Shown: piece after piece, positions 1 through 64,000 of the stretch
Position numbering within the stretch: position 1 is the first letter of the stretch
How the letters are laid out: the number at the start of each line of letters is the position of its first letter
Assembly: GCA_024998595.1 (NCBI GenBank)
Contig: JACOEK010000001.1
Location: forward strand, 496,001 to 560,000
Source: Nitrospira sp.
Lineage (GTDB): Bacteria > Nitrospirota > Nitrospiria > Nitrospirales > Nitrospiraceae
Direction: 5' to 3'
DNA: 64,000 nt
The notes under the pieces: generated by a model
Told to the model about the DNA's origin: nothing
The model's input: the letters and a program-made list of their open reading frames with translations, nothing else
The model's database searches: none
Position numbers and translations under genes: made by a program

Positions 1-1360
1 CGACCACGGTCAGCGCGTTTTCCACCATTTCAGGGACGCGACAGAGTCGGCGCGTGAGATCCAGCGGTTTGGCAAAATCCAGGATTTCGTTCAGAATCGC
101 TTCGATACGGATCAGGTCTCGCATCGCGTTCTCGACACGGGTCTGCGGGTCGAAATCGAGAATGCCTTCCGCCGTGACCTCTTCCAACTGCGCGCGAATG
201 GAGCCCAACGGCTCTCTAATTTCAGTCGCGAGGAAGGCGCTGAACTCTCCGATAGCGGCCTGCCGTTCCTGCTTTCTGATCACCGGCTCAGCCGAAATCA
301 GCGTCGCGGAACCTGCTTCGGAATCGGCTGCCCCTTCGGCTTTAGGTGCACCTGCCGGTGCCGCGGGTGCAGCCTGGAGCAGATCGACCAACTTGAGGTT
401 GATCGGTTCGAGCAAGCGGGCATCGGTCACCGCGTATCGGTCTGCTTCTTTGGAGGCGAGCGTGATGGTTCCACCGACCTGACCGCGCAAAAAGAAGGGC
501 AGAACCAACGACGACTGGAAACGGTCTTTATACAAATGCTTGTGATCGAGAAAGCGGCCCTGGGTGGAGGCGAGGTCATGGTCGACTCTCGGCTTCCGGT
601 GTCGCACCACCCATCCGGCGGCGGAGGCATCGAGCGTCAGGCGCTGGCCGGCTTTGAGATCCTTCTTCTGGTCTTTGGGGTCGGTCTTTTGTTCCCCGGC
701 GATTCCCAAGACTTCCACGTTGCCGGCAAGCGGGTCATAGGCCCCGATCCAGGCGCGATCGAATGCCAGGGTTTGGCTCAGCTCATTCAGCAGTACCACG
801 ATCTTGCCCTGGATCTCCGGCGTCGCGTGGGAGGTCGGGGCAGTGTAGACATCCGGCGCGGCAATGACCGGTTGTGGTTCCTGCACCACCAGCGGGCGGC
901 TGAGCAGCACATTGAGATCAAAAAGGCTGTCGCGTTCGAGAGCTTTGGTAATGTCGTCGCCGGTCTGCTCCAGCATCGTCTTATCTTTTTTGGCATAGAC
1001 GGCGTTGTCTTTCCGTCCGATGACCAAAAAACCATACGTGCGGTTGCGGTGGCGAAGCGGTACCCCGAGGAGTGACTTAGCGCCCGGCGTGATCAGACGC
1101 AGGCGCATGGTGCGCGAGGCTTCGGGATCATTGCCGACGGGAACGGCGGTCAAGACTTTCTGCGAGGACAGCGTGCGAGCAATCGATTGGACGTCGCGTG
1201 GCGTAAACCCGCGATGCACCTGTGTGGTCAACGGACCCTGTTCCTGGTGGAAAATTGCCACCAGCGCGGCATCGGCCGGCAATCCGTTCAGGACGGAGGT
1301 CAGGGTGCGTTGAAGATGGGTTTCCGCTGCGGCTTTCGCTGGTTCGACTGGAGGACTCAT
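1..1360 (-). CDS. GAF-domain sensor-kinase-like protein with degenerate HisKA region (3' end outside window)
   Basis: An uninterrupted minus-strand frame runs from an ATG at 1360 to the window edge, giving 453 codons with the C-terminus missing. An in-frame stop lies just upstream and GAGG sits 4 bases before the ATG, which fixes the start. By eye, residues about 15-150 and 185-335 look like two GAF sensor domains. They are followed by an Ala/Pro-rich linker and a HisKA-type helix near 370-430. In the expected phospho-acceptor block the sequence reads FLATEIREPLGSI, so Thr379 stands where His is normal in the family. The ATPase domain, if present, lies beyond position 1. The protein may be a pseudokinase or a regulatory partner of another kinase. 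The family call is moderately sure and the substitution is directly visible. Confidence 0.8.
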   Translation of the reverse strand, partial: MSPPVEPAKAAAETHLQRTLTSVLNGLPADAALVAIFHQEQGPLTTQVHRGFTPRDVQSIARTLSSQKVLTAVPVGNDPEASRTMRLRLITPGAKSLLGVPLRHRNRTYGFLVIGRKDNAVYAKKDKTMLEQTGDDITKALERDSLFDLNVLLSRPLVVQEPQPVIAAPDVYTAPTSHATPEIQGKIVVLLNELSQTLAFDRAWIGAYDPLAGNVEVLGIAGEQKTDPKDQKKDLKAGQRLTLDASAAGWVVRHRKPRVDHDLASTQGRFLDHKHLYKDRFQSSLVLPFFLRGQVGGTITLASKEADRYAVTDARLLEPINLKLVDLLQAAPAAPAGAPKAEGAADSEAGSATLISAEPVIRKQERQAAIGEFSAFLATEIREPLGSIRAQLEEVTAEGILDFDPQTRVENAMRDLIRIEAILNEILDFAKPLDLTRRLCRVPEMVENALTVV

Positions 1361-1471
1361 CGACCTCTATGCAGAATGCTCCCGACCATGCAAGGGGGTC
1401 GCGATTGTCGATCGGGGCGTGTGCCGCTGATCGTGAACCATGACCCGCTGTACGTTCGAAACACGATGCTC

Positions 1472-1499
1472 GTTATAGGTTGTGCGCTCTCCGCGTGAA
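1472..1499 (-). promoter_or_regulatory. Possible sigma70-like promoter for the kinase-like gene
   Basis: On the minus strand TTCACG (1494-1499) and TATAAC (1472-1477) are separated by 16 bases, upstream of the ATG at 1360. The -35 match is weak, so this is tentative. Confidence 0.25.
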
Positions 1500-1561
1500 G
1501 ATCGAGCGTCGGGGCGCATTGTAACAGTCATATCAGCGTAACTCAAGGAAAGACGCAGCGC

Positions 1562-2035
1562 TCACGAGCTCTCCGGCCCGCCGGGATTGATGATGGTCGG
1601 GGGCCGATGTGGACGTTGGCTGGTCTCGACCCGGCTATGTTCCACCACCAGGAGCATGTTCAGAATGCTGCTGACCAGGCTGATCACGAGGGCGCCCCAG
1701 AATGATGCGCCGAATCCGATGACGGTGAACCCTTTCACCAGAGCCGCCGTCAACTGCAGTAACAATGCATTGATGACGACCATGAACAGGCCCAAGGACA
1801 CGACGATCAGCGGAAGCGCGAGCAGGTACAAGAGCGGGCGAATCAGGCTGTTGAGCAGCGTCAGAACCAGCACGGCTGCCACGCCGGCGCCGAGACTGTC
1901 GGACTCGATGCCAGGCACAATGGTGACGGCCAGAAAGACCGCGAGGCCCATGATCAAGACCCTGATGATCAGGGGCCGAAAGCCGTCGCCGCCCGGTCCT
2001 GCTTGCTGGTTGCTTGAGAGTTGAAACACACGCAT
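1562..2035 (-). CDS. Phage holin family IV / YvlD-like membrane protein
   Basis: This 157-residue protein has about four hydrophobic segments between residues 20 and 130, including LIIRVLIMGLAVFLAVTIV and LLALPLIVVSLGLFMVVINA. The pattern, with NSLIRPLLYLLALP between segments 2 and 3, matches the four-helix holin superfamily IV / YvlD proteins found in many non-phage genomes. It is probably an inner-membrane protein of unknown role. The C-terminal 25 residues are polar and Pro-rich. It is the last gene of a closely spaced minus-strand run with the DUF5666-like and cytochrome genes, 6 bases from its neighbour. Nothing around it suggests phage lysis. Confidence 0.7.
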   Translation of the reverse strand: MRVFQLSSNQQAGPGGDGFRPLIIRVLIMGLAVFLAVTIVPGIESDSLGAGVAAVLVLTLLNSLIRPLLYLLALPLIVVSLGLFMVVINALLLQLTAALVKGFTVIGFGASFWGALVISLVSSILNMLLVVEHSRVETSQRPHRPPTIINPGGPESS

Positions 2036-2041
2036 GGGGAG

Positions 2042-2386
2042 TTATTGGGCTGCCTTCGGTTGTGAGTCGGAATAATGCACTTCCGTGGCAGTCAGGCCAT
2101 CGGTCCCTTTCTCTGCTTCGACGACCACCCGGTCTCCCACTTGAGGCGGACTTTTCGGGCGGCGGAGATTGCGCACTTTGTATTGAGTCTTGTCGGTAAG
2201 ACGAACCGAGACAATCTGGCCCTTCGGCGTTTTGATCTCCATGTGGGTGGCATCGATGGCTGAGACAACGCCGAGCACATGTTGCCCACTGCCATGAGCG
2301 GCCACGACAGCCGGGGCGCAAATGAGAAGAAGTGCAAAGATAAAGAGGCGAAGGAATGTCACGGAAAGATCCTTTCGTTGGGGCAT
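2042..2386 (-). CDS. Small secreted protein, DUF5666-like
   Basis: This 114-residue protein has a Sec-type signal peptide (residues about 8-30, ending near VVAAHG). The remaining domain is beta-rich and contains GVVSAIDATHMEIKTPKG and VGDRVVVEAEK, reminiscent of the small OB-like DUF5666 fold. The mature protein is probably periplasmic. Its ATG overlaps the stop of the upstream cytochrome c gene by one base (TAATG on the minus strand), so the two are likely co-translated. A histidine at the mature N-terminus could bind a metal, but this is speculation. Function unknown. Confidence 0.65.
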   Translation of the reverse strand: MPQRKDLSVTFLRLFIFALLLICAPAVVAAHGSGQHVLGVVSAIDATHMEIKTPKGQIVSVRLTDKTQYKVRNLRRPKSPPQVGDRVVVEAEKGTDGLTATEVHYSDSQPKAAQ

Positions 2387-3003
2387 TAATGGCGGTGCGC
2401 GCCGGTGGCGCTCGATGCGGCGGCGTCGTCTCCGCCCAGGAACTGATCGAACAGGGCTTCCTCTTGCAATTCTTTCTTCGTCTTGGGATTCAACGTGTCC
2501 ATTTCCTGCAATTCTTCTTCAGTCAGGCTGGGCAGGTGGCGGATGAAATGTACGAGTTGCCAGCTCCCGCTGTCCTTGGCCGGATCGCCTGTTCCCCAGC
2601 CGGGCATGGCGGTGAAACGGATGCCGTTCTGAATGATGAAAAACAGTTCGCCATCCGACATGGTCTGAGTCTCCGGCAGTCGCAGATCGGGAGACTTGGG
2701 GTAGACATTCCTGCCGATCACGGTATCCCCGCTGCCGTTGTTGGCATGGCAGGATGCGCAGTGGTCGGCGAAATGGGCGCGGGCTTCCTTCATCAGGTCT
2801 TGCGTGACGGGCAGGGGATTGCGGATTCGTCTATTTTCATAGGGAATGGCCAGGTGTCGAAGGTATCTGGCGAGCAAGACTTCCAATTCGTTCGGTACGG
2901 CTTTGGCGCTGAACCCGGTTGAGTAGGATTGGTATCCGAACCACCCGAGGATTGCCAGGGTCGCCAGGAAGCCGATCATCAAGAGTCCGCAGATTTTTTT
3001 CAT
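2386..3003 (-). CDS. Membrane-anchored monohaem cytochrome c
   Basis: With the start at the ATG at 3003 the product is 205 residues; an in-frame start at 3045 adds 14 residues before the anchor and seems less likely. Residues 5-25 form an N-terminal membrane anchor or signal. The haem site CASCH is at residues 82-86 and the probable axial Met133 lies in FTAMPGWG, typical of class I cytochrome c (CccA/cytochrome_C_CBB3 type). It probably carries electrons on the periplasmic face. The tail is acidic and His-ended (GAHRH). It overlaps the following small secreted protein by one base. No partner oxidase is encoded nearby, so the physiological donor and acceptor cannot be inferred. Confidence 0.85.
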   Translation of the reverse strand: MKKICGLLMIGFLATLAILGWFGYQSYSTGFSAKAVPNELEVLLARYLRHLAIPYENRRIRNPLPVTQDLMKEARAHFADHCASCHANNGSGDTVIGRNVYPKSPDLRLPETQTMSDGELFFIIQNGIRFTAMPGWGTGDPAKDSGSWQLVHFIRHLPSLTEEELQEMDTLNPKTKKELQEEALFDQFLGGDDAAASSATGAHRH

Positions 3004-3109
3004 CAGAGACAAGCCTTCCCGTGCAGGCGTCACGCCCTTCACCACTATACAGTCTCACTCGAATGAATGCCAATTGGACCGGCGTTGCCACAAGCGAGAA
3101 CGCGCGTGT

Positions 3110-3922
3110 TTATGCGGATGGTGGTGCAGGAGTGAGCAAGCGGAGCAGGAGGATGGCGGTGACCGGCACGTACATCAAGAGGCCGGTCGTGCCTTGAAGG
3201 GTCTCGCCGATCCAGAACGTCACGGCCAGGTTGAAGGCCAGTACCCCATAGTAGAGTCCGCCTCCGAGAAGCAGGCGATGGGTGGTTGAAGGGCGGTGCG
3301 CCGGCAAGGATTGGTTGAGCCTCCGGTCTAACGGGAAGTAGATCAACAGGGAAATCGCGCCGACGACAGCCCATCCGACGTAGTTGGCCATGGGCACGCC
3401 GTAATGGACGCCCGGGTCCGGATAATAATAGATCTTGCCGAGGAACCAGCGGTCACCTCGCAAGGCAACCGGATCGATCACCATATCGATGAAGGCGAAG
3501 AGCAGCACGGTCAAGGCAAAGACCGGCCAACTTGTCCGGAACGGCAGATCGAACTGCAGGACGGGAAGCCGCGGAGTGGTATCGGCATGGGAGCCTGGCC
3601 GGATCGGCAAGAGCAGCAGCATGGCCACGCAATAACTGGCGAACAGCAGGAACGAAAACGAGATCGAGTCCATGAACGGAATATTCGAGAAGTAGAGTTC
3701 CTGCCCGACCGTGGACCCGTTGTAATGGTACCACCCGAAGGGAATCCCGTTGCGAGTCGAGGAGAACTCACAGACGAAGGCGGTGATCCAACTGATGAGC
3801 CAGAACCGCCAGGTCCGCGGCCAGCCGATCAGTGCGATGGCTGAAACCAGAAATGCGGCCAGGAAGGCAAAGACGTAGGGGCGCAACCAAATCGTTTTGA
3901 GAAACAGAAGAAAGAATTCCAT
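3110..3922 (-). CDS. Carotenoid biosynthesis protein (DUF422 / CruF-like)
   Basis: This 270-residue integral membrane protein has about seven hydrophobic segments. Conserved polar patches near the middle (SSTRNGIPFGWYHYNG, and DMVIDPVALRGDRWFLG) match the DUF422 family, which includes the carotenoid 1,2-hydratases CruF and bisanhydrobacterioruberin hydratase. These enzymes hydrate the ends of acyclic carotenoids in the membrane. It lies downstream of an HpnA-like epimerase and a polyprenyl synthase on the same strand, fitting an isoprenoid role. A copy of the 120-bp palindromic repeat separates it from the epimerase gene. The exact substrate is not deducible. Confidence 0.75.
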   Translation of the reverse strand: MEFFLLFLKTIWLRPYVFAFLAAFLVSAIALIGWPRTWRFWLISWITAFVCEFSSTRNGIPFGWYHYNGSTVGQELYFSNIPFMDSISFSFLLFASYCVAMLLLLPIRPGSHADTTPRLPVLQFDLPFRTSWPVFALTVLLFAFIDMVIDPVALRGDRWFLGKIYYYPDPGVHYGVPMANYVGWAVVGAISLLIYFPLDRRLNQSLPAHRPSTTHRLLLGGGLYYGVLAFNLAVTFWIGETLQGTTGLLMYVPVTAILLLRLLTPAPPSA

Positions 3923-3934
3923 CGGGTAAGTCGA

Positions 3935-4056
3935 GGATGCTCAAACAGAGCTTTTAACAAGGCCGCAGGAAATGATCACACCGGCGGCCTACCCTCCAGG
4001 ACACGTTGAGGACCTTCTCGAGTCGAGAACGCAGCTGAAGGCCTTTTTCAGCATCC
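3935..4056 (-). repeat. 120-bp palindromic 3'-UTR repeat, copy G
   Basis: Read on the minus strand, the element begins GGATGCTGAAAAAGG directly after the TGA of the epimerase gene (stop at 4059). It carries the internal CAGCTGCGTTCTCG and CCTGCGGCCTTG blocks and ends CTGTTTGAGCATCC. The ends form an imperfect inverted repeat. Orientation is sense with respect to the gene it follows. Confidence 0.8.
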
Positions 4057-4058
4057 GA

Positions 4059-5042
4059 TCAGGCGTAGCCATGTGAACGGAACCACCGCACCGCCTTTTC
4101 CAACGCCACCTCGACTGGCGTTTGGGGCAGGCCGAGTTCCCGGATCGCTTTGCTGCAGTCATAGTGCATCTTGTACTTGGCCATCTTCACCCCTTCGAGC
4201 GGGATTCGGGGCGGTATGCCGGTCAGGTTGGAGATCCACTGATTCGCATAGGCCAGCGGCAAGATCGCCAGTCGAGGCAGTTTGACGGTGGGGGCCTTCA
4301 CGCCCGTCATCCGACTGAGGATCTGAAAGACCTCGTTCAGCAACAGATTCTTATTGCCCAGTATATAGCGTTCACCTTGGCGGCCCTTCTGCATGGCGAG
4401 CAAGTGGCCTTGTGCCACGTCATCCACATCGACCAGGTTCATGCCCGTTTCGATATAGGCAGGCATCCGGCCCTTCATGAAGTCCACGATGATCTGGCCG
4501 GTAGGCGTGGGTTTCACGTCCGCTTCGCCGACTGGTGCGCTGGGGTTCACGATGACGACCGGCAGACCCTCTCGCGCGAGTTTCAGTACTTCCTGTTCGG
4601 CGAGATATTTGGACCGTTTGTAATGCCCGGCCATTTGTTCGAGCGAGACCGGCGTATCTTCTGTACCCAGGCCTCCGCCGGGGGGCAGGCCGATCGCGCC
4701 GATGGTACTGCAATACACCGTGCGCTCGATGCCGACTTCGCGGGCTGTCTCCAGGAGCGTTCTGGTGCCGGTGACATTGATGTCGTAAAAGATGGAGGGA
4801 TCTTTCGCCCACAATGCGTAATGCGCGGCTACGTGATAGAGCTGCTGGCAGCCACGTAGCGCCTGGTGAAGTGAGTCGCGGTCACGGAGGTCTCCGTGGA
4901 CCTGTTCTACGGGAAGCCCGGCCAGGTTCTGCAGGTCCGCGCCCTTGCGGGAGATGACCCGTGTCTCCACGCCGGCCTTCACCAGCGCGCGCGCCACGGC
5001 CCCGCCGACAAATCCCGTTGCCCCGGTGACAAGAGCTTTCAT
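4059..5042 (-). CDS. hpnA: NAD-dependent epimerase/dehydratase, hopanoid-associated sugar epimerase HpnA
   Basis: This 327-residue extended SDR protein has the Rossmann motif GATGFVGG at residues 7-14 and the catalytic Tyr/Lys pair in GHYKRSKYLAEQ. The early AAHYALWAKDP and later YILGNKNL segments are characteristic of the HpnA subgroup. In hopanoid producers HpnA is linked to sugar side-chain formation, though its reaction is not well settled. It lies 89 bases downstream of a polyprenyl synthase gene, consistent with isoprenoid lipid metabolism. No squalene-hopene cyclase is in the window. A related dihydroflavonol-reductase-like role cannot be excluded. Confidence 0.8.
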   Translation of the reverse strand: MKALVTGATGFVGGAVARALVKAGVETRVISRKGADLQNLAGLPVEQVHGDLRDRDSLHQALRGCQQLYHVAAHYALWAKDPSIFYDINVTGTRTLLETAREVGIERTVYCSTIGAIGLPPGGGLGTEDTPVSLEQMAGHYKRSKYLAEQEVLKLAREGLPVVIVNPSAPVGEADVKPTPTGQIIVDFMKGRMPAYIETGMNLVDVDDVAQGHLLAMQKGRQGERYILGNKNLLLNEVFQILSRMTGVKAPTVKLPRLAILPLAYANQWISNLTGIPPRIPLEGVKMAKYKMHYDCSKAIRELGLPQTPVEVALEKAVRWFRSHGYA

Positions 5043-5131
5043 GATGGGGAGCTGATGGCCAATGGCCGATGGTGTATAGCAGGAAGCGGAGCTGTCAGAC
5101 TATCAGCCATAAGCTATCAGCTATAGGCTCT
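5043..5131 (-). repeat. Short iterated intergenic sequence between ispA-like and hpnA genes
   Basis: The 89-base gap contains repeated variants of AGCTGATGGC and AGCTATCAGC on both strands, for example TATCAGCCATAAGC followed by TATCAGCTATAGGC. It looks like a small low-complexity or REP-type element. Its role is unknown. Confidence 0.4.
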
Positions 5132-6055
5132 TCAATTCTTTCGCGAGGTGATGTAGCGGGCCAGCTCGCGGAGGGGATCGGCCTTGGTGCCGAAGGAGGC
5201 AAGCCGATCGTTGGCGCGGGTGACGCAGTCGTCGGCCAGTTTCCTGGCCCCCTCGACGCCATAAAATGTGGGGTAGGTTTTCTTGCCCCGCTGCGCGTCG
5301 GTGTTGGGATTCTTGCCGAGTTCCTCGCGCGTGCCCGTGACGTTCAAGACATCGTCGGCAATTTGAAAGGCGAGGCCGATGTTTTCGGCATACACAGTCA
5401 GGTCATCAAGCTGCGCCGGGGTCGCGCCAGCGGTGATGGCGCCCATCCGCACTGCTGCACGGATCAGCATGCCCGTCTTATGCTTGTGAATGTTCTGCAA
5501 CGTCGCCAGATCGATGTCTTTGTTTTCCGCCTGAATGTCGAGCACCTGTCCGCCGACCATTCCCACATTGCCGGACCCGACCGCGAGTTCTTGAATCAGC
5601 CGGACCTGCCGCGCGGCCTCGAGGCCGTGATCGGCATTCGCCCGGATGCAGAGCTCGAAGGCCATGGTGAGCAGCGCGTCGCCGGCTAGAATGGCCATGG
5701 CCTCGCCATACACTTTGTGGTTCGTCGGTTTCCCGCGGCGGAAATCGTCGTTGTCCATCGCGGGGAGATCATCGTGAATGAGGGAATAGGTATGAATCAG
5801 CTCCAGCGAAGAGGCCACGGGCAGCACGGCCGCGCTTGCGGCGCCGATGGCTTCCGCCGCGGCAATAGCCAGAATGGGCCGGACTCGTTTTCCGCCTGCA
5901 AAGAGGCTGTACCGCATGCTCTCGTGCAGAGTCGTGGGCATGGTTTCGGCGCTGGGGATCACCTGCTGGAGGTACTGGTCTACCTCCTCACGTTTCCGTT
6001 CCAGGTACTGACGGATATCCAGGCCGGTCGGGGAAAGTTGGCTCGTGGGGCTCAT
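5132..6055 (-). CDS. ispA: Polyprenyl synthetase (geranyl/farnesyl diphosphate synthase)
   Basis: This 307-residue cytosolic prenyltransferase condenses isopentenyl diphosphate with allylic diphosphates to give C10-C20 chains. The first Asp-rich motif is DDLPAMD (residues 95-101) and the second is in QIADDVLNVTG. GGKRVRP near residue 54 is the conserved substrate-binding segment. Length and motifs match IspA-type farnesyl/geranylgeranyl diphosphate synthases; chain length cannot be set from sequence alone. It begins a minus-strand isoprenoid group with hpnA and the CruF-like gene. A perfect TTGACA on the minus strand (6121-6126) could be part of its promoter, but no convincing -10 follows. 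Confidence 0.88.
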   Translation of the reverse strand: MSPTSQLSPTGLDIRQYLERKREEVDQYLQQVIPSAETMPTTLHESMRYSLFAGGKRVRPILAIAAAEAIGAASAAVLPVASSLELIHTYSLIHDDLPAMDNDDFRRGKPTNHKVYGEAMAILAGDALLTMAFELCIRANADHGLEAARQVRLIQELAVGSGNVGMVGGQVLDIQAENKDIDLATLQNIHKHKTGMLIRAAVRMGAITAGATPAQLDDLTVYAENIGLAFQIADDVLNVTGTREELGKNPNTDAQRGKKTYPTFYGVEGARKLADDCVTRANDRLASFGTKADPLRELARYITSRKN

Positions 6056-6161
6056 GCGGACGTCACTCGGAAGCTATACATGATCATGTGCGCGAGAGAG
6101 TAACAAAGGGGTTTGGGGAGTGTCAAACGAAGAAGGGGAGGGCCGACGTCCAGCATCCCTC

Positions 6162-6178
6162 GCTCGCGGAACGCGAGC
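6162..6178. other. Perfect hairpin in divergent intergenic region
   Basis: GCTCGCG (6162-6168), loop GAA, then CGCGAGC (6172-6178). It lies between the divergent polyprenyl synthase and zinc-ribbon genes. It could be an operator or a structured leader element; no T-tract is present. Confidence 0.4.
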
Positions 6179-6219
6179 ATAGGGGGGGCATCAGGCCAGC
6201 CCTCCTTCCCCCTCCCTCC

Positions 6220-6249
6220 TTGTATTTCCTTCGACCCCTTCGTTATACT
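6220..6249 (+). promoter_or_regulatory. Probable promoter giving a near-leaderless transcript
   Basis: TTGTAT (6220-6225), an 18-base spacer and TATACT (6244-6249). The -10 ends only 8 bases before the ATG at 6258, and no Shine-Dalgarno sequence is present. Confidence 0.5.
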
Positions 6250-6257
6250 TCCGCCCC

Positions 6258-6551
6258 ATGAATATTCTTCGCAATGGTGGCGGTGACTGGGAGCCGATGC
6301 TGCTCGGGATTGAACCCCGAAACTGCAAGGTCTGCAACCAGGGCTTGTACCGCGACAAAACGATGCTCCGAGGGGGCTGGTCGCGGTGCGCCGTGTGCGA
6401 TGAATTCGTCCACTACAGTTGTCTTGCGAGCGGGAAAATCAGTTTCCTCAAGCAGCGCCCGCGCATTTGCAAAACCTGCAAAACTGCCGCTGAGCAGGCC
6501 AAACAAGCCCCTTCATCTCCGTCCGGCCAGCCGGCGCCCGTCGGTTCATGA
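6258..6551 (+). CDS. Small zinc-ribbon-like protein, function unknown
   Basis: This 97-residue protein has three CxxC knuckles: CKVC near residue 23, CAVC near 45 and CKTC near 72, plus FVHYSC between them. This suggests one or two zinc-binding treble-clef or ribbon folds (PHD/RING-like spacing). The C-terminal 25 residues are Ala/Pro/Ser-rich and probably disordered. The ATG has no ribosome-binding site but lies just after a good -10 element. Its stop overlaps the start of the next gene by 4 bases (ATGA), so the two are likely translationally coupled. I do not recognise a named family. Confidence 0.7.
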   Translation: MNILRNGGGDWEPMLLGIEPRNCKVCNQGLYRDKTMLRGGWSRCAVCDEFVHYSCLASGKISFLKQRPRICKTCKTAAEQAKQAPSSPSGQPAPVGS

Positions 6552-6883
6552 CCCTGTTATTGGATCCGCAGCAGCGTTCGACCAGGCCGTCCTGGCACGT
6601 ATTCTTTTCGCACACCCTCAGGTATGTGCTTGCGCCGCTGCTGTTTGTGTCCAGCGGATTTTTTACGGCCAATTTCATCGTGAGTGGCCATTACACCTGG
6701 CCTCGTACGAGTCGGGTCTTTGTCTTGACCCTCACCCTGCTGATTCTCGCCTACGAATTTATTTACAAGGATCGCACCATTCAGTCGAATACGCCTGATC
6801 GGGCATTCAATGGGGTGCTGTATTCCTGTATGATTCCCTATGCGCTTGGTGTCCTCATGATGCTGGCGCTGGCAAAACTGTAG
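6548..6883 (+). CDS. Small integral membrane protein, unknown function
   Basis: This 111-residue protein has four hydrophobic segments (about residues 20-40, 45-65, 58-72 and 88-110), for example YVLAPLLFVSSGFFTANFIV and VFVLTLTLLILAYEF. It has no signal peptide cleavage site and no recognisable catalytic motif. It overlaps the zinc-ribbon gene by 4 bases and is followed 33 bases later by another Cys-rich small protein. Function is unknown; a membrane anchor or transporter accessory is possible but unsupported. Confidence 0.6.
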   Translation: MTLLLDPQQRSTRPSWHVFFSHTLRYVLAPLLFVSSGFFTANFIVSGHYTWPRTSRVFVLTLTLLILAYEFIYKDRTIQSNTPDRAFNGVLYSCMIPYALGVLMMLALAKL

Positions 6884-6916
6884 CAAATCCCGTTTCCTGG
6901 TTCTTCATAGGTGGCT

Positions 6917-7291
6917 ATGGCACAGCGATTTCAAAGCGGCGCTTTCGTGCAACAATGTTTCGCCGTCCATCCCTTATGTTTGTCGCTCAAACGCATTGAC
7001 GATGACGGACGGCTGGTCATTGCCTGTACATCATGTCGCATGATGCATCTCATGACGGCCGACCAGGTAGTGGGACGGGTAGCGGCCGTGCCGCTCGGCG
7101 GCGAAGTGGAGAGTCCCAAGGTGGTGCCCACGGCCAGAGAATCGTTGGAAGATTGTCTGCGCGCCCATCCCGTCTCCGTGACCATCAGGGAGTTGGATGT
7201 GATCCGCGACACAGTGGGGTTGCGCTGCGGTGAATGTCGGCGAATATTCGATATGCAGGTTTCGGCGTTTGAGTCCCACCAGAAATCTTAG
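6917..7291 (+). CDS. Small cysteine-rich hypothetical protein
   Basis: From the ATG at 6917 the product is 124 residues; a GTG at 6911 is an alternative. It looks like two related halves, each beginning with a short polar strand and ending with a metal-ligand pair: CTSCRMMH near residue 37 and CGECRRIFDM near residue 105. CVAVHPLCLSLKRID and CLRAHPVSVTIRELD also resemble each other, suggesting an internal duplication. It may bind zinc. Its stop is followed after 2 bases by repeat copy A. Confidence 0.6.
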   Translation: MAQRFQSGAFVQQCFAVHPLCLSLKRIDDDGRLVIACTSCRMMHLMTADQVVGRVAAVPLGGEVESPKVVPTARESLEDCLRAHPVSVTIRELDVIRDTVGLRCGECRRIFDMQVSAFESHQKS

Positions 7292-7293
7292 CC

Positions 7294-7414
7294 GGATGCT
7301 GAAACGGTCCTCCAGCTGCGTTCTCGCCTCGACAAGATCCTCAACGTACCCAGAGGGTACGCCTCCGGTCTTGTCGTCGTCTGCGGCCTTGCTGGACGAT
7401 CCGTTTGAGCATCC
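7294..7414 (+). repeat. 120-bp palindromic 3'-UTR repeat, copy A
   Basis: This is the best-preserved copy. The left end GGATGCTGAAACGG pairs with the right end CCGTTTGAGCATCC. Nested inside are CGACAAGA/TCTTGTCG and CGTACCC-AGA-GGGTACG, so the whole element can fold into one long hairpin. It starts 2 bases after the upstream stop codon. Confidence 0.85.
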
Positions 7415-7496
7415 GACGAGAAAACGTCCCTATGCCACCTGCATAGTGGTCCGCTGAATCCAATCAACATCATGGTCCTTCAATCGATGAGGCGGC

Positions 7497-8126
7497 ATGT
7501 CTCTCTCGTTCCATGAACGGTCTCTGACACCCAACGAACTCGTGTTGGTTGCGGACGGGGAACTGTTTCGCGCCAAGGAACGGATTATCCTCAAGGTGCG
7601 CGATCTGCTCACCGAACTTCAGTCCGGGCTACGGGAAGACTTGGGACGGACTACGCTGCTGCTGCCGCCGGGATTTGATCCGGCCAAAGCGCAATTTGTG
7701 AAGGGTGAGCGGCTTGAAGAGTGCCCGTACCAATACCTGGACTATCCGAAACATTTTCTCGGCGACGATAAGTTCACCTTTCGCTCATTATGCTGGTGGG
7801 GGCACCATCTGGTCTTTGCAATGATCGTCGAGGGCGGTCAGGCGAAGCAGTGCAAGAAGAACTTTTTTGACCGGTTTCATCAGCTGGCCGGACAGGACCT
7901 GGAGCTCTCTCTGGCTCCCACGTTATGGGAATGGAAACGGGGTGAAGGCTACACCTTGCCAATTACACACGATCGGAAGGCCCAGCTGGCCGCCGTGTTG
8001 TCCGGGCGGGCCTGGTTCAAGATCGTCCGTTTTGTGCCGTTGAATTCACCCGCTTTACACGAAGGCCGTCTACCGGAGATCGGACGTGAGACATTCCAAC
8101 GCCTCCTCCCTCTCCTCCTTCCCTGA
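7497..8126 (+). CDS. Hypothetical cytosolic protein
   Basis: This 209-residue protein starts at an ATG with GAGG 5 bases upstream. It has no signal peptide, membrane segment or motif that I can assign. Features visible are an N-terminal helical segment (ELFRAKERIILKVRDLLTEL), an aromatic central part with SLCWWGHHLVFAMIVEGG, and ITHDRKAQLAAVLSGRAWFKI near the C-terminus. Composition and codon use look like the neighbours. It stands alone between repeat copy A and a promoter for the following lipoprotein gene. Confidence 0.55.
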   Translation: MSLSFHERSLTPNELVLVADGELFRAKERIILKVRDLLTELQSGLREDLGRTTLLLPPGFDPAKAQFVKGERLEECPYQYLDYPKHFLGDDKFTFRSLCWWGHHLVFAMIVEGGQAKQCKKNFFDRFHQLAGQDLELSLAPTLWEWKRGEGYTLPITHDRKAQLAAVLSGRAWFKIVRFVPLNSPALHEGRLPEIGRETFQRLLPLLLP

Positions 8127-8208
8127 CCAGTCGGCTGTACTATTTTCAAGGCGGCGGGGCTCCACCGGACCGGCCGTGAATTTTCCGGCCGAAATGGGCC
8201 CTTCCCGT

Positions 8209-8237
8209 TTGTCATCCGGCCGCGAGTTGGGTAGACT
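8209..8237 (+). promoter_or_regulatory. Probable sigma70-type promoter of the lipoprotein gene
   Basis: TTGTCA (8209-8214), a 17-base spacer and TAGACT (8232-8237), about 43 bases before the GTG start at 8280. Confidence 0.5.
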
Positions 8238-8279
8238 GGGCGCGTTTTAGTAAGGCCACATACTGACAGGGAGGCATGT

Positions 8280-8930
8280 GTGATTGCACAGGGATGTCGA
8301 ATCGCGAGTCAGGTCTGTATTGCGGTGGGATTGGCGCTACTCTGGGGTTGTGCCGGAACCGGAGAAATGGTGTCGCTCAATGTGCAGCCGCAGCAACCGT
8401 TTGTGCAGAGCGGCCAGCCTGAGCCGCTGAAGATCGTCATCGAGCCGTTTGAAGACCATCGCGCGGACAAAACGAAGATCGGCCAACGCACTCATTTAGG
8501 CGGTGGGGTCACAAATTTCAATGTCAGCGGGGGATCGCCAGGAGTCACGATCGCCGAAGCCTTGGCTGAGGCGTTGCGTTGGAAGGGGTGGAACCGCCGT
8601 GGCTGGGATGCGCGCGTCGTGCAGTCGGGCGTGGGGGTCTCGGGCGCCGATATCGTCATCGGCGGAGAAATTCGGGATTTTGCTGCCAACGCCAAGAGCC
8701 GCGTGTTCAACACGAAATTAACGGGCGAGAGTCGCCTGGTGATTCGAGCCAAGAATATGGCGGACGACAGCAGCACGCAACGCAATCTGCAGGGCGAACA
8801 GAGCAAGCTGGTGTTCTGGTTCACCAGCGAAGATGTCGAGACCCTCATGTCCGCCCTGTTGCAGGACGGCATTGAGCGGTTTATCGCCGATACGAAGATT
8901 GAGGGCCGCGCGCTGAAGTCGGCCAAGTGA
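8280..8930 (+). CDS. YajG-like lipoprotein
   Basis: This 216-residue protein has a lipoprotein signal peptide: hydrophobic residues 10-22 followed by the lipobox LLWGC, with acylation expected at Cys24. The GTG start at 8280 is preceded by GGGAGG at good spacing; overlapping ATG and GTG codons are in other frames. The body (IVIEPFEDHRADKTKIGQR, then GADIVIGGEIRDF) resembles the YajG family of uncharacterised outer-membrane lipoproteins. Two plus-strand hypothetical genes flank it. Function unknown, location probably periplasmic face of a membrane. Confidence 0.7.
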   Translation: MIAQGCRIASQVCIAVGLALLWGCAGTGEMVSLNVQPQQPFVQSGQPEPLKIVIEPFEDHRADKTKIGQRTHLGGGVTNFNVSGGSPGVTIAEALAEALRWKGWNRRGWDARVVQSGVGVSGADIVIGGEIRDFAANAKSRVFNTKLTGESRLVIRAKNMADDSSTQRNLQGEQSKLVFWFTSEDVETLMSALLQDGIERFIADTKIEGRALKSAK

Positions 8931-8975
8931 GGCATCCCAGGTTCGACAGCGGCGCGGAGACCGCGGAGGAGCGTT

Positions 8976-10037
8976 GTGCGTGAACGCCGCTGGGAAACCG
9001 CCGGCCGGCTGACCTTTCAGGAGATCCTGGCTGTCGGCGAGCGCCTGGGAGCCTTGGGCCTCAAGCCGGCCCATCCTGCTAAGGACGTGATCTGCTACGT
9101 CGAAGATTGGGTGGTTGAGTCCCCCCAGGCCTTCGATCAGCTCGATCATTGGGCCACGGAAGACGTCACGCTCCTCCACATCCGCGAGGCCTGGCAGGGA
9201 GATTTTTTTCTGCTGGCGGGCGGGTACCACACCGTGTACCAGCGCTTTCAGGATGTCGGCACCTACTGTTCGATCAGCCATCCCTGGCGCACCAAACCCG
9301 GCCTGCGATTTCATCATCCCACCTCCATGTTCTGGCTGGGGTTCCGTCACAACCATGCCTTTATCCGGGTGCGCCTCCATACGCAGGAGGTCGTGACGCC
9401 GGGCGAAACGCGCGAAGATGCGCGGCGGGCCGAATGGGTGGATGAGCGGCGAGCGATCTTTCTCGACGCCATCAACACGCTGGACCTGCCGGTGGAAACA
9501 TCTGTCGACAAGGGCAACCTCGTGCTGACGCCCGCGGATCCGGCGACGCCCTTTTTCTGTTCCTGGCCGGATGCCTTCGGCCCCTGCCAGTTCGAGTACA
9601 ACTCGCTGGACGCCTATGAGTTTCTCGTGCCGGCGAGCCGGTTGGCCGCTACCTTTGCGCCGCAGCTGGCTGGCGTGCGGGTCTATCTCACAGGGTTTTC
9701 CGAACAGGCGCTGGACGCCTTTGCCGCGGTGCAACCCGGCTTCCGGTCTGTCTACCGCTGCTCCGTGCATTGCGCGCTGGAGGAATTGCCGGAAGTCTTG
9801 GCGACCATCGAGCCGCAGGGGCGTCTCTACAGTACCCTCTGTGAGTTCCAGACGCAGGAATTGATGCCTGAAGGGGAGGATGCCTCGGCCATCATCGGGA
9901 TTGTGGGCACAGCCGGAGGTTTTCAATTGGAGGCTCGGCTCAATTGCGCTCCGTTGCCAGAGGACCATATGGCCGGGTGGTTAGAACGACTGTTGGGTAT
10001 GGCGGTCGTCTATGCGCCCCTCCCTCCCTTCATGTGA
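8976..10037 (+). CDS. Hypothetical protein, 353 residues
   Basis: The product starts at GTG 8976, with GGAGG 6 bases upstream. It is soluble, rich in Trp, His and Phe, and has no signal peptide or recognised domain. Segments such as FRHNHAFIRVRLHTQEVVTPGETREDARRAEW are cut by no obvious repeat. A large antisense frame covers it but is a GC-codon shadow. It lies 45 bases after the lipoprotein gene, and three palindromic repeats follow its stop. I do not recognise the family. Confidence 0.55.
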   Translation: MRERRWETAGRLTFQEILAVGERLGALGLKPAHPAKDVICYVEDWVVESPQAFDQLDHWATEDVTLLHIREAWQGDFFLLAGGYHTVYQRFQDVGTYCSISHPWRTKPGLRFHHPTSMFWLGFRHNHAFIRVRLHTQEVVTPGETREDARRAEWVDERRAIFLDAINTLDLPVETSVDKGNLVLTPADPATPFFCSWPDAFGPCQFEYNSLDAYEFLVPASRLAATFAPQLAGVRVYLTGFSEQALDAFAAVQPGFRSVYRCSVHCALEELPEVLATIEPQGRLYSTLCEFQTQELMPEGEDASAIIGIVGTAGGFQLEARLNCAPLPEDHMAGWLERLLGMAVVYAPLPPFM

Positions 10038-10039
10038 GC

Positions 10040-10162
10040 CCGGCGGCTGAAACTGATCCCCAGCTTCGTTCTCGGTCGTTCCGGTCCCTCAACATACGGG
10101 AGAGTACGCCTCGGGTCCTTCACTCCCTGCGGCCTAGCTGGATGATCAGTTTGAGCCGCCGG
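10040..10162 (+). repeat. 120-bp palindromic 3'-UTR repeat, copy B
   Basis: The left end CCGGCGGCTGAAACTGATC pairs with the right end GATCAGTTTGAGCCGCCGG. That is 18 of 19 positions, although the arm sequence differs from other copies, so base pairing rather than sequence is kept. It starts 2 bases after the TGA at 10037. Confidence 0.85.
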
Positions 10163-10167
10163 ATCCT

Positions 10168-10286
10168 GGATATTGAAAACGGTTCCCGGCGGCGTTCTCG
10201 CTTCGCTCCAGGGCTCGACGTATCAGAAACGTACGCCTCGCCCTCTCACTCGCTGCGGCCTGGCCGGACAACCATTTTGAGCATCC
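10168..10286 (+). repeat. 120-bp palindromic repeat, copy C
   Basis: The left end is GGATATTGAAAACGGTT and the right end is AACCATTTTGAGCATCC. It has the internal GGCGTTCTCG, CTCGACGTA, ACGTACGCCTC and GCTGCGGCCTGG blocks. It lies 5 bases after copy B in the same orientation. Confidence 0.8.
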
Positions 10287-10298
10287 TGTAGGGGCGCC

Positions 10299-10462
10299 GG
10301 CAGATGAACATGGCCCCCAGCTGCGTTCTCGAGTCGAAGAAATTCTCGACGTACCGCAACGGGTACGCCTCCGGTTCTTTCTCCCCTGCGGCCTTGCCTG
10401 GTCAAGGCGCGTCTCGGCGCGCCGGGGCCGGGCGGGTAAGATGGTCGCCGTGTTGAGCCGCC
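10299..10462 (+). repeat. 120-bp palindromic repeat, copy D with internal insertion
   Basis: The left end GGCAGATGAACATGGC pairs imperfectly with GCCGTGTTGAGCCGCC at 10447-10462. The internal GCTGCGTTCTCGAGTCG, CGACGTACC and GGGTACGCCTCC blocks are conserved. About 45 extra bases, very GC-rich, lie before the right arm. The remaining 10463-10594 holds no gene that I can support. Confidence 0.65.
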
Positions 10463-10594
10463 GGGTGAAATGCGAGGGAATGGTGTTGTTCTGCGATAAG
10501 TGCTCGGCTCCGTCTGACACAGCCGCGGCCTTTCATTTGGGCCCCGATTTCGCTCTTCGTTTGACAATCGCCTGCGTCTCCTGAAATCTAGGGC

Positions 10595-11707
10595 ATGGTC
10601 TCATTACAACGTTTCCAATCGGTTCTGGGTAAGCCCTACCTGCCGCCGTTGTTTTTCTTCAGTGGCGTGACCTATGACACGCTCGTGTTGACGCGCATCG
10701 ACCGTCTGCGGGACAACCTGTTGCTGTTAGCGTACCTGAGCCTGCTGGGTTTTCTGATCGTCCTGACCGGGCGCTTGGGAACGCAGGAGGCCACGGTTGA
10801 CGATCTCCCGCCGAATGCGCCCTTCTTCATGAAATGGGTGGTGCAGGCCAAACCCTATGCACCGATGGCCATTCAGTTCTTGCTGGGCGGCCTGTTCAGC
10901 GCCTACGCGATTTTTTATTCCAGAAGCGCCACTTTTGCTGGAACCGCCGTATTTTTCTGTGTCTTGGTGGCCTTTCTGGTGGCCAACGAATTTCTCCGCA
11001 GCCGGTTGTCGAACGTGCAACTGCTGGTGAGCCTCTACGCCCTCGTCTGTTTTGCGTTTTTTACCTTCTTCTTCCCGGTCATGACCGGCTGGATGAATGC
11101 GGCGATCTTTCTGGCCGGAGCTGCGGTGACTGTGCTGGTGGTCTTGCGTGTCGTGCAGTTGATCTATTGGAAGAACTCCGAGCGTACGAGGCGCGAGGCG
11201 ATGTGGGCCGGTGCGCCGGCCATCGGCCTCATTGGTCTGCTGGTCGGCTTCTATTTCTTGAACTGGATTCCACCGGTGCCGCTCTCGCTCAAGCACGGCG
11301 GGATGTATCACGAAGTAAAACGCTCGGGCGACCGGTATGAATTGAGTTTTGAGAAATCGTGGTACGAGGTGTGGAAAGCGTCGGACAATGTGATGCCGGC
11401 CGACGATCCGGTTTATTGTTTCACGGCGGTGTTCGCGCCGGTGGCGCTCAAGACTACGATCTACCATCACTGGTATTACCGTCCCGAGGCCGGGCAGCCC
11501 TTCACCGATGCCGACCGCATTCCGCTCAAGATTTCCGGCGGACGGGAAGGAGGCTATCGCGCCTACACGTTCAAGGAGGGGCTTGATCCGGGGGATTGGC
11601 GGGTCGACGTGGAAGCCGAAGACGGGCGAGTCATCGGCCGGGTGGCGGTCAAGGTATTGGACAAGACGACAGTCGGGCCGCTGTCATTGACGACGGTGGT
11701 GTATTAG
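10595..11707 (+). CDS. DUF2914 membrane protein
   Basis: This 370-residue protein has about eight transmembrane segments in residues 30-245, followed by a soluble domain of about 110 residues (from about 260) that matches DUF2914. Recognisable parts are VYCFTAVFAPVALKTTIYHHWYY and GLDPGDWRVDVEAEDGRVIG near the end, as in DUF2914 proteins. The C-terminal domain probably lies in the periplasm. A perfect TTGACA is at 10561-10566 but the -10 is poor. The gene follows three stacked palindromic repeats. The biochemical role of the family is unknown. Confidence 0.75.
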   Translation: MVSLQRFQSVLGKPYLPPLFFFSGVTYDTLVLTRIDRLRDNLLLLAYLSLLGFLIVLTGRLGTQEATVDDLPPNAPFFMKWVVQAKPYAPMAIQFLLGGLFSAYAIFYSRSATFAGTAVFFCVLVAFLVANEFLRSRLSNVQLLVSLYALVCFAFFTFFFPVMTGWMNAAIFLAGAAVTVLVVLRVVQLIYWKNSERTRREAMWAGAPAIGLIGLLVGFYFLNWIPPVPLSLKHGGMYHEVKRSGDRYELSFEKSWYEVWKASDNVMPADDPVYCFTAVFAPVALKTTIYHHWYYRPEAGQPFTDADRIPLKISGGREGGYRAYTFKEGLDPGDWRVDVEAEDGRVIGRVAVKVLDKTTVGPLSLTTVVY

Positions 11708-11970
11708 TCACGATGAGGCATTGGACAGACGTCGAAGTGCTCGAGCAGCGTGACAGCGACTGCCATGTCGCTCAAAGGGGCGATCGGGCCCAGCCTCATG
11801 CGTCGCTTCCTCCACGGCTAGGGAGACCATTCATTTCCGCTCGGTTTCCCCTGACGATTATGACGACCTCGGCGTGAACCGTCTGCGTATAGAAGAAACC
11901 TGGTCGCTGGCGGATGGTACACTGTAAAAATCTTCACTTCGTATGTACTCAGTGCCAGGGAGGCCCTTGT

Positions 11971-12870
11971 ATGATTCGTCGCCAGATTGGCGTGATGCTC
12001 TTGTTGCTGGCAGTGGTTGTCAGCTTCCCTGCCTTGCCGGCTCTTGCCGATGAGCCAAAACCGGCGGCGCTGTCCTGGATCATGGGGCCCGCCGAGGCCA
12101 AGTTGGGCGATCAGGCCCTGCTGAAGCTCCCGCAAGGCTATCAATTCCTTGGAGCGCAAGAGACGCAAGCGTTGTTGAAGAGAATGGGGAACTTCCCGTC
12201 CGGTTCCGAGTTGGGATTGATCACCGCGACGGGTGAGGGGGAACAGTGGTTTATGGTCGTTCGATATATCGATGCGGGCTACGTGAAGGATGACGAGGCG
12301 GCTAATTGGGATGCCGATGCGCTGATGACTTCCATTAAGGAAGGCACGGAAGAAGACAACAAGACTCGGCAGGCGCAAGGTTTTCCGCCGCTGATCATTC
12401 GTGGTTGGGAAGAGAAGCCGCACTACGACAAGGTTGCGAACAAGGTGGTCTGGGCGATCTCGGCGCAGGAGCGGGAATCGGCAGTGGGGGTCAATTACAA
12501 CACGTTAGCTTTAGGGCGGCAGGGGTATCTGAGCATGAACATGGTGGGGTCGCTCGAGCAGCTGCCGATGCTGAAACCGCACGTCAGCCAGCTGTTGGCC
12601 AATGTAGAATTCGTCGAAGGGAAGCGGTACACCGACTTCAACAGCACGACCGACAAGGTCGCAGCGGTGGGCTTGTCGGCGCTCATCGCCGGCGCAGCCA
12701 TCAAGTCAGGCCTGTTGGCGAAACTCTGGGCCTTTATTATTCCCTTGGTGGTGGCGGGAAAGAAATTGTTGATGCTGTTGGTGATTGCGCTCGGCGGATT
12801 GGCCGCGAAATACCTCAAGAAGAAACCCCAGCCTGAACAGCCTGGCGGTGGCGGAGGAGTGTCGTCGTGA
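11971..12870 (+). CDS. DUF2167 membrane protein
   Basis: The start at ATG 11971 is chosen because GGGAGG precedes it by 7 bases and a clean signal peptide follows (residues 1-27, ending ALADEP). The 299-residue product has an exported domain with the family-typical WIMGPAEAKLGDQALLKLPQG, NFPSGSELGLI and WAISAQ(E) segments. Two hydrophobic helices follow near residues 225-275, and a Lys/Pro/Gly tail. This is the DUF2167 family of membrane proteins of unknown function. Its stop overlaps the start of an M50 metalloprotease gene by 4 bases (GTGA), implying coupled translation and possibly a functional pair. Confidence 0.8.
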   Translation: MIRRQIGVMLLLLAVVVSFPALPALADEPKPAALSWIMGPAEAKLGDQALLKLPQGYQFLGAQETQALLKRMGNFPSGSELGLITATGEGEQWFMVVRYIDAGYVKDDEAANWDADALMTSIKEGTEEDNKTRQAQGFPPLIIRGWEEKPHYDKVANKVVWAISAQERESAVGVNYNTLALGRQGYLSMNMVGSLEQLPMLKPHVSQLLANVEFVEGKRYTDFNSTTDKVAAVGLSALIAGAAIKSGLLAKLWAFIIPLVVAGKKLLMLLVIALGGLAAKYLKKKPQPEQPGGGGGVSS

Positions 12871-13580
12871 AAGTTCTCCTGCTGCTTTTGGGCGGCCTCA
12901 AGTTGGGCAAGATCGCACTTACCGGCGGGACTATGCTCCTGTCGATGGTGGTCTACAGTTTTATCTTCGGCTGGTGGTATGCGGTAGGGTTCGTGTTGCT
13001 GATTCTGTTTCACGAGCTGGGGCATTACGCTGCCGCCAAACAGCGCAACCTGAATGTGGGAGCCCCGACCTTCATTCCCTTCGTCGGTGCCTGGATTCAG
13101 CTCAAAGAGCAGCCGATGGACGTGGAAACTGAGGCCTATGTGGGCATCGCCGGGCCGGTCGCCGGCACCGTGGCTGCCGTGGCCTGTTATTACGCAGCTG
13201 AATATACTCAGAGCCAATTGATGTTAGCCTTGGCCTATGCCGGGTTCATGATCAACCTGTTCAACCTTATTCCGTTGTCCCCACTGGACGGCGGACGTAT
13301 CACGGCCATTATCTCACCCAAGGTCTGGTGGCTGGGCGTACCGATCCTGATCGGTCTCTTCGTCATGAATCACAGCCCCATGCTGCTCTTGATCGCCATC
13401 ATGGCTCTCCCGCACCTCATGTCGACCTTCCGGGGCGGTCCTCCCGGCTTGCCGGAGCGGTACTATGACGTTCCGCTCGCCACCAGGGTCAGTTATGGCC
13501 TGTACTACCTCGGCCTCGCCGCATTTCTTGGTATCATGAGTTATGAGACGCACCTGCTGCTGCCCTCCGGACGAGGCTAA
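12867..13580 (+). CDS. M50 family intramembrane metalloprotease (site-2 protease)
   Basis: This 237-residue multi-pass membrane protein has the zinc motif HELGH in a membrane segment near residue 50, and the second motif NLIPLSPLDGGR near 140, where Asp supplies the third zinc ligand. These are diagnostic of site-2 proteases, which cleave transmembrane substrates. It lacks PDZ and CBS domains, so it is a minimal type like SpoIVFB-related Rip proteins. The GTG start overlaps the DUF2167 gene by 4 bases, making that protein a candidate partner or substrate; this is inference only. Confidence 0.85.
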   Translation: MKVLLLLLGGLKLGKIALTGGTMLLSMVVYSFIFGWWYAVGFVLLILFHELGHYAAAKQRNLNVGAPTFIPFVGAWIQLKEQPMDVETEAYVGIAGPVAGTVAAVACYYAAEYTQSQLMLALAYAGFMINLFNLIPLSPLDGGRITAIISPKVWWLGVPILIGLFVMNHSPMLLLIAIMALPHLMSTFRGGPPGLPERYYDVPLATRVSYGLYYLGLAAFLGIMSYETHLLLPSGRG

Positions 13581-13622
13581 TAGAATTCTTCACCACAGTC
13601 ACGTTTCCTCGGGTTGGCTCCT

Positions 13623-14333
13623 GTGAACACGTTCACGGCCGAGGTGACCTGCATTCAGGACCTGACCCACGATGTACGGGCGATTGAGCTGCGCTTGCTC
13701 GAACCAGACAGCCTCTCGTTTAAGGCCGGGCAGTTCGTGTCGTTCGAGGTGCCGAAGGAAGGGCAGCCTCGCCCCGTCACCAGACCCTACTCAATCGCGT
13801 CGCCGCCGGGGCAGCGAGATCGAATCCTCCTGGTTCTCAATCTTGTCCAGGGTGGACCAGGTTCTGAGTATCTCTTCAGTTTACGGGAGGGATCGCGAAC
13901 CTCTTTCAAGGGGCCGGCGGGCGCGTTCTATCTCCGGGACGATGGGGCCAGGGATCTGTTGTTTGTGGCGACGGGAACCGGCATCGCGCCTCTGCGGAGC
14001 ATGATTCTGGCGCAATTACAGCGAGAGCCAAACCGGCCGGTTACGCTCTTCTGGGGGCTACGCAGCCAGCAGGATCTGTATTGGCAGGATGAATGGGCCG
14101 CGCTGGCCGCGATACATTCGAATCTGACCGTGGTGACGACACTCTCCCGGCCCGAACCGGGGTGGCAGGGGCCGACCGGGCGTGTGACGACGCTGGTTGA
14201 TGAGCGGGTCAGATCCGTTGCGAACCTTGCAGTGTATCTGTGCGGGGGAAGCGGAATGATCAAGGATGTGACGGCCCGGATCAATGCCAAGGGGTTGTGC
14301 CCGGTGTATCGCGAAAAGTACTACGACGAGTGA
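13623..14333 (+). CDS. FAD/NAD(P)-binding oxidoreductase (ferredoxin-NADP reductase type)
   Basis: The likely start is GTG 13623 (236 residues); an in-frame TTG at 13614 is an alternative, and neither has a strong ribosome site. The FAD-binding beta-barrel carries RPYSIASPPG (family motif RxYS), near residue 60. The NAD(P)-binding half has VATGTGIAPLRSM near 120 and YLCGGSGMIKDV near 205. These match the FNR-like flavin reductase family. It probably shuttles electrons between NAD(P)H and an iron-sulfur or other acceptor that is not encoded nearby. Repeat copy E begins just after the stop. Confidence 0.82.
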   Translation: MNTFTAEVTCIQDLTHDVRAIELRLLEPDSLSFKAGQFVSFEVPKEGQPRPVTRPYSIASPPGQRDRILLVLNLVQGGPGSEYLFSLREGSRTSFKGPAGAFYLRDDGARDLLFVATGTGIAPLRSMILAQLQREPNRPVTLFWGLRSQQDLYWQDEWAALAAIHSNLTVVTTLSRPEPGWQGPTGRVTTLVDERVRSVANLAVYLCGGSGMIKDVTARINAKGLCPVYREKYYDE

Positions 14334-14334
14334 C

Positions 14335-14452
14335 GGCCGATGAAAGAGGCCGCCAACGGCGTTCTCGCGTCGCTCACTCCTTCGACGTACCAGAACAGTA
14401 CGCCTCAGTCGTTCGCTCGCTGCGGCCCTGTTCGCGACCTCTTTGATCGGCC
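14335..14452 (+). repeat. 120-bp palindromic 3'-UTR repeat, copy E
   Basis: The left end GGCCGATGAAAGAGGCCG pairs with CGACCTCTTTGATCGGCC. The internal GGCGTTCTCG, CGACGTACC, AGTACGCCTC and CTGCGGCCCTG blocks are shared with the other copies. It starts 1 base after the reductase stop codon. Confidence 0.82.
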
Positions 14453-14484
14453 TGGGCGCTTTCTACCTTCCAAAGGCAAGAGGT

Positions 14485-14670
14485 CTAGGCAGTCTGGGCC
14501 GTTCGCTTGGTCGTATGTTGAAAGACGCACTTGGGGCAGGTGTAGTGAATGAACTGGTCACCCGCGACCAGACGTTTGGTCATGGCCACTTTGCACCAGG
14601 TGCACAGGCGGTCGGGCAATTCAGCGGTCGGGGTCGAGGCGTTCGGTTGCGATGCGGATGTGTCAGTCAT
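14485..14670 (-). CDS. Small zinc-ribbon protein
   Basis: This 61-residue protein starts at ATG 14670; other in-frame ATGs at 14679 and 14715 would lengthen it. A Ser/Thr/Pro-rich N-terminus is followed by CTWC and CPKC knuckles spaced about 20 residues apart, a classic zinc-ribbon pattern. It has no Shine-Dalgarno site, and a TTGACA lies on its strand at 14701-14706, so translation may be leaderless. It is alone on this strand, between plus-strand genes. Function unknown. Confidence 0.6.
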   Translation of the reverse strand: MTDTSASQPNASTPTAELPDRLCTWCKVAMTKRLVAGDQFIHYTCPKCVFQHTTKRTAQTA

Positions 14671-14677
14671 GGCCGGC

Positions 14678-14706
14678 ATTTTCGCTAAGGGTTGAGAGTT
14701 TGTCAA
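14678..14706 (-). promoter_or_regulatory. Possible promoter for the small zinc-ribbon gene
   Basis: On the minus strand TTGACA (14701-14706) and GAAAAT (14678-14683) are separated by 17 bases. The expected transcript start is next to the ATG at 14670. Confidence 0.35.
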
Positions 14707-14741
14707 TGTGCGCAAACCCGAAGAAATTTCGGAGATAAATA

Positions 14742-14770
14742 TTTACAGGGTTTCAATCGTTGAGTATATT
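14742..14770 (+). promoter_or_regulatory. Probable sigma70-type promoter of the SpeD-like gene
   Basis: TTTACA (14742-14747), a 17-base spacer and TATATT (14765-14770), about 50 bases before the ATG at 14823. Confidence 0.5.
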
Positions 14771-14822
14771 GCAAACATGTGCTTCCACTCCCACCATCCC
14801 CAACAGAAAGGTCATATCGCAT

Positions 14823-15266
14823 ATGCACAACGCCGAAGGTGCCACTTCAGACGACATCTCATCATCTTCAGCCAGGGTTGCTGACTCCGCGGTCCATCCG
14901 GACTCTGTCGGACCCGGCAAAGCCTGGGGCATTTGCACCTCTGTTGACCTCCACGATTGCATCCCCGAACGCATTCGCGATGCCAAACAAATCGAAGCTT
15001 ACGTTGTGCAGCTCTGCGAGCTGATCGAGATGAAGCGATATGGCGCGTGCCAGATCGTCAATTTCGGCGAAGGCCGCGTAGCGGGCTATAGCATGGTGCA
15101 GTTGATCGAAACCTCCTTGATCAGCGGGCATTTCGCCAACGACACCAATAGCGCCTATCTCGATATCTTCAGTTGCAAGGGATACGAGCCGGCCGTCGTC
15201 GAAGAGTTTTCCAAGGCCTTCTTCGGCGCCCGTCGTTCGAGCCACCGGGCCATGTTGCGGTACTAG
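14823..15266 (+). CDS. S-adenosylmethionine decarboxylase (SpeD)-like protein lacking the expected cleavage serine
   Basis: From ATG 14823 the product is 147 residues, close to prokaryotic SpeD after a 35-residue polar N-terminal extension. By eye the core aligns with SpeD: WGICTSVDLHDC, then VQLIETSLISGHF (residues 92-104), AYLDIFSCKGYEP with Cys118, and a short C-terminal helix. SpeD enzymes self-cleave at a Ser in an HS-F motif to create the pyruvoyl cofactor. Here the aligned residues read GHF, so His103 replaces that Ser, though Ser101 is close. It may therefore be a non-processing or neofunctionalised homologue. An SCP2 protein gene follows 59 bases later. Confidence 0.65.
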   Translation: MHNAEGATSDDISSSSARVADSAVHPDSVGPGKAWGICTSVDLHDCIPERIRDAKQIEAYVVQLCELIEMKRYGACQIVNFGEGRVAGYSMVQLIETSLISGHFANDTNSAYLDIFSCKGYEPAVVEEFSKAFFGARRSSHRAMLRY

Positions 15267-15325
15267 ATCGATCCCTCCTGGATCTCGGCCCCGGCAGGTC
15301 TGTTCTCCTGCCGGGGCTCCAAGTC

Positions 15326-15670
15326 ATGAAGCCATCACCACCTAAAACCGTCCGCGCATTCTTCTCGACCCTCGCGGACAAGCTGGATCCTGAGGCGGCC
15401 GAAGGACTGGATGTCGTGTACCAGTTCGATTTGAACGGAGCCGACGGGGGACAGTATCAGCTCCAGATCAAGGACGGGGCCTGCCAAGTGTCCGAGGGCA
15501 CCCACCCCGATCCGAATGTGACGCTGGCAATGTCAGGTGAAGATTGTCTGCGAGTGTTGAACGGCCAGGTCAGCGGCACCATGATCGCCATGACCGGTCG
15601 GCTCCGCATCAGCGGAGAGATGGGCCTAGCGCTTCAGCTGGCGTCGCTCTTTCCAAGCCTAAGGCCCTAG
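15326..15670 (+). CDS. SCP2 sterol-binding domain protein
   Basis: This 114-residue protein is made of a single SCP2-like lipid-binding domain. Typical features are an N-terminal helix with FFSTLADKLDPEAAEGL, a central YQFDLNGADGG(Q)YQLQIKDG sheet, the PNVTLAMSGEDCLRVLNGQ segment and the final GRLRISGEMGLALQLASLF helix. Such proteins bind hydrophobic ligands such as sterols, hopanoids or acyl chains in the cytoplasm. It follows the SpeD-like gene on the same strand, so co-transcription is likely. No enzyme domain is fused to it. Confidence 0.85.
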   Translation: MKPSPPKTVRAFFSTLADKLDPEAAEGLDVVYQFDLNGADGGQYQLQIKDGACQVSEGTHPDPNVTLAMSGEDCLRVLNGQVSGTMIAMTGRLRISGEMGLALQLASLFPSLRP

Positions 15671-15800
15671 CCCGGACTATTCACGAATACCTGCTGCGTT
15701 GTTCCATCTTCCCGTCCGGCGGCGCTATTCTCGCTCGGCCTCAGTCGCCGTGTTTCTTGCGGCTTTGCTGGACAGCCTGCAAAGCCTAGGACATCAGGCC
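15668..15800 (+). repeat. Possible divergent relative of the palindromic repeat
   Basis: Directly after the SCP2 stop codon comes GCCCGGACTATTCACGAATA, then CTGCTGCGTTGTTCC and later CTTGCGGCTTTGCTGGAC. The second and third blocks resemble the GCTGCGTTCTCG and CTGCGGCCTTGCTGGAC blocks of the 120-bp family. The arms are not preserved, so membership is uncertain. Confidence 0.35.
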
Positions 15801-15847
15801 ATCTCTTTCGAGAGTGGTGTGATCCGTTGCCTCTACCGAGGATTTTA

Positions 15848-18800
15848 TTAAGCCTGTTGTTCGGTTAGCGCGCTCTCTACCGCCGGCTCTCCCAATTGAT
15901 CCGCTCGCCGCGGGAACCGTTCTTCAAGCATCGTATAGACGGTTGGCACCAGGAACAGGGTTAGGATCGTGGAGACGGTAAGGCCGCCCACGACTGCTCG
16001 AGCGAGCGGTGCGTTGGTTTCGCTGCCGGTGCCTAAGCCGAGCGCCATGGGAATCAGCCCGACCACGGTTGCGAGTGAGGTCATTAAGATTGGCCGCAGT
16101 CTGGTGCGGGACGCTGTCACGACGGCTGTGGAAAGGTCCAGACCGCGGCGACGCAGCACATTGGTGTAGTCCACCAGCAGGACGCCGTTCGAGACGACGA
16201 TGCCCAGCATCATAATGATTCCCATCAATGACGAGGTGGAGATGGTGGTGTTGGTCAGGTACAGGATCACGATCACGCCGGGAATGCCCATCGGCACAGA
16301 AAACATGATGATGAAGGGATCGATCAGCGACTTGAATTGCGCCGCCATCACCATATACACCAGGATCAAGGCCAGGGCGCTGGCATACATGAGGCCTTCG
16401 AACGTCTCGCGCTGTTGTTGGATTTGACCGGCCAGTCTGATGCTGAAGCCCGTCGGCAACTGCATCTGGGCAAATGCCGTTTCCAGGTCCTGGGCAATCG
16501 CGCCGAGATCGCGGCCGAGGGGGTTGGCGGTGATGTGGACGACGCGCTGGAAGTATTTGCGCTCGATCTTCACGGGCCCGGCGTTCAGCTTGAGGGTGGC
16601 CAGGTTTTTCAGGAGTACCGGCTCGCCGTTTTTAGTGGTCAACAACACGTGTTCGATGGCCGTCAGGTCCTTGCGATGTTCCTCGGCGAGCCAGGCGCTG
16701 ATGTAGTACTCGTTCCCGTTCTGCGGATCTGTGTAAATGATGGGATCGGTCTGGCCGTTGCCGTTCAAGGAAAACAACACGGCATTCGCGACATCCGTCT
16801 CGCTGATTCCCAGGAGCGCGGCCTTTTCCCGATCCACGACCACATTCACTTCGGGGTAGTTCTCCTCCCGGCTGACTTCGATGTCGGCCATACCGGGGAT
16901 CTTGTGCATGATCTCCTGCGCTTGTTGGATGACGGTGCGGGCCTTCTCGAAGTCGTACCCGTAAATCTCCACGTCGATGGATTTTTGCGAGCCGAAACTC
17001 GTCACGCGTTTGACCAGGCCGCCCGGATCGAAAAACATCGCCACGCCGGGAAACAGTTTGACGATCGACGGCCGGACGGCGTTCATGATTTCAACCTGAT
17101 TGCGCCGGCGTTTATCGGGAGATGCCAGGTAGACGGAAATGACTGAGGTATGCGGTCCCGTGTTGGGGTTAAACAAGGACGAGCGGCCTTGCGCGAGCAC
17201 GCCGGTACTGGAGGCGATGGCTTCCAGTTCATCCGGCGGAATCTTTTCCCGCAGCACCCGTTCCACCTCAGCCACCTGATCGACGGTTTTCTCCACCCGC
17301 TGGCCGACGGGTGCCCGCAACACGATGCGGAACTGGCTTTCATCCGACACTGGCAGAAATTCTGTCCCGATAAAGGGCAGGAGCGCGAGGGAGCTGACGA
17401 ACAGCGCGACCACGGCAACCAATAACGTGCGGCGATGGACCAATACCCAACGCAGGCTGCGTTCGTAGCCTTCATCGAGCGCTTCGTAGCGGCGTTGGCT
17501 CCACTGCATGGTGCGTACGAACCAGGAGGGGAGGGAACGATGCGCCTCCTGTTCCGATTTCAAGAAACGATAACAGAGCGCCGGCGTCACCGTGCGCGAG
17601 ACGAAGAACGAGGTGAACAGGGCGATGGCGATTGTGAGGGTCAGCGGAATGAGCAGGAGCCGCGCGATGCCGACGATAAAAAACATCGGCAAAAAGACGA
17701 CGACGGTCGTGACCGTAGAGGCGAAGATCGGCATGGCGACCTCGCGCGCGGCGTTGACGATGGCGTCCCAGCGGTTCCGGTCGACGTTCAGGTGGCGTTG
17801 AATGTTTTCGAGTTCGACGATCGAATCGTCCACCAGGCGGCCGATCCCCAGCGCTAAGCCGCCCATCGTGAAGACATTCAGCGTTTGATTGGTGAAATAC
17901 AGCACGATGAACGTCACCAGAATCGAGAGCGGAATGGCGACGGAGATGATCAGCGTGCTGGTGAGGTTTCTCAGGAACAAGAGGATAACTGCAGCCGCAA
18001 GCAGCGATCCATGCAGCGCCTGCTCGATAAGGTTCTTGATCGATTGCCGGATATAGATCGACTGGTCGAAGGAGATCCCCAACTGCACGCCGGGCGGGAT
18101 GCCGATCATTTTGGGAATCGCTTTGCGCAAGGCATCGACCACTTCCACTGTATTGGCGATGGGCTGCTTGTTGACGCGGAGATAGACGGATCGTTTGCCG
18201 TCCGTGCGGACGACGTTGGTTTGAATGTCCGACGAGTCGCTCAGGACGCCGACATCCCGTACGCGAACGGGATTGCCGCGCGGGTCGATCTTGACGACCA
18301 CGTCGTTGATCGGTTCCACGGTCTTGAACTGGGTGTTGGTGAACACGTTGTAGTCGAGATTACCCGCCTTGAGGTCGCCCGATGGCAGGATCAAGTTGGA
18401 CGCCTTCACGGCCTTGACGACGTCGAGAATCGAGAGGCCGCGCGCCTGCAGCAAAGCCGGGTCCAGATTGATATTGATCTGCCTGATCTTCCCGCCCTCT
18501 ACCGTGGCGGCTGCCACGTTGGCGATTTGTTCGATTTGCGGCGCGATGGTGTTGTAGGCCAGGTCGTAGAGCGCCCGTTCGTCGAGGTCGCCGCCGGAAG
18601 CCGTCACAAACGCGACGGGAATGTTGGAGACGTCGAACTTGACGATGAAGGGCTGCAGAATGCCCGGCGGCAGGCTGTTCAAGATCTGGGTGATGCGCTG
18701 CATCACCTCCATCTGGCCCACATTGATATCCGCGCCCCAGTTGAACCAGATCTGCACCGCGCCGATGCCCTGCTTGGCGAAGGACTCCACATGTTCGACG

Positions 18801-19027
18801 TTGGACGCGGAACTGACGGCCTTTTCAATCGGGTAGACGACACTCTGTTCGATGTCGAGCGGGGGCGCGCCCTTGTAGATGACTCCGACGAAGGCGACCG
18901 GAACCTGAATGTTGGGGAAGAGATCGACCGGGAGCCGTTCGAGCGACGTGGCCCCCAGGATCACCATGGCCAGGGACAACATCAGAATGCCGATGCGATT
19001 GCGGAGCGCGAGGAGTGTTAGCCACAT
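15848..19027 (-). CDS. RND efflux transporter permease (AcrB/MdtBC-like)
   Basis: This 1059-residue protein has the full AcrB-type layout: TM1 at residues 12-30, a large periplasmic pore domain, TM2-6 near 335-540, a second periplasmic loop and TM8-12 near 865-1035. The proton-relay Asp pair is present in GIGRLVDDSIVELENI. The TM10 lysine of AcrB is replaced, the segment reading VVSNGVLLVDYTN, as in several other RND subgroups. It exports drugs, metals or lipophilic compounds using the proton gradient. It is the last gene of a tetR/adaptor/permease operon. No TolC-type outer-membrane gene is adjacent. Confidence 0.92.
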   Translation of the reverse strand: MWLTLLALRNRIGILMLSLAMVILGATSLERLPVDLFPNIQVPVAFVGVIYKGAPPLDIEQSVVYPIEKAVSSASNVEHVESFAKQGIGAVQIWFNWGADINVGQMEVMQRITQILNSLPPGILQPFIVKFDVSNIPVAFVTASGGDLDERALYDLAYNTIAPQIEQIANVAAATVEGGKIRQININLDPALLQARGLSILDVVKAVKASNLILPSGDLKAGNLDYNVFTNTQFKTVEPINDVVVKIDPRGNPVRVRDVGVLSDSSDIQTNVVRTDGKRSVYLRVNKQPIANTVEVVDALRKAIPKMIGIPPGVQLGISFDQSIYIRQSIKNLIEQALHGSLLAAAVILLFLRNLTSTLIISVAIPLSILVTFIVLYFTNQTLNVFTMGGLALGIGRLVDDSIVELENIQRHLNVDRNRWDAIVNAAREVAMPIFASTVTTVVVFLPMFFIVGIARLLLIPLTLTIAIALFTSFFVSRTVTPALCYRFLKSEQEAHRSLPSWFVRTMQWSQRRYEALDEGYERSLRWVLVHRRTLLVAVVALFVSSLALLPFIGTEFLPVSDESQFRIVLRAPVGQRVEKTVDQVAEVERVLREKIPPDELEAIASSTGVLAQGRSSLFNPNTGPHTSVISVYLASPDKRRRNQVEIMNAVRPSIVKLFPGVAMFFDPGGLVKRVTSFGSQKSIDVEIYGYDFEKARTVIQQAQEIMHKIPGMADIEVSREENYPEVNVVVDREKAALLGISETDVANAVLFSLNGNGQTDPIIYTDPQNGNEYYISAWLAEEHRKDLTAIEHVLLTTKNGEPVLLKNLATLKLNAGPVKIERKYFQRVVHITANPLGRDLGAIAQDLETAFAQMQLPTGFSIRLAGQIQQQRETFEGLMYASALALILVYMVMAAQFKSLIDPFIIMFSVPMGIPGVIVILYLTNTTISTSSLMGIIMMLGIVVSNGVLLVDYTNVLRRRGLDLSTAVVTASRTRLRPILMTSLATVVGLIPMALGLGTGSETNAPLARAVVGGLTVSTILTLFLVPTVYTMLEERFPRRADQLGEPAVESALTEQQA

Positions 19028-19111
19028 AATGGAGACGTGAGAGGTGAAACGTTAGATGTGAAACGAAGTGCGCACAGCGCCAACGCGGAAGGTGCCTTCA
19101 CGTGGTACCTG
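19028..19111 (-). repeat. Iterated GTGAA-type sequence between adaptor and permease genes
   Basis: On the minus strand this 84-base gap contains repeated GTGAA and TTTCAC units, such as CGTTTCACATCTAACG and TTTCACCTCTCACG. The adaptor's last codons (GACGTGAAGCGTGAATCG) share the motif. It looks like a small intergenic repeat inside the operon. Confidence 0.4.
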
Positions 19112-20305
19112 TTACGATTCACGCTTCACGTCGCCCAGCGGCTGAACCTGGACCGGAATGCCTTCGCTGACCAGGTCTTTGCCGGACACGATGAGTTGCT
19201 CGTCCCCCGCGAGTCCTTTCACCACTTCGACACGATTTTCGGCCCGAGCGCCCAGTTCAACCGGAACCTGATGGGCCTTCCCGTCTCTCACCACATAGAC
19301 ATACTGCGATTCTTCGAGCCGGCTCACTGCGTCCAGAGGAATCTGAATCGCCTGGGGATGTTTCCCGACCAGGACTTCGACGCGGGCGAACATGCCGCCT
19401 TTGAGGCGATGGTCCTTGTTCGGCAGATCCACTTCCACGGTCATGGTGCGGGTGGCTCGGTTCAGGGCCTGGACGATGCGGGTGACATGGCCTTCAAACA
19501 CCTCATTCGGATAGGCTTCGGCGCGCACGTCCGCGCGTTGCCCGACCTGCACATGGGGCACATCTTTCTCCACGACTTCGATCAGGGTACGGACCGTTTC
19601 AACGTCGTGCACGCTCAAAATGCCTCGGGACACGGTGGAGGTGCTGGTGGTCGTACCGCTGACATAGGCGCCGGGGTCAAGGTTGCGCTCGGCGATATAT
19701 CCGGCAAATGGGGCGCGGATGTAGGAGTAGGCCAGGTTGGTTTCGGCTTGGGCCAGAGCGACGGTCATCTGTTGCACCTGGGCGCGAAGAGAATCCTGCA
19801 AGGCCACTGCGGCATCGCGGTTGACCAGGGCTGTATCCAAGTCCTGCTGGGAGACGAACTGGTCTTTGATCAGCGCTTGCATGCGATCGAGCGTGAGGGT
19901 GGCATTACGCACGCCGGCATCCTGCTGGACGACCTTCGCTTTTGCCGACAAGAGATTGGCCTTGGCCTGATTGACGGCATGGATGTAGTCGGTATGGTCG
20001 ATTTCGATCAACAGCTGATTGGCCTTCACCAGATCGCCCTTATCCACATAAATTTTGGCGATGTAGCCGTCCACGCGGGAGAAGATGTTGACGAGCTGGT
20101 TCGGAATTAAATCGGCGGTATAGGTCAACCGCACGTCGAGATCCTGCCTGATGGGCGTCATGGTGCCCACGGTGAGGATACGATTCTTGCGCGGGTCGGT
20201 CTTGGCGCCGCTCGTGAGGCGGAACACGACCAATGCCGCCACGGCGACAAACAGTATGATGCCCAGGGTGACGATCGGATGCCGTCTAATCGGATTACCG
20301 GACAC
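19112..20305 (-). CDS. RND efflux periplasmic adaptor (membrane fusion protein)
   Basis: This 397-residue protein starts at GTG 20305 with GAGG 8 bases upstream. Residues about 9-28 form a membrane anchor. A lipoyl/barrel-sandwich half follows (VSGRVDGYIAKIYVDKGDLVKANQLL-type region), then a long alpha-hairpin (residues about 105-190), the second lipoyl half with SYIRAPFAGYIAERNLDPGAYV, and a beta-barrel plus membrane-proximal domain. This is the HlyD/AcrA family adaptor that links the permease to an outer-membrane channel. It overlaps the end of the tetR gene by 11 bases. Confidence 0.9.
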   Translation of the reverse strand: MSGNPIRRHPIVTLGIILFVAVAALVVFRLTSGAKTDPRKNRILTVGTMTPIRQDLDVRLTYTADLIPNQLVNIFSRVDGYIAKIYVDKGDLVKANQLLIEIDHTDYIHAVNQAKANLLSAKAKVVQQDAGVRNATLTLDRMQALIKDQFVSQQDLDTALVNRDAAVALQDSLRAQVQQMTVALAQAETNLAYSYIRAPFAGYIAERNLDPGAYVSGTTTSTSTVSRGILSVHDVETVRTLIEVVEKDVPHVQVGQRADVRAEAYPNEVFEGHVTRIVQALNRATRTMTVEVDLPNKDHRLKGGMFARVEVLVGKHPQAIQIPLDAVSRLEESQYVYVVRDGKAHQVPVELGARAENRVEVVKGLAGDEQLIVSGKDLVSEGIPVQVQPLGDVKRES

Positions 20306-20942
20306 GAGTCAGGCCTCGTTTCTTCTCGGTGGATGAAGGCTGGAGGCCTTTCAGAAAAAGTTCCACATAGGTTGCGACAATGTCTTTATGGGGACAGTGC
20401 AACGGGACGTCGAAAATTTCGTGCAGTAGCCGGTGGTGCACCACCATGCCAATGAAGGCGCGCGCCGCCAACAAGGGATCCATCGGCCGAAAGGCGCCCT
20501 CATCGATCCTGGTCTGAATGTATCCGGCTAAATAGTCGTAGAACACCCGGTGTTGTTTCCCGAAAAACATACCCGCCAGCTCATGGCCCTCCAGCGCGCT
20601 GAAGAGCAGCAGACGTAACATCGTGGGATCGGCTCCCGGGCGGATACGGTAGCTCGCAATGAGAGTAAAGACCCGGTGGTCGTCACGTTTGCGGGCAAAT
20701 TCCTCCACGGCGCTCAGCAGTTCGCTCAGCGGAGCTTTTTCGGCCAGGATGGCGGTGTACAGCGCCCGTTTGGTCGGAAAGTACTTGAACACCAGCGCTT
20801 CGCTCACGCCGGCGGCTTTGGCGATTTCCTTGGTGGTGGTGCCTTTGAAGCCCTTGGCGGCAAACAGGTTCGCGGCAGAAGAAATTAGGCTGGCCTGGCG
20901 ATCTTGGCTGGCATTGCGGGAACTGGCGTTCGTTGGTTTCAC
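20295..20942 (-). CDS. TetR family transcriptional regulator of the efflux operon
   Basis: This 215-residue protein has an N-terminal helix-turn-helix (residues about 18-65; GTTTKEIAKAAGVSEALVFKYF is the usual TetR signature region) followed by an all-helical ligand-binding domain. It probably represses its own operon and responds to an efflux substrate. The start is GTG 20942, with no strong ribosome site. It is the first gene of the tetR/adaptor/RND operon. A 22-bp inverted repeat lies 15 bases upstream of its start and is the likely operator. Confidence 0.88.
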   Translation of the reverse strand: MKPTNASSRNASQDRQASLISSAANLFAAKGFKGTTTKEIAKAAGVSEALVFKYFPTKRALYTAILAEKAPLSELLSAVEEFARKRDDHRVFTLIASYRIRPGADPTMLRLLLFSALEGHELAGMFFGKQHRVFYDYLAGYIQTRIDEGAFRPMDPLLAARAFIGMVVHHRLLHEIFDVPLHCPHKDIVATYVELFLKGLQPSSTEKKRGLTRVR

Positions 20943-20956
20943 GTCATCGATCGTCC

Positions 20957-20978
20957 GGTGAGTGAGTGGTTACTCACC
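20957..20978. promoter_or_regulatory. Inverted repeat, probable TetR operator
   Basis: GGTGAGT (20957-20963), 8 bases, then ACTCACC (20972-20978) make a perfect 7-bp palindrome just upstream of the tetR start. Size and position fit a TetR-family binding site. Confidence 0.6.
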
Positions 20979-21078
20979 GCTCAAGGTATCACGCAAGAAC
21001 GAAGCGTGACAAGGATCGCGAACATTCCCTCCGCACCGGCGGCACGCCCGAAAGGACATCGGAACGGTACGAGATCGG

Positions 21079-21618
21079 TTAAGGGGCGGGAGGTAAATTC
21101 CCTTCGTTCAACTTCACGCGGAACGCTTCGCTCTCGAAAAAAATCACGCCCTGGCTGGTCCGGAGATCATAACGAAGGATGATGGCGCTGTCGGTCCCCT
21201 GCCAGTTGAAAAACTTGACCGCGCCGCCGGCCATTTGGCCGGGGGTCTGGTCGATCGGGCCGAATTGTTGTTGCAGGAACGTCAGCAGGCGGTCGTGGGT
21301 CTCCTTACCGGTATACCGGACCATGACGCGGGCGAATTTGCCTTCGATCGTGCTGAACTTCATCGACTCCACTGTTGCCGGTCCTAGTTTCCGAGGCGTA
21401 GATGTCAGTTCATACGTCTGGATTCGACCCGCATCTTCCACTTTCACGAATTGGTCCGATTCGGTAAAGGCCGCGCCCCAAGGAATGCCTTCGAAACCAT
21501 TCGGGTCGTTCTGCATGGGGACGGCCAGCGCCGGAGCGATCGGCGACAGCAGCACAACGCCAATGGCGAGACCGATCAGCCAGCATCGATGATGGAGGAA
21601 AGTCAGACCACGCAGCAT
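21079..21618 (-). CDS. Secreted hypothetical protein, paralogue 1
   Basis: This 179-residue protein has a signal peptide (residues 12-32, ending ALAVPM). The mature part starts with NDPNGFEGIPWGAAF and includes VESMKFSTIEGKFARVMVRYTG and a C-terminal VIFFES strand. It is clearly related to the product of the next gene upstream on the same strand, with the same block order, so the pair arose by tandem duplication. It is probably periplasmic. Similar small NDPxGFxxIxWG proteins occur in environmental bacteria without known function. The two genes are separated by 3 bases. Confidence 0.65.
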   Translation of the reverse strand: MLRGLTFLHHRCWLIGLAIGVVLLSPIAPALAVPMQNDPNGFEGIPWGAAFTESDQFVKVEDAGRIQTYELTSTPRKLGPATVESMKFSTIEGKFARVMVRYTGKETHDRLLTFLQQQFGPIDQTPGQMAGGAVKFFNWQGTDSAIILRYDLRTSQGVIFFESEAFRVKLNEGNLPPAP

Positions 21619-21621
21619 AGG

Positions 21622-22164
21622 TTATTCCGCCGTATCCGACATGCGATCTTGAAAGCGTGGCGAGAGGTTGCGGCTTTCGATAAACACAAAGCCCCGGTCC
21701 CGGTTCGCCTCATAGGTCAGGGTAATTTCTGTGTCCGTTCCACGCCAGGTGTATTGCTGGTTCAACCCTCGCATCATTTGCCCGGGAAGCCGCTCAATCG
21801 TCCCATAGGTCTGCTCGAGATAGTGCAGCACCTGCTTATGAACCTGTGCGCCGCGGTACCGGATGGTGACACGCGCAAATTGCGCATCCACCGTCGAGAG
21901 GTGCAGGCTTTCGACCGGGATGTCGGCATAGACCGGCGGGCGGTCGCGAAATTCATAGTCGGTGGTATGCGTGTTCTCACGGGTGACCGTGAGGTCCGGG
22001 ATGCCGGTGAGGGGAACGCCCCAGGAAAGATCGTGGTAGCCGTGCGGATCGTTCGCCATGGTGATGGCGGAAACCGGCCTGGCCGTGAGGATCAGCAGCG
22101 TGCTGACGCACAGGATGCGCCGCAGGATGCGGAGAGGCGACCATATTGAAAACGCGTTGAGCAT
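21622..22164 (-). CDS. Secreted hypothetical protein, paralogue 2
   Basis: This 180-residue protein has a signal peptide (residues 12-33). The mature N-terminus reads NDPHGYHDLSWGVPL, parallel to the NDPNGFEGIPWGAAF of its neighbour. It also has VESLHLSTVDAQFARVTIRYRG and FVFIES in matching positions. Each seems to be one compact beta-rich domain. It is the first gene of a two-gene unit. The 144-base gap to the divergent phosphonate-type operon holds promoters for both directions. Function unknown. Confidence 0.65.
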   Translation of the reverse strand: MLNAFSIWSPLRILRRILCVSTLLILTARPVSAITMANDPHGYHDLSWGVPLTGIPDLTVTRENTHTTDYEFRDRPPVYADIPVESLHLSTVDAQFARVTIRYRGAQVHKQVLHYLEQTYGTIERLPGQMMRGLNQQYTWRGTDTEITLTYEANRDRGFVFIESRNLSPRFQDRMSDTAE

Positions 22165-22235
22165 GGCTTTCAGCGGGTCCCGATCGGCACGCTACCATGG
22201 CCGTTCACGCGGCGGCAACTCTCGGCGCGGCGTTC

Positions 22236-22264
22236 TTGTGAATGGAGGACCCCTTGGCTATAAT
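22236..22264 (+). promoter_or_regulatory. Probable promoter of the phosphonate/glycan operon
   Basis: TTGTGA (22236-22241), a 17-base spacer and a consensus TATAAT (22259-22264). The first gene starts at 22309 with GGAGCGAGG upstream. Confidence 0.6.
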
Positions 22265-22308
22265 GCGCCTCTTGTGCCAGAGCCCGTCGGGCGATAGGAG
22301 CGAGGTCC

Positions 22309-22806
22309 ATGGTCGACAGTGATGTGTTCGTGCAGGCGCTCGAAAGTCTGGGCGTCAACTTCTTCACCGGTGTGCCTGATTCTTTACTGGGCGGCATCAT
22401 CGAAGAGTTGCTCACGCGTAAGCTCTACACCTCGGCCGTGCGCGAGGATGAAGCGGTCGCCATGGCTGCCGGCGCCTTCATGGCCGGAAAGATTCCTGCC
22501 GTACTCATGCAGAACTCCGGGCTCGGCACGTCGCTCAATACCCTGCTCTCGCTCAATATGATCTATCGGCTACCTTGTCTCTTGCTGGTGTCCTGGCGCG
22601 GTTTTGAAGGCAAGGACGCTCCCGAACATCTGGTGATGGGAGAGACGATGCCGCAGTTGCTCGACACCATGAAAATTCCTCACCGGACGTTGTCGGAACA
22701 GACGATGGCGGACGACCTCCGGTGGGTGGGCCAGACCTTTATGAAACAGCGGATTCCTGTAGCCCTTCTGATCAAGAAGGGCATCATCAAGGGGTTGCAC
22801 CCATGA
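22309..22806 (+). CDS. Phosphonopyruvate decarboxylase-like, alpha (N-terminal TPP) subunit
   Basis: This 165-residue protein is the pyrimidine-binding half of a thiamine-diphosphate decarboxylase. FTGVPDSLLGG near residue 18, the conserved Glu in VREDEAVAMAAG, and AVLMQNSGLGTSLNTLLSL near 65 are hallmarks of phosphonopyruvate decarboxylase (Ppd) and sulfopyruvate decarboxylase (ComD). It would act with the next gene product, overlapping by 4 bases, to turn phosphonopyruvate into phosphonoacetaldehyde. The PhnW-like and cytidylyltransferase-like genes downstream favour phosphonate over sulfonate chemistry, by inference. Split subunits are less usual than the single-chain Ppd. Confidence 0.8.
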   Translation: MVDSDVFVQALESLGVNFFTGVPDSLLGGIIEELLTRKLYTSAVREDEAVAMAAGAFMAGKIPAVLMQNSGLGTSLNTLLSLNMIYRLPCLLLVSWRGFEGKDAPEHLVMGETMPQLLDTMKIPHRTLSEQTMADDLRWVGQTFMKQRIPVALLIKKGIIKGLHP

Positions 22807-23381
22807 GGCCGGAACAGGGAACGATGCAGAGCCGGGCGCAGGCAATGGCGGCGCTGCTCGAAGTGCTGACGGATCAGCCCGTCATTATCTGTAACGGATT
22901 TCCTTCACGGGAAGCCCAGAAGCTCGCTGATCGGCCGACACACTTTTACATGATCGGATCGATGGGCAATGCTGCAGCCATCGGCTTGGGCGTAGCGCTC
23001 TCAAAACCGTCCAAGAAAGTGATCGTCTTCGATGGAGACGGCAATGTGTTAATGGGGATGGGGACCCTGGCTACAGTGGGCGCATTGCGGCCGAAGAACT
23101 TCGTCCACGTTGTGTTCGACAATGAGGTGTATGGCTCGACGGGAAATCAGCCGACCATCTCGAACGTCGTCCAGTTAGAAAAGGTGGCGAAGGCGGCCGG
23201 GTACGTGGCGGTCGAACGTGTGTTGGACCGTGAAGATCTCGTCTACGAATTCAAAGATATGTTGAAGAATGACGGGCCCAGCATGTTGCTCGTCAAGGTG
23301 AACGAGTTTGTCGAGGATGCCGGACGGATTGCCCTTGAGCCGCCGGCGATCACCGCGCGCTTCATGAAATCCATCGAGTAG
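22803..23381 (+). CDS. Phosphonopyruvate decarboxylase-like, beta (TPP-binding) subunit
   Basis: This 192-residue protein starts at ATG 22803, overlapping the alpha stop as ATGA. It is the diphosphate-binding half: IGSMGNAAAIGLGVAL near residue 52, then the TPP/Mg motif GDGNVLMGMGTLATVG near 78, ending with the conserved Asn in FDNEVYGSTG. NQPTISNVV follows, as in Ppd and ComE enzymes. With the alpha subunit it should decarboxylate phosphonopyruvate, pulling the unfavourable PEP mutase reaction forward. No PEP mutase is encoded in the window. Confidence 0.8.
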   Translation: MRPEQGTMQSRAQAMAALLEVLTDQPVIICNGFPSREAQKLADRPTHFYMIGSMGNAAAIGLGVALSKPSKKVIVFDGDGNVLMGMGTLATVGALRPKNFVHVVFDNEVYGSTGNQPTISNVVQLEKVAKAAGYVAVERVLDREDLVYEFKDMLKNDGPSMLLVKVNEFVEDAGRIALEPPAITARFMKSIE

Positions 23382-23450
23382 TGTCGGCGCACTGAACGTG
23401 CTGGGTGAGCCCGTCCTGTTCCGTCCCAATCAACAGCCAGAGGCATAACC

Positions 23451-24545
23451 ATGATACTTTTGAATCCAGGACCGGTAAATGTGAGCGAGCGGGTGCGGCA
23501 GGCCTTGTTGCGTCCGGACATCTGCCATCGGGAATCCGAGTTTTCCGACATGCTGCTGCGCATTCAGCAGAAGCTGCTCACCGCCTTCGTGCCCGGTGCG
23601 GAGTCGGAGTATGTAGCCGTCATCTTGACGGGGTCCGGCACGGCGGCGGTGGAATCCGCCGTCATGTCCTGCCTGCCGCTGGGCAAGCGCATGTTGGTGC
23701 TCAATAACGGAGTCTACGGCGAACGTCTGTCCAATATGATCGGCTTGCAGCGGCTCGGTGTGTCCGAACTCAAGTCGGACTGGCACATCAGGCCCGATCT
23801 GGAACGGCTCCGATTGGCCCTGCGTCAGCATCCTGAAGTGCATGCGGTGTCCATGGTGCACCATGAGACGACGACCGGCTTGATCAACCCGGTCAAAGAA
23901 ATTGCGGAAGTAGTCGACAGTCTCAACCGGGTGTTCGTTCTCGATTCGGTCAGTGGCCTGGGTGGGGAACCGATCGATATCGCCGGGTCGCACATCTATA
24001 TGGCGGCGGGAACGGCGGGGAAATGTATCCAGGGATTTCCGGGCGTCTCGTTTGTCCTGCTGCGTAAGGGGTTTCTGGACCAGATGCGCAAATATCCGAA
24101 GCGGTCCTGGTATCTGGCCTTGACCCATTATGTCGATGATCAGGGGCGAGGAATCGTGCCCTTTACGCCAGCGGTGCAGGTGTATTACGCGTTTGAGGAG
24201 GCTCTGGACGAGTTACTCGAAGAAGGCCTGACCAATCGTTTTCAACGGTACCGGCGCATGGCATCGAGAATTCGCGAGCGGATGGCGGGCATGGGAGTGC
24301 AGCCGTTCCTGCCCGCGGACGTGCAGTCGAATACGATTACGGCCTTCCATCTGCCCGCCGGACTCAGCTACACCACCCTGCATGATGAGCTCAAGGCGCG
24401 CGGTTATGTGATCTACGCCGGTCAAGGGCAGTTGGAATCGAAGATCTTCCGTGTCGCCAATATGGGAGCGCTCACCGACGCCCAGATCGACGGATTTCTG
24501 GGTGCCTTCGAGGAAGTCTTGGCCGGGGCGGTGGCGCGCGCATGA
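23451..24545 (+). CDS. phnW: 2-aminoethylphosphonate-pyruvate transaminase-like (PhnW)
   Basis: This 364-residue PLP-dependent class V aminotransferase opens with ILLNPGPVNVSERVRQALL and DICHRESEF, a pattern typical of PhnW and related alanine-glyoxylate transaminases. The cofactor Lys is probably in GTAGKCIQGFPG (about residue 190). In the biosynthetic direction it would aminate phosphonoacetaldehyde to 2-aminoethylphosphonate (AEP). It follows the decarboxylase genes by 69 bases and overlaps the nucleotidyltransferase gene by 4 bases. A catabolic role is less likely because no PhnX phosphonatase is present. Confidence 0.8.
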   Translation: MILLNPGPVNVSERVRQALLRPDICHRESEFSDMLLRIQQKLLTAFVPGAESEYVAVILTGSGTAAVESAVMSCLPLGKRMLVLNNGVYGERLSNMIGLQRLGVSELKSDWHIRPDLERLRLALRQHPEVHAVSMVHHETTTGLINPVKEIAEVVDSLNRVFVLDSVSGLGGEPIDIAGSHIYMAAGTAGKCIQGFPGVSFVLLRKGFLDQMRKYPKRSWYLALTHYVDDQGRGIVPFTPAVQVYYAFEEALDELLEEGLTNRFQRYRRMASRIRERMAGMGVQPFLPADVQSNTITAFHLPAGLSYTTLHDELKARGYVIYAGQGQLESKIFRVANMGALTDAQIDGFLGAFEEVLAGAVARA

Positions 24546-25261
24546 AGGCGATTATCCTTGCGGCAGGCGTGGGCAAACGCCTCTGGCCCGTCACTCAGCA
24601 TAAGCCGAAATGCCTGATCGAGATCGGCGGTCAGACATTGCTGTCTCGCTATCTGGAATCCCTGGCCTCGGTCAGGATCAAACACGCGACCATTGTGGTC
24701 GGATACAAACAGGAGATGATCAGGGCTGCCGCCGGCTCGCAGAGCCATGGGGTGGACATCTCCTATCTGGTGAACGAAGAGTTTTATCGCGGCAGCATTT
24801 CGTCGCTATGGATCGCTAGGCAGGTGCTGACCGACGATGTGATCATTATGGATGCGGATGTGCTTTTTCACCGGGAAATCCTTCGTCGTCTGGTGGCCTC
24901 CCCCCATGAAAACTGCCTGCTGATGGACGACACGGTGAAACAGACAGGCGAGGAATGTATGGTCGTTGTCCAGGGCGACCGCGTCATCGCCCTGACCAAG
25001 AAGGTGCCTGATCGGTACGATCTCGCCGGCGAAGGCGTCGGGTTCCTCAGGGTGCGGCGGGCGGATACGGCGCAGGTGGTCGCCTCCCTCAAGGGATACA
25101 TCGACCAGGACCGCTGGGACATGGAATACGAAGACGGACTATTGCAGTATTTCCGTGACGTCAAAGTCGGGCATGAGAAAATCGGGGGCCTCCCCTGGAC
25201 CGAGATCGATTTTCCTGAAGATGTGACGAAGGCGGAACGGGAAGTCCTCCCGAGACTCTAG
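24542..25261 (+). CDS. Nucleotidyltransferase, probable phosphonate (AEP) cytidylyltransferase PntC-like
   Basis: This 239-residue protein starts with the NTP-transferase signature (AAGVGKRLWPVTQHKPKCLI, residues 7-26) and has a metal-binding DADVLF near 102. The fold is that of sugar-phosphate and choline-phosphate cytidylyltransferases. Because it overlaps phnW and precedes a CDP-alcohol phosphotransferase gene, I infer that it activates AEP as CMP-AEP, as PntC does. Phosphocholine or another small phosphate ester remain alternatives. It is probably a cytosolic enzyme. Confidence 0.72.
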   Translation: MKAIILAAGVGKRLWPVTQHKPKCLIEIGGQTLLSRYLESLASVRIKHATIVVGYKQEMIRAAAGSQSHGVDISYLVNEEFYRGSISSLWIARQVLTDDVIIMDADVLFHREILRRLVASPHENCLLMDDTVKQTGEECMVVVQGDRVIALTKKVPDRYDLAGEGVGFLRVRRADTAQVVASLKGYIDQDRWDMEYEDGLLQYFRDVKVGHEKIGGLPWTEIDFPEDVTKAEREVLPRL

Positions 25262-25313
25262 CGCTTGAATACCCGGTAGCGGCGATTCACGAACGGGAAT
25301 TGCGTTCGCAATC

Positions 25314-26768
25314 ATGAGTGAAAGTACCATCCAACGAGGCGCGGAATTGCAGGGGTTGAGCACGGCGATCCTATTGCCGGGCGCCGGCCTCTTTGGTGAT
25401 CGCTCGGGTCGCGGGCTCGCCGATGTCAGCCCATTGACCCACATCGGAGGCTTGAGCCTCTTTCAGCGTACGGTTCTCACCTTGCAACGAGGCGGCATTC
25501 GCCAATTGATCGTCCTGGCCGGTCCGGATGAAGAGTTACTCAAGCAAGCGTTGGCACGGGGCGCGCGGGTGACGATTCCGGTGCGGTGGATGCCGGTGCG
25601 GGAATTCCCGCTCGATGATCCGCGCACGTGGGAATCTCTGGCAGCTGAAGTCCGGGGCTTCTGTCTCGTGGCCGGAGTGCAGGCGGTGTTCTCCAAGGGA
25701 TTGATCGAACACTTGCGGCAAACCGTGCGCGACGGCGAGGCACTGGTGGTGACGCGTGAAGCGGGCCCCGTTGAACCTGCAGCCGGTCGCCGGAATCCGG
25801 TGGTCGCATTTCAGGAAGGGCGGCTGATTGCATTTCATAATCACCTCGGCCAGGAGGGGCGCCAGGTCGCAGCCGACTTAGTGGTGTTGCCGGCCAGTAT
25901 TTTGAACCAGCCTCACGCGACGGCTGCAGCTATGACGAGCGAGGTCGCGGAAGGCACCGGAATGACCCCCATGCGCCGCTGGCTTGAACATGCCGCTATC
26001 GAAGGCCGCGTGCGGGTGGTGGCTGCCGCGTCTCATGCAGGGCTCTGGTATCGCGAAGTGTGGGATCAGGGGAGTGTCGGCCAAGCAGAACGGACGTTAT
26101 TCCGTTCGCTGAAAGGCGAGGCTGAGGGCTTCGTCGATCGGTATTTCAACCGCACCTTTTCGCGGCTGCTGACGCGACTTTTTCTACGATTGAAATGTTC
26201 CCCGAACACCATCACGATGGTTGCGACCGCTGTCGGGCTCGTATCTGCCGTCGGGTTTGGTCTGGGCACGTACACGGCCGGAATCATCGCCGCGCTCTTA
26301 TTTCAATTGGCCGCCATTATCGATTGTTGCGATGGAGAGGTGGCGCGGCTCACCTTTACGGAGTCTCCGTTCGGCGCCTGGCTGGATATCGCCATGGACA
26401 ATGTGGTGCATATGGCCATCTTCGCCGGCATTGCCTGCGGTGCTTATGTTCGGCAAGCCGGAACGGCCGAAGCCTGGGTTCCATTGGCACTGGGAGGCGC
26501 GGCCGTGTTCGGCAATGCCATGGCGTTCTGGTTGGTCACGAAGGCACAAAAAATCGGCGCCACTCGAGGCTGGAACACGCCGAAGCAGGCGGCCTGGTCC
26601 GACTTCATTTTGAAAAATGTGGCGAGTCGTGATTTCTCCGTGGTGGTCTTCCTGTTTGCTCTGCTAGATAAATTGGACTGGTTTCTGTGGATGGCCGCAC
26701 TCGGCTCAACCGTCTTCTGGCTGATGATGGTATGGGTCATCCGACCTTCGGCACGGGCCCGTGCTTAA
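25314..26768 (+). CDS. Fusion of degenerate NTP-transferase-like domain and CDP-alcohol phosphatidyltransferase
   Basis: The 484-residue product has two parts. Residues about 15-250 resemble a nucleotidyltransferase fold but lack the usual GxGxR...PK signature. Residues about 275-480 form an integral membrane domain with the complete CDP-alcohol phosphotransferase motif: D337-x2-DG-x2-AR-x8-G354-x3-D358-x3-D362. This layout recalls the bifunctional IPCT/DIPP synthases of inositol solutes. Following the PntC-like gene, it could transfer a phosphonate or phosphate headgroup from a CMP-activated donor to a lipid or polyol. The acceptor is unknown. It overlaps the next gene by 8 bases. Confidence 0.8.
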   Translation: MSESTIQRGAELQGLSTAILLPGAGLFGDRSGRGLADVSPLTHIGGLSLFQRTVLTLQRGGIRQLIVLAGPDEELLKQALARGARVTIPVRWMPVREFPLDDPRTWESLAAEVRGFCLVAGVQAVFSKGLIEHLRQTVRDGEALVVTREAGPVEPAAGRRNPVVAFQEGRLIAFHNHLGQEGRQVAADLVVLPASILNQPHATAAAMTSEVAEGTGMTPMRRWLEHAAIEGRVRVVAAASHAGLWYREVWDQGSVGQAERTLFRSLKGEAEGFVDRYFNRTFSRLLTRLFLRLKCSPNTITMVATAVGLVSAVGFGLGTYTAGIIAALLFQLAAIIDCCDGEVARLTFTESPFGAWLDIAMDNVVHMAIFAGIACGAYVRQAGTAEAWVPLALGGAAVFGNAMAFWLVTKAQKIGATRGWNTPKQAAWSDFILKNVASRDFSVVVFLFALLDKLDWFLWMAALGSTVFWLMMVWVIRPSARARA

Positions 26769-27756
26769 AGCGGCCCTCCTTATCCTCGGGGCGCTGACAC
26801 TCTCCGCACTGGTCTGGCATATCGGCATCGGGCGTATTTACGATGCGGTGACGCAATTGGGTCCCGCGGCCATGGTGCTGATCCTTCTTCCGTCTCTCCT
26901 TATGTATGTGCTCGAAGCCTATGGCTGGCGCGTAACGCTCGGCACCTGGGCGAACGGCGTGCCCTTTTGGCGCATCTTGGCCATTCGCACCGCCGGAGAA
27001 GTCGTGAACATGACCACTCCCACGGCCTACGTGGGGGGCGAACCGCTGAAGGCCTACCTCCTCAATCGACAGGGTGTACCGCTCGTAGAGGGACTCGCTT
27101 CGGTCGTAACGGCCAAAACGACCATGACCGTCGCTCAAATCCTGTTCATTCTTGCGGGCATTGGCCTGGGATTCTGGTTATTGGGTTCCGGCGGTTCGGC
27201 CGGACAGACGATTACGGCAGGGTTGGTCAGCGTGGGCCTCCTGCTGTTCGGGGTCGGCGCCTTTGTGATCGTCCAACGGCACGGGATGTTTTCGTGGATT
27301 CTCAACATGCTGCGGCGCATCGGTCTGCGCATCCAGTTTCTGGAAGTGCGCGAACAACAGCTCATCGAACTGGATCGCACCATCGCGGGCTTCTATTCCC
27401 ACCAGCGACAGGCCTTCCTTCTTTCGACGGGACTGTTTCTGCTCGGCTGGCTGGCGGAGGCATTGGAAGTCTATGTGATGGTGCTGTGCATGGGGCAGTC
27501 CATCGCGGTCTTGCCGGCTGTCGCAATTGGGGCGTTATCCGTCTTTATTAAAGGGGGGACGTTTTTTATTCCAGGCAGCTTGGGTGCGCAAGATGCCGGG
27601 AATCTGTTCCTGCTTTCCGCGTTCGGATACGGCGAGGTCACCGGCATTACCTTCGCCCTCCTGCGGCGCTTCCGGGAGTTTGTCTGGATCGCGCTGGGGC
27701 TAGGTTGCTTGGCACTCATGACCAAAGGAGCCGATCATTCTCTTTCCCGCAAGTGA
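26761..27756 (+). CDS. Flippase-like integral membrane protein (LPG synthase TM / UPF0104 family)
   Basis: This 331-residue protein starts at GTG 26761, overlapping the previous gene. It has about eight transmembrane segments. The family-typical TPTAYVGGEPLKAYLL near residue 85 and FFIPGSLGAQDAGNLFL near 275 match the lysylphosphatidylglycerol synthetase transmembrane domain family (UPF0104, HpnL-like). Members are linked to lipid flipping, for example of hopanoid or aminoacyl lipids. Here it probably handles the product of the preceding CDP-alcohol transferase. It lacks the cytosolic aminoacyl-transferase domain. Confidence 0.78.
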   Translation: MLKAALLILGALTLSALVWHIGIGRIYDAVTQLGPAAMVLILLPSLLMYVLEAYGWRVTLGTWANGVPFWRILAIRTAGEVVNMTTPTAYVGGEPLKAYLLNRQGVPLVEGLASVVTAKTTMTVAQILFILAGIGLGFWLLGSGGSAGQTITAGLVSVGLLLFGVGAFVIVQRHGMFSWILNMLRRIGLRIQFLEVREQQLIELDRTIAGFYSHQRQAFLLSTGLFLLGWLAEALEVYVMVLCMGQSIAVLPAVAIGALSVFIKGGTFFIPGSLGAQDAGNLFLLSAFGYGEVTGITFALLRRFREFVWIALGLGCLALMTKGADHSLSRK

Positions 27757-27942
27757 TCGTCTCCCCCCGATACGCCACTGTGTATCAAGTTGCGACAGTG
27801 GGCGCGCTTCAGAAAGTCCTACAGTGCGAATTCACGACAAGATGTGGCCCAATTGCACATCCTCCGCTACACTAAGGGACAACACTATGATCTTCATTGC
27901 AGAATAAACCATCGAACCGGCGATAACCGCTGTTACTCATAT

Positions 27943-29118
27943 ATGAGTGTCCCTGTACAGCCATCACCACAGTCCGGCCATGGAGATTGGCCAGGCCGGC
28001 AAGAGGCGTCCTCCGCCACAGGGCGAAGGCCGACCGATGCGCGTCAGTTGCCGCCCATACAGGATCCGCAGGAAGCGCTGGAGTTTTGCAGGGCCCTGGC
28101 GTCGGCCATGGAACTGACCGCAACAGCCAATGACCATCGCTACCCACCGGCATTAGTTGCAGCCATTCTCGGGCGACGTGTCTCCTCCCTGCCTCCGCCG
28201 ATGTTGTCGATCGTCATTCCTGTCTTCAACGAAGAAGAGAATTTACAGACTCTCCATACCCGCCTCACCAAGACGCTCACCGAACAGGGGTTGGATTACG
28301 AGATCGTCTTCGTCGACGACGGCAGTCACGACCACAGCCCGGAAATATTGCGGCGTTTGGAGACAGAGGATCATCGGGTCGTGGTCGTGGAGTTTGCTAG
28401 AAATTTCGGGCACCAAATCGCGATCAGCGCCGGACTGGAGCATAGTCGCGGGCGTGTCGTCAGTATTATGGATGCCGATCTGCAGGATCCTCCCGAAGTT
28501 CTCCACACCTTTTTGGCCAAGTGGCAGGAGGGGTGGGAAGTGGTCTACGCCGTGCGAACCGAGCGGAAGGAATGGTGGGGAAAGCGGTTGGCCTACGCGG
28601 GGTTCTACCGCTTGCTTCAACGGGTCGCCAATATCGAGATTCCATTGGATGCCGGAGATTTTTGCGTTATGGACCGGAAAGTGGTGGATCTCCTGGTCCG
28701 CATGCCAGAACGAAATCGATTTGTCAGAGGAATCCGCAGTTGGGTGGGCTTCAAGCAGGTCGGCGTGACCTATGAGCGCCAGGCTCGCCATGCCGGGACT
28801 CCCAAGTACACGCTTCGCAAACTGATCTATCTTGCGCTCGACGGATTGGTCTCATTCAGCCACATGCCGTTGCGCATCATCACGCTGCTGGGCTTTACCG
28901 TCTCGCTGCTCTCCTTCCTCGTGGCGCTATTCTATGTCATCAAAAAAATCACCATCGGGGTCGGGGTGGCCGGGTTCACGACCCTGGTCGTATCGATTTT
29001 CTTCCTGGCGGGGATTCAATTGATGACGATCGGCGTCATTGGAGAATACATCGGACGTATTTCCGATGAAGTCAAACACCGGCCGCTCTACGTCGCCCGC
29101 CGCGTGACCAGGAGATAA
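27943..29118 (+). CDS. Family 2 glycosyltransferase with C-terminal membrane helices (DPM1/GtrB type)
   Basis: The start at ATG 27943 gives 391 residues; ATG 27790 or ATG 28201 are alternatives. A Pro-rich, poorly conserved N-terminus of about 85 residues precedes the catalytic domain, which begins MLSIVIPVFNEEENL. It has FVDDGSHDHS and the DADLQDPPEV metal-binding block. Two transmembrane helices lie near residues 310-370. This matches polyisoprenyl-phosphate glycosyltransferases such as GtrB and ArnC, which move a sugar from a nucleotide donor to undecaprenyl phosphate. Such a lipid-linked sugar could feed the GT39-type transferase encoded at 35389. Confidence 0.82.
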   Translation: MSVPVQPSPQSGHGDWPGRQEASSATGRRPTDARQLPPIQDPQEALEFCRALASAMELTATANDHRYPPALVAAILGRRVSSLPPPMLSIVIPVFNEEENLQTLHTRLTKTLTEQGLDYEIVFVDDGSHDHSPEILRRLETEDHRVVVVEFARNFGHQIAISAGLEHSRGRVVSIMDADLQDPPEVLHTFLAKWQEGWEVVYAVRTERKEWWGKRLAYAGFYRLLQRVANIEIPLDAGDFCVMDRKVVDLLVRMPERNRFVRGIRSWVGFKQVGVTYERQARHAGTPKYTLRKLIYLALDGLVSFSHMPLRIITLLGFTVSLLSFLVALFYVIKKITIGVGVAGFTTLVVSIFFLAGIQLMTIGVIGEYIGRISDEVKHRPLYVARRVTRR

Positions 29119-29135
29119 CCGCCATTCGCATTCTC

Positions 29136-30347
29136 ATGTTCGATAACGAGTTCCCGCCCCTCGGTGGCGGCACCGGCGTCGTTAATCTCCATCTGCTGGA
29201 AGAGATGGCCTTGCGGCCTGATGTGACGGTTGATCTCGTGACGTCATCGCGCACCAGAACGCGTTACGAAACCGAACCGTTTGCCGATCGGATTACGATC
29301 TACAAAGTGCCGGTCGATAATCGCAACATCCACCATGCCACCAATCGTGAGTTGTTGCGATACAGTTGGCGCGGGCTGCGTCTCGCCCGGCAGTTGGCGT
29401 CGGAACATCGCTACGATGTGAGTTTCGCCTTCGCAGGGGTGCCGGCCGGCGCAATCAGTTATCTGCTGCGCCTCACTCACGGTATACCCTATGTCCTGTC
29501 GTTGCAGGGGCCGGATGTGCCTGGATTCGAGGCACGATACAACTACCTCTACCCGCTGTTGACGCCGCTGATTACACGGATCTGGCGGGGAGCGGGAGTG
29601 GTCACCGCGATCAGCGCGGAACAGGTGGCGTTGGCGCACCGAACCATGCCGGATCTGGAACTGGTCACGATTCCGAATGGAGTCGATACGATCTCCTTTG
29701 CTCCAGCCGGAAGCGCTCCGGCACGGCCCTTTACTATTATCTGCGTCGCCCGTCTCATCGAACGCAAAGGGCAGCATCATCTCTTACGGGCCTTCGCTCA
29801 ACTACGCGCAGTCTGCGCTGAACCGGTAATGCTGATCTTCGTCGGCACCGGAGATGCCGAGCCTCAGCTGCGGGAGCTGGCGGCGCATTTGAAGGTGACG
29901 GAGGCGGTGAGGTTCCAGGGATTTGTGCCTCGTGAACATATGCCGCAGGTCTACCACGAGGCCGATTTATTCGCGTTGCCCTCTCAACATGAAGGTATGT
30001 CCATCGCCCTTCTGGAAGCGATGGCGTCCGGGTTGCCGGTGATCGTGACGGAGACGGGAGGAACCGCTGAATTGGTGAGCCAGGGAGAAAACGGTGAAAT
30101 CGTCCCTTGGGGAGATGTGCCGGCTCTCACTGACGCGTTACGCCGTATGTTGACGGCCGCCGAGCAACGCAGGCGGATGGGGGAAGAAAGTCGTTGTCGC
30201 GCGCTCGAATTCGGGTGGCCGGCGTTGGCGGCCCGATATCTTGAATTGTGCGCGAGGGTGGCGGTCCCGTCGGTTGAAAGCCGGCCCATCGGCGCCCGCG
30301 GTTCGGGAACTATACGCCGCGACTTGACCAGGGAGCCTCGGGTATGA
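29136..30347 (+). CDS. Family 4 glycosyltransferase
   Basis: From ATG 29136 the product is 403 residues with GT-B fold: EFPPLGGGTGVV at the N-terminus, IICVARLIERKGQHHLLRAF as the start of the donor domain, and EGMSIALLEAMASGLPVIV containing the EX7E motif. It transfers a sugar from a nucleotide donor, retaining configuration, at the cytosolic membrane face. The codons just upstream (ATT CGC ATT CTC) would extend it to the usual M-R-I-L start if ATT initiates. The C-terminal 25 residues are Arg-rich. It overlaps the next glycosyltransferase gene by 4 bases. Confidence 0.85.
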   Translation: MFDNEFPPLGGGTGVVNLHLLEEMALRPDVTVDLVTSSRTRTRYETEPFADRITIYKVPVDNRNIHHATNRELLRYSWRGLRLARQLASEHRYDVSFAFAGVPAGAISYLLRLTHGIPYVLSLQGPDVPGFEARYNYLYPLLTPLITRIWRGAGVVTAISAEQVALAHRTMPDLELVTIPNGVDTISFAPAGSAPARPFTIICVARLIERKGQHHLLRAFAQLRAVCAEPVMLIFVGTGDAEPQLRELAAHLKVTEAVRFQGFVPREHMPQVYHEADLFALPSQHEGMSIALLEAMASGLPVIVTETGGTAELVSQGENGEIVPWGDVPALTDALRRMLTAAEQRRRMGEESRCRALEFGWPALAARYLELCARVAVPSVESRPIGARGSGTIRRDLTREPRV

Positions 30348-31453
30348 GGAAGCTGCCGCATGTGTGTATTCTGACCAGCCAGTATTTCGACTGGGGGATT
30401 TATGGCGGCTTCGGCAGCATGTCGCGCAAGTTGGCAGAAAGTCTGGTTCGCGCCGGTCATCCGGTCAGCGTGATCGTCCCCGGGCGCCAAGGCCAGCAGC
30501 CGACCGAAACCATCGGTGGAGTGGAAATCAAGAGTTTCTCGCCCCGGAACGTCGTGGATGCCTGCCGCCTCATTCGGTCATCGAGCGCAGATATTTTTCA
30601 TTCCCAGGACCCGACGGTCCTGACCTATCTGGCGCAACGCATCCATCCGCGCCGGGCGCATCTGGTGACCAGCCGCGATCCGCGGGAGTTGAGCGACTGG
30701 TGGCTCGAGTTCCTGTATGCCACTCCGATGCGCCGCCTGTTGACGCCGCTCAACTACCTGACCGAATCCGGGTTTCTGGTCAGGCAAGCCGTGCGGCGGG
30801 CGGATGCGGTCTATTGTCCCGCCCATTTTCTCAAGGACAAGGTCAAACGGCTGTATGGGTTGTCTGTCCTGCCGACGATGCTCCCCAATCTCATCGACGT
30901 GCCGGCACACCTGCCGCAGAAGAGCGAGCGTCCGACGATCACATTTGTGGCACGCTGGGACAAACGGAAGCGACCCTGGTTGTTCCTGGAGCTGGCTGCA
31001 GAGTTTCCCGACTACCGGTTTGTGGCCGTGGGGCAGGGAAGTGCATCCGCGGAATCCGGCTTTGACGCCCAGTTGCGACGGAAGTTTCGTGGCGTACCTA
31101 ACCTCGAGATGCCGGGCCTCATCAATCGCTTTCGTGAACCGGAACGTATGCATCAAATTCTGTCAGATACCTGGGTTTTTGTCAGCACAGCGGTGCGCGA
31201 AGGGCTTCCGTTGACGTTTCTTGAAGCGGCCGCGTATGGATGCCCCATCATCAGCCGGGTCGATCCGGACCAATTCGCCAGTCGCTTCGGGAGGCAGGTG
31301 CAGGATGATGATTATGCGTCTGCCATTCGCGGCCTGCTTGCCGAGGCGCCGCTGGAAAGAGGCAGGGCAGCGTACGACTATGTGCGTGAGACCTACGAAA
31401 CGTCCAAAGCCCTGGCGGCTCACCAAGAACAATACGCGCGCTTTGCCGCCTAA
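30344..31453 (+). CDS. Family 4 glycosyltransferase
   Basis: This 369-residue GT-B protein has an acceptor half starting VCILTSQYFDWGIYGGFGSMS and a donor half with ITFVARWDKRKRPWLFLELA. The EX7E-type motif is in REGLPLTFLEAAAYGCPII. The YFDWGIYGGFG opening is typical of surface-polysaccharide transferases. It overlaps the previous glycosyltransferase gene by 4 bases and lies 56 bases upstream of the flippase gene, so it belongs to the same transcription unit. Donor and acceptor are not deducible. Confidence 0.82.
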   Translation: MRKLPHVCILTSQYFDWGIYGGFGSMSRKLAESLVRAGHPVSVIVPGRQGQQPTETIGGVEIKSFSPRNVVDACRLIRSSSADIFHSQDPTVLTYLAQRIHPRRAHLVTSRDPRELSDWWLEFLYATPMRRLLTPLNYLTESGFLVRQAVRRADAVYCPAHFLKDKVKRLYGLSVLPTMLPNLIDVPAHLPQKSERPTITFVARWDKRKRPWLFLELAAEFPDYRFVAVGQGSASAESGFDAQLRRKFRGVPNLEMPGLINRFREPERMHQILSDTWVFVSTAVREGLPLTFLEAAAYGCPIISRVDPDQFASRFGRQVQDDDYASAIRGLLAEAPLERGRAAYDYVRETYETSKALAAHQEQYARFAA

Positions 31454-31509
31454 CCTGTCGGGCAGTACACAGCGACTTCGAAGCAGGGGGCGCGCGCTTC
31501 TAAAGAGTC

Positions 31510-33054
31510 ATGTCGGCATCAGCGGTTTCTAAAGGAATTGTCTCCGTCGGCGGTTGGTCGATGGCTAAATTGGCCACGTCGGCCGTCGTCCTGCCCATTC
31601 TTGCGCGGTTCCTTGGCATAGAAGGATACGGTCAGTACGCCTATTACCTGGCGGTGCTTCTGCTCGCCTCGCAATTCGCCAACGTCGGCATGATGCAAAC
31701 CATGACCAAGCGCATCGCGGAGCGGCCGGACGACGCGGCATGGTGTCGGTCGGTGGCGCGGTCCGGCGCCCTCATCAATGGCGTGGGAATGTTGTGTGCG
31801 GGGCTCGCGGCGGGAGTGCTGATCTGGCGCACGGCTTCGCAAGGCACGTCGGCTGTTCCGATTGCCTTGGCGGTGGTGGGCGTATTGGCTTTTGACCAGG
31901 TCTGGTTTTATGCGCGGGGGGTGTTACACGGCCTTCGGCATGAGGAACGTGCTGCGGTGCCCGGCATCATCGGGGTGTTGATGGCGGGAAGTTTCGGCAT
32001 TGTTGCGGCTGTCACGGGCATGGGCGTGGTCGGGGTCTTTGCGGGTCTTCTGGTGGCGGATGTCTGTGTCGCAGCCGTCTGTCTGCGAGCGGTAATGTCG
32101 GCGCTCAAAGAAATCGGTCCCCCCGGCTCGGAGAGCCCCCGGTCTTTGTCGACAGAAGCGATGTTGCGATTCGGCTTCTCGGCCATGGTCTTTTCCGTTC
32201 TGAATATGACTCTCTGTTCGCTCGATATTATTCTGGTTCGCCATCTGGCGGGTGAAGCCCAGGCCGGGTTGTATGCTGCGGCCGTGCAATGGTCGCAATT
32301 CGTTTGGTTCATTCCTATTGCGGTTGAAGGGGTGATGCTGCAAGCAACCGCTCGGCTGTGGGCTGAGGCGAGGGTAGCAGACGTCACGAACCTCGTGAGT
32401 CGTCTCGTGCGATACGTCATGCTGGGTACAATCTTTCTGCTTGTCTTGGTGTTTGTGTTAGGCGATCGGATTATCACGGTGTACTTTGGGCCGCAATTTT
32501 CAGAGGCTGTTGTGGTGCTGCGCTTGTTGGTTCCCGGCGCTTGTTGTTATGCCTTAGCCCGCGTGCTTTGGCCGGTGATTCAAGCGGGCGGCGAGGGCAT
32601 GTCCCTGATCCGAGTCATGCTGGCGACGGTCCTGATGGATGTCGGCCTCTGCGCGATCCTGATTCCTGGAGGTGGCGCAGCCGGTGCGGCTTGTGCGACA
32701 TCACTCTCTTTTGCATCGGTGGCGGGCGGCTATGCCTGGATATTACGGCGCCGGAAGGTTCGCATCTTCGAAGGTCTTGCTCTGCCGCGATTCTTGGCGC
32801 TGGTGGCCGTGACGGGTATCGCGGTGGCCGGGCTCTCCGCACTGGTGTCCACGCCGCTGCTTTCTGTGTTGATTGGAGGTGCCGTTGGACTGCTGCTCTA
32901 TTGGGCTGGTGTGTTCAGCCTCGGCATTGTGCAGGTGAACGAACTCGAATTGCTCGTGCAGAGCCTACCGGGGGCCTTTCGCCGAGCGGGAGAGACGACG
33001 CTTCATTTGGTGACTCCACTGTTGTTGCGGCTCAAGGCCGTGACACCGAACTGA
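31510..33054 (+). CDS. Wzx-type polysaccharide flippase (MOP superfamily)
   Basis: This 514-residue protein has about 12-14 transmembrane segments throughout. The N-terminus (KGIVSVGGWSMAKLATSAVV followed by ILARFLGIEGYGQYAYYLA) is the classic start of polysaccharide-biosynthesis flippases. It would move a lipid-linked oligosaccharide across the inner membrane, supplying the exported product of the neighbouring transferases. It ends just before a GT2 gene. There is no Wzy polymerase or Wzz in the window, so the glycan may be a short oligosaccharide. Confidence 0.85.
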   Translation: MSASAVSKGIVSVGGWSMAKLATSAVVLPILARFLGIEGYGQYAYYLAVLLLASQFANVGMMQTMTKRIAERPDDAAWCRSVARSGALINGVGMLCAGLAAGVLIWRTASQGTSAVPIALAVVGVLAFDQVWFYARGVLHGLRHEERAAVPGIIGVLMAGSFGIVAAVTGMGVVGVFAGLLVADVCVAAVCLRAVMSALKEIGPPGSESPRSLSTEAMLRFGFSAMVFSVLNMTLCSLDIILVRHLAGEAQAGLYAAAVQWSQFVWFIPIAVEGVMLQATARLWAEARVADVTNLVSRLVRYVMLGTIFLLVLVFVLGDRIITVYFGPQFSEAVVVLRLLVPGACCYALARVLWPVIQAGGEGMSLIRVMLATVLMDVGLCAILIPGGGAAGAACATSLSFASVAGGYAWILRRRKVRIFEGLALPRFLALVAVTGIAVAGLSALVSTPLLSVLIGGAVGLLLYWAGVFSLGIVQVNELELLVQSLPGAFRRAGETTLHLVTPLLLRLKAVTPN

Positions 33055-33070
33055 CGTGGCCGTTCGCAGA

Positions 33071-33985
33071 ATGCCTCTCGATCAACATAAGGTATCAGTC
33101 ATAATTCCAACGATGGGGCGGGACACTCTGTCACTATGCCGCGCGGCCCTGGCGAAACAAACCAGGCCGCCGGATGAAGTCCTGGTCATCCTTGATCGAG
33201 ACAGGCGCGGCGCCGCATGGGCTAGAAATGAAGGCATCGGCCAGGCGACGGGAGACCTTATCGCGCTGGCCGACGATGACGGGATTCCGCCTCCCGATTG
33301 GTTAGAGCGATTGGTGGCTGCGCTCGAACGACATTCCGCAGCCGTCGCCGGTGGCACGTTTCAAGAGACCGATCCGCTCCTGGATGCCATTCGTTGCCGC
33401 AACGCGCTTCCGCAGGTTGAACAGCTTGATCCGGGCGGATTGGTCGGGAATACCGGAAACATTCTCTTTCGGCGGGATTGCCTCATGCAATGTCAGCGGG
33501 AGGACGGATATGTCTTCAATCCCCGCTTCACGGGGGCCGGCGAGGATTGGGAATTGATCTGGCGGTTGCGCAAGCGGGGCGCCAGGATGGTGTATGTTCC
33601 CAATCCGGTGACCCACCTGCGTCGGGCGACGGGGCTGCAACACTTGCGGCATTCCTTCCATCGAGGCGCGGCGATTGCGACGCTGTTTCGGGTCATGCGA
33701 GGGGATTCCAGCGGAGTAGTGCCTCAGGACAGCCTGCTGTGGGGAGAGGGCGGAACGAAAACCAAGCCGCGTTGGCTCAAGGCCATCTGGTTGAAAATGC
33801 TGGGGCCGTTTGAGTGGAGTAAGTTTCAGCATAAACGTCATTTTTGGCTCTTCTGGCTCGGGGAAAAATGTCAGGCCGCCGGATTTTTCTGGGAAATGTG
33901 GCGAGGAATGCCGATGATTCCCGGTGAACCGTGTGTGACGGACAGGGGCCCGGCCGTTCCTTCCCAGGTAGAACGTAAATCATGA
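33071..33985 (+). CDS. Family 2 glycosyltransferase
   Basis: From ATG 33071 the product is 304 residues; GTG 33056 is an alternative. The GT-A domain begins KVSVIIPTMGRDTLSLC and has EVLVILDRDRRGAAWARNEG, ALADDDGIPPPDW as the metal-binding region, and a probable catalytic GAGEDWELIWRLRKRG. No transmembrane helices are clear, though the C-terminal aromatic segment may associate with the membrane. It adds a sugar to the growing glycan. The gene overlaps the LarA-like gene by 4 bases. Confidence 0.82.
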   Translation: MPLDQHKVSVIIPTMGRDTLSLCRAALAKQTRPPDEVLVILDRDRRGAAWARNEGIGQATGDLIALADDDGIPPPDWLERLVAALERHSAAVAGGTFQETDPLLDAIRCRNALPQVEQLDPGGLVGNTGNILFRRDCLMQCQREDGYVFNPRFTGAGEDWELIWRLRKRGARMVYVPNPVTHLRRATGLQHLRHSFHRGAAIATLFRVMRGDSSGVVPQDSLLWGEGGTKTKPRWLKAIWLKMLGPFEWSKFQHKRHFWLFWLGEKCQAAGFFWEMWRGMPMIPGEPCVTDRGPAVPSQVERKS

Positions 33986-35316
33986 GCGACGTGCAGTTGC
34001 GCACAAAAGCATGGTTCGGCGATGAACCGTTGTCGATCAATTTTCCGCCTGCGTGGAAGATTGTGGAGGTCGGTCCTCAGGACTCCCCGGCATTAAACAC
34101 CACGGCGATGCGTGAAAAGTTGAATCGGCCCATCGGCTCGCGACCACTACGCGAAATTGCCCAGGGAAAAACAAAAGCCGTCATCATCGTCGACGATCTC
34201 ACGCGGCCGACTCCTGCGGCAGACCTGCTCCCGTTGATCATTGCAGAGATCAGGCAGGCCGGGCTGGACGAACGCACGATCACAATTCTGCTGGCGGGTG
34301 GCACGCATCCTCCTGCTTCAGCAGAAGAAATGGCGAAGAAGGTGGGGGCCGACCTTCCACCTGCCATACGAGTGATGGCGCATGACAGCCGGGGCGATCT
34401 CGTGGATGTGGGTACGTCGCCCGCTGGTTTGCCGATTCGCATCAATCGCACGGTGATGGAGTGTGATCTGAAGATCGGCGTGGGGTGCATTTATCCCCAT
34501 CCGATAGCCGGGTTCTCAGGCGGCGCTAAAATAGTGCTCCCCGCCCTGTGCGGCGTGGAGACGACCAGGATGATGCACGACTACCTGCGCGGTTCGCGTG
34601 AACGGGGCGGTTCCATCCATACGGAGCTGCGTCGGGACATGATTGCGGTCGCCAGGAAAGTCGGCCTCGACTTTATTGCCAATGTCACGCTCAACCACCG
34701 TCGTGAGATCAGCGGTCTGTTTGCGGGAGATCTGGTCAAGGCACATGAGGAAGGCGTGAAGGTGGCGCAACGTATCTATGCCGTACCGGTGGTGCCTGCG
34801 GCGGATATTGTTGTGGCGGACATGTATCCGTTCGATACCAGTTGGCAGTTCGCGCAGGATCGGGGTATGTGGCCGATCGAATGCGCCGGGCCGGCGGCCT
34901 CTCGTGTGGTGATAGCGGCTTGTCCGCTAGGGCTTGGGACACATGAATTGTTTCCCGTGGACAGTCCGCTCTGGTCGCGCGTGGCGAGACGTCTGAAGCA
35001 TTTTCGCCTGGCCGACTTGGACCGTCCGCTCGAAAAGCTGGGGACGGTCATGAAACTCATTCGCCAGAAGCAGCATCGCCTGATGGTGTTGTCGCCCGGC
35101 CTGGACGAACAGGCTCTAAAGACCATGTTCCCTCAGGCACAGCGATTCGGAGATTGGCCGGCGCTGCGGGCTGCCTTGTTGGCGCTCCACGGCGTGGGGC
35201 CTCTGACCGTGGCGGTCTACCGGTGCGCGCCGTTTCTCATTCCAGCTGCAGCCGATCTGAAGCAAGAGGTGGGAGTGCCGGACGCTAGTCTCACGGAACC
35301 GCTGACGTCGGCTTGA
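33982..35316 (+). CDS. LarA-like nickel-pincer racemase family protein
   Basis: This 444-residue protein carries DLTRPTP (residues 72-78), GGTHPP with His109, and HPIAGFSGGAK with His173 and Lys183. These correspond in order and spacing to the residues that hold the nickel-pincer cofactor in LarA, the lactate racemase. The family includes racemases and epimerases for several 2-hydroxyacids and sugars' acid derivatives. No larB, larC or larE cofactor genes are nearby. It overlaps the preceding GT2 gene by 4 bases, so a role in making a sugar-acid or hydroxyacid part of the surface glycan is a reasonable guess only. Confidence 0.78.
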   Translation: MSDVQLRTKAWFGDEPLSINFPPAWKIVEVGPQDSPALNTTAMREKLNRPIGSRPLREIAQGKTKAVIIVDDLTRPTPAADLLPLIIAEIRQAGLDERTITILLAGGTHPPASAEEMAKKVGADLPPAIRVMAHDSRGDLVDVGTSPAGLPIRINRTVMECDLKIGVGCIYPHPIAGFSGGAKIVLPALCGVETTRMMHDYLRGSRERGGSIHTELRRDMIAVARKVGLDFIANVTLNHRREISGLFAGDLVKAHEEGVKVAQRIYAVPVVPAADIVVADMYPFDTSWQFAQDRGMWPIECAGPAASRVVIAACPLGLGTHELFPVDSPLWSRVARRLKHFRLADLDRPLEKLGTVMKLIRQKQHRLMVLSPGLDEQALKTMFPQAQRFGDWPALRAALLALHGVGPLTVAVYRCAPFLIPAAADLKQEVGVPDASLTEPLTSA

Positions 35317-35326
35317 AACGCAGGGA

Positions 35327-35347
35327 GCGGAGGATGTCGTCCTCCGC
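35327..35347 (+). other. Perfect hairpin between larA-like and GT39 genes
   Basis: GCGGAGGA (35327-35334), loop TGTCG, then TCCTCCGC (35340-35347). No run of T follows, so it is not a standard intrinsic terminator; it may stabilise the upstream mRNA end. Confidence 0.45.
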
Positions 35348-35388
35348 GATGCTCCAACGACCGGTTCATTTCACGAACGTCATTCGTT

Positions 35389-37041
35389 ATGCCTATCGCC
35401 ACCCACCATCCATTGACGCCTGATGACGATGATCATGATCTTCCGCGAGAAGTCGGCTCTGCGGTTTCTGAGGTGAGACCTATCGATCGTTCTCTGGTCG
35501 AACGGCTCGATTCGGCCTCCTGGATACCGGACGTCGTGGTTGTCGGCTTTCTATTCCTGATCGTATTCGGCAGCGGTCTGATCCATATTGAGAGTTTCCC
35601 TCCGCTGTTTTTTGACGAAGGCTGGACGGTCTGTGTCGCCCGAACTTGGGTTGAGATCGGCCATTACGGCTGTCTGCTCAGAGGAGAACCGGCCCCACCC
35701 TCGCTGGCGGCACATTTCCCCGTGGTGGCGTCCGTCGCGGCGAGTTTCACCCTGTTCGGTGTCGGCGTCTGGCAGACAAGGCTGGTGGGATTGCTGTACA
35801 CCTTCGGCGCGTTCCTGCTGTTGTATCTGTTGACGCATCGCCTGTATGCCCGGTCTATCGCGATTGCCGCCCTTGCGCTGCTGCTGCTCGTGCCGCTGAA
35901 ATGGTCGATTCATCCCCTCTATATCGGCCGCCAAGTGCTGGGTGAGATGCCGCTGTTGTGTTTCCTCCTAGCCGGGTTTGTCTGTTTTCTCCGCAGCAGG
36001 CAGCGGCCTCTCTGGCTGGCCGCCGCGATTGTGTGCTGGGCGCTGGCCTTGATGACGAAGGCGCAAGTCGCTCCATTCTTTATCGCCTCGTTTGCCGGGA
36101 CCATGGTGCTGCTGGGTCTTCGGAGAAACTGGTCGGCTGTGTGGGAGCTGGGGGTCGCCATGATCGGGTCATGGGGCGGGTTTCGATTCTTTCTCGAAGC
36201 GAAGGGTTGGCTGTTGAACGGCCACACGATGTCGCATCCGCCTATCGATGGAATGACCGAAGCTATCGCGCTGGTATTCGTGCCGGCTATTCGTCTTGAG
36301 ACGATGCAGCTCCTGTTTGTGTCGTGGGCTGAATATCCACTCGGACTTGCCTATGCAGCTTGGCGGCTTCATCGAACGTCTGGTTCACATGACCGGGCTT
36401 CTCTCGAAGGAACGACGCAGACTATGCTGATATTGTTGGCAGGGAGTTGGTTGGCCTGGTTTGCGTTTCTCAGCGCCGGTGAACCGCGATATGCCTTGCC
36501 CGGATTATTTCTTGCGGCGCCGTTCACGGCTGCGCTCTTTCATGAGGCCACCAGAGGATTCAATGTGGCGTTCGTATCGAGTACCCTGGCGGGCCTCGTG
36601 CAACGCAGGCGTGTGACGAGTGAAGGACTCAAGGCCGTTGTCGTTGTGGTGCTGTTGGTGATGATGGGGTGGGTTGCCGTGCAGGAACGGTATGCGTTTC
36701 GAGCACGTGAGGACGACCGTGACCTTTTCGAGGTGACGCAGTATCTGAATACGTCCACCCCACCGACGGCGTTGATCGAGACCTATGACAGTGAGTTGTT
36801 TCTCTTTCTGCAGCGGCCCTATACCTATGCCTTGCCCCGCATCCTGGTTGAGATTATCAGGCGTGAACAGGGGCATGCGCAGACGGTGACCTATGATCCA
36901 TTGCAGGGCACACCTGATTATCTCGTCATTGGAGAATACGGTCGCTGGGCAGGATTCTACACACCGTTGATTCAGGAGGGTCGGATACGGCTTCTGAAAA
37001 CGGTCGGACGCTATCAGATTTACGAGCCTCTGCGTTCGTAG
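35389..37041 (+). CDS. Family 39-type membrane glycosyltransferase (PMT/ArnT-like)
   Basis: This 550-residue protein has about ten transmembrane segments. The first periplasmic loop has FPPLFFDEGWTVC, the acidic DE motif typical of GT-C enzymes of the PMT_2/ArnT class, which use polyprenyl-phosphate sugars as donors. The N-terminal 50 residues are polar (PDDDDHD) and cytosolic, and the C-terminal 110 residues are probably periplasmic. It most likely accepts the sugar carrier made by the DPM1-like transferase encoded at 27943. It closes the surface-glycan locus and is convergent with the hydrolase gene. Confidence 0.8.
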   Translation: MPIATHHPLTPDDDDHDLPREVGSAVSEVRPIDRSLVERLDSASWIPDVVVVGFLFLIVFGSGLIHIESFPPLFFDEGWTVCVARTWVEIGHYGCLLRGEPAPPSLAAHFPVVASVAASFTLFGVGVWQTRLVGLLYTFGAFLLLYLLTHRLYARSIAIAALALLLLVPLKWSIHPLYIGRQVLGEMPLLCFLLAGFVCFLRSRQRPLWLAAAIVCWALALMTKAQVAPFFIASFAGTMVLLGLRRNWSAVWELGVAMIGSWGGFRFFLEAKGWLLNGHTMSHPPIDGMTEAIALVFVPAIRLETMQLLFVSWAEYPLGLAYAAWRLHRTSGSHDRASLEGTTQTMLILLAGSWLAWFAFLSAGEPRYALPGLFLAAPFTAALFHEATRGFNVAFVSSTLAGLVQRRRVTSEGLKAVVVVVLLVMMGWVAVQERYAFRAREDDRDLFEVTQYLNTSTPPTALIETYDSELFLFLQRPYTYALPRILVEIIRREQGHAQTVTYDPLQGTPDYLVIGEYGRWAGFYTPLIQEGRIRLLKTVGRYQIYEPLRS

Positions 37042-37084
37042 ATGTCGCGCGGCGGAGTTTTCTACTTGCGCGAAGCGTGTGTGG

Positions 37085-38104
37085 TTACTTCGAAGGCACT
37101 GTCCGTCGGGTGCTGTCGACCATCTGACGAATGGTTTCGACAACGAGCGTCGGCTCATCAAATTGAATGAAGTGACTGCTGTGCGCGGCAAATACCTGGC
37201 GGCTGTTCGTCGAGCGCTTGGTCAGGTCCTGCTGCAGATCCAACCACATTTTCCTGAACTTGGCCGGGTTCACCTGACCTGGCATCTCCGGCCACCAGAT
37301 CGGGCCATTGGCTGTGATGACGGTCAATGGAAGATCCCCGAGCGACCCGCTATGGCGCACCTGCTCCAGCGTTTCAAACAGCCCGTCGCTTTCATCGCTT
37401 AACGTGGAGGAATAGGCCGTCCGCAGCCAGCCGGCGCGCAGCATCGGACGAGTCTCCGCAGAAACCTTCTCCTCCTGTGCGGTCAAGAGCGGCGGCAGCT
37501 GGTCATAGGAGGACATCAGGCGCGAGATGCCCAGCACGGTCATGGCGCGAATGACGGGCAGTAGGGATTTTCCCGCGTTGGCGAAAGACCGAAATTCTGC
37601 CTGACGCATTTCCAATTCATGTCCCGCATCCACCAGCACCAGGCCGACAACCTCTTTGGGATAGTCGTGCTGGTAGAGCCGGACGACAAGGCCGCCCAGA
37701 GAATGTCCCACCAGTACATAAGGCCCAGAGATGCCGGCGCGTTCCAGCAGGCGATGGAGTTCTTTCGCCATCCGTTGTCCCGTACGCGGCAGGGGACCGC
37801 GCTCGCTCCACCCGAGGCCGGCGCGATCATACGCGCAGACGCGAGTCGTCCGGGCGATGTGCGGTTGTACCGTGCTCCAATACAACGACCATCCCGGTGC
37901 AGCTGCCTCCAACACCACTGTTGGACTCCCTGTCCCAAGGCAATAGAGATGTAGCCGGTGCCCTCCAATGTCGACCATCTGGCCGGGCGGCGGATACTGT
38001 TGCCGATCGAGCACCATGCCGACAATCTGGTAGATCGCGCCGATGGTGGCGAAAAAGAGGACTGTCGCGATGAGCCATTTGAGTCCACGCATGGCAGTCA
38101 TCAT
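37085..38104 (-). CDS. Alpha/beta hydrolase with N-terminal membrane anchor
   Basis: From ATG 38104 the product is 339 residues; a TTG at 38140 would add 12. Residues about 10-35 form a hydrophobic anchor or signal. The fold-specific features are a HG-like loop (LGTGSPTVVLEAAAPGWSL), the nucleophile elbow GHSLGG, VLVDAGHE, and a C-terminal HSSHF histidine. Together they give a Ser-Asp-His triad. The substrate is unknown, probably an ester or amide. It is the only minus-strand gene between the glycan locus and the PilZ gene and points towards the glycan operon. Confidence 0.8.
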   Translation of the reverse strand: MMTAMRGLKWLIATVLFFATIGAIYQIVGMVLDRQQYPPPGQMVDIGGHRLHLYCLGTGSPTVVLEAAAPGWSLYWSTVQPHIARTTRVCAYDRAGLGWSERGPLPRTGQRMAKELHRLLERAGISGPYVLVGHSLGGLVVRLYQHDYPKEVVGLVLVDAGHELEMRQAEFRSFANAGKSLLPVIRAMTVLGISRLMSSYDQLPPLLTAQEEKVSAETRPMLRAGWLRTAYSSTLSDESDGLFETLEQVRHSGSLGDLPLTVITANGPIWWPEMPGQVNPAKFRKMWLDLQQDLTKRSTNSRQVFAAHSSHFIQFDEPTLVVETIRQMVDSTRRTVPSK

Positions 38105-38179
38105 CCATCGTAACAGGTGCGGGAAGCAAACGCGGGACAAGGGGGTGCGCCGATCGGCGGAGAACGTCTCTCGCGCGCC

Positions 38180-38575
38180 TTAAGCGGAATAGTGTTCCTG
38201 CAGATGGTCGCGTTGAAAACGAAGGATGTATCTGACGAGCAACTCCCGGTTTTGAGTGGTCATCCCGACGAAGCGAGCGTGGAGGCGATACGTACCGATC
38301 AGGAGTGGAAGTGGATCGAGCCGCAACACTTCGATAGAGGATGTAAACCGAACCTGGTCGGGGAGGAGCAGGGTGAGAGCCAGGACTTCACCGGGCTCGT
38401 AGGATGCGGTGACCATCACGCCGATGCCGCCGGCGCTGAGGTTGACAGATTGCTCAGTCAACTCGGCTTCCGTGTCGTCCGCCGCGACCTGAATGCAGAT
38501 CGGCAGATGAACGGTGATGCGATAAAATTCGCGGCGTTCTCTTCCCGATGGCTCTGAGGGTGTGTTAGGCGACAT
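38180..38575 (-). CDS. PilZ domain protein (c-di-GMP receptor)
   Basis: This 131-residue single-domain protein has the two PilZ signatures: RERREFYRI near residue 12 (RxxxR) and NLSAGGIGV near 45 (N/D-x-SxxGG). These bind cyclic di-GMP. There is no other domain, so it probably acts by binding a partner. Many PilZ proteins control exopolysaccharide or motility; its nearness to the glycan locus is suggestive but it is on the opposite strand. It is divergent from cstA. Confidence 0.85.
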   Translation of the reverse strand: MSPNTPSEPSGRERREFYRITVHLPICIQVAADDTEAELTEQSVNLSAGGIGVMVTASYEPGEVLALTLLLPDQVRFTSSIEVLRLDPLPLLIGTYRLHARFVGMTTQNRELLVRYILRFQRDHLQEHYSA

Positions 38576-38698
38576 GCGTCAGAAAGTATAACAAACTCGG
38601 CGGCCACGTTCCGGCTGAACCGTGCAGGCTTCCCTTTTGCCTACATGCTTCGGACCTAGGACGTGCGGCCTCACGTTACTCCCATCGGCTTGCGTTTA

Positions 38699-38707
38699 TG
38701 CTAGTAT
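38699..38707 (+). promoter_or_regulatory. Extended -10 element upstream of cstA, near-leaderless
   Basis: TGCTAGTAT (38699-38707) matches TGn plus a TATAAT-like hexamer. It ends 7 bases before the ATG at 38715. No Shine-Dalgarno is present and no good -35 is seen. Confidence 0.4.
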
Positions 38708-38714
38708 CCCGCGC

Positions 38715-40721
38715 ATGAAAACAGCGTTAATTGTGCTCTGGATGCTCCTGTCGATGCTCGCGGCTGTGGCCCTTGCCCATGTCACCGGCGTCATCAATCC
38801 TCATGAAAAAGTGAACGGCCTGTGGCTGGTCGTCGCAGCCGCCTGCATCTATGTCTTGGCCTATCGGTTCTATGGCCGCTGGCTGGCGCGTCGCGTCGTA
38901 CAGTTGGACAACAAACGTCTGACGCCGGCCGTCCGGTTGAACGACGGGGTGAACTTCCACCCCACTAACAGGGTTGTGCTGTTCGGCCACCACTTTGCGG
39001 CGATCGCGGGGGCCGGGCCTTTGTTGGGACCGGTGCTGGCGGCGCAGTTCGGTTTTTTGCCCGGCTTTCTCTGGCTGGTGATCGGTGCGGTTCTGGCCGG
39101 GGCGGTACAGGATTTCATTATCCTGGTCGCCTCGATGCGGCGCAACGGCCGCTCGTTACCCGAAATCGCGCATGATGAACTGGGGGCCATCACCGGCACG
39201 GCGACGGCGGTGGCAGTCCTCTTCATTGTGGTCGTGGCGCTGGCTGGACTCGGTTTCGCGGTGGTGAATGCGCTGTACCACAACGCGTGGGGCACCTTTA
39301 CAATCGCCATGACGATTCCCATCGGATTCATCATGGGGTTTTATCTCCAGAAATTTCGCCCGGGCGCGGTCGCCGAAGTCTCCGTGATCGGCCTGGTGCT
39401 GCTGGTGGCGGCGGTTTTGTTCGGGCGCGTGGTGGGACAATCGTCTTATGCTTGGTGGTTCGAATTTGAAAAGCCTGCGCTCGTCTGGTTGCTGGCCGGG
39501 TATGGATTCATCGCTTCGGTCTTGCCTGGCTGGATGTTGCTGGTCCCGCGAGGGTATCTCTCCACCTTCATGAAACTCGGCGTCGTGTTTCTGCTCGGGC
39601 TGGGCGTGATTCTCATGGCACCGACGATCGAGATGCCGCGCCTGACGTCGTTCGCCAACGGCGGCGGACCGATTATTCCCGGCACGCTGTTCCCGTTCCT
39701 GTTCATTACGATCGCCTGCGGGGCGGTATCGGGCTTTCACTCGCTGGTGTCTTCCGGGACGACCCCCAAGATGATCGAGCAAGAGTCGCAAGCCGTGGTG
39801 GGATATGCGGCGATGTTGTTGGAGAGTTTTGTCGGGGTAATGGCCCTGATTGCGGCGTCGGTGTTGATTCCCGGCGATTATCTGGCGATCAATACGATGC
39901 TCTCGGCCGAGACCCTGACGGCCATGGGATTTGCCCCATCCCGCATTGCGGAATTGTCGCAGATGGTCGAGGTGAATGTGGCGGGGCGGCCCGGCGGGGC
40001 CGTGTCGCTGGCTGTGGGCATGGCCTCCATCTTTTCCGCGCTGCCGGGCATGGCCGGGCTGATGGCCTATTGGTATCAATTCGCGCTGGTGTTCGAAGCG
40101 CTCTTCATCCTGACGACGATCGATACGGGGACGCGTGTCGCACGGTATCTGATTCAGGAAATGGCCGGACGTGTGTATGCACCGTTCCGACAGATGAATT
40201 GGTGGCCCGGCGTGTTACTGAGCAGCGCCTTTGTGGTCGGATCCTGGGCCTACTTGATTGGGACCGGCAGCATTTCAACCATCTGGCCGATGTTCGGCGC
40301 AGCCAATCAGTTGCTTGGCACGCTGGCCCTGTGTATTGGCACGACGGTGTTGATCAAGATGTGGAAGTCGTCCTATCTCTGGGTGACGGCCATCCCCATG
40401 TTGTTCGTAGGAGGCATTACACTGGCCGGCTCGTATGAGATGTTCTGGATGTTTCTGGCAAAGGCGGCGACGCTGGCGGCGGGACAGGCCTTCGCGCTTT
40501 ATCTCGATGCGGTGCTCGTCGCGGTGGTGGCGATCCTGGGGATCGTCGTCTTGAGCGACAGCATGAAGCAGTGGTATGGGTATGTGATCCTGAAGCGTCC
40601 GTTCAGCAGCAGCGAGGTGATCGCCACGGCCGGCGGCGGATCGGCTGGTCGCGCGCAGACGGCGATTCACCAGCATGATGAGCGCAAGTTCACGCTGCCG
40701 CATGGCGGCGGCTGCTGTTAG
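38715..40721 (+). CDS. cstA: Carbon starvation protein A (CstA family transporter)
   Basis: ATG 38715 gives 668 residues; an upstream in-frame extension (38622) is not protein-like. The protein has about 16-18 transmembrane segments. Family-typical parts are FYGRWLARRVVQLD, FHPTNRVVLFGHHFAAIAGAGPLLGPVLAAQFG and SGTTPKMIEQES. CstA-type carriers take up pyruvate or peptides in E. coli during carbon limitation. Here it may import pyruvate, an organic carbon source useful to a mostly autotrophic bacterium; this is inference. It is followed by yajQ after 38 bases. Confidence 0.9.
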   Translation: MKTALIVLWMLLSMLAAVALAHVTGVINPHEKVNGLWLVVAAACIYVLAYRFYGRWLARRVVQLDNKRLTPAVRLNDGVNFHPTNRVVLFGHHFAAIAGAGPLLGPVLAAQFGFLPGFLWLVIGAVLAGAVQDFIILVASMRRNGRSLPEIAHDELGAITGTATAVAVLFIVVVALAGLGFAVVNALYHNAWGTFTIAMTIPIGFIMGFYLQKFRPGAVAEVSVIGLVLLVAAVLFGRVVGQSSYAWWFEFEKPALVWLLAGYGFIASVLPGWMLLVPRGYLSTFMKLGVVFLLGLGVILMAPTIEMPRLTSFANGGGPIIPGTLFPFLFITIACGAVSGFHSLVSSGTTPKMIEQESQAVVGYAAMLLESFVGVMALIAASVLIPGDYLAINTMLSAETLTAMGFAPSRIAELSQMVEVNVAGRPGGAVSLAVGMASIFSALPGMAGLMAYWYQFALVFEALFILTTIDTGTRVARYLIQEMAGRVYAPFRQMNWWPGVLLSSAFVVGSWAYLIGTGSISTIWPMFGAANQLLGTLALCIGTTVLIKMWKSSYLWVTAIPMLFVGGITLAGSYEMFWMFLAKAATLAAGQAFALYLDAVLVAVVAILGIVVLSDSMKQWYGYVILKRPFSSSEVIATAGGGSAGRAQTAIHQHDERKFTLPHGGGCC

Positions 40722-40759
40722 ACTCGGGACGATTGAGGCACTCGTAGAAGGAGGGAATC

Positions 40760-41257
40760 GTGGCTGACCAATCATCATTCGATGTGGTGTCGGAAGTGAA
40801 TATGCAGGAAATGAAGAACGTCGTCGATCAGGCGACCAAGGAGATCAAGCAGCGGTTCGACTTCAAGGATTCGAAGACCGAACTGACGTTGAAGGAGAAG
40901 GAAAAAGAACTCGTCGTACTTTCCGACGATGAGTATAAGCTCAATGCGGTGCTTGAAATCATCAAGAGCAAGTGCGTGAAGCGCGGAGTCTCCTTGAAGG
41001 CATTCGACTATGGCAAGATCGAGGAGGCGCTTGGGGCCACGGTTCGTCAAGTGATCAAAATTCAGAGCGGCATCTCCTCGGAAAAAGCGAAAGAGATTAC
41101 CAAGGCCGTCAAAGAATCCAAGCTGAAGGTGCAGGCGCAGATCCAGGGTGAGCAAGTGCGGGTGATCAGCAAAAGCAAGGATGATCTGCAGGCGGCGATT
41201 GCCTTCCTCAAGGGGAAAGATTTTGGGATTGATCTTCAATTCACCAACTACCGCTAG
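40760..41257 (+). CDS. yajQ: YajQ family nucleotide-binding protein
   Basis: This 165-residue protein starts at GTG 40760 with AGGAGG-like AAGGAGGG upstream. It has the two ferredoxin-like repeats of YajQ, starting SSFDVVSEVNMQEMKNVVDQA and followed by IKQRFDFKDS; the C-terminus is FGIDLQFTNYR, as in the family. YajQ proteins bind nucleotides, and some act as c-di-GMP receptors that alter transcription. With the PilZ gene this gives two possible c-di-GMP effectors flanking cstA. Repeat copy F begins 5 bases after the stop. Confidence 0.92.
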   Translation: MADQSSFDVVSEVNMQEMKNVVDQATKEIKQRFDFKDSKTELTLKEKEKELVVLSDDEYKLNAVLEIIKSKCVKRGVSLKAFDYGKIEEALGATVRQVIKIQSGISSEKAKEITKAVKESKLKVQAQIQGEQVRVISKSKDDLQAAIAFLKGKDFGIDLQFTNYR

Positions 41258-41261
41258 CCCC

Positions 41262-41381
41262 GGATGCTGAAACGGGCCACCAACGGCGTTCTCGGTGGAT
41301 TGGTTGCCTCAACGTGCACCACAGCAGGCCTCGGCAGCCAGTCATCCCTGCGGCCTTGTTCGATGGCCCGATTGAGCATCC
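41262..41381 (+). repeat. 120-bp palindromic 3'-UTR repeat, copy F
   Basis: The left end GGATGCTGAAACGGGCCA pairs with TGGCCCGATTGAGCATCC. It shares GGCGTTCTCGG, CCTCAACGTG and CCTGCGGCCTTG with the other copies; the central hairpin is diverged. It starts 4 bases after the yajQ stop codon. Confidence 0.83.
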
Positions 41382-41407
41382 TGGACCACATTCCCCTCCC
41401 ACGTTGC

Positions 41408-42427
41408 ATGCAACATTTCCGCACTCTCCTTTTTTTACTCGCACTATTCAGCAGTGGCTGTACCGGCAGCGACCCGATCGTCGTCATTCAGCTCCATCCC
41501 ACCAATCCTGACATTCTGTACATCGCGACCAATGACTATATTTACAAATCCCGGGACGGCGGGAAAACGTGGAGCAATCTCTCGAAGGGGATGAGCTACT
41601 CACGTGTCATTGCGATGGCGATTGATCCAGCGTATCCCGCCACCATCTATGCGGGCACGAAGGGGGATGCGGTCTACAAAAGTTATGACGGCGGCCAGCG
41701 TTGGACCTCGGCCAGAACCGGCTTGGACGATGCGACGATCTCATCCGTCGTCAACCAGTTTGTCTTCGATCCGGCGGACGACAACCATATTTTCCTGGCC
41801 ACTACGATGGGCGTATTCGAGTCGAAGAATGCCGGGGAGCGGTGGGTGAAGAAGATGGAGGGGATGAAGGAAGTGTTGATGGTCGTGACACTGGGGATGG
41901 ACCCCACGCGACCGTCGGTGATATATGCCGGCACCAGCGGAGGCGTGTACAAAACAAGTGATCAAGGGGCGCATTGGCTACAGGTGAATAAGGGGCTGGT
42001 TCCGGAGGGTATGGTGAAGACGTCGCGCGCGCTCGGCGTGACATCGGTGCAAGTGGACCCCTTCGCGCCGGACACGGTCTACGCTGCGACGCTGGCCGGT
42101 CTCTATAAAACTACGGATGGCGCGACCTCCTGGGTGCGTATCGGTGAATCGTTGCAGGATCAGATGATCGTGGCAATGGTGCTGGATCGCGCGCGGGCAG
42201 GGGTGATGTATCTCGCCGGACGGAACGGCATTCACCGGAGTGAAGACGGCGGCAAAACCTGGGCGGCGTTCAATGAGGGATTGGCGACCACCAATATCCG
42301 TTCACTTGCGCAGAGTGCCATGGATCCGCAGGTGCTGTTCGCAGGGACGAACGGCAGCGGGCTCTATAAAAGCGTGGATGGCGGTGCGCATTGGCAGGCG
42401 ATGCCCTCGGTGTTTCCCAAGGACTAG
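41408..42427 (+). CDS. Seven-repeat Asp-box (BNR/YCF48-like) propeller lipoprotein
   Basis: The start is placed at ATG 41408, after the palindromic repeat; earlier in-frame codons translate the repeat itself. The 339-residue product has a lipoprotein signal with the lipobox LFSSGC at residues 12-17. Seven Asp-box motifs follow at about 45-residue spacing: YKSRDGGKTW, YKSYDGGQRW, FESKNAGERW, YKTSDQGAHW, YKTTDGATSW, HRSEDGGKTW and YKSVDGGAHW. Seven repeats predict a seven-bladed beta-propeller. Similar proteins include the YCF48/HCF136 assembly factors and sialidase-like folds. Its role may be scaffolding at the outer membrane or in the periplasm. Convergent with the next gene. Confidence 0.83.
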   Translation: MQHFRTLLFLLALFSSGCTGSDPIVVIQLHPTNPDILYIATNDYIYKSRDGGKTWSNLSKGMSYSRVIAMAIDPAYPATIYAGTKGDAVYKSYDGGQRWTSARTGLDDATISSVVNQFVFDPADDNHIFLATTMGVFESKNAGERWVKKMEGMKEVLMVVTLGMDPTRPSVIYAGTSGGVYKTSDQGAHWLQVNKGLVPEGMVKTSRALGVTSVQVDPFAPDTVYAATLAGLYKTTDGATSWVRIGESLQDQMIVAMVLDRARAGVMYLAGRNGIHRSEDGGKTWAAFNEGLATTNIRSLAQSAMDPQVLFAGTNGSGLYKSVDGGAHWQAMPSVFPKD

Positions 42428-42467
42428 CGGTCGGTGCGAAGAGGCCGCCGGTGGATGGAATCTGAGG

Positions 42468-43559
42468 CTATCGGCGGGGTTGGCTATTCAGGGAGGAGTC
42501 GCCGATGGAGGGACCGACTCCTCGAATGTGCGTGGAGGAAGAGTTCTCTGCGTTCTGGCCGGCGTTGATTTCAAACCCCGACACATTCGGCAGGGTGGTG
42601 TCTTGCGTCTGGGCACCGACACGATCCGTCAAGACACTGTCCTTGAGATCCTCCCCTCTTCGGGGACGCAGGGATTCGTTGACATTGCTGTAGGGCGAGA
42701 CCGTGGCGCCGATGTCTGCCCCGAAGCTCGGGTTGAGCGAGCGGTTCAAGTGTGTGTTCTCGATGTCGCCGCCGATCCTCGTCGGGATAGTGGTGTCCTG
42801 AATGTCCATGCCGGTCGGAGCGGAAGCTGCCGGTCGTTTGACCCGGATATCATGCGCGATCGCCTCACGCTCATCCTCGATGCGTCGCTCTTCCCGCCCG
42901 CGCTGTTCGTAATCCAGTGAGTCGAGTTTTTCGTATCGCGTGATAAGGCCTTTAAGCCGCGTCCGGATTTTCTTGAGATCATCCCGCGCGATGGCGACCG
43001 TACCGACGATTTCGCTGAGGGTCCATTGCCGCGCAAAGGTGCCGAGTTTGGGCGACTGGCCGGGGCCGCCGCCCAAACCGGCCGCCCCGCTTCCCACGCC
43101 GAATCCTGCGCTGTTGTAAATGCCTTTTTGTTGCACCGACATCAAAATGTGATGGGACTGTTCCAGGAGTTCGTCGATGCGATCGAGGGAATCCCATTCA
43201 CTGGCGCAGCATTCCAGAAATTCCCGATAGTCGCGACTGAATTTCGACGACTCATTTTGAATGTCGATGATCTTGAGCGGTTCTTTCGCCGCGGAGTCCT
43301 TAAGCTCGTCTTGATTGGGTGAGGTTGGCTTCTTCTCATCCCGTTCCGCGTCGTATAAAGGTGTGCACCCGGCATCGGGCGTGGCGGTAATGCGATTGTC
43401 GGCGGTGCGATTAGGGCACCAGTAGATTTTACCAGGCTGGTTAAGCGGGTTGTCCGACCGGAATTCTCCTGCCTGTGCGGCAGGCAGAAGGCCGAGCAGG
43501 AGCAGTCCCGTGAGTGCTGACGTGAGCGGATGACGAAGGTGCAGAGCAATCGTACGCAT
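42468..43559 (-). CDS. Secreted hypothetical protein with repetitive polar C-terminal tail
   Basis: From ATG 43559 the product is 363 residues; an ATG at 43598 is less likely because it places 13 residues before the signal peptide. Residues 1-30 form a signal peptide ending AAQAGE. Residues about 80-260 are helical and rich in charged residues, suggesting coiled coil. The last 110 residues hold loosely repeated units built around DIQDTTIPTRIG, DIENTHLNRSLN and DLKDSVLTDRVG. Two Cys pairs occur in the mature part. No family is recognised. Confidence 0.65.
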   Translation of the reverse strand: MRTIALHLRHPLTSALTGLLLLGLLPAAQAGEFRSDNPLNQPGKIYWCPNRTADNRITATPDAGCTPLYDAERDEKKPTSPNQDELKDSAAKEPLKIIDIQNESSKFSRDYREFLECCASEWDSLDRIDELLEQSHHILMSVQQKGIYNSAGFGVGSGAAGLGGGPGQSPKLGTFARQWTLSEIVGTVAIARDDLKKIRTRLKGLITRYEKLDSLDYEQRGREERRIEDEREAIAHDIRVKRPAASAPTGMDIQDTTIPTRIGGDIENTHLNRSLNPSFGADIGATVSPYSNVNESLRPRRGEDLKDSVLTDRVGAQTQDTTLPNVSGFEINAGQNAENSSSTHIRGVGPSIGDSSLNSQPRR

Positions 43560-43698
43560 CGTGATTTTGATGATGCCCCGCGAAGGGTATTGTGTCAATC
43601 AAAGGGCGGAATTGTGATGCGCTTGAAAAGCCCGAGGCTGTTCGCTACCCTCCCGCCATGACAGAGTGTTCTCACGTTCGTAGCGAAGAGGAATACCC

Positions 43699-44991
43699 AT
43701 GCCCGTGATCTACATCGACGAAGCGGCTGCTCATGCCGGACAGGAAGTCACGATTCGCGGATGGCTCCGCAGCCGGCGCGATAAGGGGAAGCTCCATTTT
43801 CTGATTGTGCGGGACGGGACCGGCGATATTCAGGCCGTAGTCAGCAAGGGCGCGGTCGGTGACGAACAGTTTGCTCATTCGGCCGAGCTCACACAGGAAT
43901 CGAGCCTCGTCCTGACCGGTACGCTTCGGCAGGATGCGCGCGCGCCGGGCGGGTACGAGCTAGACGTGCTGCGTCTTGCGGTCTTGCAGGTCGCGGAACC
44001 CTTTCCCATTCAGCCCAAGGAGCACGGTACAGGATTTTTGATGGAACATCGACATCTCTGGCTGCGCTCGAGCCGCCAGCATGCCGTGCTTCGCATTCGC
44101 CATGAGATTGTTCGCGCCTGCCGGAATTTTTTCGATGATCGTGGTTTCACGCTGGTCGATGCGCCAATTTTTACGCCCAATGCCTGCGAAGGCACAACGA
44201 CGCTGTTTCAGACGCAATATTTTGAGGAGACGGCCTATCTGACGCAGAGTGGCCAGCTGTATAGCGAAGCCACCGCTGCGGCCTTCGGAAAGGTCTATTG
44301 TTTCGGTCCGACATTTCGCGCGGAGAAGTCCAAGACACGCCGGCATTTGATGGAGTTTTGGATGGTTGAGCCGGAAGTGGCGTTCGCCGAACTGCCGGAC
44401 ATGATGGATCTCGCCGAGCAGTTTCTCTCTCATATTGTGGCGGCTGTGCTGAAGACGCGGCGTGCCGAATTGCAGTTGTTGGAACGGGATGTCGCCAAGC
44501 TGGAGCGTGTGACGGCGCCCTTTCCGCGCATTACGTATGAGGAAGCCGTGGATATTCTCCAGCGGAAAGGGCATTCAGGAAAGCCCGGAGATGATTTTGG
44601 CGCCGAGGATGAAACGATTCTTTCGAATGAATTTGATCGCCCCGTCATCGTGCACCGATATCCCGCTGCGCTGAAAGCCTTCTATATGGAGACCGATCCG
44701 GTTCGTCCAGATCTCGCGCTGTGCATGGATGTGTTGGCTCCCGAGGGCTATGGAGAAATCATTGGCGGCGGGCAACGCATTCATCAGCACGAGAAACTGT
44801 TGGCGCGCATACAAGAGCATCATCTTCCGGTCGAGGCGTTTCAATGGTATCTCGACCTGCGCCGGTACGGGTCTGTTCCGCATGCCGGATTTGGAATGGG
44901 TATTGAGCGTGCCGTTGCTTGGATCTGCGGGTTGGAACACGTGCGGGAAACCATTCCTTTTCCACGCATGTTGTACCGGCTCTATCCATAG
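43699..44991 (+). CDS. asnS: Asparaginyl-tRNA synthetase
   Basis: This 430-residue class IIb synthetase has an N-terminal OB anticodon-binding domain ([19 protein letters not shown]) and a catalytic core with motif 2 [19 protein letters not shown] and motif 3 [27 protein letters not shown] and [10 protein letters not shown] favour AsnRS over AspRS. It charges tRNA-Asn with asparagine in the cytosol. A GAGGAA ribosome site precedes the ATG. It occupies the position upstream of the dcw cluster where mraZ is common in other bacteria. Confidence 0.93.
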
Positions 44992-45127
44992 GTTTTCCAC
45001 CTTCATTCTCCCCAGCTGACGAGTCCACAGATCACCCGAATGCAGGTATTCCATCTGTCTGATTTTTTGGACGCACCCCGCTTCCCTGCCGATTTTTTGT
45101 GACGGATTTGTTCTCCAAGTGGGATGG

Positions 45128-45159
45128 TTTCCCACAGGTTTGTCCACAAATGTGGATAA
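45128..45159. promoter_or_regulatory. Cluster of three DnaA-box-like sequences
   Basis: TTTCCCACA (45128-45136), TTGTCCACA (45140-45148) and TGTGGATAA (45151-45159). The last is a perfect DnaA box TTATCCACA on the minus strand. They lie about 80 bases upstream of the dcw promoter. Binding by DnaA is inferred from sequence only. Confidence 0.55.
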
Positions 45160-45235
45160 CTTTTCCTTCGAATTCGGCACGCACGTTGATGCCGCAAAAT
45201 CGAACAACATTCTTGATAAATTGAGGCAAAATCTG

Positions 45236-45263
45236 TTGACAGCTATTTGGTTGGGTGTATACT
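45236..45263 (+). promoter_or_regulatory. Strong sigma70-type promoter of the dcw cluster
   Basis: A perfect TTGACA (45236-45241), a 16-base spacer and TATACT (45258-45263). Transcription should start near 45270, about 33 bases before rsmH. Confidence 0.75.
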
Positions 45264-45275
45264 CCAGCCAACGTG

Positions 45276-45300
45276 TGGTTAGAAGTGGGTGGAAGTGGGT
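45276..45300 (+). promoter_or_regulatory. MraZ-box-like direct repeats
   Basis: TGGTT (45276-45280), TGGGT (45286-45290) and TGGGT (45296-45300) have an exact 10-base period. This matches the TGGGN-N5 pattern bound by MraZ in other bacteria. They fall between the transcription start and the rsmH start. No mraZ gene is present in the window. Confidence 0.6.
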
Positions 45301-45302
45301 GT

Positions 45303-46226
45303 ATGGATTCTGCTCGCGGTTCCCATGAACCGGTTTTAGTCGACGAGATCTTGTTCTGGCTGCAGTGCAAACCAGGTGGAGCTTACGTGGACTGCACTCT
45401 CGGATATGCAGGGCTCGCTACCCGAATCCTCCATCACACTGCTCCAGATGGCATCCTCGTCGGGATCGATCGCGATGCGGCCGCGCTCGAAGAATCTCGC
45501 ACGCGTCTGCACAGCGTCATGTCCCGGGTGCATCTCAGGCATGGAAATTTTTCGGAACTCAAGACGCTCGTGGCCCAGGTCGGCCTCGAGCAAGTGGATG
45601 GTGTGATTTTCGATCTGGGCGTGTCCTCGCCACAACTGGATCGTCCGGAGCGCGGATTCAGTTTCCGGGATGATGGTCCATTGGACATGCGCATGGATCA
45701 GCGCGAAGGGCACACGGCAGCCGACCTCATTCGAGATGTGCCGGAAACTGAATTGGCCGATCTGATCTATCAGTTCGGTGAGGAGCGGTACTCGCGCAGA
45801 ATCGCCCGCGCCATCGTGCAGGCGAGAGTGCAATGCGCAATCGGGACGACCCGGGAGCTGGCGGCGGTGGTGGAGCGGGCCGTGCCGGCTTCGTACCGGC
45901 ATGGGCGGATCCATTGCGCTACGCGAACCTTTCAGGCGTTACGGATTGCCGTGAACCGGGAGTTGGACGTGCTCGAACCGGCGCTTCGCGATGCCGTCGA
46001 TATTGTGGCACCCGGGGGGCGGGTCTGCGCCGTGTCGTTCCATTCTCTTGAAGACAGAATTGTGAAGCATACGTTTCGGGCGCTGGCAAATGAGCCCGAG
46101 GCTTCGGTGAGGGTGTTGACAAAAAAACCGGTCATCGCTTCGGAGAGCGAGCGTGACCATAACCCACGGTCGCGCAGCGCAAAGTTGCGTGTCGTGGAGC
46201 GGATTTCCAAGGAGTCTATGCAATGA
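45303..46226 (+). CDS. rsmH: 16S rRNA (cytosine(1402)-N4)-methyltransferase
   Basis: The start at ATG 45303 gives 307 residues, beginning MDSARGSHEPVLVDEIL as is usual for RsmH; codons upstream to 45255 overlap the promoter. The SAM-binding region is DCTLGYAGLATRIL with IDRDAAALEE, followed by GVIFDLGVSSPQLD. The family more often has GGGGHS in the first loop, so GYAGLA is a variant. The enzyme methylates C1402 in 16S rRNA. It is the first gene of the dcw operon and overlaps ftsL by 4 bases. Confidence 0.93.
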   Translation: MDSARGSHEPVLVDEILFWLQCKPGGAYVDCTLGYAGLATRILHHTAPDGILVGIDRDAAALEESRTRLHSVMSRVHLRHGNFSELKTLVAQVGLEQVDGVIFDLGVSSPQLDRPERGFSFRDDGPLDMRMDQREGHTAADLIRDVPETELADLIYQFGEERYSRRIARAIVQARVQCAIGTTRELAAVVERAVPASYRHGRIHCATRTFQALRIAVNRELDVLEPALRDAVDIVAPGGRVCAVSFHSLEDRIVKHTFRALANEPEASVRVLTKKPVIASESERDHNPRSRSAKLRVVERISKESMQ

Positions 46227-46555
46227 AAGCCGTCGCGTTTGCCGCGGTCACGTCGTTGGTGTTGCTCTTTGTGTGGGAACGGGTAGACATCGTTCGCATC
46301 GGATACCACATCGAGCGGCTGAAGACGCAAAAGGTACTCCTTGAGCGCGAGCGGGACGAACTGCAGGTCAAGCTTTCAGGGCTCACGGCGCCTGAGCGGA
46401 TCGCGCGCCTGGCCAGCGACAAATTGGGAATGATGCAACCGGAGAAGGGGCAGGTCGTCGTCATTAACATCGAGCCCGAGGCGCCGGCGAATCCCGTCGC
46501 TGCAGAGGGCGAGGTTCGGATTGCGAAAAACATTGTCACCCGGAGAGCGCGATAG
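46223..46555 (+). CDS. ftsL: Cell division protein FtsL
   Basis: This 110-residue bitopic protein has a short cytosolic tail, one transmembrane helix (residues 4-18, AFAAVTSLVLLFVWE) and a periplasmic leucine-zipper-like coiled coil (GYHIERLKTQKVLLERERDEL). It ends with ERIARLASDKLGMMQP, a conserved FtsL stretch. It joins FtsB and FtsQ in the divisome and helps activate FtsWI. The assignment is supported by its place between rsmH and ftsI. It overlaps both neighbours. Confidence 0.85.
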   Translation: MKAVAFAAVTSLVLLFVWERVDIVRIGYHIERLKTQKVLLERERDELQVKLSGLTAPERIARLASDKLGMMQPEKGQVVVINIEPEAPANPVAAEGEVRIAKNIVTRRAR

Positions 46556-48273
46556 TGGCTTCGACCTCCTTTCGTGGTCGCCGGATTGTGGTGGCCTGTG
46601 GGTTGGTGGTCGCGTTTATTCTCGTGATCGTCCGCCTGGTGAATCTCCAGGTGATGCAATCGGCGGAGTTGACCGTCAAGGCCGACCGGCAACATCAGAA
46701 GAATGTGACGCTGGAGGGAGCGCGCGGCACCATTTACGATCGCAACAGCAAGGTCCTGGCGATGAACATGGACGTGCCGTCCGTGTTCGGGGTGCCGGCT
46801 TCGCTGGGCAACCCGGGAGTGGCAGCGCGCAATCTCTCGCCGATTTTGCATGTGAAAGCGACGGAACTCGAAAAAAAGTTGAAACAGGAAAAGCATTTCG
46901 TCTGGCTGGCGAGAAAGCTGGAGCCGGAGCAGGGACGGCGGCTTGAGCGACTTGGTCTCGATGGAGTTGGCGTGGTGATGGAGGGGCGCCGGTTCTATCC
47001 GAAGGGTCCGTTGCTGTCGCACGTGCTGGGATTTGCCGGGATGGATGACCGCGGCCTCGAAGGGGTGGAGCTGCGATACGAGCAATATCTGCGTGGCGAA
47101 AAGCGGGCGGTCGTCTTGCAGCGAGATGCATTGGGCCGCGCCGTATTTCCCAAGGGTCTCAATGAAGAGGGAGCCGCCGCGGGACATAGCCTCACCCTGA
47201 CGATCGACGAAGTGGCGCAATATATTGCCGAGAAAGAGCTGGATGAGGCAGTGACGCGATCCAATGCCAAATCCGGCACGATCATTGTGATGGACCCCAG
47301 GAGCGGCGCCGTGCTCGCCATGGCCGTGAGTCCCCGTTTCGATCCCAATACGGTGGGCGCCTTGGCACCCGATCGATGGCGGAACCGCGCCTTGACCGAC
47401 ACCTATGAACCGGGCTCGACCATGAAAGCCGTCATTGCGGCAGCGGCGCTGGAAGAGAAGGTCATGACTCCCGGCAGCATGATTTATGGGGAGAATGGGC
47501 AATTCGCGATTGCGAATACGATCATCCATGACCATGAGAGAGCCGGTTGGATGACGTTCGCGCAGATGATTCAAAAGTCGAGCAATATCGGCGCCGCAAA
47601 AGTCGGTATGGCGTTGGGAGAATGGCGGGTCTTCGATTATCTGAAGGAGTTCGGCTTCGGAGATAAAAGCGGCATTGATCTGCCAGGTGAAACGGCCGGG
47701 CTGCTGCGAGGACCTCGGCAATGGGGGAAACGTTCCCTGGCTTCCATCTCCATGGGACAGGAGATCGGTGTCACAGCATTGCAGATGGTGACGGCGATGT
47801 CGGCCATCGCCAACGGCGGCGTACTCATGAAGCCCTACGTCGTCTCCGAGATCCGTAACGGCAAGGGCCAATTGGTGGCGCAGAATATGCCGCAAGCCAA
47901 GCGGCGCGTCATCTCTTCCGACACGGCTAGGACGTTGACGACGCTTCTCGAGGGTGTGGTCACGAGCGGGACTGGCGGAAAGGCGGCGATCCCGGGATTT
48001 CGCGTGGCCGGCAAGACCGGAACCGCACAAAAGGTTGACCCTCGCACCGGCAAGTATTCCTCCACCCTCCTGGTGGGATCGTTCCTCGGATATGTGCCCG
48101 CGGAAGATCCTCGGCTAGCCATGATTGTGGTGATCGACGAACCGCGCGGAGAAGGGTGGGGTGGCGTCGTCGCGGCTCCGGTGTTCCGGAGGGTCGGAGA
48201 GCAGGTTCTCAATTATCTGGGTGTCGCAGTGGATGAACCGGTCAAGTTGGCTATGGCGGGGCTGGAATCCTGA
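46555..48273 (+). CDS. ftsI: Peptidoglycan transpeptidase FtsI (PBP3)
   Basis: This 572-residue protein starts at GTG 46555, one base overlapping the ftsL stop. A single membrane anchor (residues 8-28) is followed by a pedestal domain and a transpeptidase domain. The active-site motifs are S288-T-M-K291, S342-S-N344 and K487-T-G-T. It cross-links septal peptidoglycan in the periplasm and works with FtsW. Length and motifs are standard for class B PBPs. No PASTA domain is present. Confidence 0.93.
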   Translation: MASTSFRGRRIVVACGLVVAFILVIVRLVNLQVMQSAELTVKADRQHQKNVTLEGARGTIYDRNSKVLAMNMDVPSVFGVPASLGNPGVAARNLSPILHVKATELEKKLKQEKHFVWLARKLEPEQGRRLERLGLDGVGVVMEGRRFYPKGPLLSHVLGFAGMDDRGLEGVELRYEQYLRGEKRAVVLQRDALGRAVFPKGLNEEGAAAGHSLTLTIDEVAQYIAEKELDEAVTRSNAKSGTIIVMDPRSGAVLAMAVSPRFDPNTVGALAPDRWRNRALTDTYEPGSTMKAVIAAAALEEKVMTPGSMIYGENGQFAIANTIIHDHERAGWMTFAQMIQKSSNIGAAKVGMALGEWRVFDYLKEFGFGDKSGIDLPGETAGLLRGPRQWGKRSLASISMGQEIGVTALQMVTAMSAIANGGVLMKPYVVSEIRNGKGQLVAQNMPQAKRRVISSDTARTLTTLLEGVVTSGTGGKAAIPGFRVAGKTGTAQKVDPRTGKYSSTLLVGSFLGYVPAEDPRLAMIVVIDEPRGEGWGGVVAAPVFRRVGEQVLNYLGVAVDEPVKLAMAGLES

Positions 48274-48274
48274 G

Positions 48275-49777
48275 ATGACGCTGGATGAATTGATCAGTCC
48301 CATTCAGGGACGTCTTGGAGTTCTGGAACGAAGCGGAAACCAGCGCGTGACGATTGACACGCTGACCGATGATTCACGCCAGGTCGAGCCGGGGTGCCTC
48401 TTTGTCGCCGTGCAGGGAGAGCGGGTCGACGGCCACGAATTTTTAGATCGGGTCGTAAGCGAGGGAGCTGCGGCCGTCGTGGTGGGTCGCCATGTTGAGG
48501 TCGGATCGACTCCGTGCATTCGAGTGCAGGATTCCCGGTCCGCCTTGGGCATTCTTGGCAGTCGGTTTTATGGAGATCCCTCTGCCGCGCTCCGTATGAT
48601 CGGGGTCACGGGCACGAATGGAAAAACCACGACGACCTATATCGTAAAAACCATGCTGGAGGCGGCGAATCGGCAGGTCGGTCTGATCGGCACGGTCGCC
48701 TACCTGGTCGGGAAAGAATCGATTCCGGCGTCGCATACCACGCCCGGCGCGTTGGAGTTGCAGAAATTATTTGCACGAATGGTCGAGAAGAGGTTGGATA
48801 CGGTCGTCATGGAAGTGTCGTCTCACGCCTTGGCCCTTGATCGAACCACCGGCTCGGAATTCGATGTCGCGGTATTTACGAACCTCACACAGGACCACCT
48901 CGACTTTCACCTTGATATGGAGCGGTATTTCCAGGCGAAGCGGAAATTGTTCGTGGAGCTTGGTCAGTCGGGAGCGCGCAAGTCCAAGAAACGGGCGATC
49001 GTCAATGCGGATGATCCCTGGGGCGCACGGATTCGCGAGGCCTGCACCGTGCCGGTTTGGAGCTATGGGCTGCATCCACAGGCCGATATTCATGCGGCGG
49101 AGGTGACATTGTCACCCGCGGGCACCAATTTTACGTTGCGCACCCCGGTCGGCAGTTGCGCCATCCAGAGTCGGCTGGTGGGGGAGCACAACGTCTCCAA
49201 CCTGTTAGCCGCCATCGGCGTCGTGCTGCATGAAGGACTGACCCTGGATCAAGTTCGCTCGGCGGTTGGCGCCGTCTCCAATGTGCCGGGGCGATTTGAG
49301 CGGGTTGAGGCAGGACAGAACTTTACCGTGGTGGTGGATTATGCGCATACCGAGGACGCATTGGTTCGATTGCTGACCGCCGCGCAGGCCCTACGTACGG
49401 GACGAATCATTACCCTGTTCGGATGCGGTGGCGATCGGGATCGCACGAAGCGTCCGAAAATGGGCCGCGCAGCCGTGCAATATAGTGATGTGGTCATTCT
49501 GACATCGGACAATCCGCGTACGGAAGACCCGGCTCTCATTCTGAGCGAAGTGGAGGTCGGGGTAAAGGACGCGCTGGCTACTCGGGGCCATGTTCGATAC
49601 CGGATGATTGCGGATCGTCGCGCAGCGATCGAAGCCGCCATTGGAGAGGCGAAAGCCGGCGATATGGTGCTGATTGCGGGGAAGGGGCACGAAGATTATC
49701 AGATCGTGGGAACGACGAAACATCACTTTGACGATCGGGAAGTTGCGCGTGAGATGATCGGCGCGCGCAGATCCTGA
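48275..49777 (+). CDS. murE: UDP-MurNAc-L-Ala-D-Glu:meso-diaminopimelate ligase
   Basis: The ATG at 48275 lies 1 base after the ftsI stop and gives 500 residues. The Mur ligase P-loop GVTGTNGKTTTTY is near residue 110, and the central HTTPGALELQ region is conserved. DNPR at residues 412-415 is the signature for binding meso-diaminopimelate rather than lysine, so the cell wall should be of the Gram-negative A1-gamma type. It adds the third amino acid to the UDP-MurNAc peptide in the cytosol. Confidence 0.94.
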   Translation: MTLDELISPIQGRLGVLERSGNQRVTIDTLTDDSRQVEPGCLFVAVQGERVDGHEFLDRVVSEGAAAVVVGRHVEVGSTPCIRVQDSRSALGILGSRFYGDPSAALRMIGVTGTNGKTTTTYIVKTMLEAANRQVGLIGTVAYLVGKESIPASHTTPGALELQKLFARMVEKRLDTVVMEVSSHALALDRTTGSEFDVAVFTNLTQDHLDFHLDMERYFQAKRKLFVELGQSGARKSKKRAIVNADDPWGARIREACTVPVWSYGLHPQADIHAAEVTLSPAGTNFTLRTPVGSCAIQSRLVGEHNVSNLLAAIGVVLHEGLTLDQVRSAVGAVSNVPGRFERVEAGQNFTVVVDYAHTEDALVRLLTAAQALRTGRIITLFGCGGDRDRTKRPKMGRAAVQYSDVVILTSDNPRTEDPALILSEVEVGVKDALATRGHVRYRMIADRRAAIEAAIGEAKAGDMVLIAGKGHEDYQIVGTTKHHFDDREVAREMIGARRS

Positions 49778-49795
49778 CGCTCAGCGAGGCATCAC

Positions 49796-51253
49796 ATGCG
49801 GGAGCATCGTGGCGTAATGGCGTTGTTTACGGTCGAAGAAATTTGCGAAGTGTTGAGCGCTAAGTCGCCGACAGGGTTGAGTCCGCAGGATTTGAAGCAG
49901 CGGATCCGCCGTGTGGTGACCGATTCTCGTCTGGTACGAAAAGGTGATCTGTTCATCGCTTTTCAAGGCGAACGATTCGACGCGCACAGCTTCGTGCCGA
50001 AAGTGTTTGCGCAAGGCGCCGTCTGTGCCATCGTGCAGGAAGATTACCGGCTTCCTCCGATGAAGCAGCGCACCGGCACGCCCATCGTGCTCGGGGTGAG
50101 GGATACGCTCGAGGCCTTTCAGCGCTTGGCCACACACTATCGCAACCGGTTTCCTATTCCCGTCATCGCCATCACGGGGAGCAACGGGAAGACCACGACG
50201 AAGGAAATGGTCGCCCATGTGGTCGCACAACGCTGGAAAACGCTCAAGACCGAGGGCAATCTCAATAATCGCATCGGCGTGCCGCAGACCCTCTTCCAAT
50301 TGGCGCCCCGGCATCAGGCGGCGGTGATCGAAATGGGCGTGGATCAGCAGGGCCAAACCACCCGGCTGTGCGAAATTGCGAGGCCGACGATCGGTGTGAT
50401 CACCAATATCGGACCGGACCATTTGGAGTTCTTCGGCAGCATGGAAGGGTCTGCGCAAGCCAAGGCCGAGTTGCTCGACCATCTGCCGCAGGACGGGGCC
50501 GTGGTGTTGAATGCCGACGATGAGTATTTCGACTATCTGGCAGCCCGGGCGCAGTGTCAGGTCGTGGCATTCGGTGCGTCGCCGAAGGCCGTGGTTCGGG
50601 CCGCGAATATTCGCCCCGATGAGAAGGGCGGCACATTGTTCGGCCTTATCCTGCCGGGAAAAACCCGCCAGACGGAGGTGCGCATCCGGACGCAGGGGCA
50701 ACACAATGTGAGTAACGCCCTGGCAGCGGCCGCCGTGGGGCATGTCCTGGGTTTGTCGGGTGCGGCCATCGCCGAGGGATTGTCGAAGTTCCGCCCGGCA
50801 GCCATGCGATCACAAATCAGCCACTCGCACGGGGTGCAGGTCATCAACGATTGCTACAATGCCAACCCGGCCTCCATGAAGGCGGCCATTCAATTGTTGG
50901 CGGAGTTGGGGCGGGGGAAACGATCGATCGCGGCTCTGGGCGACATGCTGGAGTTAGGTGCAGATACCAAACGCATGCACCGGGACGTCGGGGCGTTTCT
51001 CGCTGCGCAGGGGATCGGGCACCTGTTGGCTTGTGGTGTATTGGGGCGGGAGTTGGCCGAAGGGGCTCGTCAGGCCGGCATGGCATCCGACAGGATTGCC
51101 GAACTTCCCGACGCGCAAGCGGCCGCTACGGCCCTGGCCCGCATGATCCGGCAAGGCGACGTGGTGCTGGTGAAAGCCTCGCGTGGGATGCGCATGGAAC
51201 AGGTCGTGGACGCCCTGACCGGCATGCGGCGAGTGGCGAAAAAAGCTTGTTAG
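49796..51253 (+). CDS. murF: UDP-MurNAc-tripeptide:D-Ala-D-Ala ligase
   Basis: The ATG at 49796 has GAGG 6 bases upstream, giving 485 residues; an ATG 21 bases later is possible. It has the Mur ligase P-loop AITGSNGKTTTKEM near residue 127, EMGVDQQGQ, and NDCYNANPASMKAA, which together identify MurF. It attaches the D-Ala-D-Ala dipeptide made by Ddl, encoded further down the same cluster. It lies 18 bases after murE. Confidence 0.94.
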   Translation: MREHRGVMALFTVEEICEVLSAKSPTGLSPQDLKQRIRRVVTDSRLVRKGDLFIAFQGERFDAHSFVPKVFAQGAVCAIVQEDYRLPPMKQRTGTPIVLGVRDTLEAFQRLATHYRNRFPIPVIAITGSNGKTTTKEMVAHVVAQRWKTLKTEGNLNNRIGVPQTLFQLAPRHQAAVIEMGVDQQGQTTRLCEIARPTIGVITNIGPDHLEFFGSMEGSAQAKAELLDHLPQDGAVVLNADDEYFDYLAARAQCQVVAFGASPKAVVRAANIRPDEKGGTLFGLILPGKTRQTEVRIRTQGQHNVSNALAAAAVGHVLGLSGAAIAEGLSKFRPAAMRSQISHSHGVQVINDCYNANPASMKAAIQLLAELGRGKRSIAALGDMLELGADTKRMHRDVGAFLAAQGIGHLLACGVLGRELAEGARQAGMASDRIAELPDAQAAATALARMIRQGDVVLVKASRGMRMEQVVDALTGMRRVAKKAC

Positions 51254-51310
51254 CCATACTCAAAGGAATTTTAGAATCCGCCGATCCATGGCGGGCAAAG
51301 AAGCCGTAGG

Positions 51311-52387
51311 ATGTTATACAACTGGCTCTACCCACTCCATACACAGTTTTCGTTCCTGAACGTGTTTCGCTACCAGAGTTTCCGGATCATCTACGCTGCC
51401 GTCACCGCGTTTCTCATCGCCTTTGTGATGGCGCCCTGGGTCATTCGGAAATTGCAGGAGATTAAACTCGGGCAGCAGATTCGCGACGATGGGCCGAAGC
51501 GGCATTTGGCCAAAAGCGGGACGCCGACGATGGGCGGCATTCTCATTATCTTTGCAGTCGTCCTGTCCACGCTCTTGTGGGCGGACATGACCAACCGCTA
51601 CGTCTGGCTGGTGGTGGTGGCGACCGTCGGTTTCGGCGCCGTGGGTTTTGCCGACGACTATCTGAAATTCATCAAGCGCCAATCGAAGGGCCTTTCGGCG
51701 GCGCAAAAATTCTCCGGCCAGATTCTAGTTGCGCTCGCGATCGGCGTGTTTCTCTACACCTTGCCCAGTTACACGACCAAACTCAGCGTGCCGTTCTTCA
51801 AGTTTTTCACGCCCGACTTGGGCTGGTTCTATATCGTCTTCGTTATTCTTGTCATCGTCGGCAGTTCCAATGCCGTCAATTTGACGGACGGGCTCGATGG
51901 TTTGGCCATCGGTCCGGTCATGATCGCCTCGTTGGCCTATACGATCGTGGCCTATGTGACCGGGAACCGCGTGATGGCCGAATATTTGCTTATCCCCTAC
52001 ATCGAAGGCGCGGGAGAAATCGCCATTTTTACCGGAGCGATCTTAGGGTCGAGTCTGGGCTTTCTCTGGTTCAACACCTACCCGGCCTCGGTCTTTATGG
52101 GTGACGTCGGATCCCTTCCGTTAGGCGCGGCTCTGGGAACGGTGGCGGTCATCAGCAAACACGAGCTGCTGTTGCTCCTGGTCGGTGGTGTGTTCGTCAT
52201 CGAAGCGTTGTCGGTGATCTTGCAGGTTGGATCCTACAAATTGCGGGGGAAGCGAATTTTCAATATGGCTCCTATCCATCATCATTTTGAGATGAAGGGA
52301 TGGGATGAGCCGAAAGTCGTCGTGCGTTTGTGGATCATTGCCATTTTGTTGGCCTTGCTCAGCTTGAGCACGCTCAAATTGCGGTAG
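51311..52387 (+). CDS. mraY: Phospho-N-acetylmuramoyl-pentapeptide transferase
   Basis: This 358-residue protein has ten transmembrane segments. Characteristic sequences are KSGTPTMGG near residue 65, GFADDYLKF with the Asp pair near 115, [10 protein letters not shown] near 190 and APIHHHFE near 320. It moves phospho-MurNAc-pentapeptide to undecaprenyl phosphate to form lipid I at the inner membrane. The gap of 57 bases from murF holds no clear terminator. Confidence 0.95.
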
Positions 52388-52396
52388 ACGGAACTC

Positions 52397-53785
52397 ATGA
52401 ACGTCAAGGATCTTCAAGTCACGGTCGTCGGTCTCGCCAGGAGCGGGGTCGGGGCTGCGCGGCTGCTCAATCATCTTGGCGCGCGGGTGACCGTGGCCGA
52501 TCGGAAAGAGCCGCAGGAGCTCACGGCTATCCTGTCGCAGGTAGACCGGTCGAACATTGCCGTCAAGGTAGGGAGCCAGTATGAATCGGCGCTTGAAGGC
52601 GCGGATCTGGTCGTGATCAGTCCGGGCGTGCCGACCCACCTGGATGCGCTCAATCGCGCACGCGCTCGCGGCGTTCGAGTCATCGGGGAATTGGAGTTGG
52701 CCGCACGGTATCTGACGGCGCCGGTCGTAGCGGTAACCGGAACCAACGGGAAAAGCACCACAGTGACGCTGATCGGCAAATTCTTGCAGGAGAGTGGGAA
52801 ACGGGCCTTCGTCGGGGGCAATCTGGGCATCGCCGCCAGTGAAGCGGCCCTGGCCTGTGTCCAGGCCAAGCCTGGAGGCCCTGCCCCGTATGAGTATGTG
52901 GTGCTGGAAACCTCCAGCTTCCAGCTTGAAACGATCGAACAATTCCATCCTTGGATCGCGTCGATTCTGAATGTGACGCTCGACCATATGGACCGCTACC
53001 ACTCGGTAGAGGATTACGTGGCGGCCAAGGCGCGTATCTTCGCCAATCAAACCGCCGGTGACTATTCGCTTTTCAACCTGGATGACTCGCGGGTTTCGGC
53101 GCTGCGCGGGAATACGAAAGCTGCCGTACTCGGCTTTAGCCGCAGTGGAGCCACGGTCTCAGGTGTGGCGGGGGCCACGGTGCTGGACGGCGATCTGATT
53201 GTGACGACGGTGCGAGGACAGCGCGAAGAAATCTGCCGCAGGAGCGACATGCGGTTGATCGGGCTCCACAATGTGGAAAATGTGATGGCGGCTGTCACCT
53301 ATGGTCTGTTGTGCGGTTGTTCGATTGAGGCGATCCGCACCGTACTGCGGTCCTTCCCCGGGTTGGAGCATGCCCTGGAAGTGGTGCGCGAGCGCCGTGG
53401 GGTTCGTTTTGTGAACGATTCGAAAGGCACGAATGTCGATGCCGTATTGAAAGCGCTGGAAGGCATTGAACAGCCGATCTGGCTGATCGCCGGCGGGCGC
53501 GACAAGGGCGGCGATTTCTCCCGTTTGGAAGGAGCGATCCGCGAGCGGGTGAAAGGCCTTGTTCTGATCGGTGAAGCGGCGGGCCGCATTCAAGCGGCGA
53601 TGGGTGATTTTGACCGATGTCGTCCTGCAGCGACTCTCCGCGATGCCGTGGAGCTTGCTGCTCGCGAGGCGCAGCCCGGTGAGGTGGTTCTACTCTCGCC
53701 GGCCTGCGCCAGTTTTGACATGTTTGCGGATTACCAAGACCGAGGCCGGCAATTCAAGGCCTTGGTCCAGGCGCTTCCGGCGTGA
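52397..53785 (+). CDS. murD: UDP-MurNAc-L-Ala:D-glutamate ligase
   Basis: This 462-residue cytosolic ligase has an N-terminal Rossmann-like UDP-binding domain ([15 protein letters not shown]), the ATP loop [13 protein letters not shown] near residue 116, and [13 protein letters not shown] and [11 protein letters not shown] further on, all typical of MurD. It adds D-glutamate as the second residue of the stem peptide. It follows mraY by 9 bases. Confidence 0.94.
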
Positions 53786-53820
53786 CGCCGGGAGTCGCAC
53801 GGAGGAACGACAGCTGAACG

Positions 53821-55038
53821 ATGGCACAGCATGCGCTCGGAACTCTGATGTTGCCCTGGTCGGCCTCGACTCAGCGGGCGTCCAAGCGCGTGCCGGTGGA
53901 TCCGGCACTTCTGGCAGTCACCCTTATCCTCGCGTTGATAGGCGTGGTGATGGTGTTCAGCGCCAGCGCGGTGGTGGCGGGCAACCGGTTTCACGATCCC
54001 TGGTTTTTTCTCAAGCGGCAGGTCGCCTGGTTGGTCGTTGGTCTGCTGGTCATGCATCTCATCGCGCGGATCGATTACACGATCTGGAAGAAACTGGCGA
54101 TACCACTGCTCTGTGGAGCCACGCTGTTATTGGTCTTAGTGCTCATTCCATCGCTCGGGAATGTGGCCAAGGGGGCACGGCGGTGGCTGCACCTGGGGCC
54201 GATCAACATTCAGCCGGCCGAGGTGGCGAAATTCGTGGCCGTCATCTACGCGGCAGCGTATCTGACCAAAAAGCAGGATCAGATTACGCAGTTCGCGCGC
54301 GGCCTGTTGCCGCCGCTGATCGTCATTGGGTTGCTGAGCGGGTTGGTGCTCCTGGAGCCGGATCTGGGCACGGTGGTGGTGATGGGGCTTGTCGTGGTGA
54401 CGCTGCTGTTTCTGGCAGGGGCGCGGATCAAGCACCTTGCCATCCTGTCCTTGTGCGCGTTGACGGGGGTGGCAGCGCTTATTCTGACGTCACCCTACCG
54501 GTGGAAACGGTTTCTGATGTTCTTGGATCCTACGAAGGACCCTTCCGGAGCGGGCTTTCAGATCACGCAGTCGTTTTTGGCCTTCGGCAGCGGCGGTCCG
54601 TTCGGGGTCGGACTGGGAGAGGGCAAACAGAAATTATTCTTCCTGCCGGAGGCGCACACCGATTTCGTACTCGCGCTGGTCGGCGAAGAGTTGGGGTTGT
54701 TGGGTACCGTGACGATCGTGCTGCTGTTCGGTCTCTTCGTGATCAAAGGATTTCAGATTGCGAGCCGGGCGCGGCATCCCTTTGGAAAGCACCTGGCGAT
54801 GGGCATCACGATGTTGATCGGCATGCAGGCGTTGGTGAATGCGGGGGTCGTCACGGGGCTGTTGCCCACCAAGGGGTTGACGCTGCCGTTCGTGAGTTAT
54901 GGGGGCTCATCGCTGGTGGCCAATCTGTTCGGCGTGGGGATTCTCTTGAATATCTCCCGCGACCGGCAGGGTGGGCACGGCGGTCAAGAGGGCGGCGGAT
55001 CTCGGGGCGCGCGAAAGCGCGGGGTGATCACGGAATGA
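53821..55038 (+). CDS. ftsW: Peptidoglycan glycosyltransferase FtsW (SEDS family)
   Basis: This 405-residue protein has ten transmembrane segments. SEDS hallmarks are GVVMVFSASAV near the N-terminus, INIQPAEVAKF near residue 130, LLEPDLGTVVVM near 178 and GLTLPFVSYGGSSLVAN near 345. It polymerises septal glycan strands with FtsI. A polar tail of about 30 residues, with GGHGGQEGGGSRGARK, ends the protein. The stop overlaps the murG start by 4 bases. Confidence 0.93.
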   Translation: MAQHALGTLMLPWSASTQRASKRVPVDPALLAVTLILALIGVVMVFSASAVVAGNRFHDPWFFLKRQVAWLVVGLLVMHLIARIDYTIWKKLAIPLLCGATLLLVLVLIPSLGNVAKGARRWLHLGPINIQPAEVAKFVAVIYAAAYLTKKQDQITQFARGLLPPLIVIGLLSGLVLLEPDLGTVVVMGLVVVTLLFLAGARIKHLAILSLCALTGVAALILTSPYRWKRFLMFLDPTKDPSGAGFQITQSFLAFGSGGPFGVGLGEGKQKLFFLPEAHTDFVLALVGEELGLLGTVTIVLLFGLFVIKGFQIASRARHPFGKHLAMGITMLIGMQALVNAGVVTGLLPTKGLTLPFVSYGGSSLVANLFGVGILLNISRDRQGGHGGQEGGGSRGARKRGVITE

Positions 55039-56156
55039 ATATCGTGATTGCAGCAGGAGGCACAGGCGGTCACCTGTATCCGGCCATTGCCGTCGCGCGG
55101 GAATTTTTGCGGCAGGATCCTTCGACGCGCATCCTGTTCGTCGGGACGACACGTGGTATCGAACAAAAGGTTCTGGCTCACGAAGGGCTTCCCTTGCGGT
55201 GCATCACGGCGCATCCGTTCATGGGCAAGAGCTCGGTCGAGATGGTCAAGGCGCTCGTCACCCTTCCGGTCAGTCTATGGCAATCGCTTGGAGTGCTGAA
55301 ACAGCAGGGCGCTGATCTGGTGTTCGGCGTGGGAGGATACACCAGCCCGGCGATGCTGGTGGCGGCGTTTTTGCGGCGCGTTCCCGGCGTCATTCTTGAA
55401 CCGAATGCCTATCCGGGAATGGCAAACAAAGCCGTTGCGCCGCTCGTGCGACGCATATTTCTGGCATTCGAATCGACAAGACAATTTTTTGATCGACGGA
55501 AGACAAGTGTGGTCGGGACCCCGGTACGGCTGGCGTTTTTGGAATCCACCTCCCCTGAGGCGGGACGGGCCGAGGCGGGATCGCAGCGGCACCTGTTGAT
55601 TTTCGGCGGCAGCCAAGGCGCCAAGGCCATCAACTCGGCGATGATCGACGCGTTGCCCCTGCTCGCGACCATGAAATCCCGTTTGACCATTACGCATCAA
55701 ACGGGCGAGGCGGATCATGCCCGTGTGGCGGCCGCCTATGCACAGGCGGAAATCCCTGCGCAGGTTGTCCCGTTTCTCTACGACATGCCCACGGTGCTCC
55801 GAGCTGCAGATCTGGTGGTGGCGCGAGCCGGCGCCATGACGATTGCCGAATTGACCGTCTGCGGGAAGCCGGCCATTCTGATTCCGCTTCCCACGGCCAT
55901 CTACAATCATCAGTTACGGAATGCAGAAGTGATGGCGAAGGCCGGTGGAGCGGTGCTCCTGCCACAAGCGCAGTTGACTGGCGCCGGGTTGGCACAGACC
56001 ATCATGGAAATTTTCGGGGAGCCCCAACGACTCGATACCATGAGTCGCCACAGTTGGAATATGCGGCGCAGTGATGCGGCGGAAACCATCGTGCGTGAAT
56101 GTTATGACGTCATAAGGAGGCGCCATGAGGCCAGCGACAGCGCTCGCGCCCTATGA
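55035..56156 (+). CDS. murG: Undecaprenyl-PP-MurNAc-pentapeptide:UDP-GlcNAc transferase
   Basis: The start at ATG 55035 is chosen because it gives the family N-terminus [20 protein letters not shown]; the open frame upstream is a shadow of murD and ftsW. The 373-residue GT-B enzyme also has [28 protein letters not shown] and [11 protein letters not shown]. It adds GlcNAc to lipid I to make lipid II on the cytosolic membrane face. The last 32 bases overlap a possible early start of murC. Confidence 0.94.
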
Positions 56157-57621
56157 ACAACGAGAGCGGGAGAGACAGCAACAGGATCGGACCAACGGGC
56201 AGCGATCATTTCGAGGACAGGAGCTAAGGCGGACGGCGATGTTCAGAAAGACACAACATATTCATTTAGTGGGCATCGGCGGATCCGGGATGAGCGGCAT
56301 CGCCGAGGTGTTGTTGACGTTGGGGTACAAAGTCAGCGGCTCGGACCTCAGTCAGTCGGAAACGACGCGCCGGCTTGAAGAACTGGGCGGGCGCATCGCC
56401 ATCGGGCACCATGAATCCAATATCGGTGAGGCGCAGGTGGTGGTGATTTCCTCCGCGGTGGCGGCGACCAATCCTGAAGTCGTGGCGGCGAAAGCGCGGC
56501 AGATTCCGGTCATCCCCCGCGCCGAAATGTTGGCCGAGCTCATGCGGTTAAAGTTCGGCGTGGCCATCGCCGGTGCTCATGGCAAGACGACCACGACGTC
56601 GATGGTGGCTAATGTTCTCGCGCAAGGCGGCCTGGACCCGACCATGGTCATCGGCGGCAAGGTGAATGCCTTGGGGAGCCATGCCCGGTTAGGGCGGGGC
56701 GATCTCCTCATCGCGGAAGCGGACGAAAGCGACGGCTCGTTTCTGCGTCTGGCGCCGACGATCGCTGCGGTCACCAATATCGACCGTGAACATCTGGACC
56801 ATTACGGCAGCATGGAACGGCTCAACGACAGTTTTCTTGAATTTGTGAACAAGGTCCCGTTCTACGGCCTGGCCGTGCTCTGTTCCGACGATGAACGGCT
56901 GCGCACGCTCCTGCCGCGCGTGGTGAAAAGATTCCAGACGTACGGACTGAACGAATATCCCGACCATGTGCCGGATTTTCGCGCAACCGACATCAGCTTG
57001 CGGCAATGGGGTTCGGAGTTTCGGGTGTTCTTCCGCGGACGCAACCTGGGGCCGTTTCGTTTGGCCATTCCCGGCATCCACAACGTCTCGAATTCGCTGA
57101 TCGCGATTGCCATCGGCATGGAGCTGGATATTCCGGTCGATCTCATCCGGAAAGGCCTCGCGGCATTCAGCGGCGTGGAACGTCGATTCCATCTGCGCGG
57201 AGAGAAGGCCGGCATCATGGTGGTGGACGATTACGGCCATCATCCAACCGAAGTGCGGGCGACGATCGCGGCCGCGAAGCAGGGGTGGGACCGGCGAGTG
57301 GTCGTGCTCTTTCAGCCCCATCGCTACAGCCGTTCGCGCGATTTGATGCAGGAGTTTTCCCATGCGTTCGACCAGGCCGATGCGCTGTTTATGACGGAAA
57401 TCTATGCTGCCGGCGAACAGCCGATTCCCGGCGTGTCCGGCGCCAAGTTGGTTGAAGCTGTGCGGACAGCCGGGCATCCCTCAGCCACCTTCGTCGAGCG
57501 CAAGGAAACCCTCGCAGAGCAGGTGCTGCCGACGCTGAAATCGGGCGATCTGGTGATCACCCTCGGCGCGGGAGACATCTGGAAAGCGGGATTGGCGATC
57601 CTTGATCGATTGCCGGCCTAG
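56125..57621 (+). CDS. murC: UDP-MurNAc:L-alanine ligase
   Basis: Two starts are possible. ATG 56125 has a strong AAGGAGG 5 bases upstream and gives 498 residues, but overlaps murG. ATG 56239 gives 460 residues starting [15 protein letters not shown], the conserved MurC N-terminus. The first 38 residues of the long form are Arg/Gln-rich and probably disordered. The ATP loop [12 protein letters not shown] and DEYGHHPTE-like [13 protein letters not shown] are typical. MurC starts the stem peptide by adding L-alanine. I list the longer form because of the ribosome site. Confidence 0.9.
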
Positions 57622-57641
57622 GGGGATGAGAGGCGGGAACG

Positions 57642-58574
57642 GTGTCACGTGTGGCGCGGAAAGAGCAATCGGCGAGAACGAAAAACGACTGGGCGCGCAT
57701 CCTTGAGGGAATTCGTGGAACGATCAGGTACGAGGCGCCGCTGCAATCCTATACCTCGTTCCGCATCGGGGGACCGGCCGAAGTCCTGGTGGAGCCGGCC
57801 GATGTGGACGATTTGTGCCGGGTGGTGGCGCAGGCTCACGCCGAACGCCTCCCGATTTTCGTGGTGGGTGGGACGAATCTGCTCGTTCGTGACGGGGGAA
57901 TTCGCGGTCTCGTGCTCAGCCTCCGGCAACTCAAGGCCATCCGCCATGAACCGGGATCTGTCCTCTACGCGGAGGGGGGCGTGGGTATGCCGACGTTGAT
58001 CGGGTATGCCATCCGCCGTTCGCTGGCGGGGTTGGAATGGGGAGCCGGGATTCCCGGCACGGTCGCCGGTTGTGTGGTGATGAATGCGGGAACGCGATTA
58101 GGCGAAATGAAGGATTCGGTCAAAGCGGTTCGCATGGTGGGTCCACGCGGGCGGGTGCTGGACATTCCAGCGGCCGATATTCCGTTCAGTTACCGGCGGG
58201 CGCATCTGCCGCGCGGCATCGTGGCCGGAGTCTGGCTGCAGTTGAAGCCCGGGGCGCACGACCAGATTGAAAAGACCGTGAAGGACTATTTGCAGTATCG
58301 CAAACAGACGCAGCCCTTAACGCTGCCGAGCGCCGGGTGCGTATTCAAAAATCCTCCGCAGGATTCCGCCGGCCGCCTGGTAGACGTCGCAGGCCTCAAG
58401 GGCGCGCGTGTGGGCGATGCCCAGGTCTCCGAGAAGCATGCCAACTTTATGGTGAATGTCGGTCATGCGCGCGCGGCTGATGTGCTGGCCTTGATCAGGA
58501 AAGTTCGCGCCGGAGTCAAAAAGGCCTCGGGCGTCACCCTGGAATTGGAATTGAAGGTGGTCGGTCAGGCCTGA
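57642..58574 (+). CDS. murB: UDP-N-acetylenolpyruvoylglucosamine reductase
   Basis: This 310-residue FAD enzyme starts at GTG 57642. It has the FAD-binding YTSFRIGGPAEVLVEP, VVGGTNLLVRDGGIRG and GIPGTVAGCVVMNAG, followed by SAGCVFKNP with the catalytic Ser region, as in type II MurB proteins. It reduces enolpyruvyl-UDP-GlcNAc to UDP-MurNAc with NADPH, an early step that precedes MurC. It sits between murC and ddl as in many dcw clusters. Confidence 0.94.
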   Translation: MSRVARKEQSARTKNDWARILEGIRGTIRYEAPLQSYTSFRIGGPAEVLVEPADVDDLCRVVAQAHAERLPIFVVGGTNLLVRDGGIRGLVLSLRQLKAIRHEPGSVLYAEGGVGMPTLIGYAIRRSLAGLEWGAGIPGTVAGCVVMNAGTRLGEMKDSVKAVRMVGPRGRVLDIPAADIPFSYRRAHLPRGIVAGVWLQLKPGAHDQIEKTVKDYLQYRKQTQPLTLPSAGCVFKNPPQDSAGRLVDVAGLKGARVGDAQVSEKHANFMVNVGHARAADVLALIRKVRAGVKKASGVTLELELKVVGQA

Positions 58575-58583
58575 CGCAGATCG

Positions 58584-59582
58584 ATGAAGGGAGTGGACGT
58601 GACGGAACGGAAGCCGCTGACTCGTTCGAAAATCGGAGTGTTGATGGGAGGCCAGTCCTCGGAGCGTGAGGTGTCCCTCAAGACCGGCGAAGCCGTGTAC
58701 CGATCTCTTGTCCGCAGCGGCTACGACGCGGTAGCAATCGATGTGGGGCCGGGGTTATCCCAAACGTTGCATGAGCAAGCGATAGAAGTGGCCTTCCTGG
58801 CATTGCATGGACCGGGCGGGGAAGACGGCGCCATCCAGGGATTTTTGGAGACCCTCGGCATTCCCTATACGGGATCCGGCGTGCGTGCCAGCGCCATCGG
58901 CATGCACAAGGTGGTAACCAAGACGGAGCTCGAAGCCCAAGGCATTCCGGTGCCGCGCGGCACGGTAGTGTGGCGAGGAACGGCGCCCACGTTGACCCGT
59001 ATTCTGACGAGCTGCAAGTTGAAGCTGCCGATTGTTGTGAAACCGGCGAGCCAGGGATCCACCATCGGTGTGACCATCGTCCGCACACCTTCGCAATGGA
59101 AAGAGGCCTTGCGGGTTGCCCATCGGTACGATGAGGAAGCGATGATCGAGGCGTTTATTCCAGGGCACGAAGTTACGGTGTCGCTCCTGGATGATGCCGA
59201 TGGGGCGGTGACCGGGTTGCCCGCGGTGGAGATTGTGGCTCCGGACGGATTTTACGACTTCTCGGCAAAATATACGAAGGGTCGGACGCAGTACCTCTGC
59301 CCGGCGCCGCTGTCCGCCGCGGTGAGTCGCGAGATCAAGCAGCTGGCCATCCGCACCTATCAGGCCCTGGGCTGCAACGGAGCGGCGCGGGTGGATTTTC
59401 GAATTGCGCCCAAGGGCAAATCTTACGTGTTGGAAATCAACACAGTACCGGGGATGACGGAGACGAGCCTGTTGCCGATGGCGGCGGGCAAAGCGGGCCT
59501 GACTTACGACGCGTTGACGGAACGGATCCTCCAATCCGCCCTCCGGCGTGCCGGAGTGGGATCATTTCGAGCCCTGAGGTAG
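58584..59582 (+). CDS. ddl: D-alanine-D-alanine ligase
   Basis: ATG 58584 gives 332 residues; GTG 58599, with GGGAG 6 bases upstream, is also a good start. The ATP-grasp enzyme begins KIGVLMGGQSSEREVSLKTG and has ALHGPGGEDGAIQGFLE, GSTIGVTIV, GHEVTVSLLDD and EINTVPGMTETSLLPMAA. It joins two D-alanines for use by MurF. It lies 9 bases after murB and 2 bases before ftsQ. Confidence 0.94.
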   Translation: MKGVDVTERKPLTRSKIGVLMGGQSSEREVSLKTGEAVYRSLVRSGYDAVAIDVGPGLSQTLHEQAIEVAFLALHGPGGEDGAIQGFLETLGIPYTGSGVRASAIGMHKVVTKTELEAQGIPVPRGTVVWRGTAPTLTRILTSCKLKLPIVVKPASQGSTIGVTIVRTPSQWKEALRVAHRYDEEAMIEAFIPGHEVTVSLLDDADGAVTGLPAVEIVAPDGFYDFSAKYTKGRTQYLCPAPLSAAVSREIKQLAIRTYQALGCNGAARVDFRIAPKGKSYVLEINTVPGMTETSLLPMAAGKAGLTYDALTERILQSALRRAGVGSFRALR

Positions 59583-59584
59583 CG

Positions 59585-60454
59585 ATGCCGCTCAAGTGGC
59601 GGAAAGCACGACCGGCTAAGCTGAATCCGCGGGCGAATGCCCGTTCGGAATCGAGTCTTGATCGTCGTCGAGCCGGGGCGACAGGGGGCTATTGGTCGCG
59701 GTTGGGACGTGGCCTGCTGATTTCCTTGCGCGTGATCGCGACGGTGACGGTCTTGGTGGGAGGCTGCTCAGGGCTCTTTGTTCTGGCGCGTGAAATAGGA
59801 CCCCTCACGCGCGAATGGTTCCTGGTGCGCTCCGTCTCCGTTAATGGTCTGCACCACGTGACCAGAAAAGAAGTGATCGGTCGGTTGGCGCTCAAACCGG
59901 ATACCGCGCTCTATTCCATCAATCCGACGTGGCTGGCGGAACGGATCAAGACCCATCCCTGGATCAAGGATGCGACCGTGGTATTGAAGCCATTGCATGA
60001 AATCCATATCGACATCGTCGAACGGGAGCCGGCGGTGGTGGTGCGCACCCTGGCGGAGAACCTCCTCACTGATGCCGAGGGGGTATTGCTGGCGCGTCTT
60101 GGATCCAGCGATGACCCGACGCTTCCCATTTTGTCGGGTGTCGATGGCAAGCGGCTGGCACAGGGCCGGGCGGAGGATCGTCGTCCCGTGCAGGTTGGCG
60201 CGGCGTTGGCGCGAATGGTGAGTCAGACCACCGGTGGCCGGCCGGACATCAACGTGGGAAATTTGAATAACCTGGTAGTCGAGGTACAGGGCGTGACGTT
60301 TCAGTTCAGTGAGTCGTCGATGAATCAGCAATGGTATCGGTTTCTCAAAATGCGGCCCGCACTGCGTGATGTGGCCTTTGACGGCGAGGGCGCCAGGGCG
60401 AATGAAATCGATCTTCGCTTTGCCGACCGCGTCATTGTTCGGGGAAGGGGGTGA
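59585..60454 (+). CDS. ftsQ: Cell division protein FtsQ
   Basis: This 289-residue bitopic protein has an Arg/Lys-rich cytosolic tail (residues 1-40), a transmembrane helix (about 45-70) and a POTRA domain starting VRSVSVNGLHHVTRKEVIG. The rest matches the FtsQ/DivIB beta domain, with HPWIKDATVVLKPLHEIHIDIVEREP. It binds FtsL/FtsB and recruits late divisome proteins. Its stop overlaps the ftsA GTG start by 4 bases. Confidence 0.9.
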   Translation: MPLKWRKARPAKLNPRANARSESSLDRRRAGATGGYWSRLGRGLLISLRVIATVTVLVGGCSGLFVLAREIGPLTREWFLVRSVSVNGLHHVTRKEVIGRLALKPDTALYSINPTWLAERIKTHPWIKDATVVLKPLHEIHIDIVEREPAVVVRTLAENLLTDAEGVLLARLGSSDDPTLPILSGVDGKRLAQGRAEDRRPVQVGAALARMVSQTTGGRPDINVGNLNNLVVEVQGVTFQFSESSMNQQWYRFLKMRPALRDVAFDGEGARANEIDLRFADRVIVRGRG

Positions 60455-61695
60455 GCCGAGTGTCTAAGCGGGATCATATCCTGGTCGGCCTCGACATCGG
60501 AACGACCAAGATTTGCGCCATTGTCGCCGAAGTGCCGGAGGAGGGCCCGCTGAACATCATCGGCGTCGGCTCCTGTCCTTCGCGCGGGCTTCGCAAAGGT
60601 GTCGTGGTCAATATCGAGAGTACGGTGGAATCGATCAAGAAAGCGGTCGAGGAAGCGGAGCTCATGGCGGCCGTGCAGATCAATTCGGTGTATACGGGTA
60701 TCGCGGGCAGCCACATCTCGGGGGAGAACCTCAAAGGCGTCGTGGCCCTCAAGAAGCAGGAGGTCACGCGCGACGACATCAGCCGCGCCGTGGAGAGCGC
60801 GAGGACGCTTGCCGTCATTCCCCATGAGCGCCGCATTCTGCACGTATTACCGCGCGAGTTCATGGTCGACGATCAAGAAGGCGTTCGGGAGCCGCTGGGC
60901 ATGTCGGGCAACCGGCTTGAGGTCAACGTGCACGTCATCACGGGTGCGGTGACTTCGGCCCAGAATATCATCAAGAGTGTCAATCGGGCGGGACTCGACG
61001 TGGTCGATATCATCTTGCAGCCGCTGGCCTCAAGCGAAGCGGTGTTGAGCGCCGAGGAGCGCGAGCTGGGTGTCGCCATGGTAGACCTGGGCGGCGGCAC
61101 CACCGACCTCGCCATTTTCCTCGACGGCAGTATACGGCACACGGCGGTACTTCCGATCGGTGGACAAAACCTGACGAAGGATCTGGCGATCGGATTGCTC
61201 ACCTCGCAAACCGACGCCGAAAAAATCAAAGTGCAACATGGCATCGCCCGCACCGAACTGGTACACGGGCATCAGATGGTGGAAGTGCCCTCCGTCGGCG
61301 ATCGTCCGCCGCGGCAATTCACGCGCCGCGACATTGCGGAAATTTTGGAGCCGCGCGTCGAAGAAATGTTCGACCTGGTCAAACGCGAAATCGTGCGGGC
61401 CGGATATGAAGGCATGCTCGGCGCGGGCGTTGTGATTACGGGCGGCACATCGTTATTGGAAGGGATGCCGGATGCGGCGGAACGCGGGCTGAATCTGCCG
61501 GCTCGGCGAGGAGCGCCGACAGGCATCGGCGGGTTACGGGATATTGTCAGCAACCCGATGCATGCGACCGGCGTCGGGCTGTTACTCCACGCGCGTCAAC
61601 ATGCCGACAACTTGGAGGCTGCCGGCATGCGTCACGGCAAAGGGTTGGGGAAAGTGTTTGATCGCATGCGATCGTGGATGTTCGAGTTTTTCTAA
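60451..61695 (+). CDS. ftsA: Cell division protein FtsA
   Basis: This 414-residue actin-like protein starts at GTG 60451. The ATPase phosphate-1 loop is GLDIGTTKICAIV (residues 13-25) and phosphate-2 is VDLGGGTTDLAIF near 212. The 1C subdomain and a C-terminal helix ending RMRSWMFEFF, a likely amphipathic membrane anchor, are present. FtsA tethers FtsZ filaments to the inner membrane. It is 54 bases upstream of ftsZ. Confidence 0.95.
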   Translation: MSRVSKRDHILVGLDIGTTKICAIVAEVPEEGPLNIIGVGSCPSRGLRKGVVVNIESTVESIKKAVEEAELMAAVQINSVYTGIAGSHISGENLKGVVALKKQEVTRDDISRAVESARTLAVIPHERRILHVLPREFMVDDQEGVREPLGMSGNRLEVNVHVITGAVTSAQNIIKSVNRAGLDVVDIILQPLASSEAVLSAEERELGVAMVDLGGGTTDLAIFLDGSIRHTAVLPIGGQNLTKDLAIGLLTSQTDAEKIKVQHGIARTELVHGHQMVEVPSVGDRPPRQFTRRDIAEILEPRVEEMFDLVKREIVRAGYEGMLGAGVVITGGTSLLEGMPDAAERGLNLPARRGAPTGIGGLRDIVSNPMHATGVGLLLHARQHADNLEAAGMRHGKGLGKVFDRMRSWMFEFF

Positions 61696-61749
61696 CTGTT
61701 GCGGACGGCTTCAGGCCACGTCCGCGCCAACGTCAAGGGAGGTGCCACG

Positions 61750-62949
61750 ATGTTTTCATTTCAAGAGGAGCCGCAGTCGCCCGTTCGCATCAAAGTGATC
61801 GGGGTCGGAGGCGCAGGCTGCAACGCCGTCAATACGATGATCACCGGCGGCCTATGCCGGGTCGATTTCGTCGCCGCAAACACGGATGTGCAGGCGCTCG
61901 ACCGGTCGCAGGCTTCGTATAAAATTCAAATCGGTCCGGAACGGACGCGCGGCCTCGGAGCCGGCGCCAAACCCGAAGTCGGACGCGATGCGGCGTTGGA
62001 AAGCAAAGACGAGATTCGCGAGAGCCTGGTCGGCGCCGACATGGTATTCGTCACCGCCGGCATGGGCGGCGGCACCGGGACCGGCGCGGCACCGATTGTG
62101 GCCAGCATCGCGCGCGAGCTGGGGATTCTCACCGTCGCGGTCGTGACGAAGCCGTTCCAGTACGAAGGGCATCGGCGGATGAGCCATGCCGAAGAAGGCA
62201 TTCGCGATCTCGGCCGACATGTCGACACGTTGTTGATCATCCCCAATCAGCGGTTGCTGGGCATCGTGGATAAAGCCACCCCGTTGCTGGATGCCTTCAA
62301 GGTGGCGGATGATGTGTTACGCCAAGCCATTCAAGGCATCGCCGACGTGATCACCACCACCGGGTTGGTGAATGTCGATTTCGCCGATGTGCGGACCATC
62401 ATGGCGCACACCGGACGCGCCGTGATGGGCATGGGCATCGGACGTGGTGCCAACCGGGCGCAGGAAGCCGCGCAAAAGGCGATTTGCAGCCCGCTGCTGG
62501 AAGAAGGAAGCGTGGAAGGAGCGCGGGGCGTCTTATTGAATATCACGGGTGGCCCGAACATGTCGCTGCACGAGGTGGAAGAAGCTGCGTCGATCGTGCA
62601 ACATGCCGCGGATGCCGAAGCGAATATCATCGTCGGGCAGGTCATCAATCCTGAAATCGGCGACGATCTGATCGTGACGGTGATTGCGACGGGATTCGAG
62701 CGCGAGGAGCAACCGGCCGCCAGGCCGGTGACACCCGAACGTCCTGCGGCGCGGACACCCAATGGCCGTCCTTCCCAGCAGGTGTTGACCGGCGTGCATG
62801 CGTCAGGATCAGACCGCCCGCATAAAGACCTGGATCGTCCGACCTTTCTTCGCCGCATGGGTGAGACCCGGGAAGCGGTAGAACGGATCGCGGTCGTGGG
62901 TGACGATGAGTGGGATGTGCCGACCTTCCTGCGGAAGCAGGCTGACTGA
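61750..62949 (+). CDS. ftsZ: Cell division GTPase FtsZ
   Basis: ATG 61750 with GGGAGG 7 bases upstream gives 399 residues. The tubulin-type GTP motif GGGTGTG is in [15 protein letters not shown] near residue 103, and the N-terminus [17 protein letters not shown] is standard. A Pro/Arg-rich linker (residues about 320-380) leads to the C-terminal peptide [14 protein letters not shown], which binds FtsA and other partners. It forms the division ring and ends the core dcw cluster. Confidence 0.96.
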
Positions 62950-62983
62950 GCGCGAAGCGGTAGCTGCGAGGGTTGAAATCGGG

Positions 62984-63721
62984 ATGGTGTCAGAAGTCAT
63001 CACCGCGCCGTCGTTTGCGACGGCTGCGGATGGGGTGGAACATTTTTTCGGCACCCGGTTGTCGTCCGTATCGGTGACGCCGGGTCGTGCCTCTCTGCCC
63101 GGGGCTCTGCATCGCGAGCGGGGCGCGAGGGTGATTCTGTCCGTCAAACAGGTTCACGGGACGGATGCGCTGATCGTCGATCGACCGGTCGATCAGGATG
63201 AAGTGTTTGACGGCGGCTGGGACGCGCTGGTGACCAATCAGCCCGGTCTCATGATCGCCGTGCGGACGGCAGACTGCGTGCCCGTCCTTCTGCATGATCC
63301 TGTGCGGCGGGTCGTGGCCGCCATCCATGCAGGGTGGCGTGGCGCGGTGGCCGGCATTGTGCCGAAGACCGTGGCGTTGCTGGTCAGGCGGTTCGGGACA
63401 ATGGTTAAGGATCTGCACATGGCCATCGGGCCCTCTGCCGGTCCATGTTGTTACGAGGTGGACGGGCCGGTGCTGAGCCGACTCCGCGAGGTGTTCCCCG
63501 AATGGCACTCCGTCGTGTCGCCGGTGAATCTCGAGAAAGCGCATTTGGATTTGCGCGCATTTGTGCGACGTCAAGCGCTGACTGAGGGGGTTTATGCAGA
63601 GCGGATTGCCACCGTCGATGCCTGCACCATTTGCCAACCGGATACATTCTATAGCTACCGTCGAGAAGGCGTGGTGAAGGCCACGATGGTCAGCGGGATC
63701 GCCCTCCTGCCACGCCGGTAA
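62984..63721 (+). CDS. pgeF: Peptidoglycan editing factor / YfiH-type multicopper protein
   Basis: From ATG 62984 the product is 245 residues; earlier in-frame codons overlap ftsZ. Family motifs are KQVHGTDAL, RTADCVPVLL, AIHAGWRGAVAGI and GPSAGPCCYEV, carrying the conserved His and Cys metal ligands. YfiH/PgeF proteins correct UDP-MurNAc carrying L-Ser in place of L-Ala, and some have purine nucleoside or phenol-oxidase activity. The place after ftsZ fits a cell-wall role. Confidence 0.9.
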   Translation: MVSEVITAPSFATAADGVEHFFGTRLSSVSVTPGRASLPGALHRERGARVILSVKQVHGTDALIVDRPVDQDEVFDGGWDALVTNQPGLMIAVRTADCVPVLLHDPVRRVVAAIHAGWRGAVAGIVPKTVALLVRRFGTMVKDLHMAIGPSAGPCCYEVDGPVLSRLREVFPEWHSVVSPVNLEKAHLDLRAFVRRQALTEGVYAERIATVDACTICQPDTFYSYRREGVVKATMVSGIALLPRR

Positions 63722-63825
63722 CTCCGCGCTCGGCTGGTAGTCTGACTCGTGGCCTGCAGCGACAGGTGCCTGGAGACCATAGCTGGCGAGGCTGGGGCGC
63801 AGGAGACAATCCGCAAGGCGGCAAG

Positions 63826-64000
63826 ATGGACGCAGAACTGGGGACAATTGCCGGCCGGGTTCGAGCGGTGTTCGACGAGATTCAACGCGCGGCAGTCCGT
63901 GCTGGACGTGCTCCGGAGAGCGTGCGGCTGCTGGCGGCATCCAAGACCGTCACCGTTGAACGGTTGCGGGAAGCAGTGGATGCCGGCGTTCGGCACCTTG
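63826..64000 (+). CDS. YggS/PLPBP family pyridoxal-phosphate protein (5' part only)
   Basis: The frame opens at ATG 63826 and runs off the window after 58 codons. The visible part has an N-terminal helix (TIAGRVRAVFDEIQRAAVRAG) and VRLLAASKTVTVERL, where the Lys is the PLP-binding residue of the YggS/PROSC family. These proteins maintain PLP homeostasis and often lie downstream of ftsZ and pgeF, before proC. Completeness cannot be judged. Confidence 0.85.
   Translation, partial: MDAELGTIAGRVRAVFDEIQRAAVRAGRAPESVRLLAASKTVTVERLREAVDAGVRHL

Follow-up and report, generated by a model that had tools for sequence, protein, structure and literature searches.

A Nitrospira gene cassette for predicted phosphonyl tailoring, with its PEP mutase encoded elsewhere

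Layout and spread of the cassette

We analyzed a 64,000-nucleotide stretch of a Nitrospira genome (hereafter the window; C6:496001-560000, with feature positions counted from its first letter), in which a close-set run of genes, all on the + strand, encodes a putative set of phosphonate enzymes. The run opens with ppdA (22309..22806), predicted to encode the alpha subunit of a split, RhiE-type phosphonopyruvate decarboxylase, and ppdB (22803..23381), for its RhiF-type beta subunit. The ATG of ppdB at 22803 overlaps the ppdA stop codon in ATGA, and the majority of homologues start there; the open reading frame listing places the start at 22722 instead. There follow genes for a transaminase resembling those of 2-aminoethylphosphonate (AEP) metabolism (AEPT/PhnW-like; 23451..24545), a stand-alone PntC-like cytidylyltransferase (24542..25261) and a CDP-alcohol phosphotransferase with a degenerate N-terminal domain of the nucleotidyltransferase (NTase) fold (25314..26768). 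A preliminary description of this DNA had named these five genes as one closely spaced run, and all are found as it said; it ended the run one gene early, since the gene for an HpnL-like membrane protein, the probable flippase partner (26761..27756), also belongs to it. This sixth gene overlaps the 3' end of the phosphotransferase gene, adjoins it in cassette loci and co-travels with it.

Upstream of ppdA lies a putative promoter (TTGTGA-17-TATAAT, 22236..22264, + strand) that matches the consensus at 10/12 positions. By consensus alone this is a modest signal, with 3 sites found versus 2.1 expected; however, both hexamers are invariant in 13/13 aligned loci whose ppdA is at least 80% identical, and the earlier reading of a good promoter is borne out by these close relatives. 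A search with the phosphotransferase gave 80 named loci; the six-gene set is whole in 64 of them, so the grouping is not due to chance. Eight of the 16 incomplete loci are labelled Nitrospirota, and seven of these lie at contig ends; in the eighth (L174), tblastn matched a phosphotransferase that the ORF search did not recover. The other eight, labelled as other phyla, carry a homologue of the phosphotransferase but neither Ppd nor transaminase. An HpnL-like gene is present in four of them, and one of those four (L202) also has an NTase-like match. The cultured Ca. N. defluvii carries this cassette too (L180).

PEP mutase outside the window

The window holds no match to PF13714, in agreement with the earlier observation that PEP mutase is missing near the cassette. 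Genome-wide there are 3 matches, on C2, on C15 and, beyond the window, at C6:598872. The match on contig C2 (G000:C2:89426-91060) is a canonical PEP mutase fused to an NTase domain: it contains EDKLFPKTNS, which fits the EDKXXXXXNS motif, scores 383.3 bits against the TIGR02320 cut-off of 319.55, and has the Mytilus PEP mutase as its best solved relative (429.5 bits). The next gene encodes a Ppd of the single-chain form, at 489.8 bits against a cut-off of 312.5. The preliminary description had proposed a genome search by PF13714 and motif and had suggested that the mutase might be encoded elsewhere in the genome, which is what we find.

This pairing of cassette and mutase extends across the group. 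In a phylum sample of 198 genomes, 55 carry the cassette phosphotransferase at full strength, and each of the 55 has exactly one type of fused PEP mutase, canonical in 44 and of a second type in 11; none of these 55 has both types or neither. Across 153 good genomes of the order, phosphotransferase and mutase are both present in 138 and both missing in 8. The remaining 7 are discordant (5 with a phosphotransferase and no mutase found, 2 the reverse), and all of these are at most 95% complete.

The second type departs from the defining motif. Its loop reads EDN[VI][YF]PKRCS in place of EDKXXXXXNS in 23/24 rows, which are not all independent because loci L168 and L172 appear, from their equal lengths, to be on the same contigs as L070 and L071, and it scores 271.6 bits against the TIGR02320 cut-off of 319.55. 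We used 14/80 loci as type 2, rather than an earlier 15/80, because the loop of L148 does not fit the pattern. In 9/11 genomes no more than about 6 kb separates this mutase from the cassette, and in one genome (G131) the cassette NTase gene and pepM overlap by four bases. The absence of a mutase beside the cassette holds for this window and not for relatives in which the non-canonical type sits beside the same cassette. Its exclusivity and linkage suggest that the type-2 fusion may work like a PEP mutase, although we do not classify it as one, given the motif that defines these enzymes. Surveys requiring EDKXXXXXNS would miss this fusion, a one-for-one stand-in for the canonical mutase in the 55 genomes.

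Decarboxylase, nucleotidyltransferase and transaminase

PpdA and PpdB match PF02776 (TPP_enzyme_N) and PF02775 (TPP_enzyme_C), respectively. The best solved relative of both is RhiEF (PDB 9iz3/9iz4; PMC12141560), likewise a two-subunit decarboxylase (101.8 bits to RhiE, 9iz3_A; 99.1 bits to RhiF, 9iz3_B). The accessible text of that review describes RhiEF as the split phosphonopyruvate decarboxylase of the biosynthesis of rhizocticin, a small antibiotic, whereas PpdAB sits in a headgroup cassette. Against the single-chain model TIGR03297 (cut-off 312.5), the subunits score 132.5 and 175.9 bits, a cut-off that cannot judge split enzymes, since the RhiE and RhiF fragments themselves score 105 and 152.1. 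Against the models for ComDE, the homologous sulfopyruvate decarboxylase, they score 111.9 (TIGR03845, cut-off 147.95) and 188.7 bits (TIGR03846, cut-off 221.5). Family models are thus of no use for separating Ppd from ComDE, because the subunits fit both about equally and the RhiEF fragments are equally mixed, and we used a tree instead. In this tree (21 rows, unrooted, with partial RhiEF and rows that do not include methanogen ComDE), the split decarboxylase falls with RhiEF and Ppd, apart from ComDE, on a 100/100 branch; its grouping with RhiEF itself is weak (84/72). The ComDE side holds seven fused ComDE-like proteins, and the three that were checked each lie beside cysteate synthase. The phylogeny that the preliminary description had called for thus places the enzyme away from ComDE. 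With a mutase also present, neither half of the refuting outcome set in that description (a genome lacking the mutase, a decarboxylase clustering with ComDE) is seen, and the enzyme's assignment as a phosphonopyruvate decarboxylase of the Ppd/RhiEF kind is supported, as a prediction. Of the 55 cassette genomes, 40 yielded no Ppd-like protein other than the split enzyme.

The tree bears directly on the sulfonate substrate that had been offered as an alternative, in which PpdAB would be a sulfopyruvate decarboxylase and the transaminase would yield taurine for use by the later enzymes. The about equal scores on ComDE and Ppd models are consistent with such a route. However, the 100/100 branch parts PpdAB from the cysteate-synthase-linked ComDE, the cassette is coupled to PEP mutase across genomes, ComA was not found in 14/15 genomes tested, the source genome among those 14, and as a donor a CMP-sulfonate anhydride would be unusual. 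We find no support for the sulfonate route and consider it extremely improbable.

For the cytidylyltransferase, the best solved relative is the Treponema denticola PntC-AEPT (6pd1, 56.8 bits), ahead of the phosphocholine enzyme LicC (49.3 bits). Rice et al. (PMC6697681) name R15, K25, K153 and E196, and also E104, as PntC residues. The first four are kept in 5/5 cassette NTases examined, and the enzyme of the window also keeps D106; E104 is Asp in all 5, as in LicC. In the mutase-fused NTase domain, K25 is kept in 5/5, R15 and E196 are missing in 5/5 and K153 is missing in 4/5, and because of these missing residues that domain is less likely to be a working PntC.

TIGR03301 is the best family for the transaminase, which at 344.8 bits falls just below the cut-off of 360.8, a threshold passed by 0/57 matched genomes in the phylum sample. 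Its best solved relatives are the AEP transaminases 9kk8 (187.4 bits) and 1m32 (187.0 bits), and K191 aligns to the NKCIQG lysine of 1m32, the lysine that holds PLP. Nine mutase-less genomes throw light on this residue. In them, ppdA, ppdB and the transaminase gene remain intact ORFs under purifying selection, which implies that the trio has, or has gained, another use there; the PLP lysine is gone from 9/9 of their transaminases and retained in 24/24 aligned mutase-bearing relatives. We considered general decay as the cause and rejected it, because whole-protein change is not clearly above that in equally distant mutase-bearing relatives: at sites that do not vary among 17 mutase-bearing f1 rows, 12-32 changes are seen in the mutase-less proteins versus 13-24 in mutase-bearing f2 proteins, so that the change is at particular sites. 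The clade ties the chemistry of the transaminase to the mutase and leaves a conserved, lysine-less transaminase.

The same genomes matter for a phosphate-ester version of the pathway, in which the decarboxylase would act on 3-phosphohydroxypyruvate, the transaminase would give phosphoethanolamine and the NTase CDP-ethanolamine. Such a route is isosteric with the phosphonate one and needs no mutase, which fits the nine mutase-less genomes keeping the trio, and the resemblance of the NTase to LicC (including the Asp at the E104 position) points the same way. It leaves the coupling to PEP mutase unexplained, however, and sits poorly with the loss of the PLP lysine in those nine genomes and with the Glu at the PntC E196 position, where LicC has Asp. 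We regard it as very unlikely.

Transfer step, acceptor and proposed pathway

CDP-alcohol phosphotransferases carry the motif D(x)2DG(x)2AR(x)8G(x)3D(x)3D. In the cassette protein its residues (D337, D340, G341, A344, R345, G354, D358, D362) are invariant in 23 rows, and the PF01066 score is 38.1 bits against a cut-off of 22. An AF2 model agrees along its length with the structure of IPCT-DIPPS (4mnd); IPCT-DIPPS and AF2299 (4o6m), the best fold matches, have the same arrangement, an NTase-fold domain ahead of a CDP-alcohol phosphotransferase. The difference is that the NTase motif of the cassette N-domain is without its catalytic Arg and Lys, the active NTase being a separate gene. The HpnL-like protein matches PF03706 (110.9 bits) and scores 150.3 bits on TIGR03476, below the cut-off of 195.65.

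Given a phosphonate pathway, a lipid acceptor is in our view slightly favored. Alternatively, the same pathway could end on a sugar and yield a phosphonoglycan, the cassette then decorating the polysaccharide whose synthesis falls to the glycosyltransferase and Wzx-like genes behind it. Glycosyltransferase (GT2) and flippase-like genes do lie downstream of the cassette in the window, and according to the accessible text of PMC6697681 the majority of known tailoring pathways probably finish on surface glycans or lipids. However, within the stretches examined the GT2 neighbor seen in the window occurs in 1/23 relatives' cassette loci (L067, same genus) and the HpnL-like gene in 22/23, the exception (L079) being cut at a contig end, and the transferase belongs to the CDP-alcohol (lipid or polyol) family rather than being LicD-like; a glycan acceptor is rather unlikely. 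More speculative still is a phosphonate-bearing hopanoid, in which the phosphotransferase and its HpnL-like partner would put AEP on a bacteriohopanepolyol side chain. Two MAGs assigned by label to other phyla (L130, L181) have a phosphotransferase homologue beside hpnJ and hpnI, which are hopanoid side-chain genes, with an HpnL-like gene near. We dropped hpnH co-occurrence as evidence: hpnH is in 55/55 cassette genomes of the phylum sample, and it does not discriminate because it is also in 33 genomes without the cassette and in the mutase-less G060 and G141, which keep a cassette remnant without the phosphotransferase (57/57 cassette-or-remnant genomes). No hpnI or hpnJ was recognised by eye in 19.5 kb near hpnH of the source genome. 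We know of no AEP-hopanoid, and think this product unlikely.

Phosphonate clusters in Nitrospira MAGs (PMC9765116) and pepM in Nitrospirota (PMC10734540) have been published, and the phosphonate potential of Nitrospira was known before; for this same bacterial group, the accessible text of both papers is confined to presence and describes neither this cassette and its transferase nor a mutase at a distance from it or of the second type. Our literature search found no report of a cassette and mutase that are unlinked, of a non-canonical mutase that takes the place of the canonical one, or of the lysine-less remnant clade. As far as the accessible text of PMC6697681 goes, the Pnt clusters of Treponema denticola, Olsenella uli and Atopobium rimae share with the genome studied the PEP mutase, Ppd, AEP transaminase and PntC, including a mutase fused to an NTase domain together with a second NTase that stands alone. 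In T. denticola, transaminase and PntC are fused, whereas they are adjacent in the Nitrospira cassette; unlike the Pnt clusters, the genome studied has an unlinked mutase and a split decarboxylase. For the last step, that text names LicD-like phosphotransferases or glycosyltransferases, whereas we propose the CDP-alcohol phosphotransferase with the HpnL-like protein; the words "Nitrospira" and "alcohol" are absent from its main text.

The genes, their order, the conserved residues, the mutase co-occurrence and the decarboxylase grouping are read from sequence; each chemical step, the acceptor and the transport we infer. The PEP mutase on contig C2, outside the window, would convert phosphoenolpyruvate to phosphonopyruvate and so create the direct carbon-phosphorus bond found in AEP; PpdAB, in addition to the Ppd of the single-chain form that this genome encodes after the mutase, would form phosphonoacetaldehyde, from which the transaminase would make AEP. 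The step from AEP to CMP-AEP is given to the stand-alone PntC-like enzyme, not to the mutase-fused NTase domain, because it keeps the active-site residues. With CMP-AEP as donor, the CDP-alcohol phosphotransferase would then pass the aminoethylphosphonyl group to an alcohol, which most likely belongs to a membrane lipid; the HpnL-like protein would carry the product across the membrane.

The route to CMP-AEP had been put forward in the preliminary description, and the C2 mutase, the co-occurrence, the tree and the PntC residues all favor it. A phosphonate reading is well supported because of the mutase co-occurrence, the loss of the lysine without the mutase and the grouping of the decarboxylase with RhiEF and Ppd; we think it probable, with good confidence, that the cassette is a downstream phosphonyl-tailoring pathway, leading to CMP-AEP and transfer, whose first enzyme is encoded elsewhere.

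Counting against a phosphonate pathway are the trio kept without a mutase in nine genomes, with whole-protein change not clearly above that of equally distant mutase-bearing relatives, the sub-cut-off transaminase, the ambiguous subunit scores and the discordant genomes.

A CDP-alcohol phosphotransferase and its membrane partner are the candidates that the cassette offers for a last step in phosphonyl tailoring. Nitrospira-type bacteria, which drive the oxidation of nitrite in soils, waters and treatment plants, would be a broad source of aminophosphonates if the cassette works as proposed, since its phosphotransferase is present in 143/153 good genomes of the order.

The cassette and the PEP mutase of the same genome

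The preliminary description had recognized a closely spaced run from a split decarboxylase to a CDP-alcohol phosphotransferase behind a promoter, and had supposed that the missing PEP mutase might lie elsewhere in the genome; both proved correct. Six + strand genes follow one another, namely ppdA, ppdB, the 2-aminoethylphosphonate (AEP) transaminase, a nucleotidyltransferase (NTase), the phosphotransferase and an HpnL-like gene, with 4-base overlaps at ppdA/ppdB and transaminase/NTase and an 8-base overlap at phosphotransferase/HpnL. These three overlapping junctions suggest that the genes are translationally coupled. Both promoter hexamers are unchanged in 13 of 13 loci, and the full six-gene set occurs in 64 of the 80 named loci surveyed (the best 80 of 562 relatives). 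Four loci (L137, L140, L142, L182) have three HpnL-like genes, not one, downstream of the phosphotransferase. On the - strand, two small paralogues whose starts look signal-like lie in tandem at 21079-21618 and 21622-22164; one of them was searched against Pfam and gave no match. A similar pair also adjoins ppdA in the mutase-less relatives L114, L263 and L264. Within the polysaccharide gene run, the + strand gene at 33982-35316 has a product that matches the lactate racemase N-terminal domain (PF09861, 175.9 bits).

The proposed search of the whole genome (4.23 Mb) with PF13714 returned three places. On contig C2, 89426-91060 encodes a canonical 544-aa PEP mutase with the loop EDKLFPKTNS, fused to an NTase domain, which scores 383.3 bits with TIGR02320 (cut-off 319.55) and 429.5 bits against the Mytilus PEP mutase. 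Downstream lies a single-chain phosphonopyruvate decarboxylase (Ppd) of 379 aa and, further on, genes that by eye resemble polysaccharide export. From their sequences, we take the C15 match to be a 312-aa lyase-like enzyme (KKCGH) and the weak match on C6, the contig that holds the window at 496001-560000, to resemble ketopantoate hydroxymethyltransferase.

The phosphotransferase query matches 63 of 198 genomes of the phylum, 55 strongly (families f1, f2 and f6) and 8 weakly or distantly. By TIGR02320, every one of the 55 has one type of fused PEP mutase (44 above the cut-off, 11 at 270-290 bits), and none has both types or neither. A single-chain Ppd is present in 15 of them; in the remaining 40, the split enzyme is the sole Ppd-like protein found (E 1e-20). 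Among the 8 weak genomes, only G174 reaches E 1e-30 or better with TIGR02320; its mutase, Ppd and phosphotransferase homologue (L085) adjoin one another. In G131 (L103/L104), the cassette is without its NTase, which instead overlaps pepM by four bases. G175 encodes, beyond its fused mutase, a stand-alone PEP-mutase-like protein (L100:4622-6004; EDKKGLKRNS, 400.4 bits with TIGR02320).

We also compared 153 of 235 genomes of the order (completeness of 90% or more, contamination of 5% or less); a lyase-like match was scored as absence of the mutase. Among the matches listed, 138 have both genes, 8 neither, 5 the phosphotransferase alone (G247, G286, G302, G204 and G373, whose lack of a mutase is deduced from its falling outside those matches) and 2 the mutase alone (G316, G203); none of the seven discordant genomes exceeds 95% completeness. 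Because relatedness of the genomes inflates these counts, we put no probability on the co-occurrence. According to excerpts of two papers, every Nitrospira MAG of one study carries phosphonate clusters (PMC9765116), and pepM occurs in Nitrospirota (PMC10734540).

Substrates of the decarboxylase and nucleotidyltransferase

A sulfonate had been raised as an alternative substrate, which would place the split decarboxylase with sulfopyruvate decarboxylase (ComDE). The family models leave the choice undecided: ppdA scores 132.5 with Ppd versus 111.9 with ComDE, ppdB 188.7 with ComE versus 175.9 with Ppd, and fragments of RhiE and RhiF, described in part of PMC12141560 as a characterized phosphonopyruvate decarboxylase, show mixed preferences the opposite way round. 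The suggested phylogeny separates them. In a 21-row unrooted tree, where the RhiEF row is partial and long and the ComDE references are seven fused proteins of other Nitrospirota (methanogen ComDE left out), a 100/100 branch divides all seven references from the split enzyme, RhiEF and Ppd, which fall together; support is 84/72 for the split enzyme plus RhiEF and 98/94 for the split enzyme alone. The sulfonate reading finds no support. Three of the seven references were checked, and each adjoins cysteate synthase (TIGR03844, 449-464 bits, cut-off 324.9). This arrangement, seen at L213, L214 and L216 in other Nitrospirota families, suggests that sulfonate or coenzyme M-type synthesis may occur there.

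In part of PMC6697681, Treponema denticola PntC is described as using R15, K25 and K153 for catalysis, with E196 and E104 close to the amine of AEP. In 5 of 5 rows, the cassette NTases retain R15, K25, K153 and E196 (E104 is Asp), whereas the NTase domains carried by mutases of either type have K25 in 5/5, K153 in 1/5 and R15 and E196 in 0/5; the phosphotransferase's own N-domain, compared in two rows, is without R15, K25 and K153. The cassette NTase is therefore likely PntC, and the mutase-fused domain may have another substrate or a structural role.

A putative second mutase type and relatives without a mutase

The second mutase-like fusion (type 2) replaces the canonical mutase at L070:10816-12495 and similarly in L071, L072, L076, L077, L079, L080, L096 and L098; by score alone, it occurs in 63 of 235 order genomes among the matches listed. 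Its loop, EDN[VI][YF]PKRCS versus EDKXXXXXNS, is found in 23 of 24 rows (the exception is L148), a set in which at least two genomes appear twice and which covers 9 of the sample's 11 type-2 genomes. Numbered as in the Mytilus enzyme, the loop has Asn for K116, Arg for T121 and Cys for N122, and the resulting KRC resembles lyases of the superfamily. Of the positions we take as the mutase active site, W44, D58, D85, D87, E114, K120, S123, R159 and H190 are kept in the 23 rows, and S46 is Gly in 3. The best solved relative is PEP mutase 5unc (288.3 bits), ahead of phosphonopyruvate hydrolase (236.9) and the Mytilus mutase (218.6), and in an 18-row, midpoint-rooted tree type 2 (six rows, 87/81) falls outside the group of PepM and hydrolase (95/92). 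By motif and score, type 2 falls outside PepM. Nevertheless, the mutual exclusivity of the two types, established on the 55 genomes of the phylum sample, and linkage (within about 6 kb of the cassette in 9 of 11 type-2 genomes) lead us to infer that it makes phosphonopyruvate.

For nine f1 genomes (G060, G141, G328-G334; loci L254-L262; completeness just 76-77% in two), the matches listed include no mutase and no phosphotransferase; G141 has a lyase-like protein, and the cassette NTase, sought in two of the nine, was not found. In all nine, ppdA, ppdB and the transaminase still stand side by side as intact ORFs. Seven of them have wider context, in which the trio is followed, less than 4 kb away and in the same orientation, by a gene named by eye as a carbon-starvation-type transporter. 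Transaminase K191, assigned as the PLP lysine by alignment with 1m32, is V, G, D or E in 9/9 and unchanged in 24/24 rows aligned from genomes with a mutase; in ppdA, Ala replaces S70 in 9/9. Judged by K191, the genomes that lack the mutase have also lost the chemistry of transamination, and this joint loss supports the phosphonate pathway. Close mutase-less pairs give dN/dS of 0.02-0.14 in ppdB and 0.09-0.22 in the transaminase (compared with 0.04-0.06 between mutase-bearing genomes, which are nearly saturated at synonymous sites); by these low ratios, both proteins are still under purifying selection for some use.

The phosphotransferase and its acceptor

The AF2 model of the phosphotransferase (mean pLDDT 83.2, pTM 0.80) best matches IPCT-DIPPS 4mnd (E 3.1e-18 over 478 alignment columns), with AF2299 next, and like them combines an NTase-fold domain with a CDP-alcohol phosphotransferase. 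Its catalytic residues are unchanged across 23 rows, and the donor would be CMP-AEP. A glycan acceptor, which the window's glycosyltransferase neighbour would fit, seems rather unlikely: that neighbour is present in 1 of 23 relatives' cassette loci (stretches of 9-15 kb), which by gene content places the polysaccharide genes outside the conserved unit and tips us, by a small degree, toward a lipid.

The boldest proposal, a hopanoid acceptor, is a long shot. It draws on two MAGs labelled as other phyla (L130, L181), where the phosphotransferase homologue adjoins hpnJ (736.1 and 731.2 bits; cut-off 577.6) and hpnI (313.1 and 388.3 bits; cut-off 310), with an HpnL-like gene nearby in both. A MAG titled Klebsiella pneumoniae (L145), a label that looks wrong, has a phosphotransferase homologue and an HpnL-like gene in a similar context. 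An excerpt of PMC10579370 records shc and hpnH in marine Nitrospirales.

The open-access literature, to which our search was confined (subscription papers lay outside its scope), yielded no published account of the cassette, the type-2 mutase or the lysine-less clade. With a canonical mutase in the genome, a decarboxylase that groups with Ppd and RhiEF and an NTase with PntC residues, the phosphonate headgroup reading is supported, and measured against that literature the cassette is a known kind of pathway that is new in its layout and parts.
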